Shown here: one piece after another, positions 1 through 64,000 of the stretch | How the letters are laid out: each line of letters opens with the position of its first letter | How positions within the stretch are numbered: the first letter of the stretch is position 1 | Source: Oryzias latipes | Taxonomy: Eukaryota > Chordata > Actinopteri > Beloniformes > Adrianichthyidae | Direction of reading: 5' to 3' | Assembly: GCF_002234675.1 (NCBI RefSeq) | Contig: NC_019870.2 | Span: 2,810,985 to 2,874,984, forward strand | DNA length: 64,000 nt | Notes under the pieces: model-generated | What the model saw: only the letters and a program-made list of their open reading frames with translations | The model's database searches: none | What the model was told of the DNA's origin: nothing | Translations under genes and position numbers: made by a program

Positions 1-2475
1 CGCATATATCAATTCCACTTAGCATTTCCAGAAGGGAGGCGGGGCGATGACCTCACTGCTTTCTCCGTGTGTCCGGCTGCTAACAGACACATTCATGCTA
101 GGAGCAGTGTAGCTTTGTGTTAGCGGCAGAGGAGACGGCTTTGTGACGGTTTTGAACTTCTGATGATTTACACAGCTTCTCAGGACTACGTAGCAGCACT
201 TCTGCGGTCCTCCTTCGGACGCACGGCGGTTTGTTGAAACTTTCCCTGCGACTAGCTTTGTCGGCAGCCGCCTAAGCATAGCGGAGCGCGAAGCCCCGCG
301 ACCCGAAGCTCCAGATCGCCGAAGTGCTGCTACGATCTGAGAAACCATCATGTGAATTTGTGAAGGATGATGTAATTCCCACATATTTACATCCATGCTC
401 ATCGCGGCAGGATTTTTATCAGGAACCTGAAAAATAAAAGCAGAAACTCACCGCAGGCCACTTTAGAGTCTGGATCCTGACTCAGGTAGGCGTCCAGAAC
501 AGCATCGCTGATCTGATCACACATTTTATCTGTGAACATGGAGGAAACACGATGACAACATCCTCAGGTTCTCCTGAGCTCAGCTCTGTTCGCAGCAGTC
601 CTTCATGAATATTAGCTATTTTAATGGTCACGAGTCAAATTCAAGCCTTCGGTGGGACTTCAATGTGTTTTTGAAAAACACACCAAGAGGTCTGTCTGAA
701 GCAGATGTTCAGATGTTCCGCCGTTCTTCCGTTGACCGCATCTACGAACTGGACCGAGCGAGTGTGACGTCACCCACAGAAAGCGATTTCCGCCCGCCTC
801 CAACCCACGAAGTCGAGTCAGTCGCCGTTTCTGTCGCCATATGTCATGAGAAAGCGAGTTGTTAACGTTTCTACGGCAACCACTCTCATTCATCAGGACC
901 CCTAACCACTTGAAAGCACTAAATCTGTCAAATAGACATTTTGAACGTTGAACATGGCGGCCAGCAGGCTCCACCTTCTTTAATCGGGGCATCTGATTGG
1001 TCAGTTTATAACTTGAACTACAGGGGGGGAAAAGCATTAAAAATGAGGATTCAAAAAAACTTATCAGAGAAAGAATGGTTATTCTGAGTAACAGCTGTTT
1101 ATTTCTCTATAGAAGTCTATGGGATTTTGGTGGGTACTTCCTGTTTGGAACACCAGGTGGGAGGAGTCACTCAGTCCAGTCCTTTCATACAGTTGATGGT
1201 TGATTCCCTCACTACTTCCTAACCCCTGAAAGACTAAATAGACCAGGACGATCCAATGTCTGGGGTCTTAATGTAATTCGGACACATGCTAACTCCTTTT
1301 TTTTTTAATCGCAAAACATGTCGCCACGTATTTGTTGAAGTGAAAACCCAATAAATAGGAACATTTTACAAAGATTATTTATGAATCCACAGCGTTCTGA
1401 TGATAGTGCAGCTGTTTATAAAAAAATACATTCACATACTTTTTTTTTCTAATGACAAATCGTTCTAACGCAATGCACTGTGGGCCATATTTTCTAATCT
1501 AGTGAGCATCGATGCACACTGGTTTTTATGCAAACAGACTTCTGGGTAATTTCCAATTTGACTCGAAACCCCCGACAAAATGGAGATTGCTCGATAAGTA
1601 GGAATTTGGACAGAACCAATGTTTTTTTCCCGTTGCTATGGTTACTGACCATCTTATGACAAATGTTATCTGACTCAGCAGTCGCCTTCGCTGATTCTGG
1701 ATCAGCTTGACGCTCATTCCAGGTCGCGTATACGGACTATCATTGTGATGGTGTGAAGATGGTTAGAGAGAACGGGATTACGATGTTCTGAAATTAAATA
1801 ACTTTAACAATTGTAAAAGATTTCACTTCATTTTGATGTTCATCACTTTTTGAAACAAACCACAGCTCATAAATAAACAGAATAAAAGGGTTAAATGCTT
1901 TAAAAAAATGTTTTATTCTAAACCCTGAAGAGAAATTAGTGTTAAAATGAAAATAACTCGGATTAAAATGTGCATCAGCCAAAAGTATTTGAACATATCA
2001 TTATAAAAAAATGTTCCATTATGGTTCTTTAATGACATTTATTTATATTAAATTTATTTATTAAATATTCAAATGTTTTCAGAAATAATACTTTTTTGCT
2101 TATGAAAGAGGCAACAAGGGTAGAAAAAAGGCTTCCAAAACAAAAAAAAGTTACAAATAAATGCATAAATATTATGTTTTATTAATTTTTTAAGCTTTAA
2201 AAAAAAGTTTTACATTTTTCTCTTTTGTTTTTTTTTCTCCACTATATTTTTACAAAAAAAACTCCCAAAAATATTCGACCTCTAAAAACAAAAAAAATAA
2301 AAGTGCAAATTATGATCGAGTTTTTTTTTTTTTTAACATGTACAGACATAACACCCCAAAAGGGTTTCTGAGTTTGAACTTAAAGAAGCGGTTCGGTACC
2401 GGAGTGTCCCTCTCCCACGGACTCGGACGTGAAGAGGAAAGTCTTCCCGCCGCGGGATCCGCCGCTCGCGTTCAT
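1..2475 (-). CDS. S-adenosylmethionine synthetase (MAT2A family), 5' part, continues off left edge
   Basis: Makes S-adenosylmethionine from methionine and ATP in the cytosol. Two coding exons are visible on the minus strand. Exon 1 is 2,475-2,400: ATG, 25 codons plus one base, containing [13 protein letters not shown], ending at a GT donor at 2,399. Exon 2 is 529-452: acceptor CAG at 532-530, donor GT at 451-450, encoding [20 protein letters not shown] and then DSKVAC. The single overhanging G joins AT to give the Asp of the active-site motif, so the frame is continuous. The first exon of this family normally ends at this point. Exon 3 must lie left of base 1. Odd feature: the motif usually reads GHPDK, but here TCC gives GHSDK. 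The short N-terminus and DKM instead of DKI also differ from the very conserved MAT2A, so a divergent paralogue (mat2a-like or mat1a) is possible. Synteny with vamp8 favours the MAT2A lineage. Confidence 0.85.
1190..1750. repeat. Interspersed repeat, copy 1 of 3, class unassigned
   Basis: This stretch in the first mat intron shares blocks with 18,050-18,290 and 36,280-36,480. One shared block is 'tagtgagcatcgatg' followed by 'gcacactggtttt' and 'agacttctgggtaattt' (compare 18,090-18,150). Another is 'attccctcact' followed by 'aattcggacacatg' (compare 36,293-36,363). The family is old and partly decayed; I could not define its ends or class. Confidence 0.5.
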
Positions 2476-3887
2476 CTTGGGCTCCACGGGGAACGTTACC
2501 GGCGATGCTGGCGAAGGAAACGAAATCCGCTTTCATGAGACGAAACCGCTTTAATGAGACAATGATTAACCCCAACTTCCGCTCAAACTTTTAACCCACG
2601 ACGATCCACCCGACATGAAAGGTTTTCTTACTGCAGCTGTCATGGCTGAACGTGTTAAAGCGAACAACCGCTAGATGTCGCTGTAGCATCGTGCTTTGTT
2701 TAGCGTCGGTCATTACAGGATACTTGAAGCTCAGTACTGCCACCTGCAGGACAGGAGTGCGGAAATCACGACGCAGATTACAATCTGAAAAAAATATTTC
2801 ACACTTTTAATAAATAAGTAAATATTTTGTTCCTCCCCCCCAAAAAAATCTGTAGAAAGTTTTATTTCTGTCAGGGAAATAGAGAAAGTGTTGAACATAC
2901 CTTGGTAACATATCCTTACTATTCTATATTTTAGAATAATTTACAAACAAATCTCACAAGCATGTTGGGGGAAAATGTTACACTAACTAATTTGTAAAAA
3001 TAGGATTTTTTTCTCCCAATGATCCAATCTTTCATTCTGAGAAAACATATCTATGTAATCCTAATTTAACGCAAATTTTTACATTAACAAGATAAAGTGA
3101 TTAGGAAAGGTCCCTAATCCCTAAAGGTCCCTAATCATAAATCATGTCGAAGGAGCACACTTGCAAAAATATTTTGTGTCTATAGAAAAATTATAAATGA
3201 CAAATCAGAAATGATCAAAGCCAAGACTATATAGAACCTGCAAAAGTATTACTTCAAATGGCATATCCATGTTTTGATATTTTCTTTTATATTCCTTTAT
3301 TGGTTTATATTATTTTTTGTCTTTCTTTATAAAATACTCTTGAACATGTTTTTTAGGAATAAAGTTGGATAAGTTCTCATTGTAAATGGTTCTATGTATT
3401 TTGTACTAATGGTGTTTGCATTTTTTCTGGATATTGAATTGTCAATAAAGTTTTATGTAAATTAAATATGAACATATGTTCAGCAAAAAAGTAAAAAAAA
3501 AAAAAAAAGGGCAAATGTTAACAAATCAGGAGACACCGTTAAACAACGAATGAGCCCCAAAACCCCCAATGGACCACAAACAAAATATTTCAAAATTAAT
3601 TAAAATTATTGTGGGAAATATGGCAATTTTTCCATTTTCACACAATTTGGGAAAAGAAAACTTTTGTTCAAGTGACTTTCTCACTGGATTTTGAACGCAC
3701 GCCACCATCTTAAGTCTACAAATACCGCCCAAGTTTTGTTGACCTTTGACCTTGAGAAGAGGCTGCCATCTTGAACCTTTACAAATGTAAACTCCTCTGA
3801 GGGATTTCGATCGATCTTTACTCTTTGAGCATCGCTGGGAAGCTATTCGGGGGAAAAAAGTTGTTTTTAGAAGTTGTGGATCTAATA

Positions 3888-4714
3888 CAGTGTTTTTCAA
3901 CCAGTGTGCCGTGGGAAATTGCCCTCATTAACTGATCTAAAAACATTTCCCATCTCCAGGATATCAGCTCTGTGTTCATCCAAACAGGCCCTGATAAAAC
4001 ACTGAGGAGTTAGGAATATAAAAGATCGTAAAATACTTTTTCTTTGCGTTTATTTTATTTTATTAAAGACATTTTGATAAGAATGACGGCAGCGCGATTC
4101 AGCTGCAGCTCCGGCTGTATTTAGGAAAAGTCCCGCCCCTTTACCTGTCTCCACCAATCATTCTTGAAGGCTTAATCACATGTCATCAGTCTGCCCAATC
4201 AGAAGTGGTTAAAGTCTTCACTTCCTTGTCCCGATTTAGCTCGTAAAGTCGCTCAGTTCTAACAAAAATACCAGCTAAAGCTCGTCTTTAGCGGTGTAGC
4301 TTTCCACAGAATCCGGTATCAGACCGTGAAACAAGTGAACAAAACCATGAAGCTCCGAAAAGCGATCTCCGCCGGCCGTTTTTATGCACTACATCTCCCA
4401 TGATGCATTGGGTTGTGAGAGTGACAGCGTAAAAGGAGTTCTGTTGTTAAACGTCTTGAAAACAACGAACACACTTCAAACTTTTTTTTAAATCTTCTAA
4501 CTTAACTTTTATTGCATCTTTTAGAAAAACAGCTGCAGCTTCCAGCTTTTTCTGCAATAATTATCACAAAAATGCATGTGAGATTGTGGAGGGGCTGTAG
4601 ATCAATACAGACTATGAGTTTCTCCTTTTTTTTTCATTTTTGGATGCTGGTGTGCCGCGGGATTTTTTTTAAGCTTAAAGTGTGCCGCGGCTCAGAAAAG
4701 GTTGAAAAACACTG
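3888..4714 (+). mobile_element. hAT-type non-autonomous DNA transposon, copy A
   Basis: The element starts CAGTGTTTTTCAACC and ends GGTTGAAAAACACTG, a perfect 15-bp terminal inverted repeat of the hAT type. It is flanked by an exact 8-bp target duplication ATCTAATA (3,880-3,887 and 4,715-4,722), the size expected for hAT transposases. It is 827 bp long and encodes no transposase, so it must have been moved in trans. Both ends also carry a sub-terminal 'gtgccg(t/c)gg' motif. A ZNF143-like site TCCCATGATGCATTG lies at 4,396-4,410. A diverged copy in opposite orientation lies at 51,611-52,424. Confidence 0.88.
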
Positions 4715-4734
4715 ATCTAATAGCATGGTGAGCT

Positions 4735-5100
4735 AGCAAAAGTGGCGTTTCCTGTTGCTTGCACAATTTTTGCTGAAAATGTTGAAAATGTCATACATGA
4801 ATCGTTGACTCAGGCTGATCAAAACAATATGACAGGATATAAACGTATCAGGATTGTGGGCGTGGTTAACAAAAACTTGCGTTGCCAAGGAAATAAAAAA
4901 ATGTACTTTTGCCGATGGCTCTAAAAATTATATAGACCTGTTCGTCATCCCAAGGTGACCAAAACATACAATGGTTGCTATGGAGATAAAACCAACAGAA
5001 AAGCCACTATGTTGAAAAGAAGTGATTTTTATTCATGAATATAGGAAGGGTGAGGGGCGTGTAGCAGCCGAGGGCGGGGAATGTAGCCTGAGGGCCATAC
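4735..5100 (+). repeat. Interspersed repeat, short family, copy 1 of 3
   Basis: Shares blocks with about 27,150-27,480 (same strand) and 63,200-63,500 (opposite strand). Shared blocks are 'gtgggcgtggttaacaaaaa', 'tacttttgcc' and 'atggttgctatggagataa', followed in the first two copies by 'acagaaaagcc' and 'ggggc(g/a)tgtagc'. No open reading frame is conserved. It is SINE- or MITE-like, but I did not find an RNA polymerase III promoter or terminal repeats that decide the class. Confidence 0.55.
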
Positions 5101-6390
5101 AACGCCGTTCACGTCTTTAATTTCTTTTTTTTTTTTACTTTCTGCACCGTGCAAACTTCAATAATTCCTCTTCCTCTTGCCAATGCTTTTTTACTTCCCT
5201 TTTCTCTTTGCTTCTGAACTAAAACAGAACATTTTGAAACCTTTCTCACCAAGTGGGGAAGAACATCTGAGAAAGTCAAGCAGTTTATTTCTTTGTGACC
5301 GGTGAGGATTAAGTCAGAAGCTGCAGGTGACTCAGCATTTTCCATGTGAAAGCCAAACTCATGCTACCAACAAAAATAGATATGATAATTAGTTCTGTGG
5401 ATCTGCACAGCTTTGACCTTTGAGGAAAAGCTTTGCATAAATGTAAATGAGCGATGGTTGTTTGTTTATTCCTCAAAAGTCTACGAACACATTCGAAAGT
5501 TTCAAAATAAAACCCCAACTTTACATTTGCTGATCATAAATGACCACAAGCAAAAAACTAGAAAGAAACAAACATTTTAAGGATTAAAGCAAAAATATCT
5601 TTAAAAAAAAGCAAGAAAAATATCAATAAAAACAAAAGTTTCATCAACTTTTTAAATGTCCAAAGTTAAAAGATGCAACACAAATGTTCAATTGTATAAA
5701 CACTGTAAACTGTGATTAACATAGATAATTCAGGAGATCGTTTACTGCTCTTCTCTGATGAAATACATTTTAAAAAGTCAGTCAAAAGATGAAATTCCAT
5801 CCGGAGTTTTGAAGAACATCCAAGTCAGTAGAGAGGTTGCAGCCTCTGGTTGCCTTACAGCTGAATCAACACAGGATGAGGAAATGAAGTAGAACAAGCC
5901 CGTGACTTCACAGCTTTATTGCCTTGCAAATCTCCCTGTGTCGAAAACTCAGAGCGCTTTGCTCGGACGTGTCAGTCATCGAGCGGCGGCCTGGATCTGC
6001 TCTGACAGCTGATGGTATGTAGAACCACAAACTCAAACTTCTCCTCCTGAACTCCTTCAGAGGCCTCCTGCTGTCGGCCTTCCTCTCATTGTGATGAGTT
6101 TGTCGCTTTCAGCAAAGCAGGAAGCGAAAGTGCAGCTCATTGTGAGCAGACGGAGTCGAGCGCTCAGAGTTGATGCTGCAGCGGAGCCAATGAGACTTTG
6201 ATTGGGGCCACTGATAGTTAATGAGTTACTGAGCAGAGGTGCAGCTGCAGCAGACGTTTGTTTAGCTCCTGCGTGACTCATGCAGTGACAAGAGCCTGGA
6301 CTTTAGCAGGAATAACATCCACTGTGAGGAATTGGTTTTTATTTGGACAAATGTGAGCTTTGTTGATTGGGACAAGGACACGGTGCTGCT

Positions 6391-9300
6391 ATGGTGAGTA
6401 GACATCCGTGTTTAAACAGTTTTTTCTTCCAAAATCAACCAAAGTCGATTTAGTTCTCCTTCAGATGTACTTTTTGTCAAGATTTAGTTTGATGCGCCAC
6501 CTCGCTGGCGACCTGACTGAGCTCTTTCTGACTTCAACTCAGAAGCAGGAAGTCGTGGACTGGGTGGAAATGTACTCTTCTCCCTTCATTTCCCAGTCAA
6601 AGTTTTTAATGAAATGACTGTTCGCCGGGCCTTGTCTCTTCCAGGCCCAACAGAACCCTCAGCCGCCCGCCTCGGGCTCGTCTGGAAAGCTGGACCAGGT
6701 GCAGAGCCAGGTGAACGAGGTGAAAGACATCCTGAAAGACAACATCGACAAAGTGCTGGAGAGAGGGGACAGGCTGAACGAGCTGATCGACAAGACCGAC
6801 GACCTGCAGGCGTCCGTGAGTGGAGCCACACCGGTGACATTTAAACTAAAACGAGATTAAACATAAAACCAGACACAAAAAAATTGAAAAAAAAGTGACT
6901 TTCTTTGCTGGTTGAGACAGTCGTCAATCAAATCCTTCACTCAGTAGGACACTTGGCTGTTTAATAGTGGAATTGAGGCTGATATAAAGTGGATGCAGCT
7001 CTCTTTGCCCTGAACATAAAGACCGGATCTACGACCGCAGGGTCACAAACTGAAATGGCTGAGCAGAGTGCGTGTGGCGTTTGTGGCCATCAGTAAACCT
7101 CTGCTGTGAGTGAGTCCTATTCTAACGAATTAAAACAAGTTTAATAAAGAAAAATCTAAGATTTTAAAGCTTAAAGCAACAGGTTAGCAAACAAACACTA
7201 AATATTTTTAATGGTAAATGTGATGACTCACTTAGGAGGGGCGACCTAAATCACAGCCAGGAGCCACACGGCCCTAAAGCTTAAGTTAACGGTTGTTGCA
7301 CAATGGTTGCCTCATAACCAGCATTGGTGGAAAAACCAATGAGTACGCAGAAAATGGAGAGCACAGGGGTGTGGGGTAGAAAATATAAGGAAGTAAAACA
7401 GAGGAAGAGGGAGAACGTACTGATAACGGTTTCAGAAATGAGCTGGGTCTGAATCGTGGCCCTTTACAAGCAGAGACTGTGACCTAGAAACAACGCCGCT
7501 TGTGATCCGTTAACGTCCTTAAGCAGAAGCTCAGTGCCAACGACCGCACGCAATGATCTTTACTGGGCCAACAACACTTTGACGTTTGAAATCAGTAACT
7601 TTTATTGGCTGACTTCGCAGCGGTGCTATTGACCATATTGACTGTTTTTTTTAAACCTGCCACAACCAAAAACCTTTAATCTACACTGTAAAAGAAAATC
7701 TGTTGTTTTTACAGGAAAAAACTGCCAGCTGTGGTTGCCGGAATAATCAAACGTATAAATAATACTTTGATTTTACTTTACAGTAAATATTACATAATTT
7801 AACATCTAAATTTATGTGAATAAACTTGATTTAAATTCTGATACATTTTGTAAATTTGCTGGGTTAAACTGTGGTTTCACAGTCTTATTTTATGGAAAAT
7901 ATTAAATTTTAGGATGAGTTTGACTAATATTACGGGCAAAAATAACATTTGTTTCACATAATATAACTAAATTACAGTTACCCGATGTTACAGAGTCTTG
8001 GATGTGTTTTAATTGTACCATTTTAATACTTTATTTCTTAGATGTATTGGCCTTTATAGAGTTAAACACAGCTAATCTAGTAAACAGCATTATCAGTTAT
8101 TTGTAAATCAGCTACTGTGGTAAACTGTTGTTTTAGTTTGAATTTTCTTCTTACCTTTTCTTTAAGCCTATTTTCTTCCCATCATTTATATTGAAAATAC
8201 AGAACATGTTTAACAGATTAGTTTACCTTTAATCACACGTTTTAGCAATGCTCTTAAATTTTTCAATTTAACTTGTTTCAGTTACTTTTAAACAAGATTT
8301 TGAAACACTGACATAAAAAATATCCACCATGATCGTCTATTTGGTCCCTAATGCAATACTTCACCACTTATTTAGAATAAAATCTCTGTTAAACTACTAG
8401 AACTACTTTTACAATTCAGTTTAAACTGCTGATGCTTTCACAACAATGAATGTAAGCATTTTTCCTAACCTTTGGCCAAAGATGGAATTCCAAGAGTTTA
8501 ATTGAACCTTTTCTTCTTACAACATGACTATTAAAATAATTAACAGCATTTTCTATATTCATGGGGGAAAAAAACATTAGGCAACTTTTCAATTTAAAGT
8601 AAATTACATTAAATAGCAATAAAAAAAATCTTTAAAACCTTTTGAACGACACAACAATCTGCTGTCTTTACGCCTGAAAGACTGAAATGTGAGATTACAG
8701 ATTATTCAATTTAAAAAACTGCTACATTTAAGATAAACTATAGCACACTGTTTACATCTTTTTTTGTTCTTTCTTTACTGAAAGTGGTCTTAAATCCACA
8801 CAAAATGGGAAATATAATTCTGCTGCTGATTCTATGACTGCATGTGAGATTTTTTGGAGCAGAATAAGACTGTCCAACATAATATTTATTACCAGATTGG
8901 TTACAACAAAAAAATTAAGTACCAGCTAAAAAAGTGTCCTCACCTTTTGTGATGAAACCTACTCAAAAGAAACGCAGTTCAAATGTTCGCAGATCGAACA
9001 ATAAAGATTGATGCGATATTTGCACATATTGCACGGATGAAGATTGGTCGTACGTGTATATGTGTGAAAAATTGAGAAAGTTTTATGTGAAATTTTCTGA
9101 GTCATCGTGATTGAACCACGTTAAAACATCAGAAGTATAAATAAACCAGGCAACGAACACGTAGATCCACGTAGAACATGAACCGTGTGCGATTATTGTG
9201 CCGTTTCTATGCGATTCAGGAGTGATTCGGGTGTCAATTGCATAATTTCAACGTAATATGTGTGCCGTGACATAAAAGTTATACATCTGGGTACATGCCT

Positions 9301-10034
9301 GAAGGCTGTCAGACTTTCGTGGAAAGACACTCATTTGCGTAAGCATCTTGCAAAAATCATGGCGTAACGTTATGGCGTAAGATATAACCCTTGTGCTATC
9401 TTGTGGGGTCCAGATGACCCCCCCCCTTACATTGACGTGTTCTCCCTACCATGACAAAGGTGGATAAAGGTGAGGAGGATTTCATGTGATCCATGGACAC
9501 CAGTGAAGATCACAAATCATTGAAGAAGAAAGGTTCAGCGCACTGTCTAGTGGGTCTAGATGACCCAACTCCCAACGGTCATCTGGACCCACAAGATAGC
9601 ACAAGGGAAAAGTAATAATTGCACATAAACTATATAAAATAAGACTAAACTGCGTAATTCTCAACCAACCAAAAAATTTGAAAAGCTCAAGACCGAATTC
9701 ATGTAAAGACCCGTCGGCCGAAACCCTCGACTGACGTCCGACCACATTGACGAACGCAAGAAGCCAACTGAATCACGTTTATCACGCATGTATCACGAAA
9801 GACGGGAATTTCATACGTGGAAAATGAGCAAACCACGTGAAGTGGCCGAGTGACCCGGCCTCTAGCAAATGACTGCTTTTCTTCTTTCTCCTGCAGGCCG
9901 ACTCCTTCCAGAGAACGTCCACGCGCGTCGCCCGCAAATACTGGTGGAAGAACATAAAGCTGATGATCATCATCGGCGTGGTTCTGCTGGTCGTCCTGAT
10001 CCTCATCATCCTCGCCGCCACCAAGGTTATCTGA
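6391..10034 (+). CDS. vamp8: VAMP8-like R-SNARE (vesicle-associated membrane protein)
   Basis: A tail-anchored R-SNARE for vesicle or endosome fusion. There are three coding exons: 6,391-6,393 (ATG only, then GTGAGT), 6,645-6,815 (57 codons) and 9,897-10,034 (45 codons plus TGA), giving 103 aa; mammalian VAMP8 has 100. A first exon coding little more than the Met is common in VAMP genes. The N-terminus is Pro/Ser-rich. The SNARE heptads run from about residue 16 to 75, with the zero-layer Arg in DKVLERGDRL (residue 41). Then comes the juxtamembrane ARKYWWKN and one hydrophobic tail anchor of about 20 residues (IIIGVVLLVVLILIILAAT), ending KVI. There is no signal peptide, as expected for tail-anchored insertion. 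VAMP5 or a VAMP3-like protein are alternatives. ARKYWWKN, the length and the neighbouring mat gene (as at human 2p11.2) favour VAMP8. The 3-kb second intron is AT-rich and carries a miniature transposon. Confidence 0.85.
6816..9896 (+). other. vamp8 intron 2, mostly repeat-like and AT-rich
   Basis: No coding signal was seen in this 3.1-kb intron. From 7,684 to about 8,760 it is AT-rich, starting with the 'cactgtaaaa' block often found at the ends of fish repeats. From about 8,990 to 9,850 the sequence has many short 'cacgt'/'acgt' motifs and looks like a decayed element that was split by the piggyBac-like insertion at 9,388-9,607. Confidence 0.4.
9388..9607 (+). mobile_element. piggyBac-like miniature element, copy 1
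   Basis: About 220 bp with terminal inverted repeats: CCCTTGTGCTATCTTGTGGG at the left and its complement CCCACAAGATAGCACAAGGG at the right, extended inward by 'tcca(g)atgac' on both sides. The CCCTT start and flanks (ataa on the left) suit a decayed TTAA target. The interior matches 23,845-24,040 closely, including 'accatgacaaaggtggataa', 'ccatggacaccagtgaagat' and 'tgtctagtgggtctagatga'. No transposase is encoded. Confidence 0.7.
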
Positions 10035-10190
10035 ACCCACCGAGAAGCTCTGGGTGCAGCGACCTTCATGCAGAGATGAGGGATGAGGCCATCCTCACTG
10101 AAGTTCAATCTCAGAAGCTTTTTCTGACAAACACTCCACGATTTGACAAACTCTAGCGATGAAACACAAATCCAAAGTGTTTAGAACGTT

Positions 10191-10196
10191 TTTATT
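10191..10196 (-). terminator. Candidate polyadenylation signal of hnrnpd (AATAAA)
   Basis: Reads AATAAA on the minus strand, 1.66 kb after the hnrnpd stop. It is the only AATAAA I noticed on that strand in the interval and is followed by a GT-containing stretch. If it is used, the hnrnpd 3' UTR almost reaches the vamp8 stop at 10,034. Confidence 0.45.
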
Positions 10197-10440
10197 GATG
10201 CCTTTTTAATGTCCAATACACTGTGTATATATATATAGAGAGAGTAAGTTCTTGACTGTCAACCTCTGTAATAACATGTAATATATGACAGACGATAAAA
10301 TGAAGGAAAGAAAATCCTGAAACTTCGCAAAAAACACATTTTCTGTTTGATTTGTTGGAACCAACGATACACTTCAGTACTGGACTAAATGAAGCCACTT
10401 TCTAGCAGCAGTTGAGGACTCAACAGGGAAAGGAGGAACA

Positions 10441-10446
10441 AATAAA
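10441..10446 (+). terminator. Candidate polyadenylation signal of vamp8 (AATAAA)
   Basis: First plus-strand AATAAA after the vamp8 stop, about 0.4 kb downstream. Together with the minus-strand signal at 10,191-10,196 it would make the vamp8 and hnrnpd 3' UTRs overlap tail to tail by about 250 bp. Confidence 0.4.
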
Positions 10447-11339
10447 TGCTAAAAGCCATCTAAACAAATGCAGAACACTGAAATATGTATGTAAATATGG
10501 AGGAAACGTAGGTCTTTTTGTTTTAAATGCTCTATCTCTACGTAATGACTGCTGCTGGATCATGGCTCCGGTCAACGCTCCTCCAGCGCTCTGCAGACGT
10601 TCATCACTCAAACCTGTCAAACAAAAAAGAAAAGAAACCCATCAGTCATGCGGGAAAAACAAACTCACTGAGAGAAATACTAAGAAATCTAGGAATCCCC
10701 TGTGTTTTTAGTGTCCAATATAAAAAACAAACAATTATTTTAAACATTTTACATCTTAAAAAAAAAAAAAAGCTAGAAGAAGTCTAAATGGAAGAAAGCT
10801 TCAGATTGGTCAAAAATACACATTAAAGAAAGCATTACATGCAAATGTCTGCAAATGTGGCGACACTCTGACTCATTTTTATCAAAGGTTGTAAGAAGAA
10901 AAATGTGTTACGGGAAAATTAACAAAAAGAGGAGTCTGTTCCATCGCTGTCAGTAATACAAAAACAGACCAATACAATTACACAACGTAAAAGCACTTTA
11001 TCCCCCAACACAGTAGAGTCCGAATACGAACCAGCTTTAGCTGGTGGATTACGGGCTAAATAAAGAAAAACATTTTACATATGATTAGGAATGAATATAT
11101 TAACATTAGGGAACTGGAAAATCCAGAGAAAGCTGTTCATATCCTTTAAAAAGCAAATAGTTAATCTTTCAGATTTAAAGTCATTACTTGTGGGGGAGTA
11201 AGGGCCTGTAAAAAATGACAATTACATGTGTAGATTTTACTTCTTTTTTTTGTTACATTAAATAACACTTTCAAAGAAATTAAAAAATGGAAAGAAAGAT
11301 GACAAAGCTGGACGTGTCCCCATATTGTTTAGTTTAGAA

Positions 11340-11490
11340 ATGCGGATACAGGATGTTGTAAGACCATACCAAATGGCAGCATTCGAGAGCGTATGCTTCT
11401 CGTACCCGGTCCGCATTGAGCGGGCCCTGAGAGTATCTGGGAGTCAGCTCATGGCCTGCAAGGAAGCTCCGCTGGCAGGTACAAACAAGG
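11340..11490 (-). other. Balanced-composition block in the hnrnpd 3' UTR
   Basis: Within the AT-rich 3' flank of hnrnpd, this 150 bp has near 50% GC and no long open frame. It lies about 0.4-0.5 kb after the stop codon. Mammalian HNRNPD transcripts have a strongly conserved, alternatively spliced 3' UTR, so this is a good candidate for the equivalent element. The assignment is inferred from position and composition only. Confidence 0.35.
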
Positions 11491-11850
11491 TATGTCAGTG
11501 TTAGGAGACAACATACTTCCTTTTGTTTCCTTGCACATCCTTAACTTTGGCATCCATTTTACTGTAGTAGCAGTGCTTTACCTGTTAACTTTACACTTAA
11601 AAAAAGAAAAACACAAAGAAGAGGCAGCAGAAAGGCCCGCCGATAAAAAAAAAAATCAATCGCCACAAGAGCGTAGCCTCTATGTTACCACTACTGTAAA
11701 GCACTTGAGGGTGCTGAGAGAAAGAAATTTACGCAAGAAAATTATACAAAACAATTACAAACACCAAAGTTAATGTAGCTAATTTTAGTTGAGCAGCAAT
11801 AAAGTTGTTGTTGTTTCTACATACCTACTTGACGGTGAGGGTTTGCCTCT

Positions 11851-14800
11851 TTAATACGGTTTGTAACTGTTGGTGTGACCGCCACGCCGTGGCGACTTCC
11901 CATATCCGCCCGACTGATCTGAAAGGGGAAACGCCAGAGCCAGCGTTAGGGCGTTTTTACAGAGGACCAAAGCGCAGGCAGGCCTCCTCACTCACCGTTG
12001 TAATCGCCATATCCGTAGTAGTTGTTGTATCCAGAATAATCGTAGCCTCCGTAGCCCTGATTACCGTAACCGTAGTTGCCGTAATTTCCGTAGCCCGGGT
12101 TCCAGTAGTTACTATAACCCTGGTTCCAGTTCTGGCTCGGGCCTGCGGGTCACATGACTTACACCATAAACAATGTCTTTCAACCCAGAAAAGAAAACGC
12201 TTCAACGTCTAGAAATGACAAAAACACTTTCAAATCTTTAAAGACTCTTTAGATTAGCAAAGTCTCCAACACCAAAGTTGTTGCTGGCCACAGCAAATAA
12301 CACACTCTTCATCAACTACAGTAACTCTTTTACCATCAACGTCATGACTGTGACTCTTTTAAAGATGTAAAGAAATTGAGTTAAAGCCGTAACTCTGACC
12401 GTTTACGGAATTAACGTAATTATTTTACTAATGGAAATTAATGACATTACAATTTGACTTTGACACTATTAACACAAGCCTGTTTACGCAATTAACGTAG
12501 TTCTTTAAGATTAACGTTAAATTAACGTGATTATTTTATCAACGTAAAGAAATTATGTCAATACCGTAACCTTAAACTGTTTCCGAAATTAACGCAATTT
12601 TTTTACTAACGTCAATACCTTACCACTTTAACCGTTTACGAGATTAATGGCTTTACTAATGTAAAGGAATTATGTTATAACTGTAACTCTTACCGTATAT
12701 AAACGCAAGTCTTTTACTAACATAAGGCAATGACGTAAACACCGTAACCGTTTCCGAAGCTAGCGTGATTATTTTACAAAAGTAAGGGAATAACGTTAAT
12801 ACACTTAACTCTTTAACCATTGAAGAAATTAAGGTGATTCTTTTACTAACGTAGGAATTACTTTAATACTGTAACCTTTTAACCATTTATGTAAATAATG
12901 TAATTTTCTGTTAGCGTTTACAAACTGTGTTACTACTGTAGGTCTTTGACCATTGATGGAGTTAATGTAAATCTTCTAATGTAAAGAAAATGCGTTGACA
13001 CAGAAAGTCTTTGACATTTAACGTAACTCAGTTTTTAGCGTAAAGTGTTGCACATCACGGTAAAGCAGTTTGTCACATCTTCAGAATCCGTTGGAATTAC
13101 GTTAACTACGTAAACAGTCGACAAGTGATGGTCATTTAAAGTGGAGCCAAAGCTCCGGCGTTAACAACTGGAATTAGCGTCTAATCTGGATTAAGACGAC
13201 TGTAAACTCTCACTCACCGCCTCCTCTTCCTCTGGACCTGGACGAGTATCCTCCTCTGCCCCCCCAGTACTGCTGCTGCTGGTACTGCTCCTTCGACAGC
13301 GCCACCTTCACTTCGCACTGCGGCGGCCCATCATACAATTCACTTCTTTTAGGGTTCACATACTTTGTTCTGGTCTAAAACTTCTGAACCACTGTGTTAC
13401 AACAGTGACTCACAATCTATACATGAACTTTATTTGAATGCAGTCAGAAGATACTATTTTGGGTTTAATTAAAAACATAAAGTTCTTACATATTTTATTC
13501 AGTCTTCAGTCTGACAGTTCCTAAATGCAACAGCTAAATATTCCCAGATTCAAGAGCTCTGTCCGTGTCATGGTCTCACTTAGTCCTACCTTGCTGAGGC
13601 CGATGTTGTGGTACTTCTTCTCCATGACCTTCTTCACAGCCTCCTCTTCTTTGAATGTGATGAAGCAGAAGCCTCTCCGTTTGTTGGTTTTGTTCTCCAT
13701 GGGGAGCTCGATCGACTCCACCTGTTGACCAAAACAAGAAGCTCATTTCTGAGGCGGACTGGACGACTCGGGTCGGCGAACAGCAGGATGTCCACAGCAG
13801 GTCTGCAGGCAACTACAGGTGCGTTTAGTCACAAACACACCTGTAGGTCTTCCTCCATGATTCTTCCCACGTGTCTTTTTTCCTCAGAGTTTGCTGAAGC
13901 AGCAGATAAAAGGTTAAAGAAAGTGAAGAAATAGATTTTATTGTTCCCATGAGGCTCATGTTGGCAGCTGATTTGCTGAAGTCTGTTAACCAGTAACAGT
14001 TTAATGACTTTGTGGTTAGACATAAGCCCCTGACTGACCTCATGAAGGCCTTTTTACTGGGCACTGTGGATTAACTAGCCTAAATGGGACACATACGTGC
14101 ATTGGATTCTAGAGGAATCGACATGAATTCTGTCCTGCAGTTCAGTTTCTCTGTTCCTGAGTTTGTCTTTTATTTTACTGGCAGCCTAAACATTTGCTGC
14201 ACTGACACTTCACAGAGTCCTGCACCATAAGAGGTGAGACAGGAAACGCTTGTCCTCCTGTCAGAGCAAGTTTCAAAATAAAAGAGCAAAATGAAAAAAT
14301 AAACCTGAAAACCCCTGAGAGCGTTTTTCACAAAAGCACAGAAGCCGAGAGTGCAACATTTAATGACGAGAATTAAAGAAAAATACAGAAGAATTACACA
14401 GTTTAGGGTCTGCAGTTACGCTTTAGGTCTCAAATTGGACGCAAAACTTCTGAAAGTTCATAAATAAAAAGAGTAAATCAAGTGTGTCAAAGGATAAAAA
14501 CTGGTTTAAGCTGAGTAAAAAAAAAAACGACACGAACCTCTCCAAAGGCACCAAAGTACTCTCGGACCTTCTCCTCTGGGGTGTCTGGAGACAAACCACC
14601 AACGAAGACTTTCTTCACCGGCTCCTTGCTCTTCATGGCCTTGGCTTTTTTAGGGTCGATGACTTTTCCGTTGAGTTTATGTTCCTTCTGTGACGCCACC
14701 TTCAGAACAGAAAGCAGCAAATACATAAATAAAACTCACTAAATGACACAACAACAACAAGAAAAAAATCAAAGCTGATGTAATAATTAGAAACAGAATA

Positions 14801-16786
14801 TAGAAGGAAAATGTTGAGGCGTGTCTCCACAGAAATCTGCTGCTCATAACAACATCAAACGTAAAGAAATATTTCAAAAGGCTGACGTGTTCACTCATGA
14901 GTTTGTCTGAAATCTTCTGAATTTATTTGATAAATAATATTATTGCTTTTTTTCGCATGAAGGAAATGACTAAGCCTCCAAAATAAAAGACGAACTTGGA
15001 GCTGAAACAGTTAAATGTTAAACTGCTTCACTGATTTATTGTCAATTCAGTGTGATTCGAACAAATATGTATTTATTTCAAAAAAGTTGTGAAACAAACT
15101 TTTTTTAAATGAGTTAAGTTAATCTGCACGTATCTGTTGATTTAAACTGAACAAAGGTGAACGTTTTATGAATAAATTCTTGAATGTTTGAAATTCTTGA
15201 AAAATAAAAAATAAAAAGCTGCTTTTTAAAAAAGTCAAAACAGAAGACAGTGCTTACAAGAAAATTTCCTTGATCTGAGAGACATTTGATTAGATCAGAC
15301 TGTTTTTTTCAACACCACCCCAGTAAAAACAACATTTAGGTATTGAACAGAATCGAACCTTTTCCACACTTTCGGCGTCTTTGAAGAGCACAAAGCCGAA
15401 GCCCCTGGAGCGTCCGGTCATGGGGTCCAGCTTTAATGTGCAGTCTACCACCTCCCCGAACTTTGCAAAGTAATCTTTCAGGTCTTTCTTCGTGGTGTCC
15501 CAGCTCAGGCCTCCAACAAACATCTTCCTGCCAGCAAAAAAACATTTGGAAGGAGATCCGTGGTATAAGTTTGTGTTTGTTGTGACCCAAGTCCTAACTA
15601 TAAGAATCTTTCCTCGGGTTGCTGCTGGCATTTTCATTCATAAAATATAAAACGAGTGAACAGTGTGATGAAAGAAGTGAAACAGAAAGAACTGAAGAAA
15701 GCCTCTTTGTTTTTATATGACCCCGAAGAACCCACAGGGTCAAATTTGGCAGCTTTTCCTTTTTTTTAATTTATGTTTTTATGTAAATTATGTTTTTCTA
15801 TTGTGTTTTTTAGCCACAGTTAATTGCTGCTCCCCGAAACAAACAAAGAAACTTTCAAATGAACTTCAAAGACCCACTAATGAAAAAGGTGTTTGGGGTA
15901 TTTTTAGCATGTTCTTGTAGCATTTTTCTGATGATGGACGACATTTATGGTAAAATTAAGCTTAGACTGTGTTTCTGAGTATTTCTTTATTCAAATCGTT
16001 GTGCATCAGGGGCAGACGAAGAGTTTGAAAAAGATCATATTTGTGATGTAGAAAAAACACGCTGGGCGGGGCCACAACCTCCCTGCTCCTCTCCATTCTA
16101 ATGCATCCACTTACATACAGACTAATAGATCCATCTGCAAAGCTTTGTTTTCCTCGTCTGAGCTGGAATCTGGATCTGAATTTGTTGCCCCGCTAATGGT
16201 AGCTTGGGGTTGTGAGAAGCCATAAGCTAGCAGGAGGGCTTGTGAATAGAGACCTCTCAGTTAGGGTGATGGGGGGGGGGGGGGGTCTGTGCCAATGGTC
16301 CCGCCCACAATTTAGAGGTGAATTTCTAATAAACTCCCGCCGCTCTGCAGAAACTAAGTCTTACAAAAAGACAGGTTTTTTTTATTTAGCTAAAACGGTA
16401 TAATCCTAATCAAAATAAACGCCAATACATTTTTGGAACTCACCAAACGTTGCCGCAAATATAAAACAATTTGAAAATAACTACAACAAATGTGCGTCCA
16501 TGGATCAACAGTGCCGTGGATAACCGTGCAGGAGCTTTCCCGGTCATCCGAGCTGTATGTCCCAGAAGTCTCTCTGGGAGTATGTTTGTATGAAAGGCTC
16601 CCCGCGCGGATAAACTTACCCTTCATCTTCTTCGTTTTTGCTGGCGTCGATCCTTGATCCCTCGGCCTCGTCCCCCATCAGGCCGCCATCCCCCTGAGCT
16701 GACATGGGGTCGTCATTGTTAGCCTCTCCATCCTCCTCCATCCTCATCATACTCGGGTCTTCGCTAAATTCATAATCCTCAGACAT
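11851..16786 (-). CDS. hnrnpd: hnRNP D (AUF1), two-RRM RNA-binding protein
   Basis: Binds AU-rich elements and controls mRNA decay, splicing and translation in nucleus and cytoplasm. Seven coding exons: 16,786-16,620; 15,527-15,359; 14,699-14,538; 13,721-13,590; 13,317-13,218; 12,142-11,996; 11,918-11,851 (TAA at 11,853-11,851). They sum to 945 bases, 314 aa. Domains: an acidic N-terminus ending [15 protein letters not shown]1 from about residue 57 (RNP2 MFVGGL, RNP1 RGFGFVLF); RRM2 from about 143 (RNP2 VFVGGL, RNP1 RGFCFITF); then a Gln and RGG stretch, a Tyr/Gly-rich tail ([15 protein letters not shown]) and the C-terminal [39 protein letters not shown] and HNIGLSK match HNRNPD rather than the sister HNRNPDL. 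Exon 6 is 147 bp, 49 codons, the size of the mammalian alternative exon that separates p45/p42 from p40/p37. The mammalian 19-codon exon 2 was not found between the first two exons. Confidence 0.93.
12340..13110. repeat. Degenerate tandem array, unit about 55-95 bp (mostly 60-70), AACGTAA-rich
   Basis: This intron of hnrnpd is almost entirely diverged copies of one unit of the form 'accgtaact', then 'ctttaaccgtttacg', 'aaattaacgtaat' and 'tcttttactaacgtaaag'. The 'gtttacg' landmark or its variants recur near 12,401, 12,482, 12,579, 12,634, 12,695, 12,750, 12,818, 12,883 and 12,951. Copies differ at many positions, so the array is old. Confidence 0.75.
15860..16420. repeat. Interspersed repeat, gene-poor type, copy 1
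   Basis: Shares blocks with 47,178-47,510: 'aagacccact', 'cttgtagcatttttct', 'atgatgga', 'ttggggttgtgag', 'taagctagcaggag', 'gtcccgcccacaatt', 'gaggtgaatttctaat' and 'ccgctctgcagaaact'. Fragments also occur near 39,060-39,140 in inverted orientation. It lies in hnrnpd intron 1. A 15-base G run (16,271-16,285) interrupts it. Confidence 0.6.
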
Positions 16787-18593
16787 CTTCACTTTTTTCT
16801 CGAAAAGATCAAATGCTAGTTCTAATGAAATGATTTTCGGAAAAAAAAAAATCAAAAGTAATTTTGAGCCAAAAAAAATTCGATTTATTTTAAGCTAACA
16901 GCCAAGATAGTTGCTAGCTGCTAACAGATAACAAATAACAAAAGCCGATGTTCAAAAACAGGACGAGGCTAGCTCAACTTATTCGAAGTTATCTCAAAAT
17001 TTAAATAGATAAAGAAAACGCCTTGATCTCTAAATATAATTTTCTTTCAGTTCTAATAATTTTAAAGGATATTTTTTCATCCGATATTTTAGTTTTCTTG
17101 CCAGTCGTTTCTTGTTTGTCTACTTCTGCGAATCCCAAGTGAGCATTTGAGTGCAGAGCGCCACCTGCTGCAGCGGAGATGTAACACCAGGGTAATTTGT
17201 AAATAATTGAATATTTTACATTTTTTAAAAGGGACTTTATTCAAATGAATTGTTCTCTTATTAATAAATAAATAAAGAGATTTGTTGTTTTAGTTTTGAG
17301 CCTAATTTTCCAAGATCCAATTATCTTCATCTTAAAAATCTTTAGATACAGTTCTAAATCTAAATATGAAAGACTTTTAGTATTGGACCTTTTTTTCTCT
17401 CCAAAATAATGGAAATGGTTTTAGGAGAAACCAATCAATCAATCAATACATACATACATAAATAAATAAAAAGCATGACCAACTCTATATTTGATTGTTT
17501 TGTTTAAAAATGCTAGGCAACAAAAACAAAAATAAAATTCTGAAATTGAAATGAAAGGAAAGGAAAACTGCTCAGCAAACGAGCAACCAGAAGAAAAACT
17601 TTATCAAAATCAAAAATCATACTAACACTGACACTCATGATGGCGCATCAGGGACACCATCAAAGAAGAAAAAAAGACATATGTATGAAAATAAAGTCAT
17701 ACAATTATTAAATAAAGTTAAAAGTTAGGAGCATTAGTTTGTACAACATGAGAACAAAGTCATACAGTTATGAAGAAAAATCTAATTTGTGAGAAGAAAG
17801 TTGTACAATTGTGAAAAATAATTCAACAATTTTCATATATAATGATAAACAAAGGCTTCAAAAAGTTGTAAAAAAATATTACATTTAGCTTTTAAAATGT
17901 GCAAAAAAACAGTTTTATACCTGATTTATCAAGAAATCTGTTTTTGTAACTGTATTTTTATGAATTTATAACTTTTATTTGACAAAAGCATGAAAAAACG
18001 TAAGTGGTTTATCAAAAATAGATGGTAATACTTATTATTTCTTGCAAAAATTGTTCTAATGCAACATATTGTGGTCTGTATTCGAAAATCTAGTGTGCAT
18101 CGATCTGGTGTTGCACACTGGTTTTTCGCAGAGACTTCTGGGAAATTTGTAGGGCACTTGATTTTGGAATTTAAATGTGAATATTGGGCCATTCGATTTC
18201 GGAATAGATGCGGACAAAATGGCAAACGCACTATAGTGAGTAGTCGTCTTGTAATTCAATAGTTTGGTACTCATCACCAATTTCTGGTTTCCCCACTAAA
18301 ATAAGTTTTACGACTCAACAGCGCCATCTCCCGACGCGGAGGCTAAACTGACGATGCTGAACATGTGAGCTGGTTGTTGCTTTGTAATGGTTGTCGAGCT
18401 CATGTCACGGACAGGTTGTGTCAAACGTAACTGTTTGGATTTCGATCGGTGTTGATTTTTCTGTCTGGAGAAGCAGCGAGTATCGGACCGGACCGGACCG
18501 AATCGCCGCCTGGCTGGAATCCTGCGGTGCCGCCGCCCGCTGTCCTTTAAGCTCAGACCAGCTAACGTCTCCAGCTGCTTTTTGTGATCAACA
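16787..18593. promoter_or_regulatory. Head-to-head hnrnpd / enoph1 intergenic region with both promoters
   Basis: The two start codons point away from each other, 1.8 kb apart. The hnrnpd 5' UTR and promoter should lie at about 16,790-17,200. The enoph1 5' side at 18,300-18,593 is the only CpG-rich stretch, with a triple 'ggacc' repeat at about 18,487-18,500. Between them (17,200-18,050) the DNA is AT-rich with nothing recognisable, followed by a repeat copy at 18,050-18,290. No TATA box is evident at either end. Confidence 0.5.
18050..18290. repeat. Interspersed repeat, copy 2 of 3
   Basis: Diverged copy of the sequence at 1,470-1,750, with shared 'tagtg(t/a)gcatcgat', 'gcacactggtttt', 'gacttctggg(a/t)aattt' and 'gacaaaatgg'. 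It ends just upstream of the enoph1 CpG-rich 5' region. Confidence 0.5.
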
Positions 18594-22752
<4,159 letters not shown>

Positions 22753-23235
22753 CGGGGAGCCCAGTGACTTCCTCTCCCCGCCTGTGTCAAACCCCCACTT
22801 TGGAGGTGCAGAAGTCGTCGTGCTAAACCCCTGCCTCTCAGACGTTCAGCTGCCTCTCGTATGTTCACAGCCTCACAGAAAAGTGGAAAGACACGAGACT
22901 CTGTAGATACAAGAACAATCAAGAAGACGGCACAAAATCTGTGAGGTTCCTGTTCCTCAAACTCCCGCCTGAACCTTGTATTTGACCTTCCATCCGGCGT
23001 GTGTCGTTACTTTGTAAACATTACCTGGGTGTACATTTAAAAAAGGTGTTTTCCTTTTATCCATGTTTTAGTAGAAGCACAGTGTAGAGGTGCTGGCGAA
23101 CGAAAACTCACTTCAGACCTGGACCCCCTTGTCAGAGAACCGCATTCATTCAAATGTCCTCAATGTTCGTCTGTAACGTGGATCACGGAAACAGAACCGA
23201 TGCAGAACTTTGTACTGATCCAGAAACAAACTTCT

Positions 23236-23241
23236 AATAAA
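23236..23241 (+). terminator. Polyadenylation signal of enoph1 (AATAAA)
   Basis: Canonical AATAAA 484 bp after the enoph1 stop, followed within 30-40 bp by a 'tgtgcctcctttagtgttt' GT-rich stretch. It sets a 3' UTR of about 0.5 kb and leaves about 220 bp to the convergent tmem150c stop. Confidence 0.75.
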
Positions 23242-23476
23242 TGCCTTGTCTTACACAGAAATGTGCCTCCTTTAGTGTTTTAAACTTTAATCAACTTAAA
23301 TTAAACCAAACTGTTTGACATTTCCACTGAGTAGAAAAGTTTAACATCATCTGCATAGAAGATGATCCCACAACAGAAATGTGTTTAAAATCATAGTGGA
23401 CAGATGGAGAGAAACCATAAAAATACATTAAAATGTTTCAATAAGTTAGACTCGGCTTCAATGGAGTCCAACACGC

Positions 23477-26400
23477 CTACAGTTGCTGCAGCTCTTGTTC
23501 TATCATAGACGTCCTGGACTCTTCCGGATGCTCCGCCTCGTCGGTGCAAACCGCGTCAAAGTGGCTGTGGCGAAAGTCGATGCCGAAAGTGCCGACGTAG
23601 ATGAGGAAGGACATGACCAGAGCCCACTGACACTGAGCGGCTCGCACGAGGGAGAATGTGACGAAGACTACAGTGGGGAGTTAAGGGTTAAAAAGGGTGG
23701 AGAAGGTGGCAGACGGAGCAAATAAACCAAAGGTTTCCATGAGCAAAGAAAGCTGCAGATAAACTGCAGACGAGGGATTTATTAGAGCTTCTCAAAAGTC
23801 TTTGAAAACGCATCTAAATGAGCGTTTTGGCCTGCCGCGTTTAACCTTTGTGCTATCTTAGATGACCAACGGCGTGTTCTCCCCACCATGACAAAGGTGG
23901 ATAAAGGTGGAAAGATTTCATGTAATCCATGGACACCAGTGAAGATCACAAATCATTGAAGAAAAAAGGTTCAAAGCACTGTCTAGTGGGTCTAGATGAC
24001 CCAACTCCCAATGTTAAAGTGCCTAGGAGAGGCACAAGGGTTACAACTCTCATGTTCAAGCGTCGCTACGCAAATTTTAAAGTCAGTTTTTGGGCTCTAT
24101 GTACAAACATGGCGTGAAGGAGAAATTAATAATTGCAATTTGTGCTGAGCTGGAATAAAATGATCCTGAGTCTTTCGAATATCGGAATAGAGCTGAATGC
24201 GCCACACGTTCCCGGTGTGTAGAACTGAACTTTGTCTCTTTCGCACGTCAAGAAATGTTTATCAAAAGATTTACAACTTTTGTTTCTTAAAGGATACCGA
24301 ACTTCAATATCAAGCAAAGAGTGATGAGTCCAGCCAACAGGAAACGGAGGGCGGCGACCTTCGTCCCCTCGCCCTTCAGGTTCACCCTCAGCGTGATGTA
24401 AGCTTGAAGCCAGCAGTACAGCGTGCCCATCCCGAACGTCATCAGGGTGCCGGAGTCATGAATCTTCATCAGAGCAAAGAGCTGCAAACATCAGTCAGTC
24501 AGTCAGTCAGAGAGCGGCGGTCACGGTGGGACGCCGTTCCCGTCAGGAGCCACGTTCACCTGGAAGTTCCCGACAATCGTCATTCCAAAGCAGGCGATGG
24601 AGAAGAACGCCAATCCAGCCACGTTCAGCCACGGTCTGCATAACCTGTTCTTCAGCTGCAGGTATCTGAGGAAGCCGATGACCGACCCTGAGAGAGGAGC
24701 CCAACAGCTACAGGTGATTTACATGAAGACCACCTGTACTTAAAGATTACACCACCAACAATAAGTTAGGGATACTGTTATTTACATGAGTGGTTTTCAT
24801 ATTTCTGTCTCAATTTGAATGAAATACCTAAAAGTTAACTTTGATATTACTAATATTGAATGAGAAGAAAGAGATTTATTACCACCAAAATGAAGAAAAA
24901 AGAAAAAATAGCAGGTATTTCCAAAGACAGCTTGACAGCGACGTCTCCCGCTCAAATAGAATCAAACTTTATTTTCGCTAGACTCATCATGTTGTTCTGA
25001 GGCGTTCCACTCTTCCCCAAGTTCTACATGCAGTTCTGCCGGGTCACTTGGGGGTACGACCATCCAGTCTCTGCTTCAGCTGGTCCCAGACCTGCTCCAT
25101 GAGGGTACAGGTCAGGGGTCGTTGCTGGCCCTAACATGAGGCCCTCCCACTTCCTGAAGTCCAGCTGTGACAATTCTGGCACCATGTGGTGGAAAGTTGG
25201 GGATTTCCTGGTGGATGGGGGATGATGATGGTTCTATGATGTTTTTGAGGTGACTGGGCCGTCTGCAACAGCCCAACCAATTTAGAGCTGCCAGGCTGTT
25301 GCACCTCCTCCACCAAAGCCAACCCTGGGTACCATGTTGACCTCGGCGCCTTCTCCATAAACGCTGACGACCATCCTCTCTGTGGAAGGTCATGCGACAC
25401 TCATCAGTGAACAGGACGGTAGACCACTGCTGCATTGTCCAGGTCACATGGTCTGGTGCCGGTGGAGTCGCCTGCAACCCGGCTTTCAAGTCAAAGCGGT
25501 GGAGTCGGTTGTGAGTGGTTTGTCTGGAAACCCCAGTGCCCCCCACATAAACGGGCCTGCAGCTGTGTGGCGTTTGCCAAACCATGTCAGAGGTCAGAGG
25601 TCATTAGGTTCTGGTCATGGTTGTGGTCTGTCGCTGGCGGGGCTCCACTCCTGGGTCTGTCACAGACTCTTGACGCATCTCTGCTGATGACACTTTGAGG
25701 CAAGTTCTCCAGCAACACCTGACTGCCTCCTACCAACCTGAAGGCGCTGTGGCCACATCCTGTTCAAGGCTGTTTGAGCGATGAACTTGGAGAGACTTAC
25801 TGCAATAATCTTCTTTTTATCGCCACAGAATGTTGACATTGATGCCACACTGAAAAGGTTTTGCTTTTGGATTTTGTGGTTTTGGCCCCAAAAAGGAAAA
25901 ACACACTGTGGACAGTGAGACCATTATGTGGAAAACACTACACAAGGTGTGTCTGTCACCAATACAATCGTCTCCCTAAGCCTAAAATCTGTGAAGGTAA
26001 ACAAACCAGATCCACTCAGTTTTTCACCAAATCCCAGACTTATCGTGAATACGGTAATAATATTGTTGCTGCCTCTTTCTCAAAGAAAAATAGCAAAGAG
26101 TTTAGTTTAGTTTGTATCATTAGTCTCATTTTCAAATTATTAACTATACTGAATAAAAACAGGGTTCAGGTCACTTTTACAGCATCTGTACCTGCAAACG
26201 CTGCCAGGTTCATGGTCGCACTGAAGAAACAGCTTCCTGGTGGAAAGTTGCCTGTGACACTGAGAGGAAAAACGTTTAAAGCTGCCGGGAAGAATGAAGA
26301 TGATGTGTTTCTACTGTGACAAGAGGATGAAGAGTACCTTATGAAGGGAGGATAAAGGGATGAATTTCTGTTGAAAAACAAAGTAAAAAATTATTAAAGT

Positions 26401-28186
26401 CATTTTTTTTCCAACCGGCGCCACAAAAGGATGCCAGTTACTCGTTTTAGGTCATTATTCTCTTGTTATTAGCCTCCTTTTCATTTTTTTTTTTAACAAA
26501 TGAGCACAGTGGCATGCCTGCTACTCATTTTTGGACTGCTTTTCCACCATTTCTGGTTTTGAAACGTTCTTGTTGCCAGGCAACAAAACGCTGCAGGAGA
26601 AGCGACCGGAGATCGCAGGAGAGGCGGAGGAGACCGGGGTCCTTCAGAGTTTTGCAGGACTTCTCTCTGCTTCTAGGGCGTGAGCAGCTGAGGGGGGCGG
26701 ATGCACCGACAGGAACTGGTGCGGCGGTCCGGCTCTCTTCTGGGATGTACCCTAAGAGTCTGACTGGTGGGTTAGAGGAGGAAGCAACGGACGATGGCAT
26801 CCTTGATGGAAAACCCTCATCGCCGTCTGCAGGAGACCTTCTTCAGTCCGACTGAAACTCCCTCCCTGCAGGAAGGAGCGCCTTTGCAGATCTCTCCTCC
26901 TGTTTGCTACCAGACTCCACAACGTCTCAGACAACTGGACGTCCATCCATCCATCTCCTTACACTCATCCGGGGGAACAGGATGCCCCCGAGGGACGGGG
27001 GCGATACATTTCCAAAATGAAAATGACCTCTAGTACCAACTACAAATTTAAACTCCTTCTAGTGATTTCAATCAGTTATTATGGACCTGGCTTGTGGAAC
27101 CACCTCCCAGCATGCCTCAGGGCCGCAGAGACTGTTCATGTCTAGATTTTGATTGGCGGTTAGCGTGGCGAGCTCGCCAGGGTGGCGTCTCCCTCCGGCA
27201 ATTTTTTTATTTTTACCGGAGGCTGAGCAACACAACATGACATACTGTGGGTGTGGTCAACAAAAAGACCTCCGGAAATCCAAACGTTTACTTTTGCCCA
27301 TTCTTCTAAAAATGACGTCGACCTCCTCGTTGGCCCCGGGCAACAAAAAAATAAGATGGTTGCTATGGAGATAACATCGACAGAAAAGCCGCAATTTTGA
27401 AAATAAAAAAAACTATTTTTTTGCACGCAGCTTTGACCGGGGTGGAAGTGGTGAGTGAGGGGCATGTAGCGGCCCGTCAGTCAGTGGGGGCGGGCAGAAA
27501 GGGGGCGGCGGGGGCAGGCAGCACACAATGCAATTTTTATTCATATTCTAGGTGTATTTTTTGTATTATTTGTAATCTATTAATTAATATTATTATTTTA
27601 ATAATATTGTCAGAGAATAGAATAGCGTTCTATTGTGTTCAAAGCGTGGATTTGTTATCTGGAGCAGGTAAGGAACAGTCGTACCTGTGGTCACCGAGAG
27701 GCGTCACAATCTCGTTATAAAGAGAAATGAAGTATCTGCAACAGAAGAGAAGAGGAAATGTCACGGAAGCTCACACAAAAGTGAAGGATCAGATGAAAGG
27801 AGATAACATCCACGTGTTTTTAACGTGTTCTTGTATTGATTTTGTCACGATGGAGGGCATATCAAAAGAAAAATAAGCTTCAAACTGAGCCTTTCGTTAT
27901 TCAACAAGGCAGAGGATGGAACGAAGGTGAGACAGAGTCCCACCTCAATAAATTTCAGAATAAAAGCTTCTGGAATCTTCTAGTCAAAGGGGGGGCTTTA
28001 TGTCACAGTGTTCTTCTGACTCTCATCTCCGTTTGATCCTGCAGAAACGGTTCAAGATGCGCCTCTGCGGCAGTCTTTTATTTATTTTTTTGTAAAGCTC
28101 TGGTGGACTCACACGGCCCAAAGCCCGCCGGCGGTGAAGATGGAGAAGGCCGGAGGTAGAAGAGCCCACAAACTGAAGTTCTGCAT
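23477..28186 (-). CDS. tmem150c: Transmembrane protein 150C (Tentonin-3 family)
   Basis: Multi-pass membrane protein of the TMEM150/DRAM (Frag1-like) family. TMEM150C is reported as a component or modulator of slowly adapting mechanosensitive currents. Six coding exons: 28,186-28,113; 27,735-27,685; 26,259-26,192; 24,687-24,560; 24,481-24,298; 23,667-23,477 (TAG). The sum is 696 bases, 231 aa (human 249). The first membrane segment starts MQNFSLWALLPPAFSIFTAG, and YFISLYNEIVTPLG follows. The family signature NFPPGSCFFSATMNLAAF lies in the third exon, then WLNVAGLAFFSIACFG, VGNFQ, TFGMGTLYCWLQAYITL, LLAGLITLCLILK and QWALVMSFLIYVGTFGIDFRH. I count about six membrane segments. The luminal loop after segment 1 is shorter than in mammals, which accounts for most of the length difference. 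Exon 3 is assigned to the TTTTTCCTCTCAG acceptor because only that keeps the frame. TMEM150A/B are less likely given the enoph1 neighbour. Confidence 0.88.
23845..24040 (+). mobile_element. piggyBac-like miniature element, copy 2
   Basis: Diverged copy of 9,388-9,607 in the last tmem150c intron. The left end reads ttaaCCTTTGTGCTATCTTA, the right end GGCACAAGGGtta, so remnants of a TTAA target are visible on both sides. Interior blocks match copy 1 at about 90% by eye. The inner part of the right inverted repeat has been lost. Confidence 0.65.
24985..25850 (-). pseudogene. Tc1/mariner transposase relic
   Basis: A decayed Tc1-like transposon in tmem150c intron 3. On the minus strand one frame reads VSRQTTHNRLHRFDLKAG, and further on QQWSTVLFTDECRMTFHRED and GRQRLWRRRRG. 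These match the Tc1 helix-turn-helix tail and the first catalytic Asp block (usually LFTDES). After a frame change, MEQVWDQLKQRLDGR at about 25,060-25,105 matches the C-terminal block. Frameshifts and stops separate the pieces, so no enzyme is made. I did not locate its terminal inverted repeats. Confidence 0.8.
26950..27150 (+). mobile_element. LINE 3' fragment (weak)
   Basis: 'gacctggcttgtggaaccac' and the following bases translate to PGLWNHLPACLRAA, which resembles the conserved C-terminal block of L2-like LINE ORF2 proteins (compare 47,515-47,765). The upstream part is too decayed to place a start. It lies in tmem150c intron 2. Confidence 0.4.
27150..27480 (+). repeat. Interspersed repeat, short family, copy 2 of 3
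   Basis: Matches 4,735-5,100 in the blocks 'gtgggtgtggtcaacaaaaa', 'acttttgcc', 'atggttgctatggagataac', 'acagaaaagccgcaattttgaaaa' and 'gaggggcatgtagc'. It lies in tmem150c intron 2. Confidence 0.55.
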
Positions 28187-30343
28187 CTTCTACGGGTCTG
28201 AAAGCACAGAAGGCGAAACGTCCTCTGATGTGAACAGAATGGGTTTGAAAGACTACTGCAGCTGAATAACATTACCTTATACCATCTCTGTGAGCAAAAA
28301 CACAAAAATAAGAACTTTGTTAAAAAATAAAATAAAGACAGAAACACCCCCAGTTTGTCAGTTTTGATTCTGACTTTGCAGATAAAAAAATGCTTTGGGG
28401 CAGGTGGACATCATTTCTGCAGGATTGGGATCAGTTTAGCGTTTTTTTACTTAAACATGTTTTAGGGTGGGCAGTGCTTAGCCTGCCATCGTCGTCATAG
28501 CCTACAAAAATACAATAAACATGTGCATGCATGTATATATGTATGATTTTAATCGTTTGAACCCTTTTTATCCTCAAAAATCATTGTATTTTGCGCCTTT
28601 CCTGTTCAAATACATTGCAGGCTGTGAGGTGATGGAGCTCAGAGCTCAGCCTCACAGGAGATGGTGCAATTCCACGGCAACTGGTCTGATCCCAGTGCCT
28701 TTGGTTTACTCGGCATGTGCTAATAATGTGATGCGTTTATAAGTTTTTAGGAGGATTTTTACTGTTGTTGCCCCAAATTTCCCAGTTTATACACAATTAG
28801 TTTAGTTAATACTTGAAAAATGTTACATTCACAAGAAGGGGTATTTAATTAAAAATCAAACCGGTCTAATACTTTTCTTATGGATTTTTTGCTAAGGGTT
28901 TGGGTTCATAAAAAGTAAATGAGCACTGTCATTTATTTCAGATAGATAACGATTCCAGTGCAGTGAAAATGTTATTTGTCATAACTCTTTTAATCAGAAT
29001 TTAAAAAATTGTTTTCATTAAAAATACACATCGACTGTTAAGTGAAAAAACTAAATAAATTCACGTAATTTAACGTAAATTTTAAATTCAGTTTCATTTT
29101 ACCTGAAGTCCTCTCTGGGCTCGACGGTTTCCGTCCCCATAAAACACCTTTCTGCTTCTTAAATCCGATTCGTTTTCTTAATTAAAAATATTCGACTATT
29201 TCAAGGCCGTCAGTTAGTTAACCGGTATTTTTTATTTATGTATTATAGTTTAATAAAGCTTAGCGTAGGTAGGTCGGAACGATTGTAGTCCGGATTGTAT
29301 TAATGGACATAGGTGACGTCACGATCACGTGTAAGGCCGTTTGACCAATTACCGATCTTCTTCCTCCCCTTCAAAGTTAAAGCATGCAGGTTGTTTTAAA
29401 ATTTTATTTAAAAAAACAACAATTTGGTGTAAAATGATTGTAAAGAGCAACAAATGAACAAAGGAAATAAAAGATGTAACAGAACACAACAGAACCAGGA
29501 CGTCCAAAATGTTTTAATGAAATCAAATTTAGCAACCAATATGTAAAATAAATGTTTGAAACCGCATTAAAACATGTTTAAGAGAAAGTTTAAGTCTATG
29601 TTTTTAGTTGTTGTGTGTTGTGTCCATAGACAACTGGAATATAAACTTCAACTGACAGAAGAATAACAAGGTTTAGAAACATCAAAATGAGCTCAAAGTT
29701 GTTAAAAACTACAAAGATAGTAGGGTAAAAAAATATACACAAAAAAGAGATTTTGGGTTTAAATCAGTTCAGAAGTTGATTTTTTTAACCTTCATAAAGG
29801 ACCGCATTTTAGTGTAGACACATTATTTTTGCCCTTAAACCTTTTTTAATATCCATTCAAGGGAATTAAACCTGCAGATGTGCTTCTTTTTGCCATAATC
29901 TTTAAAACATTCCAAGACAATTCTCTTCTATATTTAATGTTGCTTTTAATATAGATTTAGTTGTAGATCTCAATTTTTAGCTCTAAATACAAATGTGTTG
30001 ATAATCAATTCTTGATGTGTGTTTTTTCCCCCAAACACTCATGTCCAAATTTTAACATCCATTTTAAATTAACATTTTGAGCGAAAAGCACCCACCGTGT
30101 CATAATTGATACCATCTATATCTTCTCATTTTGTGAATTTTAAGGGTTTTAAAAATACATTTTAATTAGAAAAAAATTGATTTGTTTTATTTTTCCAATG
30201 TGGTGGGGCTTTACAGAGTTAAAATGCTTCTTTTTACCTATTGTTTTATACCATGATTTAATTTAGTTTAATTTGTTCTCATGAAAAAGCTTTTGTTGTG
30301 TGAAAAAAATGCAATAAAACCACAACACTGTAAATAAATACTA
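28187..30343. other. Intergenic region upstream of tmem150c and downstream of sec31a
   Basis: tmem150c starts at 28,186 and runs leftward; the sec31a 3' UTR ends near 30,344, so this 2.1 kb is between the 5' end of one gene and the 3' end of the other. A CRE-like plus E-box cluster near 29,314-29,331 marks the likeliest tmem150c promoter. The rest (28,450-29,100 and 29,390-30,300) is AT-rich and I see no gene in it. Confidence 0.45.
29314..29331. promoter_or_regulatory. CRE-like and E-box cluster, possible tmem150c promoter
   Basis: TGACGTCA (29,314-29,321) followed five bases on by CACGTG (29,326-29,331), in a short CpG-containing island about 1.1 kb upstream of the tmem150c start codon. 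A full palindromic CRE next to a full E-box is uncommon by chance. The link to tmem150c is by position only and would require an untranslated first exon. Confidence 0.4.
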
Positions 30344-30349
30344 TTTATT
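30344..30349 (-). terminator. Polyadenylation signal of sec31a (AATAAA)
   Basis: AATAAA on the minus strand, 0.88 kb after the sec31a stop, followed by 'acagtgttgtggttttattg', a GT-rich downstream element. Confidence 0.65.
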
Positions 30350-31232
30350 GAAAATACTGCCCGTTTTCGATCTAAAACAAAGACTTATTTTCTTTTACGA
30401 ACAGCGACGTGAGGCTGACCGCTCGTGCTGTCAGAACAGCTGGAATGAAAATCAGGTTCCCTCTGAGGTTCAGTAAATCACTAGATAATCACCTTCAGCG
30501 ACTCGTTAGGGCGTGAACACCTTAGGATTCCAGAACAGCCCATTTTCATGTGATTACACGGATAAAAACAACAAAAAAGAGACGGGGTAAAACATGAGGA
30601 TGTGGCTCGGCACCGCGGATGCGTTGGTCCAGAGTGGTAACCAAGGCAACAGCAGTGGCGCACGTCCGTCTTCAAGAGCAGAACTTTAAATCCCTTTTTC
30701 TCTTTTCAAACGATCCATTTGCTTAATTCAAGCCATCCGCTATTAGCTTAAATCTGAGCTAGCGAGACAAAACAGCCAATCTATACGTTCATAATCGTAT
30801 ACGATGCTTGTGGTAATGCCCAAACGTGAAAAGCCGTCATTAAGTTCATGTTTAATCTAAGTGTTGCATAAATTGTTCGCCAAAAGCATGCATCATAAAT
30901 TATAAAAAAAACAATTGCCACCTTGATCTTTGTTGCTTTTCCTCTTTTCATTTCTAAAACCAAACGTGCAGTTTTTCTAGTGGTAAAGCGTAGTTTCTAC
31001 AGCCCTTTGTTTGGCTCCGCCTTTCCTTTCCCCAGCGGGCCGGACTGACCATGGCTTGTGTTTCAGTTGCGTCATAAAAAAACCTAAATGGCACGAAAAG
31101 GAAGAGAACGTTTTTGCCGTTTGCCTCAGAATCCTTCGTCCTCTGCAATAAGAAAGCAGCTCTGTGATGAACAAGCGGAAGACCACCGACTTCTGACCGG
31201 CGGGGGTCGACCTCCGACCGCTCTCCGCCTCG

Positions 31233-34200
31233 TCACACGCCCAGCTTGTTGGCTTGCGTCAGGACCACTTTCAGGACGGGCATGAACGCCGACGTCTCGC
31301 TGAAGTTGCTGTGGCTGACGATGTGGGTGTGGATGTTGAGGCTCTCCGTGTAGGACCGAGCCTCGATGCTCCTGGTGATGTTGTGAAGTCCGGTTATGAT
31401 GGGGGGAGAGAGCTGAGCAGCAGAACAGCAGCTGAGGTTAGTGGACAAGATTCTAATACTTAATAAATCAATCAATAAATACATTTCTTGGAAAGACTCT
31501 TAAGAATTGGACGGGTGTTAAGAGGAAAGCTCTAGTCTCTGCACAGGAGAACCTCAGGGCTTAAATGTGGAAGCCCATCCTTAAAAATACAGACGGTTCT
31601 TCTTAAGCTACGTACACACTGAGCATGTGTGGAACTCGCTGAGTGGGCGTTTTTTTTTGGCGGCATACGGCGTTTACACTGCGCTATTTGATGCTAGCGC
31701 ATGTACCTACAGTTGGAAGAGTTTTGGTCCAAAGTGTTGAAACAGAGCAAATCTGGTGAATCTCTCTCTCCAGGCTTTTTTTTTTTTCACAGCTCTATTT
31801 CGATACACGAAAGACTTAGAGCAGTGGCGGTTCTACACTGAATTACTGCATGGGCAAGACATTCTGCGAGCTCCTATTTGCTGAGCACAGCTGCAGAGGG
31901 CGCCGATTTGCTACAGTACAAGTCCAAACAGTACAAGATATAATAGGAAACCACAGAGGCGCAAATTTCTTTTCCCCAAGCTCTGAGCCGGCACCCCCTT
32001 TGAATTGGCGCCCCGGGCAACTGCCCATACCTAAAAGTTCAAGTATTTTAACTTTTAACGCACGTTCCGTGGCTGCGCGTTTTGTACGTGGAGCCCGGGA
32101 ACTGATGCAGCGACACTTGAGTTTTCTACATGGAAGCCTGCGTGCGTTTGAAAAGACTTTTCATTGGAAGTGGTCGCTCAAACGTATTTCTCAGCCCGGT
32201 GTGATCGTAGCATTATATGTAGATGACATTCATCTGTATCTTCAAGTCGAGATGACACTCCACTTAGTAACGTGATGAGTTTTCTGAGGCGCCTCACCGT
32301 CTGCTCCCTCAGTTTGTCGTAAAGTGCCTCCAAGCGTTTGCTGGCCTCGTCCAGCTTCCTCTTGGTTTGCTGTGATGAGACAAGAACCGGGTTACAAAGA
32401 GTTCATGCGATCGCTAGCGAACCACTTGGTCCTGCAGACTCACAGGGTCGGCAGCGACGGCCAGACACTTCTGGATCAGACTCTCAAAGGTGGTCTTCAG
32501 GATGAGGTGCTCCTCTGGGATGGGCTTCTTCAGGATCTTCTCTGCAGGGATGGACTGCAGCGGCTGAGGGACCAACACAAGGAGTCAGACTTTCATCACG
32601 ACGGACGCCTGCTGCAGAAACCGGGACTCGAAATACCTGAATCATGTCTCCTGTGGGGGCTCCTGGTGCTCCCTCCATGCTAGTGTTGGGCATTGCAGGG
32701 TTCACAGAGGGGGGGGTCAGCTGCTGTTGGTGCATGCCTGAAAAAGGGACCTGGGGACCTTGTGGGGCCGCCGGGGGAATCTGCTGAGCCATCGGGTCAG
32801 TGCCGAGCGGGGCCATGATGGGGGCGGTGATGGGGGCAGGGGGGGTGTAGTTTTCTGGAAGCTGCTGCACAACAACAAAAAGAGTGCTTTCAAAACCAGG
32901 GATCTAACAGGGTTCCCATAGGAGTTTTACAGGGCTCCTACAGGGTTCCCAAAGGAGTTTTACAGGGTGCCTACGGGGTTCCCAAAGGAGTTTTACAGGG
33001 TTCCCATAGGAGTTTTACAGGGTTCCCAAAGGAGTTTTACAGGGTGCCTACGGGGTTCCCAAAGGAGTTTTACAGGGTGCCTACGGGGTTCCCAAAGGAG
33101 TTTTACAGGGTGCCTACAGGGTTCCCAAAGGAGTTTTACAGGGTTCCCAAAGGAGTTCTACAGGGTGCCTACGGGGTTCCCAAAGGAGTTTTACAGGGTG
33201 CCTACGGGGTTCCCATAGGAGTTTTACAGGGCTCTTACATGGTTCCCAAAGGAGTTTTACAGGGTGCCTACAGGGTTCCCATAGGAGTTTTACAGGGTGC
33301 CTACAGGGTTCCCATAGGAGTTTTACAGGGCTCTTACAGGGTTCCCAAATGAGTTTTACAGGGTGCCTACGGGGTTCCCAAAGGAGTTTTACAGGGTTCC
33401 CATAGGAGTTTTACAGGGTTCCCAAAGGAGTTCTACAGGGTGCCTACAGGGTTCCCATAGGAGTTTTACAGGGTGCTACGGGTTCCCAAAGGAGTTCTAC
33501 AGGGTGCCTACGGGGTTCCCAAAGGAGTTCTACAGGGTGCCTACGGGGTTCCCAAAGGAGTTTTACAGGGTTCCCATAGGAGTTTTACAGGGTTCCCAAA
33601 GGAGTTCTACAGGGTGCCTACAGGGTTCCCATAGGAGTTTTACAGGGTTCCCAAAGGAGTTCTACAGGGTGCCTACGGGGTTCCCAAAGGAGTTCTACAG
33701 GGTGCCTACGGGGTTCCCAAAGGAGTTTTACAGGGTGCCTACAGGGTTCCCAAAGGAGTTTTACAGGGTGCCTACAGGGTTCCCAAAGGAGTTTTACAGG
33801 GTTCCCAAAGGAGTTCTACAGGGTGCCTACGGGGTTCCCAAAGGAGTTTTACAGGGTGCCTACGGGGTTCCCATAGGAGTTTTACAGGGCTCTTACAGGG
33901 TTCCCAAAGGAGTTTTACAGGGTGCCTACAGGGTTCCCATAGGAGTTTTACAGGGTGCCTACAGGGTTCCCATAGGAGTTTTACAGGGCTCTTACAGGGT
34001 TCCCAAAGGAGTTTTACAGGGTGCCTACGGGGTTCCCAAAGGAGTTTTACAGGGTTCCCATAGGAGTTTTACAGGGTTCCCAAAGGAGTTCTACAGGGTG
34101 CCTACAGGGTTCCCATAGGAGTTTTACAGGGTTCCCAAAGGAGTTCTACAGGGTGCCTACGGGGTTCCCAAAGGAGTTCTACAGGGTGCCTACGGGGTTC

Positions 34201-37200
34201 CCAAAGGAGTTCTACAGGGTGCCTACGGGGTTCCCAAAGGAGTTTTACAGGGTTCCCATAGGAGTTTTACAGGGTTCCCAAAGGAGTTCTACAGGGTGCC
34301 TACGGGGTTCCCAAAGGAGTTTTACAGGGTTCCCATAGGAGTTTTACAGGGTTCCCAAAGGAGTTCTACAGGGTGCCTACGGGGTTCCCAAAGGAGTTTT
34401 ACAGGGTTCCCATAGGAGTTTTACAGGGTTCCCAAAGGAGTTCTACAGGGTGCCTACGGGGTTCCCATAGGAGTTTTACAGGGTTCCCAAAGGAGTTCTA
34501 CAGGGTGCCTACGGGGTTCCCAAAGGAGTTCTACAGGGTGCCTACGGGGTTCCCAAAGGAGTTCTACAGGCTGCCTACGGGGTTCCCAAAGGAGTTTTAC
34601 AGGGTTCCCAGAGGAGTTTTACAGGGTGCCTACAGGGTTCCCATACGAGTTTTACAGGGCTCTTACAGGGTTCCCAAAGGAGTTCTACAGGGTGCCTACG
34701 GGGTTCCCAAAGGAGTTCTACAGGGTGCCTACGGGGTTCCCAAAGGAGTTTTACAGGGTTCCCATAGGAGTTTTACAGGGTGCCTACAGGGTTCCCATAG
34801 GAGCTTTACAGGGCTCTTACAGGGTTCCCAAAGGAGTTTTACAGGGTGCCTACAGGGTTCCCATAGGAGTTTTACAGGGTTCCCAAAGGAGTTCTACAGG
34901 GTGCCTACAGGGTTCCCATAGGAGTTTTACAGGGTTCCCAAAGGAGTTCTACAGGGTGCCTACGGGGTTCCCAAAGGAGTTCTACAGGGTGCCTACGGGG
35001 TTCCCAAAGGAGTTTTACAGGGTGCCTACGGGGTTCCCAAAGGAGTTTTACAGGGTGCCTACAGGGTTCCCATAGGAGTTTTACAGGGTTCCCATAGGAG
35101 TTTTACAGGGTGCCTACAGGGTTCCCATAGGAGTTTTACAGGGTTTCCATAGGGCTCCTATATTGTTTTCTAAAGGCTTCCTATAGGCTTCCAAAAAGGT
35201 TCCCATAGGTTCATCCAAGGTTCTTAAATAGTTCTTAAAGGGTTTATAAACAGATTTTATATAGATCTTAAAGAGTTTCTATATAGTTTCTTTAGGGTTC
35301 TTACAGGGTTCCTATTATGTTATTACAGGGTTCCTATAGGATTCCTAAAGGGTTCCCATAGGATATTTACAGGATTCCGTTAGGCTTCCTATAGGAGTTT
35401 TACAGGGTTCCGACAAGGTTCTTATAGGGCTCCTACTGAGTTCCAATAGGGTTCCTATCTAGTCCTCATAGGCGTCCAAAAGGGTTCCCATAGGTTCATA
35501 CAGGTTTCCTATGGGGTTCCTACTGAGTTCCAATAGGGTTCTTATAGGGTTCTACATTTCAAATTTCAAAAGCTAATTAAGGCCCATGAAACTGAATTTC
35601 CAGCCAAAATCCCCAGAGGTGGAAAAAGTACTTATGGGTGCTCTAGTAAAACAACTATCACATTGTTAAAATGCAACTAAAAGAAAAGCAAAATAACTGG
35701 AAGAAAAAGGAACTCAAGGAGAACAGATTCTTCTCACAATTCCAAGTTTTTAGTTATTTTTTGACTTATGATGCTAAAGGCGATTTTCTTTTTTTGCAGA
35801 TATCTGCAAACGAGTAAAAAGACTTCTTCACCTATTGTTTGTGAAAAATGCTAGAACTCAGCAAAGAGGTCTACCTAAAGTATTACAAGTAAACCAGAAC
35901 ATCCAACTTTAAAGCATGACGTTTGACAGCAGTTCCATAAATGAAAGAGGGAGAAACCTTAGAGTGAACAGCGACGGAACCACGTTTGAATCTGTTTAGT
36001 AACAGTCACACGCAGAACCATCCTTCACCCAAAAGAAAACAACTTGAAGGGTTCAAAAAGAACCAATTGTTCTGGATTTAGTGTGAAAATAGAAAAACAA
36101 ACTGATTTAAGAGTTAGAAAATATTCATCTTAACTGCAAATACATTCTTTATTGAAATAATTAGAACTTTCATTTCAAACCAACCCTTGTTGTAGATGTT
36201 TACAGGCTAAACTGCTTTCCAGGCAGCTGGTGTTAGACATTTCCCATGATCCTCGTGGGCTAGCATTAGCCAGTTTATTTGGCTGTATCTGAATTCCCTC
36301 ACTCCTCCCCAACTCCTAAAAACGTATCCAGTGGCCTGGATTTTAACATAATTCAGACACATGATCACTACGTTTGTTGTTGTTTTTTATCTTTTACGCC
36401 AAATACTTAGCTCTCACTTTTTATTACAAACGTTGCTATGAAATTCCACGTTTAAAGGTCAGTAAAGTCATTTTAAATTTCCTTAGGGATTATTAAAGAC
36501 CTATTCTATTCTTTTCGCACAAACTTTCTGAAAAACATTCAAACTGTCAAAAAAAAAGTTTGTAAAAATAAAAATCTAGAAAACAAAACAAAGGTTCTGG
36601 TATTTTTTTTTTAATAAAAAAACCTTTTACTTCAACTACCACAAGTCCTTAGGTGGGGGGGGGGGGGTGGATCTTTACCTTCTTCTTTGATGCATGGGTC
36701 AGGGATGGGGGGTCGTTCCAGCCATTCTGAGGTCCTGCAGAGAAAATAAATTCTGAAACACTTACATAGAGAAACATGTTTTCAACCCAATTTAGGAAAA
36801 AAAATGTAAAATTTCTGCAAGAATTGAAACCATGTATTAAAAAAATAATTAGAAAAATCTTGTGATCAAGTATGATCAGGTCACATGACCGGCATATAGA
36901 ATCTCACTTATTCACCGTACTCCTGTAAATCGTCTGTTCTCTTTCTTATCAGTTCCATTTACATTATTCATCTATGTTCTTTCCTCATCACTTGACATCG
37001 TTCTTTTGTTCATTTATCTTAATAGGATGATTAATTAAAAACATTCCAGCTTCTCTCAAATTTGTCATATTCTCTAACAATTCGTATACTTGGAAGCCAA
37101 AATTTTTCAAAAACATCTAGAGTTGTGTTTGCACGATAATACCGGTTTAGTAAATCTAAAAGGACAATTTTCACCTGATAGTTTTGCTCTCATCACTTGT

Positions 37201-40200
37201 TAGGTGGAACACTAGAGGAATATATTTTTTATATCAGTTTTCTAATCATAATACATTTTGGATTAAAATATTTTGATTTCGTTTAATGTAATATATTCTA
37301 AAAAGCTTCATTAAAATGCTTTTTGTAGATTTTTGCTGAGTTTAGTGAACCATTGAGGATTTTAATGATTATAAATAAAGTTTTTCTCCTATTTTTCAAA
37401 CCTGATCTAATGTTTTAGGAATTTAAAAAAAACATTTAAAAAAGTTATTAGTTTGTACATTATTCTATTTGATTTTTTGTATAAACATGCAAAAAATAAA
37501 TAAAGAAATAAAGAAAATAAAGAAAAATCATTTGAATAAAAACAAAGTAAAGGTTGTAAATCTTGACTTTACCTGTTTGATCTCCTATTTACCCAAAATT
37601 ATATTTACTTTACCATCCAAAATGTAAAAATACATTTAAAGACATCGTTTTAATTGTCATTTAATCAATTTAATGATTTCAGAGCAAACAACAAAACTGT
37701 GATCAAATTTAAAATAATTGTAACAGATTATTAAAAAAACCTGAGTAAATAATAAAACATGCAATGTTAGAATAAACTCTGATCATTTATACAGATAAAA
37801 AATGCTTTTTATTCCATCAACAATGAAAAACTTCGTCCACAAAAGAAGTTTTAATTCCAGACAAACAAGCTTCAATGTTTGACTCTTGTCTGCGTTTAGC
37901 GCTACCATGAAAACAAATTGTTTTGGTACAAAAGGCACAATTTATTTATAATTCTTTCAAAAGAATCTTGATTTTTTCAGAGGTGGCGCCAAAACGCAGT
38001 TTATCTTGTCAAACTTTGATGCGATAAAGTTTTACTTTTGTAATGAATTAACTTATTTAACTTTTGCCCTTTTTGCATTAATGCTTTTCTTAATGTCATT
38101 TGAGGTTTTTAAAAACATAATTTTAGAAGTTTTATCGTAATGAAAACTGTGTTTCATTTTAAAGAATGTAACTGATGAAAAATGCAATAAAAAGTTTCCT
38201 TTTCTGTCAAAAAAGAACGTTTTCCTTTGTGGACGAAGCCTCCCAGAGCGACCGGATGGATCAGCAGGAATCAGGAGGACATGCAGACCTGGGGATCAGT
38301 GGGGGCTCGAGCTCAGTACCTGATACTCCGGTCAGCGGGGGCGGCAGGTACGACACGGGAGATCCTGGCCCCCCATGCTGGAAAGACTCTCCAAAGGACG
38401 GAAGAGCAGAAAAAGAAGAAGAAGAAGAAGAAGAAGCAGAGGAGGAGGAAGGAAAGAAGTCTGGGTGCGAGGAAGGAGGCTGTCCGGGATAACGAAGAGG
38501 CGCCGGCTGAGGCGGGACGGGCTGAGTGTACTGAGGCAGGAAGCCAGGGGGGTGGGGAGGAGGGGACGAGGGGTCGGTGGGAGGAGTTTGAGGAGGAGCA
38601 GCTGATGAGTACTGAGGAGGATAGGCGGGCTGGCCGCCGGCTTGGGACGGGTACCGGTTGACCTGAGGGAAAGCTGGGAGTCGCACATGAGGCTCTGTTA
38701 GTGAAGAAGAGTCATGCAGTGAGACGGCGGCGCGGCGAGCGTTCAGACGGCGGTTAGTGCCACGCAGCGGAAACGCTTCCAAAAACAGAAGATGTCTAAA
38801 AACCTGATCAACCCTATTGCTTAAAAGTACAAAAAACAGTTTCTTTTTCTTAAAAACACCATCAGTAAAGAAAGAAAAAAATTATTCAATTCAATAATAA
38901 AAGTAAAATATGTGGGTAAAACAGTTGAGAGGGGGAGCTGCTGCTGCTGCTAGCTGTAGCATTTTGAAATGTGACTGTGGAAGAAAAGCTGGAGATTCCT
39001 CACAAATTTCTATTGGACAACAAAACTTCTTAAAGCTCCCCTCCGATCGCCTTTCAATCTATTTTCAAAATGTGGTCTTGTGATTAGGATTATGCCGTTT
39101 TCAGTCAAAAATCCAAAAAAAGCACATCGTTTCTGCAGAGGCAGGAGTTGTGGTGTTTTCTATGTAATAGAAAATAGAAATAGAATAAATAGAACAAATA
39201 GAATCTCTTTCAAACGGCGTTTTTTTCTTCGTCTGCTCCTGATTCACAACGATTTACATAAAGAAACACTGAGCGTAATTTTCTTTACAAATGTCCGTCC
39301 TCCATCATGAGAATGCCGCAAGAAAACGTTACAAACACCAAAAACACTTTTTTTTTATTGGAGTTGGTCTGTAAAAACTTTGCGAAGTTAAGAATTGATC
39401 CAAAATGACGAGAGATTTTTTTAAGCAAAAAGAAACAAAATTGTGGAAAATTTAGAAATCTTAATAGGATTGCTTCTGCAAACCAACAAAGACAGGAGTT
39501 TCTTGGAAAAGTTGACATTTTAAACCACATTTGTCTTCAAAGACCCAAAAATCTCAGTCTGACAGATGAAACTCGATTGGTTTCAATTGACTGTATATGA
39601 GAACTGGACTGAGTGACCGGTCTTATAGCCTGAAATAAACATCAATAGTCGTTTGCTGACCTTCTGGCTAACGTTTAAAAAATAAATTAAATCGTGGAAA
39701 CGTGTCTGATGAGGTTCAGAGTTCGACTTACGCTGGTATTGATGCGAGAATGCGTAGGCAGGAGCGGAAGAGGCGGGAGGAGGCGCTGCGGAGGCGGGAG
39801 TCAGCATCCTGTACCCAGGGGCCGGAGGCTCCGCCTACAAGAACACAAACAAATTCAAATGATTTTCCTCTGCTTGGGTGACGTTGAATCCTCATGCGTC
39901 AGGCAACTGCAGGCAATCCAAGCAAAGATGGGGAGGCAGTGAACACATCACAGGGGGGTGATATGTAGCCGCAGGTGAGGGCGGAGCCACAGGCAGGTCG
40001 ATTGTCACAGCCGTGCTTTAATTGCAATGAGGTGTGCGGCTGGTTTGTGTGAGCGGCTGGTGTACCTGCGGGTTGGAGGCGCTGCCTACTGGATGAGGAT
40101 GAGGAAGAGGAGGGACATTGGGGAGGGCTGTGGGGGTTTGGTTACTCCAGGAGGTGACGGTGGAGGCAGCCCTCACCTGAGGCACACAGAGATGGCGATG

Positions 40201-43200
40201 GAGATGAGAGGGGAGAGACACACCGACAACGGCACAATGAAGAAGAAGAGTTAGGACAGGCTGCAGCTTCAACTCCTGAAGTTTGATCTCTACTTCCTGT
40301 TTGGCCGGAAACCAGAAGAAGAAACTGGAACCAAACAGCTGAGGGACGTACGGGTTGGCGGTAGTGTTGTTGGGCCGGAGGGGCGGCGGGCTGCTGGGCG
40401 GGAACAAACGGAGCGGAGCCGGGCTGGGGGTGATGGGACGGCACCCCCTGGGGGTGTGTGGGAGGAGCAGCCACCTGATGCCCCAGAGCCCGGCTGAGGC
40501 GGTTCCGAAGCTGCTGAACAGAAACCTGTAACAGAAGAATTTAGTTTTCAGACCTGGTCTGGCTTAGATCTCACAGTTCTAACAGTTTAATGTCATAAAA
40601 GTGAATTATTCTCTGTATATTTACTAAATATGGCATAAAAATCTGACATATGGATCAGTAAAACTTGATTTTTGTCTGGAACACTATGAACTAAATGATT
40701 CAAAGTTTAAGGTAATTTTTTTCAAAGATTGGCATAAAATGTTTCACAAAAACAAAAAATAACGATTTCACTGCGTGTTTTTTAAATTTTGTTAAATTTT
40801 TATTAAAAAAAAAAGTGTTTTGAGTGTTTTTTTAATTTTAAGAAAACGCACAAAAAAAATGGCAAAAGTATCCAAAAAATTATTTGAAAAGAACTAAATC
40901 ATTTATTTAAAAAACAAAAATAAAATTGTTTTGAGAAAACCATACATTTTCTCAAAACCAAATTTATTTTGAAAAACCAAAAATATAAAAAAAACGACTG
41001 TATTTTTTAAATACACGAAAAAAGAATTCTCTACAAAAATAGTATTTTGAAAAAATAAAATAAATAATGTTTTGGGAACAAGCAAAATTTATTGGGTAAA
41101 AAACTCACAAAAAGTATTTAAAAAAACAACAACAACCAGATACTTTTTGTCTTGAATTCAATATGCTTCCATAGAAAACAAAGGAGAGACTCAATGTTAT
41201 ACCAAAATAAAAAAAAATAAAAAGGAAAAGGTCAAGAGGGCAGGAACACCACCCGTACCTGGTTGGTGTCGTCAGGCAGGTAGGTGATGGCCGTGGCCAG
41301 GCTGCCCTGAGCGGCCAGGAGGTTCGCATAGAGGCTCATCTTCTCCGCCAGCAGGACGCCGATGGCGGCGGGGCCAGAACGCTGGGTCTGCTCCACCGCC
41401 TGACGCAGCACCACCACCTTCTCCACCAGATCCTGAGGCAACACAAGGCCAGTCAGGAGGAGAAACGCCAACTGTTTCTCATGTTGCTTTAGGATCAAAC
41501 ATGCTTTCATTTGATTTTATCTGTCTTATTAACAATTAATTCAATTTATTTTGATTGTACTGGTGGGATTTTTTTAAAATTATTAAAAAAATTAATTAAA
41601 AATTAATTCCGGTTCCGGGTTACGCTTTATCGATATCTTATGACTTTTAATTCTGTCTGATAAAAACCGGGAACCGGATATTGATAAATCATGTAATAAA
41701 ATGGTTATAGTATAACGGGGTGGGATTATATATGGTCGCTTCCTTCCACTCCCTTTCAAGCAATATTTATTAATATGTCTAATTATCCTAAGTTTGATAA
41801 GTTACTGTATGAATGTATAACTGATGTTTTGTTGTGTATTATTTCTACTTAATTGCTTGAAATAAACCATTTCAAATTCAAATCAAAATCAAATCATTAT
41901 TATTATATTTTACTATTTTAAATATTTTTTCAAAATAAGAGTATGTTGCTTTAATTAAGGCCAGACGTCTGATCCAGCAGGGAATCTGAGACGATCAACA
42001 TGTTTCTTCCGGGTATTGTAAAATACAATAAGGAATGCAGGATTCTCAAACTTCCAAAGACAAATTCCTAAAGAGTCCAGACCAACAATCAAAGCCTCAT
42101 TAGAGCTGATGTTTGTCCATCAACCCTGAAATGTTCATTCATGTGTCTCAAACACACACAGATGTCATAATGATGAGGAAGACAAAGTGTTTGATGGTTT
42201 AAGTGAAACGACCGTGGAAGACAAAGTCTGAAGATGAGGAGGATGAAGCTGTGAGGAAGACTCCGCCCATCAGACGTACACAAACCTGCAGAGACAGAGG
42301 ACTGTGTCCAGCCTGCGCTCGGGTCCCGCAGGAAACCAGCTTCTCCACATTTCCGGCGCAGATGTAGCACAGACAGGCCTGAGATTTCAGCTGAGCGTCC
42401 TCCGCAGCCTCCAGTCGGCCGCCGAGGAGGTCTGAGGAGAAGACACCGAGCGTTGAAGGCAGAGGGCGGGGCGGGGCGGGAGAAGCCTTCAGACGAACTC
42501 ACCGCAGAGAGACGAAAACTCCTCGGGCCGAGCGTAGGTCATGACGGCGGCCAGCGCCTCCTTCCAGTTCTGGAGGTCGCACGTCCTCAGAATGTCGTGC
42601 CAGTCCTTGGTGACGACGGCGCTGATGAGCTGCGGGACAGACGCCTCCGTCAGCAAAAGCACAAACTCCCGTCACAGCTCAGGGCGTCGTCTTCCAGCTC
42701 TGACCTTCGTTATCCTGCTGCGTGTTTTCGTAAAATACTTTCTCTGGGTTGTTTCCAGCAGCTCGGCGCCTCCGGCGATGGCCAAGATGATGCTGTCCGC
42801 CATCCGGTTGTCATGGAGACAGAGCTCCACGGCGGCCTCGAAGTCTCCCGTCAGCAGAGCCTGAGTGATCAGCCCGTCCACATCTGAAAGGAGAGTTTGG
42901 TTGACTTTTTTTTTTTTTAATGAAAAACCGAAACATTTTAACAATTTATGGGTTTTCCTATTTCTCAGTTGTTTTTTTTAAAGTTTCATCTCAAAAATTC
43001 ACAGTAACTCAACAAACTAGCAGGAAACCCGCTAAAAAAACTGGAACGGAAAGAAATAAAAACAGAAAAATTGTAGAAATCTAAAAAAAAACTGGTGCGA
43101 CTCTTTTACACAGGGGAAAATGCAGATGTCCGAGCATGTGACCCTGAGGCACCCCATAGATCACGCTGACCCCTTTTGGATTAATAATCAGAGTAAAAAC

Positions 43201-46200
43201 GACATAATCTCTGCCTTCAAAATCCAATCTGACCCAGCCGGTCCAGATAATCTCCTCCGTCTCCCGCTTGCACAAGAATGAAGCACCAGATTCCTTCAAC
43301 AAGCCGTCTAAAGTCCCCGAAAATCAGTCCAGAAGGAGTTTTTTAAACTATGACTAAATATAAAAATACTTATGTTTTTCAGAGAAGTGTGCATTATGTT
43401 TTTTACAATTTGTAATAAGAAAATTTAGGTATTTTTAAGGTGTTTCAACTTTTGCAAATTCAAAAAAACAGAGGAAATCTGATCATCTTAATTTAATCTC
43501 TCCAATTCAATTTGAGGTTTCATCTGCTGGAAAAAAATAAATCCTTAAAACTCAAACTTTGTCAAATGAACAGAGGAATTACAAACAAAAACAATCTAAA
43601 TTTATCTGTCCGCTATTTAAAATTTGCATAAAGGTTATGTTAGAACACCGCCTGAAGCTCACTTTGAGGCAGAAATGAGGGGAGAAAAATGGTTGCAGTG
43701 GATTTTCATGACTTCAACACAGATTAACTTTTTATTACTTTTTATTACTTTTTTCAGAACCTCGGATTTCAAAATCAATATTTTCCAAAGTAGCTTTGTT
43801 TTTATTTAATGTTGCTGTTTTTCACAATGGCGTATTTATTTCATGAAGAGCTTTTTCAGGAGAATGGGTCTTTCTGTCAATCAAACTAGACAAGGCGGAG
43901 ACACTTTTGTGATTGGCTATTCCTTTACCCAGACATGAGCAGCAGCACCCTGACTCCCCTGACTTTATCGATCGAAGATGCTTCAGCAAACGTGACGGCG
44001 CAATGCACACCCCTCAACACTAGGGGGAGTATGCACCTCAACACATCCACAGTGTTACAAGAAATTGGGCAGTTTTGGTTCTAAATTTGCGGATAAAAGT
44101 GGCTTTGGGCGAGTGTGCATAATTCAGGTGATTTTGTGGTCGGTTTGGCAATTTTCATCTTCTCATGAACGTATAGTAGTGGTCTAAGTTAGGCTGAGTG
44201 GTTGTTGGAGTTCCACTAAGCTTCTATGAACTGGAGTTTCCATGAACGCACCATGCCGCGTGTGGGAGGGGCAACAAGCTAATGTTTTTAGCCTGATAGC
44301 CACATGGAGCGGTTGCTTGTGCTTATCTCAGTAACAATGCATGGATGCACAATGTACATGGAGAGTGTTAAGATGTCAGAAACGTCATCCCAGGAAAGGT
44401 TCAACATTTTCCTTGAGAGGGAAAAATAAAACCAGAAGACCTGATTATAATCATTGTCTCAATGAAAATAGAAAAATATCATAAGGTTCAGGAGGCCCGA
44501 GCAGGCTTGTCCCGCTTTGCGCAGCTGCCTGGTCTCACTCTGTCGATCCTCCTGCGAGCCGACATATGTCACGATGTGAGCTGTGAGTGAATGGCGTAAG
44601 AATGAGGAGTGTGAAAGATGTTGACGACCGAAGCTCCTTTGTGGTTTGGTCCACACAAACCCTCAAACTACAAAAACAGAGTTGTGGATGTTTGCGTCTT
44701 CTGCAGCAGACAGATAGTTTGTCTCTATTTGATCTCTAATGTCAGCAAAGCCTCGCGGATATCGCTGAAATATGTCATCTCTCTGACTGGAACACCGCTG
44801 AGCGGGTATCGAGGAATATGAGTCGATTTCCGTGGATCAGCCAATGAGCGTTTAGATCCCGCCCACTTTCACTGATTGACAGAAAGACCCATTCTGCTGA
44901 AAAAGCTCTTCATGAAATAAATACGCCATTGTGAAAAACAGCAACATGAAATAAAACAAAGCTACTTTGGAAAATATTCGATTTTGAAATATGAGTTTCT
45001 GAAAAAAGACAGAATTATAGTAAAATTCAACATGATTAAAAATGAATATTTTTAAAATGCTGTTTTAAAATAATGAACATGTTTTTAAAGCAAAATGAAA
45101 TATATTGAATAATACAATGGCTAATTTAAAATCAGTGTGCTGGTTTTTCACAATTTCATGATCTTTCTATATATTTATGAGAGATTTATTGGTTGATTGT
45201 GTATTTGCACGAGGCCATATTTATTTATTGAATCAAATATTTATTTATTTAATTATGAACAGTATAGGACTCCATAGAAAGGCGACCAAGGTCGATCATT
45301 TTTGGTATCAACCCAACGGAGACGGACCGCAGATGGACCAGTGGAAATCAGCCTTCATGCTCAAGACGGACCAGGAAGGCGGAGCTTCTACCTTGACTGA
45401 TGCTCAGGGCGACTCCTGCTGGCGTCGGAGCTGGAACCGCAGCAGGCGTCTCAGCAGGACTGATCTCCTCAGCTGGAGCCGCCACGTCCTAAAACACAGG
45501 AAAAATGTCCCACATGCCGACAAACAGCCACACAAACATGGTTTCATTCTGACATCTACAGCCAGGATGTCCTTCACTGGTACCTCGTTGAGGGGAATCT
45601 CCTCCTCCTCCTCTTTCTCCTCTGCCTCCTCGTCCTCCTGGAGAACCTGGTCCAGATTTGCCTCCTGGCCGTCTTCGGCTGGTTCCTCAGGCTCCTCTGA
45701 CTCTGGGGTTGGACTCAGAGTGACGGCTGGCTGCGAGTTTGCGGCTGCGATCCAGTCAAAAGCAGCTTCTGGAGCGTCTGCTGGAGGAAGGTCTGCGGGC
45801 GGCTGCAGGGGGGCGGGAACAGACGGGTCCGGCTGCGGAGCGCGACAGAACACGGGTCAGAACCAGACTCTCACCGAGCCCCTCTATCCTCCACGACAGT
45901 AACATAAAAACTATGCTCCGTTGCCATGACAACCAAAAAAGGAATAAATAGATTACAAAAATAGATCAATGTTTCAAAACCTTTAAAAAACAAAGATTGA
46001 TCAACAAAAAAACAATTTTTTTTAGATTTGTTTGCCAGATTCTGGATTTCAGTGATTTAAATAAAAGACTTTAAGCAAAATTTCTTCCCCAATTTAAAAA
46101 ATATACTTATTTAACTGCTGTATCAATATTTCTGGATATAAGTTTATTTTATTTTTACATTTTTGTTGTTTTTTCAAATGTTTTGCTACCATATTTGGTC

Positions 46201-48498
46201 AAAACATTTGTTTATTTTATTATTTTTTGCTGTACAGTTAAGATTTTAGTTTGAAATGAGCAAATAAAGGGTTGGATCTGTTCTGACTGGTCTTTAAACA
46301 TTTTAGAGATTAAGTGTGAATTTTTACATGAATCCCCAGTTTGTCTACATTTAATGTCAAATATAATAGAGTGTAATCAATGCAGATTTATTTAAAGAAT
46401 AAAAAGAAATGACTTTGGATTTTCTGTGTTTAATTTGAGATTGTAATTTATAAACATTTTTTCTTTACATTACTCCATCATTTATAACTATAACCACATA
46501 TTTAAAATTCTGTCTTTTAGATTTTCCTGAAACAGAAATATCCGATGCATTTCTGAAACGTTAATTTTTTTTTCACCATTAAAGGACGCTTAACGATCAG
46601 TTCCCTGCATTTCTCTGGACTTTGTGACCCGATCTTTAACATAAACTACACTGTCAGCTCTGCTTCAGAGGAACGGCGTGAATGAGAATAAACTAAAGAA
46701 GCAAACAACAAAAAAACGAAAAAAGAGTTTTGATCGAGGGGGAACTAAACGGAAACACGGCATGCGTGTTTTTTTGTGTGTCTTTTGCAACACTTCCTGC
46801 TGACAAAACTGCAAACTCCAGAAGAACAAAAGGGAAGAAAACACAGATTCTCTAAAGCAGAAAAGCTGTTCACGTCTTTAGTTACTTGTATATATGTTAA
46901 TCTCACAAGAAAATAAATGTTTAACTTTGATAGATTTATTTCAAACAATACAGATACATCAGATCTATTATTCATGAATTGATTAGAAAAGAAAATGATG
47001 CCGTGTTTGTGTCATTATAATTGGTTCTAATCATCAATTAGAAATATTTGCACTAAAACCATTAAAAATAAAGTTTTTTAATTGCTCTACAGAGAGTGGG
47101 AACAGGCAAACTTAAATAATACCACCCCTACAGTGTCATACTGTTTTTTTATAGTTGCCATAATCCAATTTTTAAAGACCCACTCCAAAGGAAATCGTGT
47201 TTTTAACGTGTCCTTGTAGCATTTTTCTCATGATGGAGGACGTATACAAACAAATTTAGGATTAAAATAGCATTTCAGTATTTACAATGTTTTGCTAATG
47301 TTAGCCTGGGGTTGTGAGGGGCTGTAAGCTAGCAGGAGAAAGTGTAAACAAAGGGATGATGGGATATCAGCGGAGGCTTACTTCCACGCCAAAAGTCCCG
47401 CCCACAATTCAAGAGGTGAATTTCTAATGAACTCCTGCCGCTCTGCAGAAACTATGTCCTAGAAGACGACACCATGTTTTAAATTTTGGCTAAAAAGGTG
47501 ACCGAGCCTTCTCAGTCTTCGGACCAAAAATCTGGAACGAATTGCCCCTGTACCTCAGACAGATAAACTCACTCAGTATTTTTAAATCTGCTCTTAAAAC
47601 ATATTTTTTCACTTTGGCTTTTAACTGAGTTGGGATCCGGACCTATTTTATGTGTTTTATGCTTTATATTTTTATGTGCTTTTATTAATTTTTGTATTGT
47701 TCAGCACTTTGGTGAACCTTGTTCTGTTTAAAGTGCTTTATAAATAAAGTTGAGTTGAGTTGAGTAAAAACGGCATCATCATCATGAAAAGACCGGAGGG
47801 TGGGACATTAACAACCATTTAAATTTATTAATACTTTCCATCTGCAGTCACACAAAAAAGGCTCTTTATCTGTTTAACATTTAAATAGAACGTTAACCAC
47901 TTTAATTAACATTACGGGCCAAAAGCAAGTGAAGATTATAAAATCTATTAACTGTAACTGTTAAAAAGGATCTCTGCCATTAAACTTATATAATTCCCAG
48001 CAAACGTGTTGATAATTAATCAAATGATATTTTGAGGCTAATAATAAGTGATATAATACGATATATTAGATAAATTCATTTTTTGACTGGTCTTTGTATA
48101 TTTCTTTAAAAAAAACGACCTTTCTGGTTCTGCATCTAAAGTGGAGTTCCACAGAGCTCCATTCTGGGACTCTTGATTATCCCAAATTATGGGAAGAAAT
48201 TATCAAATTACCACATAATTTTAATTGAGAAGGAAAAAAATAAAATAAAAAATAAAGTACATTTATAAAGAGTTCATCAAAAATTGTGTGACCAGTGATC
48301 ATGTAACATGAATGGATTTGATTAATATTTCACTGTTTTGTCCCCAAATTGAGTCTAAATCTCTTTGTATTCCCATTTCTGTTTATATGGACTATTCAAA
48401 GAAAATGCCTTCGCATATATTTTCAATAATACTGGATGGTTTTCGTGTTCTAATTGTTTAAATTTTTGAAAACAATAAATAAACAAAGTAATAAATAA

Positions 48499-48534
<36 letters not shown>

Positions 48535-51290
48535 TGTGGTGTCTCACCTGTGGAAGGTCAGCAGGCTTTTCAGCTAAAGCTGCTGAAATCTGCCAAACAA
48601 ACAGCCAAACGTCACACGAAGTGCTGAAAACAACAAGACGTTTCTGCAGGAGAACACGCTGATGTTCTGCTACCTTTGAGGCCAGTTCCTCTCTGTTGTA
48701 CCCGAGAAGTTCCAGGTATTTGCTGCGAACATCGCTCTCAAAATTAACCTAGAAAACAGAACATGGCCCAACTGAAGTATCACTGATTTAAAAAAAACTC
48801 TCCTGAAAGCGTTCTCGTTCAGCTCGTACCTTCAGGAAAGACCAAAGGGTTTTTTCAAACTCGTTTTCGGCGGCATCGATCTTCTCCTGGCAGAAACCTA
48901 CGAAGTTCCTGGAGCTGAGAGTGGCCTGAAGCTGCTCGGAGCGATCCAACAGGGCCGTTTCCGTGACGACCTGACTGATGTGCACTAGATGGGACGACGG
49001 CTGCTGCTGCTGCGGCTTCGCATTGTCCAGAGAAACCAGCTTTCCTCCGAACTGCCAGAGCGCAAGACGATAACACAAAGTATGAGGACATGAACGGCTG
49101 TGCACCTCCTGCACACCCGAGAAGACAAACAGGTTTGTATTACAGCAAACGAAGCCCCCACAGGGCGGCAGATCCACTTGGGGGGTTTTCTCAGGGGGAT
49201 GACGGAAGCTGGGGGGGCTGAGGTTTGGGGCAGCTGCAGAGGCGGTAAAGTCTGGCCCGTCCCAAAAGGATCCATGTTCCCGAAGGAGTTGCTGATCTGA
49301 AACAGGAACAATAAAAAATAAACTACAAGCAGCAAATCACTAAAGAAAATAAAAAAAACACCTTTTCCCTAAAAAGGGCAGCTTTTTCTCTTTATTTCAT
49401 CTCCATAGCCCTCCCCATACGGAGCAGCAAGTGAACGCCACGCAGCAGCAGAGCAGACCGACTTAACTCAGTTGAACAGGTGAGCTGAATGTTTATTGAT
49501 AACGTTCCAAATGTTTGGAAGCTCATTTGTTTGATTTACGATTTATTAAAGTTTTATTTATTGATGAATGGTTTGCAGGATCTCTGCAGATGTCCACCTG
49601 AATCCTTTCTTCCTCCATGAAACCAAGATCTCAAAGTCTGTGTGAAGCTTCTGTCTGAGGAGGAGCAGCACTTTCTGGCATTTTCAACGTTCTTCTGCTA
49701 ATACAACAGACTATTTTCATTCCTCTTTGTTGTTTTATGTTGAAACGGGGCGTTTCATCTGGAGGAGGGGGCATATGGAACCGTTTACACATTGGTGTTC
49801 TGTCCATGACAGGTTCATGACGTCAGGAGACAAATGGACTTCTGGGTATGTGGACGAAAAGGAAAATAAAGCATTGGTCCTCTACACCTAAACGTCTCTC
49901 TGAGCTCCTTATTTTACAGATGAAACTCCGCTTTACCGACACCCGGCTCCACTGACAACAATCTGATTTTGAGTCGTCAAAAGGTCCAGAATCTCTGTTT
50001 TTTAAACTTATCCGGAAATAAAGCCTCACAGAACGCTCCACATCTTTCATCTTCAAGCTAGGCTCTGATAAACAGACAACTTTGCTGTTTTTTCTTCGTT
50101 AATCTATGACTCGTAAATTTACGATATTTTTTCTCATAAATTTACGACTTAAGTCGGAATTACATTTTTTTTTTGTAAACTGGCCCTAAAACTCTGTCGT
50201 AGAAAGGAGATATTTTTTGGGGTCTAAGGTCAACCGCTCTTTGGTCGTGTTTGTAGACTGGACCGGCGGTGTGTGTGTGTGAAATTTTGTGAGGATTGAA
50301 CAAAAGCTTTCTTCTTCCCATGTTGTGCAAAAATATAAAAAAAGAAAAAAAATCACCAAATGTCACACTTTGCCACAACACGGCTGACAAATTCCTCCCA
50401 ACAAAAGGATGCAAATCATGAAAAGTGGGAACCGCAGACGGAACGCTCTGGCTCTGAAAGACCGGCACCTGGTCGGCGTGTCTCTGGCTCTGGGCCTGGT
50501 TGCTGCCGCCCATGATGGAAAAGATGTCGATGTGTCCGTCGCAGCCGGCGGCCGACAGCACCGCTGGGTTTCTGGGGCACCACTGGATGTCGAAGCACCA
50601 CTGGCTGCTTGTGGGCAGCTCGTACAGGACCTGCGGACCGGAGCGCACGCCTTTAAACGTCTGCAGAGGACATACGTGTTGACGGAGCGCCGCCGGGCGG
50701 GCCTCACCTCCGCCGTGTTGGGGTTCCAGCAGAGGATCCTGCTGTCCTTCCCGCAGCTCAGCAGCAGCTCGGGATCAGCCAGACTCCAGGAAATGGCCAG
50801 GATCCCCCTGCAGGTGGAAAACAGGTATTACAGGAGCCGTCACACGAGTCCAGCAGGTGAAGAAAGATGGAATAACTTTATTAGACCCCCAGAATTCAGT
50901 TTAGCTTTTATTTTTACTGCCCAATATTACAACAATACCGGTAATTAGTATGAAGTTCTCTAGCATTGAACAAAATAAAAAAAAAATCAAAGTGTGAGTA
51001 AATAAATGAAAATTGAAAATAGATAATAAAAACTATATAAATAAAAAAAACTAAATAAAAATTTAAAATATAAATAAGTAAAAAATAAATATATAAATGA
51101 AGATTTAAATCAAATAAATTTCTAAATAAATATTTAAAAAATAAAAGGTTAAAAAATTTACTAAAAATCTAAAAAAAAATTATTTCTAAATAAATAAATA
51201 TCTAAAATCTAAAATAGGTTAAAAAAACTATATAAATAAAAACTTAATTAAAATAAACTAAAAAACATAAATATTTAAAATATAAAATGG

Positions 51291-51344
<54 letters not shown>

Positions 51345-54089
51345 TAACATTTAGAATATAAATAGATAAAATATAAATAAAAAAATATATATAAATAAAA
51401 TATAAATATTATAAAACACTGGAGGCGATAGCGTCCCTTGAAAAGTGTAAACGCCACTCGGAAGTTCACTACGATTCTCGCAGACAGTCGCCAGCAAAAC
51501 CAGCCAACTTTAGTGTGAACTAGATAGATAGGCATGATTGTGGATACGATTGCTGTGAAGCATAAACCGGGCTTTAGGCGAGCACAAGTGAGTCTCGCAG
51601 TTCTCTATAACAGAGTTTATCAACCTTTTTTGAGCCACGGCACACTTTAACCTTGACAAAAATCCCGCGGCACACCAGCATCCAAAAATTTAAAAAAAAA
51701 AGAGAGATATTCACAGTCTGTATTGATGTACAGCCCCTCCACAATCTCACATGCATTTTTGTGATGATTGTGGCAGAAAAAAATGGAAGCTGCAGCTGTT
51801 TTTTGTAAAAGATGTAACATAGGTTAAGTTAAAGGATTTAAAAACTGTTTGATGTGTGTTTGTTGTGGTTTCAAGACGTTCAACAACGAAGATTCATTAT
51901 GCGCCGAGACGCTTTCACTTTGTTCCAATGCATCATGGGAGATGTAGTGCGAAAGCAGCTGCTGATGGCAGAAAGACTCTCGTCTCTGAGCTTCATTGTT
52001 TTGTTCACTTGTTCCACGGTCTGATACCGGATTCTGTGGAAAGCTACACCGCTAAAGACGAGCTTTAGCTGGTATTTTTGTTAGAACTGAGCGACTTTAC
52101 GAGCTAAATCGGGACAAGGAAGTGAAGACTTGAACCACTTCTGATTGGTCAGACTGATGACGTGTGATTAAGCCTCCAAGAAAGATTGGTGGAGACAGTT
52201 AAAGGGGCGGGACTTTTCCAAAAACAGCTGAAGCTACGGCTAAATCGGGGTACTGTCATTCTTATCAAAATGTCTTTAATAGAATCAAATAAACACAAAG
52301 AAAAAAGTGATTGAACACAGAGCTGATATCCTGGAGTTAGAAAATGTTTTTAGATCAGTTAATGAGGGCAATTTCCCACAGCACTCCTGACCATCTCCCA
52401 CGGCACACTGGCTGAAAAACACTGATCTAGAAGCCGCACGCCCACCTTATGGGACGTTGGGAAAATAGACCGCACCATTTCCGCGGAACTGAAGTAGCGC
52501 GTACTGATGACGTACGGTGTGCTTACGCCTGCGGTGGCCTAACAGGAGAGTTTACCGTGTGTGATGCTCTAAAATCTTCAGAGGAGAGGTGGCGAAGCGT
52601 AGATCCCACATCTGGATGACGGGCATCCGGTCGTCCTCCGAGGCCAGAACCAGCTGCGTCGCCACCTCCGGGTTCCAGGCCAGGCTGGAGCAATGCATCT
52701 GTAACAGAGTCTGGGGTGAGAGGCAGGCTGGAGCGCTGCGGGGAACCGGAGGGTCGCCAAACGTACCCTGTTGCTGTGGTCGCTGACTTTGATGATGAGG
52801 TCGTTCTTTCGGAGGTCCCACACGGACGCCCGGCCGCTCGGGCTGGCGGACGCCAGGATGTGCTGGACCTGCCGGTTCCACGCCACGCAGCTGATGTCCT
52901 CCAGAGGCTTGAGGTCCAACGCGGAGAAGTCAGAACCGTCACAGATGTGGTACAAGTTCACTGAGGGGAAAGCTCTTACCTGAGTTTTGGGTCCCGGCGT
53001 CATTGGAGATCCAAAGTTGTTCATGTCCCAGATAAAAATTTCAGACTCGTTCCCGCCTGACGCCACCAGGTTTGCCTGAGGGAGGTGAAAAAAAACCCCA
53101 CAAATGAAGTCAGGATCTTCATTTAAGCCGGATGTAAGTTAGCAGAACCGATCGGGTCGTCACCTGGAACGGGTTAACGTCCAGAGCCCTCACCGGCCCC
53201 GAATGCCGATCGCTCTCCGTGATGACAACATCGCTCTTTCCCGCCATGATCCTCGCCGGGTCGTACAGGATCACATTCCCGTTCTCGCCGCCTGCGATCA
53301 GGACGCCGGCTGGGTGATTCTGGGAGTCCATGCCGAAGGGGCCCCAGACCAGCTTGTAGTATCTGTAGGGGGAGGAGGGGCGAACAAGGCAGTTTAGGGT
53401 CCAGTTAAGTAGGAAAAAAGAAGAATGTTTAGTTTCAGCTGTTATGCTTTGAAGGGGAAAAAAACCAAACATTTATGAACAAATGAGGGAATAACTTATG
53501 GAATCCGCCTTCACCAATCAGGAGTGAGCTTGTTGGAAGGCCACACCCCCACCACTTGAAAGCGGGCCACACGAAATCTGTCAGTCGTTTGTTTTTATTT
53601 TATTGAGGCATTTGTCAGGACTTTGACAAACTGTCCACATGTGAACAGGGAGAACAGCAGAAGGACGGAGATCCAGTGCCGATGCTCCAAGAGTCAGAGG
53701 AGCTGCTCCTGAGGAGTTCTCTACCTGTGAGCGGAGGAGAAGGAGCCGCAGGACTTCATGTCCAGCGTGGGATCGGCCAGGTCCAACTCGAAGAACTCCA
53801 GGGAGGCATTGGTGCTGAAAGAGGCGTCCAGCTGCTGGGCGGACGTTCCTGCGGGAGAGGTGGTCGTTCAGGTCACAGAAAACCAAATCCAATCCAAACT
53901 ATTGCATGCACAGACAAAAGACTCCTTTAAGAATATTTCAGCAGATAAATCTCAGACATGCGAGTCCTAAAAGAAAGGAGACTCCCCCAAAAACCTCCTC
54001 AGTCCCACACCTGTGGCAAGGTAAATGGGGTGGTGCTGCGCCGGGCTCCAGCTCTGGATTGCTGTGCGGTTGACCTCTTTGAGCTTCAT
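31233..54089 (-). CDS. sec31a: SEC31A, COPII outer coat subunit
   Basis: Forms the outer COPII cage with SEC13 at ER exit sites and stimulates SAR1 GTPase via SEC23. There are 27 coding exons: 54,089-54,011; 53,848-53,725; 53,362-53,164; 53,075-52,980; 52,907-52,767; 52,698-52,556; 50,807-50,708; 50,630-50,469; 49,296-49,144; 49,051-48,830; 48,748-48,674; 48,589-48,548; 45,832-45,584; 45,488-45,392; 42,883-42,705; 42,629-42,503; 42,431-42,286; 41,432-41,259; 40,525-40,352; 40,176-40,066; 39,834-39,732; 38,673-38,320; 36,734-36,679; 32,864-32,637; 32,563-32,444; 32,369-32,298; 31,412-31,233. The sum is 3,906 bases, 1,301 aa (human about 1,220). WD40 repeats span residues 1-350 ([37 protein letters not shown]), the alpha-solenoid about 480-835 ([20 protein letters not shown]), the Pro-rich region about 836-1,180 including [10 protein letters not shown], and the C-terminal domain ends [20 protein letters not shown]. 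The extra length lies in an acidic linker (residues 513-627) and a Pro/Ser exon (966-1,083). Confidence 0.95.
31600..32280. repeat. Unassigned repeat-like block in the last sec31a intron
   Basis: Fills the final intron. It contains 'gctacgtacacactgagcat' and 'ggcgttta cactgcgc'-like text typical of the ends of fish DNA transposons, and 'ggcgccccgggcaactgccc' in the middle. Similar words ('gtgtaaacgccactcg') occur in inverted orientation at 51,435-51,455. Ends were not resolved. Confidence 0.35.
32900..35550. repeat. Minisatellite built from an 11-bp unit, 33-bp and 22-bp higher-order units
   Basis: About 2.65 kb in the sec31a intron between coding exons 23 and 24. The core (32,905-35,150) is made of three 11-mers, gggttcccaaa (or ...ccata), ggagttttaca and gggtgcctacg, arranged as 22-bp pairs or 33-bp triplets in irregular order. 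The right flank (35,150-35,550) keeps the 11-bp rhythm with strongly diverged units such as gggttcctata and ggcttcctata, as expected for the ancestral unit. The core copies are nearly identical, so that part expanded recently. It reads without stops for hundreds of codons on the plus strand, which is a by-product of the repeat and not a gene. Confidence 0.97.
36280..36480. repeat. Interspersed repeat, copy 3 of 3
   Basis: 'attccctcactcctccccaactcctaaaa' followed by 'taattcagacacatga' parallels 1,203-1,289. It lies in the same sec31a intron as the minisatellite. Only part of the family unit is present. Confidence 0.45.
43749..45008. mobile_element. Inverted-repeat (foldback-type) DNA element, 1.26 kb
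   Basis: The arms at 43,749-43,883 and 44,873-45,008 are inverted copies of each other over about 135 bp with few differences. Both contain 'ttttccaaagtagctttgtt', 'gttgctgtttttcacaatgg', 'cgtatttatttcatgaagag' and 'gaatgggtctttctgtcaat'. The interior is about 990 bp and has no transposase-like frame. It lies in the sec31a intron between coding exons 14 and 15. The outermost arm base is TTTTTTCAGAA; I could not fix a target duplication because the left flank is itself a T-rich repeat. Confidence 0.8.
47178..47510. repeat. Interspersed repeat, gene-poor type, copy 2
   Basis: Matches 15,860-16,420 in order over many blocks ('cttgtagcatttttctcatgatgg', 'agcctggggttgtgag', 'gctgtaagctagcaggag', 'cccgcccacaattcaagagg'). 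A LINE tail at 47,515-47,765 directly abuts it. Confidence 0.6.
47515..47765 (+). mobile_element. 5'-truncated LINE, L2-like 3' end
   Basis: The stretch from about 47,517 translates to [20 protein letters not shown], then [20 protein letters not shown] and a stop, the conserved C-terminal end of L2-type LINE ORF2 proteins. A short 3' UTR follows, ending 'aaagtgctttataaataaag' and then (TTGAG)n, the usual tandem tail of these elements. The element is severely 5'-truncated, as is common for LINE insertions, and lies antisense to sec31a in an intron. Confidence 0.75.
48503..48532. repeat. (AT)n microsatellite next to a sec31a splice donor
   Basis: Fifteen AT units, beginning only 15 bases inside the intron that follows the 42-bp coding exon 48,589-48,548. 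Confidence 0.95.
49430..50201 (+). mobile_element. Truncated copy of the 58.6-59.9 kb element family
   Basis: Matches 58,790-59,594 in the same orientation over about 770 bp ('cagcagagcagaccgactta', 'ttgaacaggtgagctgaatg', 'ataacgttccaaatg', 'cttcaagctaggctc'). The right end reads GGCCCTAAAACTCTGTCGTA at 50,182-50,201, the same terminus as the other copy. The left terminal repeat is missing, so the element is 5'-truncated or partly deleted. It lies in a sec31a intron (between coding exons 8 and 9). Confidence 0.75.
50965..51420. repeat. AT-rich low-complexity block with (AT)n
   Basis: Long (AAAT)-like degenerate sequence with a 48-bp (AT)24 run at 51,293-51,340, in a sec31a intron. Confidence 0.85.
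51611..52424 (-). mobile_element. hAT-type non-autonomous DNA transposon, copy B (inverted)
   Basis: Reverse-oriented copy of 3,888-4,714 and of nearly the same length (814 bp). The ends are CAGAGTTTATCAACC and GGCTGAAAAACACTG, more diverged than copy A. The flanks ctctataa and atctagaa agree at six of eight positions, consistent with an old 8-bp target duplication. The ZNF143-like site is kept as CAATGCATCATGGGA at 51,926-51,940. It lies in the sec31a intron between coding exons 6 and 7. Confidence 0.8.
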
Positions 54090-55042
54090 CCTGGAAGAAA
54101 ACAGGTATGATTTACTGCGAGGTTTGTAGAAAAGCTAAAGATGAACAGGAGCAAAAACATCTAATTAGCAAAAGAGTAAAACCTTTTTTCTTTAGGGACG
54201 GCAAAACATTAACTTTTAATCACATTTTAACCAGTAAATTGATTTTTTTTTTTTTTTTTTTACACAACACATATGATGAGCTCATATTGAGATCCTCCCA
54301 GTTCTGGGTCCCATAGACAATACAAGTCTCAAAAATAGCACATTTATGATGAATTTTAAAGTTTTTTTTTTTTTTACAGATTTTTATTCTTTTTGTTGAC
54401 TCAAAGATCGTCTCTTGGTTAAAAACAAACCATTTAAAATTGCACAGAAAAACCCTTTAGACACACTAAACAAAACATGGCATCCAAACTAAATAATCAG
54501 TGTCTATCAGCTGTTATTAAGAATACAATTAACTAAATCTATGATAAAAGACAAATACGCATCCTTAAAGCCAGATTTAAAGTTTTGTACATGATCATGT
54601 GTTTACATACGTCACTCATGTAAATCAATTTCCTTGTGGATGCAGCGATTTCCTTAAATTCACTTTTGTGAATAATGAAAATATTTAAACTAACATTTTC
54701 CTGGTTCTTTTGGAGAAAAACCATAAATTGTTGTTTAGGTGCAGCAGGTTTGTGCATTTTGAACAAAACTTTTTCTTTTCTTCATAACAACACAGATAAG
54801 CGCCGTGTGATATCAGCGACTGCACTGGCTTTAGCCTTGATAAACAGCAGCTAGCATTAAGCTAACAGCTGACAAGTCATTTAAAAAGCAGAACAGCCCT
54901 GACAACAGGAAACAATGAAAGTGAAACACGTGTTAAATTACTCTAAGCCTGAGGGCAAACTGTCTCCTGTAGCCTCCTAGCTACCTGTGCGCGATAATGA
55001 GACAGGTAGGTTAGGTAAGGTAGCTAACACGGATGTACTTAC

Positions 55043-55280
55043 TTCTCTAAGCAGCTTAGCTTCTTTTCCTTCGCGGCTCCTCACATCAACGATAGCATAA
55101 AGAAGCGCAGAAAGACGACTCCCGTGCGTGCTTCAATCCGTTAACGGCTGCAGAAGACGGAGGAAGAGGCTACCGGCTCCAGACAGATTTCCACGTCCAC
55201 ACTGGTCTCCATCAACGTGGCACTAAGCAACAAACTCCTCCTCCCACGAAGAAGAAAAAGCTATTTCCGGTTTCTAGCTG
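55043..55280 (-). promoter_or_regulatory. sec31a 5' untranslated exon and promoter
   Basis: A GTAAGTAC donor on the minus strand at 55,042-55,035 ends a GC-richer stretch at about 55,043-55,210, about 0.95 kb upstream of the exon that starts with TTCCAG|G-ATG. This fits an untranslated first exon. An ETS-type TTCCGG (55,265-55,270) and no TATA box fit a housekeeping promoter. Confidence 0.6.
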
Positions 55281-58200
55281 CTAGCATGCTAACTTTTTTT
55301 TTTTTTTTTATTAGAACTTCAAAAGATGATATACACACATTTACATAATTATAAAAAAAGAAATACAAAAAAATATATGAGAACTGTAGTTCACAATACT
55401 AGGGATTGTCACACATGTGATCTTCAATGAAAATAGATTTTGTTTTTCATGAATTTCAGCGATTTAAAATAAAAGGATCTCTATGAAATGTATTAAATAA
55501 TGGTTTTGATTTTTAGAAAGCTGCTCTTATGAATGATTTCCCAGAAATTAAAGTATTAAATGCCTCTAACATGCCAAGTATTGCAAATTTCTTAAAAAAA
55601 CTTTTTTTTTAGAATTCATTAAAAGCGTTTATGAAAAGTCCCTTTCAGCTAAAATAACTTCACTGTAAAAACTGATCCCAAGTTGAAATAATCTTATTGC
55701 AATAAAAACAAAATAGTTGTTTAAATATAAGCTACCCAATGTCCACTTTCAACATTTTAAGTTGCATAAACAAAATAAAGCTCAACAAAAGCTTAAAATG
55801 ATGCATAAAAACTTTATTTAAAAAGCATTTTAACAAAGATGTATTAAACATTTTGTAAATCAAGTTTAAACAGTTACATTTGGTGCAGCCATTATCAATC
55901 TTTCCATAAAATCCTTTACATTCATAAATCTGTATTAAATAATAAAAATGAATTAAGTATAAATTATGAAGACATGATACAGAAAACCAAGAGGCCATTT
56001 AAGATTAGAAATGTCAACATTCAACAGTAACAGCTGCAAATAATGAATGCTTTTTATTATTAACTAAAAAATATGTGCAATAATACTAGAAGTATTGATG
56101 TCATTGACAAACATGCCGTGATTGTTTAAATATTTGCTTTAATAAAAAAACAACAACAACTTAAAAATTACTTTTAAGCCGCGCAAATTGTGATGTTTGG
56201 ATTTTTCCAGGTTTATTTCTTGTAAATGGATAATTTTTACACAGAGAACTTCCAAACATAACATGAAATAAATATTTCTTGTAGTAAAACTGGAGTCTAT
56301 ATCAAAAAAGAAACGAATAAACACAGACAGAGGGCATCCGTTCATATAAAACTGTGGCAAAAACGTTTATGTTATCGATTGTACATAAAATACTGCACAC
56401 AATATAACCTGCTTCAAAGCAAATGGATAAGGAAAAAAAAGTCTAAGTAGTTTAGGACCTGAAAGGTCCGGTGAAGATCCACACGTTCAGAAGATCACCT
56501 GAACTGTCAGCAACGGGCCAAACCTGGAACAGAACAAAACACGTCAGCTGAAAAGCCTCCCTGGAGCTGAGAGTGGGTGGAAAAGCGGCGCAGAACCCTC
56601 AGTTATGAGCGAACGGATAATCTTTCCCACACAGGAGTGGGTCAGATGGGTAGTGATTGATTTAATCATTGGGACTGCTTTGTGCACCGGTTTGCGGCTA
56701 AGATGAAGTACCTACAAGAGCGTCGACTCCTCACAGGAATGTCTTTGATTCTGCATAAATAGAAGAAAATAAAACACTTAAGATCAATCGTAACTGTTTG
56801 CCTTTTATAAACCAAAGAAAAAAAGCAAGCGCAAACAGGATCATAGGAGGTGTTTGAGAAAATATACTGCTGTGCTGGTTGTAACCCCTGTAGATGTTAT
56901 TTTTTCTGCATGAGTAAATGAGGCGTTTCCTGAACCCAAACCCATGTGAAGGTTCCTAGAAATCCAAAGAAGAGCTGTTTTCTGGACCTAAAGGTAGAAA
57001 GGCATCCGCTAAAGGGTGGGGCTGTTTGGTTCCTCCAAACATTCAGGATTTAGCCCGACATGATGGAGCTGAGAGGAGAGTCTTCTCTGCAGAGAACAGT
57101 GAGTCACAATGAATGAAAGGTTTCCATGTTTCACTTCTGTACGGCATGTCAGACAGGCGCTGCGTCATCACAGCGCTTTACAGACCACAGTTGCATTTAA
57201 AAAAAAACACATTAATGACATTTTAAGAGTAAAAGTAAACGGAAAATCTGAACTCGAAATAGTAAACAGCTGAATGAAAGACCCTGGTATTTTAACCCAA
57301 TTCAACCAAAAATGCAGTTCTATAAATAAATCTGACGTCACATCACACTTTGTTACACAAGTTCAATCAAAGTAGATGCAATTACAGTAAACTGGGAGCT
57401 TTTAGAAAACATGAGTGAACAAATATAAGTGAATTAAAAAGTACTTTTAACTAACTATCCTGATACTCATAACTGACGGAGACGTTTGAACATTTTTAGT
57501 AACATAAAACAAGTTAAAGGCACACGGTCACACAAATAATTTTAATCTAACAAATACGAACTAAAATAAAATAGACGCTCTTCTTGCTTGTTCTTGCGAA
57601 TCAGTTCCTGTGGGAAGAAAAAACTTTAAATAATGTCTTAATAGTCATATTTTACTTTAACGCAACTCGCTTTTTCAAGAGTAAGCAAAATATTGAAAAT
57701 ATCATATCTATTTAAGGGGGAAAAAACGTTTATATTATCATCACACATTACCCTCCACGTGCTCCTATAGTTCGTGTCCCATGATTCTCTGCGAATGTCC
57801 AGCGCCTGCTCAGTGGAGGTTTGCAGAGACGCATGCGCATTACGATGTTTGACTATTTTGAAAAGCATCCTGGGTAATGGAGGAATATCAACACATCTTG
57901 AAAAAAATTTAACTGAAAGTCTTTCATTTTTCAGACTTCCGTGTAAATATACAAGATAAATTTGTAAAAACATGTTTTGGCTAAAAAAGAAAAAGAAAAA
58001 TATTCCCAATAAAAAAATAACCTGGAGAGAGTTTTGAAATGTGCTTTATAATTTAGGGAAATTGTCTATTAAAACTGTGTAATTAACTGTAACATATAGA
58101 CATTTATTGGAGAAAATAATCAAAGTAGCTTCATAATAACCATTTAGGGGAAACAAATACGTATTTAGGATATAATTTTAATGGGTCAGAAAAACATTAA

Positions 58201-58561
58201 ATACTCAGTAGTTGCTGTCATATTTTCTTTTATTCGTCTTCTTTAATATTTTTATCTGACTTTTATGCATTCCATTGCCCTTTTGTAATTTAATGCTTTT
58301 ATTTTTCATTTTTTTTTCATTTAGCTTAATTTTTGATTTTCTCTTTTTATTTATCTTCTTAATGTAAGTTGGTACCCTGATGTTATTGTTTAGTGCTTTA
58401 CAAATAAAGATTTTTCTTTTTAATGACTTTTTTTCTTTGTCTTTGAAAGTGCCCAAACTCATTACCAAAAAGTGAAGGACAAAAAAGTTGATATAGAATG
58501 TTTATAGTTTGGATTCCAAATGTACAGAATGTTTTTTTTTAAGTTCTCAGTGGTGTTTTAG
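55281..58561. other. Intergenic region between sec31a and the inverted-repeat element
   Basis: Mostly AT-rich and without a recognisable gene. A promoter-like patch at 57,770-57,885 stands out and is described in the findings. In the human order THAP9 lies between SEC31A and LIN54; I see no THAP-domain or transposase-like coding sequence here. Confidence 0.5.
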
Positions 58562-59863
58562 TACGACGGAGTTTTAGGGCCACGGTGAGGAAAAAAAATT
58601 CTGCCCAACATGACGAGATTAAAGTCGTCATGTCGACTTTAATCTCGTCATGACGAGAAAAAACTCGACACAAAGTTTCGAGAAAAAACTCGTCCTGTCG
58701 AGATAAAAGTCGAAATAAAGTTTCGAGATTAAAGTCGCAATGTTGCGCGCGAGAGAAAAAAAATCGTAAATTTACGAGATTATTGTGGAAGTGAGCAGCA
58801 CGCAGAGCAGCAGGTGATCGCCGTGCAGCAGCAGAGCAGACCGACTAAACTTTGTTGAACAGGTGAGCTGAATGTTAATTGATAACGTTCCAAATGTCTG
58901 GAGGCTCATTTGATTGATTCACAAGTTATTAAAGTTTTATTTATTGATGGTTGGTTTGCAGGATCTCTGCAGCTGTTTGCTTGAATCCTTTCTTCCTCCA
59001 CCAGAGACCAGATATCTATGTTTGTGTGATGCTTCTGTCTGAGGAGGAGAAGCACTTTTTGCCATTTTCAACGTTGTAATGCTAATATAACAGACTATTT
59101 TCATTCATCTTTGTTTTTTAATGATCAAACGGGTCGCTTCATCTGCAGGAGGGGGCGTATGTGACACTGTTTACTTCCGCATTGGTGATCGGATGACAGA
59201 TTCATGACGTAATGTGACAGATGAACTTCAGGTTATGTGAATGAAAAGGAGAATAAAGGCTGCAGCGATCCTCTACACCCAAACGTGTCTCTGAGCTCCC
59301 TATTTTACATATCAAAGTCCGCTTTACTGACACCGAACCCCGGAAAGACGGCTCCACGGAAAATAATCTGATTTTGAGTCGCCAAAAGGCTCAGAATATC
59401 TTTGTTTTAAACCTATAATCCGGAAATAAAGCTTCACAAAAGGCTCCACATATTTCATCTTCAAGCTAGGCTCCGATAAACAGACAACTTCTGGGTTTTC
59501 TCCTTGTTAATCAATGAACTTTTTCCCGTAAATTTACGAGTTTTTATCTCCTAATAAAATTAGTTTTTTTTGGTGGCCATAAAACTCTGTCGTAAACTCT
59601 TAAATACAAAGCCACTAGCTCACTAACATTAGCCATAACACTGAATATTCCTGAAAGACTCAGCTTCACTGCTCTCGCACAACATTTCGACTTTAATCTC
59701 GAAACTTTATTTCGACTTTTATCTCGACACGACGAGTTTTTTCTCGAAACTTTGTGTCGAGTTTTTTCTCGTCATGACGAGATTAAAGTCGACATGACGA
59801 CTTTAATCTCGTCACGTTGGCCAGAATTTTTTTTCCTCACCGTGGCCCTAAAACTCCGTCGTA
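58562..59863. mobile_element. Long terminal-inverted-repeat DNA element, composite, 1.3 kb
   Basis: The arms at about 58,562-58,755 and 59,674-59,863 are inverted copies of about 190 bp with only a handful of differences. Both begin TACGACGGAGTTTTAGGGCC. The element is flanked by the direct repeat GTTTTAG (58,555-58,561 and 59,864-59,870), a 7-bp target duplication. Inside each arm there are further palindromes, for example gacgagattaaagtcg, a 6-base spacer, and its complement at 58,612-58,649. The interior carries a second, older terminus ending at 59,594 (ATAAAACTCTGTCGTA), so one family member appears nested within or recombined with another. No transposase frame is present. Confidence 0.88.
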
Positions 59864-60323
59864 GTTTTAGTTATGATTATGAAGTTTTTAACCAAAATTC
59901 CGTAACAGAAATGTCTTAAAAAGCCATATTTCATGTTTATCTGAAGCCTCCGTTTCCAAAATCTCCTCTAAATGGGCGTGGCCATTGGAGCTGAGCTAAG
60001 TAGCTCCGCCCTTGATGCCACCTTTCTGACTAAATCAGTGTCTAGCATGAGTGAAGAGCTGCACAAATGACAGCAAACTGACAGTCTCGATTCAAAAAAG
60101 TGAAAACTGACATATTTTTGGTTCCAAATCGCCACTTTTGAACAACATTTACAAAAACCTTGTTTACTAAGATTAGCCACAAAAAAGAACTTTGATAAGT
60201 CCATGAAATTGAGTTGCATTGCAGAATTTGAGCGGCACTGGCTGAAATGACTATTCACATGTAATTTTCCAAATACTCAAATTAATCCCAAACTTAATCC
60301 ATCCTCAGAGGATGAGTTCCTCT

Positions 60324-60360
<37 letters not shown>
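60324..60360. repeat. Poly-G run of 37 bases
   Basis: An uninterrupted run of 37 G on the plus strand. Homopolymers of G this long are rare in vertebrate DNA and are hard to sequence and assemble, so the true length may differ. Confidence 0.9.
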
Positions 60361-60932
60361 CGATTCGTGCGCCACCTCAGGTCCCGTCTGAACCAAATCG
60401 CCCAACAGGAGCCGGGACGGGTTCACCATGGACAGTTTGCCGTAGGGCGCATGGATCCCGATCACTTTGCCAGCTCCGGGGAGCCAGCCTGCTCCGGCCT
60501 CCTAAACTTTATATTTTTCTAATTTTCATCAATATAAAAAACAAAAAACAAACAAAAAAAAGGTCCTCCAATTTTATTCTCGTTTTTATTTTTACCCTCA
60601 TTCATTCGGGACCTTCACTTTAAAGTCAGATGAAAATCAGGTTTTTTTGGGTTTTTGTCATGTACCTGTGGCATTTTTCTTATAGAAGAGAACAAATATA
60701 ATTTAATAAAAACATTTCATTTTTGCATTTCTGAGTATTTCTCCTTTTAAATGGCGGTCAAACCGAGGCTGGGTCTGAATGAATGAGCTGTTGTGACGTC
60801 CCCCTAACGAGTAATCCGCATCAATCTATCAAATTCATGCTGGGTTTAATGTCTAAAGTATTCAGTCGAAACATAATCCTCCATCAGTCCACTCATGTTG
60901 CAGCTGATCCTCCGTCCGTCAGGTCTCACAAT

Positions 60933-60938
60933 TTTATT
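60933..60938 (-). terminator. Candidate polyadenylation signal of lin54 (AATAAA)
   Basis: AATAAA on the minus strand, about 0.51 kb after the lin54 stop. Other, non-canonical sites could be used instead. Confidence 0.45.
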
Positions 60939-61451
60939 TAGTATAAAACCAACAAAATCTAATTACTTTCATAGGAAAAAAACAATGCTGCCTAACTTTA
61001 GTTAATAGTTTGTGGACCTATGAGCCACACAATATTAGCACTCTGATAACAAATATTTGACAAAATAAATATCAAAAGATAAAAGTTCTGCTCGTCTACC
61101 GTAAGCACAAATATACCGATAGCAAAATGAGAGGCGTTCTTGGAAAACCTCAAAATAAGAGCAGCAGTCAGGTGGAAACAGAAGAGGAGGAGGTTCTGAA
61201 GGGCAGAGAAGTTCCTGTTGGACTCCAACTCGTCGTTTCTGTGCATCACAGTCCGATGAACGAGTGGGACCCAGAGTCCGCTCATCAGTCCGAGCTGAGC
61301 CGCTCGCTCCAGCTGCCGCTGGGAGAAATCCGCCTTTTTAGGCTCCTCCCTCTGCCTCGGAGGAGACGGCCCCGTTCCTCCCGCGGGAAGGGACGGGCGT
61401 CGGAGGCGCGGCGACCGAGGCGCGACCGGGGAAACTTGGCGACAGCTCAAC

Positions 61452-64000
61452 TCAGCAGTTGATGGAGGCACTGTCGGCTTTGGCCTTCCCCGCAGAGGTG
61501 ATGATGTTCATAAGGCAGTGTCCGAACTCCTCCAGGATCAGCCGCTCCGCTTCGCTCGTCAGCTGATCCGTCTGCTCGGCTCTTCTGGCCTTGTCCAGCA
61601 GACACTCGCACGTCGCCTCCACCACCTCCTTCGTTAGGAACGTGTACGGAAGCCTGCGGGGAACAAGACTATCATGACTCTGAATTTCTGATGTTTGTCG
61701 ATTATTAATATTGTTTTTTTTTAATGCAAGCTCCTGTTCTTTGTTGCATCATCATCCTGAAAAAAAGATCCTCAAACCCGCTTTTATGCAATTTCCACAT
61801 TAATCTGCTTTTCAAAATCTGTATTGACAAAGAAATAAACACATTAAAAATATTTTCTTTTAAGCTGTCTTTTTAATTATTTACCATTTATGACAAAGAA
61901 CTTATTTTTATCCCATAGCTTGTTTTTAGCCGTCTTATATTTGAGCTATTTAGCCTAAAGCTTCGTACTGTAAACACAAATTCATCTTAGCTTAATGAAA
62001 ACTACTGAACAAGATTAAGATTTAAAAAACATGTTTTTTTTCTTTTCGACTTTATTTCCCCCAAAAAGTTTGACTTTTATATCCACACCACCATTTTCCT
62101 TTATTGGGGCATTTTTCCACATTTTTTGTTTTATTTAGCAGAACAATAAAAAACTGTTGATGAAAAAAACAACATATTTTTTTAACTTTATTTAACATTT
62201 CACACTTTTTTTCCAGTCGTCTTAAATTGAGATTTTGTGCTATTTTTTTGCATCGCCTTGTTTTCCTGTTTTCTGGGCCGTTTTTCCTAATTTTCTAGAT
62301 TTTTGTGCTGTCTTGTATTTAGCAGAACAATAAGCATGCAATAAGGGCAACTAACCTTAAATATAGAATTTAACTTAGCTCTTTTTTTAGCTTCGCTGAA
62401 CATTACACACTTGTTCTTGAACCCACAGTGACATCAGCGTAACAGAAAAATGTCAGAAAAGTTTGTCCACTTGGTTTGCAGTAAATACACACAATCTTAT
62501 TTTGAAGGAAAAATGGGTTTGGGTTCTTATGAGTTAAATAAAGATTTAATAATAAGTTTAAATATTTCTCATAATCAATTCCCCTCGTTTTGGAATTTTC
62601 TAAATTTTTAAGGTTTTCCCTCTACGAATCAAATTTACCCTTAACCCAACCTTTTTTTTTGCTTTTGACATTACATACTCTTTTTCAGCTGTCCTACATT
62701 TTTTTGGCAGCCATAACTTTTTGCAGTAATACCCAAAAAAAAGATGATATGAGTCTGATCTGAATAATTTTTCTGTTTAAAGCAAGAAAACAGCATCAGA
62801 AGGCCAGAAATGTGTCGATTGCTTATGTATTTGTGAGTCAACAGGAGTCTTAAATGCAGAAAAAAAAGGTTTTGGTGTAACATTTTCAGATAAATAGAGC
62901 CCAAAACCATTTTCTTTGTTTATTTCTCATCCGTGTAAAGTTCTCCAGGCGTTTCCGGAGTTTTCCGGCAGCGGTTCTCACCTCCCGCTTCCGCTGGAAA
63001 TGACCGGAGTGGTCCTCATGAGCAGGTCTGAGATCTGCGAGGACAGCTTGGTCTTTGCTGCCGTCTGCTGCTGAACCCTCACTTCTGCTGCGTCCGCCAG
63101 GTGCATCAGCGTCTTCCTCTCCGGGCTTTCCTCAAAGTTTTTGCACCCGATGCATTTGCATATGGATGAGCACATGATCTTTGCCTTGGAAGAAAGAAAT
63201 GTAAACACGATTAATGCTTCAGCAGTTTTTTTTTGTATGTCCCTGCTGCCCTGGTCAAAGCTTCACGGCACAAATTCGTAATAAATAAAGAAAAAGAAAA
63301 TCTTAAAATGGCAACTTTTCAATTAGTTTATCTCCATAGCAACCATTTACTTTCTTGGTTGCCTGGGGGTGACGAACAGGTTCATGTAATTTTTAGAAGA
63401 ATCGGCAAAAGTACATTTGTGGATTTCCTTAGCAACAGAGGTTTCTTATTAACCACACCCACATTCTCATGTATTAAAATCACGTTATATCGTTTTTTTT
63501 AGCTTGAGTCATTTATTACGCTTTCACAAGTACCAAAAATGCCAAAAATTCATTTTCACTGGGTACAAGATGCGTTCGAATTTAGTGAAGTTTTTGCGTC
63601 TGTGGCGCTTAAATGCGAAGAATAAAAAAAACAAAACAATCTGGTCCTCGTCTTCCGGACGGCTGCGGAAGAGAATATAGCAGGAAAGACTTAGCAGAGA
63701 TGGTGAAAGGGGGAGCAAACGCACCTCGTAGCACTCGCAGTAGTTCTTCAGGCAGCCCGACCGCTTGCAGTTGCAGCCTTTGCTGTGGCGGCGGTCGGAC
63801 TCGCCCTCCTTCCCTTTACCGATTTTGGGTTTGAAGGCCTCTGGATTTCGGTCCAGACACGTCTGCAGAGACACATTTTCCATCAGGAGAAGCGGGGACT
63901 GGAAAGCGCACAAAGCGACCGCCAAACCCCACCTTGATGGCTTTGAGGCGCTCCGTCTCGTGCTCCAGGTTGTTGAAGCAGTTGTTGCAGTTGCACATGT
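61452..64000 (-). CDS. lin54: LIN54, DNA-binding subunit of the DREAM/MuvB complex, 3' part
   Basis: Nuclear protein that anchors MuvB/DREAM to CHR promoter elements of cell-cycle genes through its two cysteine-rich (CXC) domains. Four coding exons are visible on the minus strand: from beyond 64,000 to 63,933; 63,862-63,725; 63,184-62,982; 61,653-61,452 (stop at 61,454-61,452). The first carries the end of CXC domain 1 ([17 protein letters not shown]). The spacer is [24 protein letters not shown] domain 2 has [18 protein letters not shown], then [20 protein letters not shown]. Next come the helical [17 protein letters not shown] region and a C-terminal domain ending [19 protein letters not shown]. 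The Cys pattern and the DNA-contacting Tyr-containing loop (KNYCECYE) are intact. The N-terminal two thirds lies off the right edge. An interspersed repeat sits in the intron at 63,200-63,500. Confidence 0.95.
63200..63500 (-). repeat. Interspersed repeat, short family, copy 3 of 3
   Basis: Inverted relative to the copies at 4,735 and 27,150. Recognisable blocks are 'tatctccatagcaaccat' (complement of atggttgctatggagata), 'ggcaaaagta' and 'ttaaccacacccacattc'. It lies in a lin54 intron. Confidence 0.55.

Follow-up and report, generated by a model that had tools for sequence, protein, structure and literature searches.

The window analysed here, a stretch of 64,000 nucleotides on contig 12 of the medaka Oryzias latipes, carries on its minus strand exons that we assign to sec31a, and a tandem array lies within one of the introns that they bound (Table 1). 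For the exons flanking the array, the assignment rests on their strand, on their open frames and on what we take to be a resemblance of these C-terminal exons to SEC31A; searches with the C-terminal exons gave no Pfam family and no PDB match, except a hit to a designed protein at E 0.2. Upstream on the same strand, WD40 exons (~53.4-52.6 kb) match the chain named Sec31A (7sul_A) with E 3.4e-76. The location of the array in a sec31a intron, proposed when the sequence had been read by itself, is borne out by a GT/AG intron between open minus-strand exons and by this WD40 match. On the sense (minus) strand, the array ends about 40 nt upstream of the 3' splice site of the intron. The acceptor beside it (32862-32870, minus strand) reads CAGCAG, a tandem (NAGNAG) acceptor which could add or drop one glutamine.

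Table 1. Features of the array and of its host intron (positions in the window).
Feature	Position	Strand	Description
sec31a exon before array	36679..36734	-	open frame and splice motifs
sec31a intron holding array	32865..36678	-	3814 bp, GT...AG; splice motifs and open frames
sec31a exon after array	32637..32864	-	open frame and splice motifs; translation ...GDMIQ
Core of minisatellite	32907..35158	+	205 units, nearly all 11 bp; TRF, unit fit, parse
Old diverged edge	35159..35552	+	36 units, 32 of them 11 bp; still in 11-bp step
Seed-like 22-mer in edge	35390..35411	+	one base from a core 22-mer
Duplicated block, copy 1	33043..33670	+	self-alignment to copy 2
Duplicated block, copy 2	33701..34352	+	self-alignment to copy 1
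77-bp (7-unit) tandem	34195..34502	+	identical at 34195, 34272 and 34349; fourth, at 34426, matches 74/77

Elsewhere in the window, TRF reports a (CTAT)n microsatellite of ~45 copies (22222-22402), 37 consecutive G on the plus strand (60324-60360), a degenerate AT-rich array with periods 2, 4, 14 and 23 (51016-51416) and two short arrays of 20-bp units (58609-58667 and 59769-59806, ~3 and ~2 copies), which have CATGACGA(G/C)ATTAAA in common. Upstream of sec31a and also on the minus strand, an open frame with a cysteine-rich motif (63527-64000) is presumably LIN54/tesmin-like.

Units, composites and blocks of the array

The array spans positions 32907-35552 (~2.6 kb), where a cyclic 11-position fit places 241 head-to-tail units, 234 of them 11 bp long, six 10 bp and one 12 bp. 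TRF describes it in overlapping rows, with period 33 over 32907-35145, period 22 over 32907-35552 and period 11 over 35275-35552, to which periods of 55, 121 and 154 are added. Self-identity at lags 11, 22 and 33 amounts to 0.54, 0.65 and 0.80 in 32907-35145, and to 0.60, 0.61 and 0.61 in 35146-35552. The maxima reached by dinucleotide shuffles of these two segments (500 each, lags 5-99) are 0.30 and 0.38, and since the lag identities exceed those of every shuffle, the 11-bp step is real in the core as well as in the edge. A core period that is not a multiple of 11, which the sequence-only reading had named as evidence that would go against it, does not appear, the top 20 lags in the core (among lags 2-299) being multiples of 11 without exception. 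TRF, the unit fit and the comparison of lag identities with shuffles concur in confirming what that reading had described, a hierarchical minisatellite with an 11-bp step and composites of 22 and 33 bp.

Seven recurrent 11-mers account for the core, together with 12 singletons (205 units in all): TACAGGGTTCC (46 units), TACAGGGTGCC (42), TACGGGGTTCC (27), CAAAGGAGTTT (25), CATAGGAGTTT (24), CAAAGGAGTTC (23) and TACAGGGCTCT (6). They fall into two classes, which we call the TAC class and the CA class, and follow each other in a fixed grammar, a TAC-class unit being followed by a CA-class unit and then, optionally, by a second TAC-class unit. After singletons, or private variants, and short units had been folded into their nearest or parent types, as was also done for the count of repeated words given below, the core could be parsed into 51 three-unit (33-bp-type) and 25 two-unit (22-bp) composites, with two units left over at the right end. 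The three distinct 11-mers from which the array had at first been thought to be built are therefore broadly correct, except that they represent two classes, with seven recurrent sequences in all. The expectation that the plus strand would stay open in rotating frames is likewise roughly right, open stretches in the core reaching 266 aa, but the frames are closed by 27 stops, namely 26 TAG, each within CATAGG, and one TGA. A protein-coding repeat was rejected on account of the 127 stops that the core carries on its minus (sense) strand and of the position of the array between the GT and the AG of an intron.

The order of the units, which had been taken as non-periodic, is not simply so. The longest non-overlapping repeated word in the core extends over 34 units, while in 1000 bigram-preserving shuffles it averaged 11.3 units and never exceeded 20; as not one of the 1000 attained 34, blocks have been copied, and not single units alone. 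A block of ~630-650 bp, roughly 60 units, is duplicated. Its two copies differ by 3 substitutions in the initial ~600 bases of their alignment, by 4 mismatches in the tail and by three gaps (22, 1 and 1 bp). A 77-bp piece is found three times without any change. This copying of multi-unit blocks as wholes, visible in the 34-unit word, in the duplicated block and in the 77-bp copies, is what characterizes higher-order repeats. At the level of units, the best lag identity is 0.38, a value within the range of 300 bigram-preserving shuffles (maximum 0.47, mean 0.34) and hence evidence against a single, regular long-range period.

Age structure and local origin

The edge has TATAGGGTTCC as its consensus, and its 32 units of 11 bp share a mean pairwise identity of 0.62. 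In the core, the corresponding value is 0.905 when TAC-class units are compared among themselves and 0.903 for CA-class units; it is only 0.68 over all core 11-mers because the two classes differ. A young core beside an old edge, as the sequence-only reading had it, agrees with these identities of ~0.90 and 0.62, and the lag-11 self-identity of 0.60 in 35146-35552, with 32 of 36 edge units at 11 bp, upholds its description of a diverged flank that keeps the 11-bp step. Its further suggestion, that expansion proceeds from one side, fares less well. When the core is divided into thirds, the 12 singletons are distributed as 6, 0 and 6; the chance of an empty middle third is (2/3)^12, ~0.008, by a simple binomial, and it rises to ~0.04 with eight events, if the boundary units at 32907, 35137 and 35148 are dropped and the neighbours at 33467 and 33477, which adjoin and may be one event, are counted once. 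Of the two copies of the duplicated block, one lies in the same middle third, as do most of the 77-bp copies that are identical. Because it contains none of the 12 singletons, the most recent copying was probably in the interior of the array and not one-sided, a reading that has few variants behind it.

When four 22-mers of the core were compared with the edge, their best matches there had 3, 1, 2 and 3 mismatches, and the best of them was chosen after the data had been seen. For this best candidate, the only one for which a null was run, 1 in 5000 column-shuffled edges was equally good. The edge 22-mer is possibly a surviving relative of the seed from which the core grew; it could also be a core unit that was converted into the edge.

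Whether such an array belongs to its locus or to a dispersed family is a matter for the whole genome, which has 734,051,031 bases in 25 contigs. The 33-mer pattern, with at most 3 mismatches, was found in at least 71 places, and all of the 71 are in the array (the reversed control gave 0). The ancestral 22-mer, at the same tolerance, occurs in at least 24 places, 23 of these 24 in the array; the single place outside (contig 8, n=1) does not exceed the 2 obtained with the reversed pattern as control, and no tandem repeat is reported by TRF in the surrounding 3022 bases. When 35146-35650 was used as a DNA query, at least 12 matches were returned, 12 of 12 in the array, with a single candidate place scored. 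Since these searches skip very common words and score the best candidates only, a diverged relative could be missed; as far as they reach, no second copy was found of the kind that the sequence-only reading had expected in the case of a satellite scattered over the genome. A satellite DNA family with many large arrays was accordingly rejected, no second array having been found in the 33-mer, 22-mer and edge searches. The matches found, which are lower bounds, are those of a minisatellite at a single locus, and they favour local expansion over a dispersed satellite.

Minisatellites can arise inside mobile elements, and the array might have been inserted from elsewhere as a satellite or a transposon-borne repeat. 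As far as this assembly and the searches go, the distribution just described (71/71 for the 33-mer, 12/12 for the edge with its one candidate place, 23/24 for the 22-mer) makes such an arrival very improbable. It deserves still less credence, to the point of being barely conceivable, that the length or the order of the array is in part an artefact of assembly: so long an array, in which 77-bp copies are identical, would be hard to assemble, but the unit order includes distinguishing variants, and the array is flanked on either side by open sec31a exons.

DNA shape and RNA

The proximity of 11 bp to one helical turn had led to the idea that the array might show unusual curvature or nucleosome behaviour. 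Among nine periods tried, the WW/SS periodicity does peak at 11.0 bp, with a value of 107.8 in the core. In 147-bp windows, the core stands at 9.18 and the rest of the window at 1.91 for a period of 11.0 bp, and at 6.82 and 2.03, respectively, for 10.75 bp; at 10.5 bp, the core (2.18) equals the background (2.21), and at 10.0 and 10.2 bp it is below it. Helical phasing gains no support from these values because the signal at 10.5 bp is that of the background. That the array would be an intrinsically curved or nucleosome-organising element is extremely unlikely, in spite of the strong power at 11.0 bp and the raised power at 10.75 bp, power at 11 being inevitable in any 11-bp tandem array.

A selected role in splicing, in which GGG triplets of the sense RNA or donor-like GTAAA and GTAAG words near the 3' splice site would tune the reaction, is an unlikely explanation too. 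It could invoke the position of the array so close to the CAGCAG acceptor, and the 79 GGG runs, 55 GTAAA and 7 GTAAG present on the sense strand of 32907-35552, but the counts add no evidence, since any array of this unit contains such words of necessity. The folding of the RNA does not help it either, one 300-nt piece per strand being only ~1.0 and 1.3 SD more stable than its 100 base-shuffled versions. The G-quadruplex pattern of G3+ runs with loops of up to 7 or up to 12 had no match on either strand of the array. The array is probably neutral.

Relatives, growth and significance

Higher-order repeats of satellite DNA, as in alpha satellite, consist of a short unit duplicated into nested larger units. 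The sec31a array also nests duplications of a short unit into larger ones, but it is one genic locus of 2.6 kb, whereas alpha satellite forms large centromeric arrays. It is also comparable to minisatellites or VNTRs, whose units are of 6-99 nucleotides by definition (PMC2688266), a range that includes its head-to-tail 11-bp step and its composites of 22 and 33 bp, tandemly arranged over 2.6 kb in a single intron, although its layered order is more elaborate than that of an array made of a single unit. Complex (mosaic) tandem repeats are built from several units (PMC10502081, PMC10118999), and the sec31a array, with its seven 11-mers in two classes, similarly interleaves several unit types. 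In the human survey of loci of at least 500 bp, as summarized in PMC10502081, complex arrays mostly have units below 10 bp and it is the single-unit arrays that are mostly minisatellites, unlike the sec31a array, which interleaves several types of 11-mer. Human MSY1 is alike in having variant repeat types in an ordered array, with copying between misaligned sister chromatids as a proposed mechanism, and synthesis-dependent strand annealing between sister chromatids has been proposed to account for changes in its structure and length; as outlined in that source, however, MSY1 is made of long blocks of a single type (1, 3, 4), whereas the sec31a array alternates in a fixed order, and mutation of MSY1 was measured, whereas change in the sec31a array is inferred (PMC2599865).

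A description of the array was not found in the literature searched (titles and abstract openings). To see how common such arrays are, 20 stretches of 10,000 bases were sampled from this genome, on contigs 1-10 (200,000 bases in total, including 2,155 N), in which TRF gave 42 rows. A minisatellite that reaches 1 kb accounts for one of them (unit of 84 bp, length 1,073 bp, close to the end of its stretch), and an (ATGG)n-like array of 893 bp falls just under that 1-kb threshold. Finding one in so small a sample suggests that minisatellites of 1 kb or more are not rare, and the sec31a array is longer than any array in the sample. For medaka, tandem repeats are given as 1.7% (PMC2688266). The sec31a array is ordinary in kind, if attractive in detail.

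All these observations are best explained, and with high probability, by a nested (hierarchical) minisatellite that was born locally in the sec31a intron and is probably neutral. An 11-bp array of TATAGGGTTCC would have arisen and then decayed, after which a 22-bp piece of the decayed array, similar to that of the edge, would have been re-amplified by slippage. Unequal exchange or strand-annealing repair would then have copied larger in-register blocks, the latest probably in the interior. The nested pattern would result from this combination, with slippage at the level of single units and, for larger blocks, exchange in register or repair by strand annealing. The abrupt end of the array so near the 3' splice site may reflect the loss of variants that would damage splicing. 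Its continuing growth and its ancestry we infer from one genome, and it is on the same single-genome basis that its length is probably variable between fish.

The array leaves what is known of such repeats unchanged. It is valuable as a clean example, in which the steps of the growth of a minisatellite are still readable from the order of its units, and as a candidate length marker in a fish that is probably kept as a laboratory species. A more ambitious reading, which we regard as tentative and rather doubtful, is that the array preserves the successive layers of its growth, from 11 bp to 22 and 33 bp and on to 77 and ~650 bp, with a near-copy of its seed kept in the edge. If strains were to differ by whole in-register blocks, one could read from the array how a minisatellite is born again out of the remnants of its own decay, in this case with a splice site restraining it on one side.
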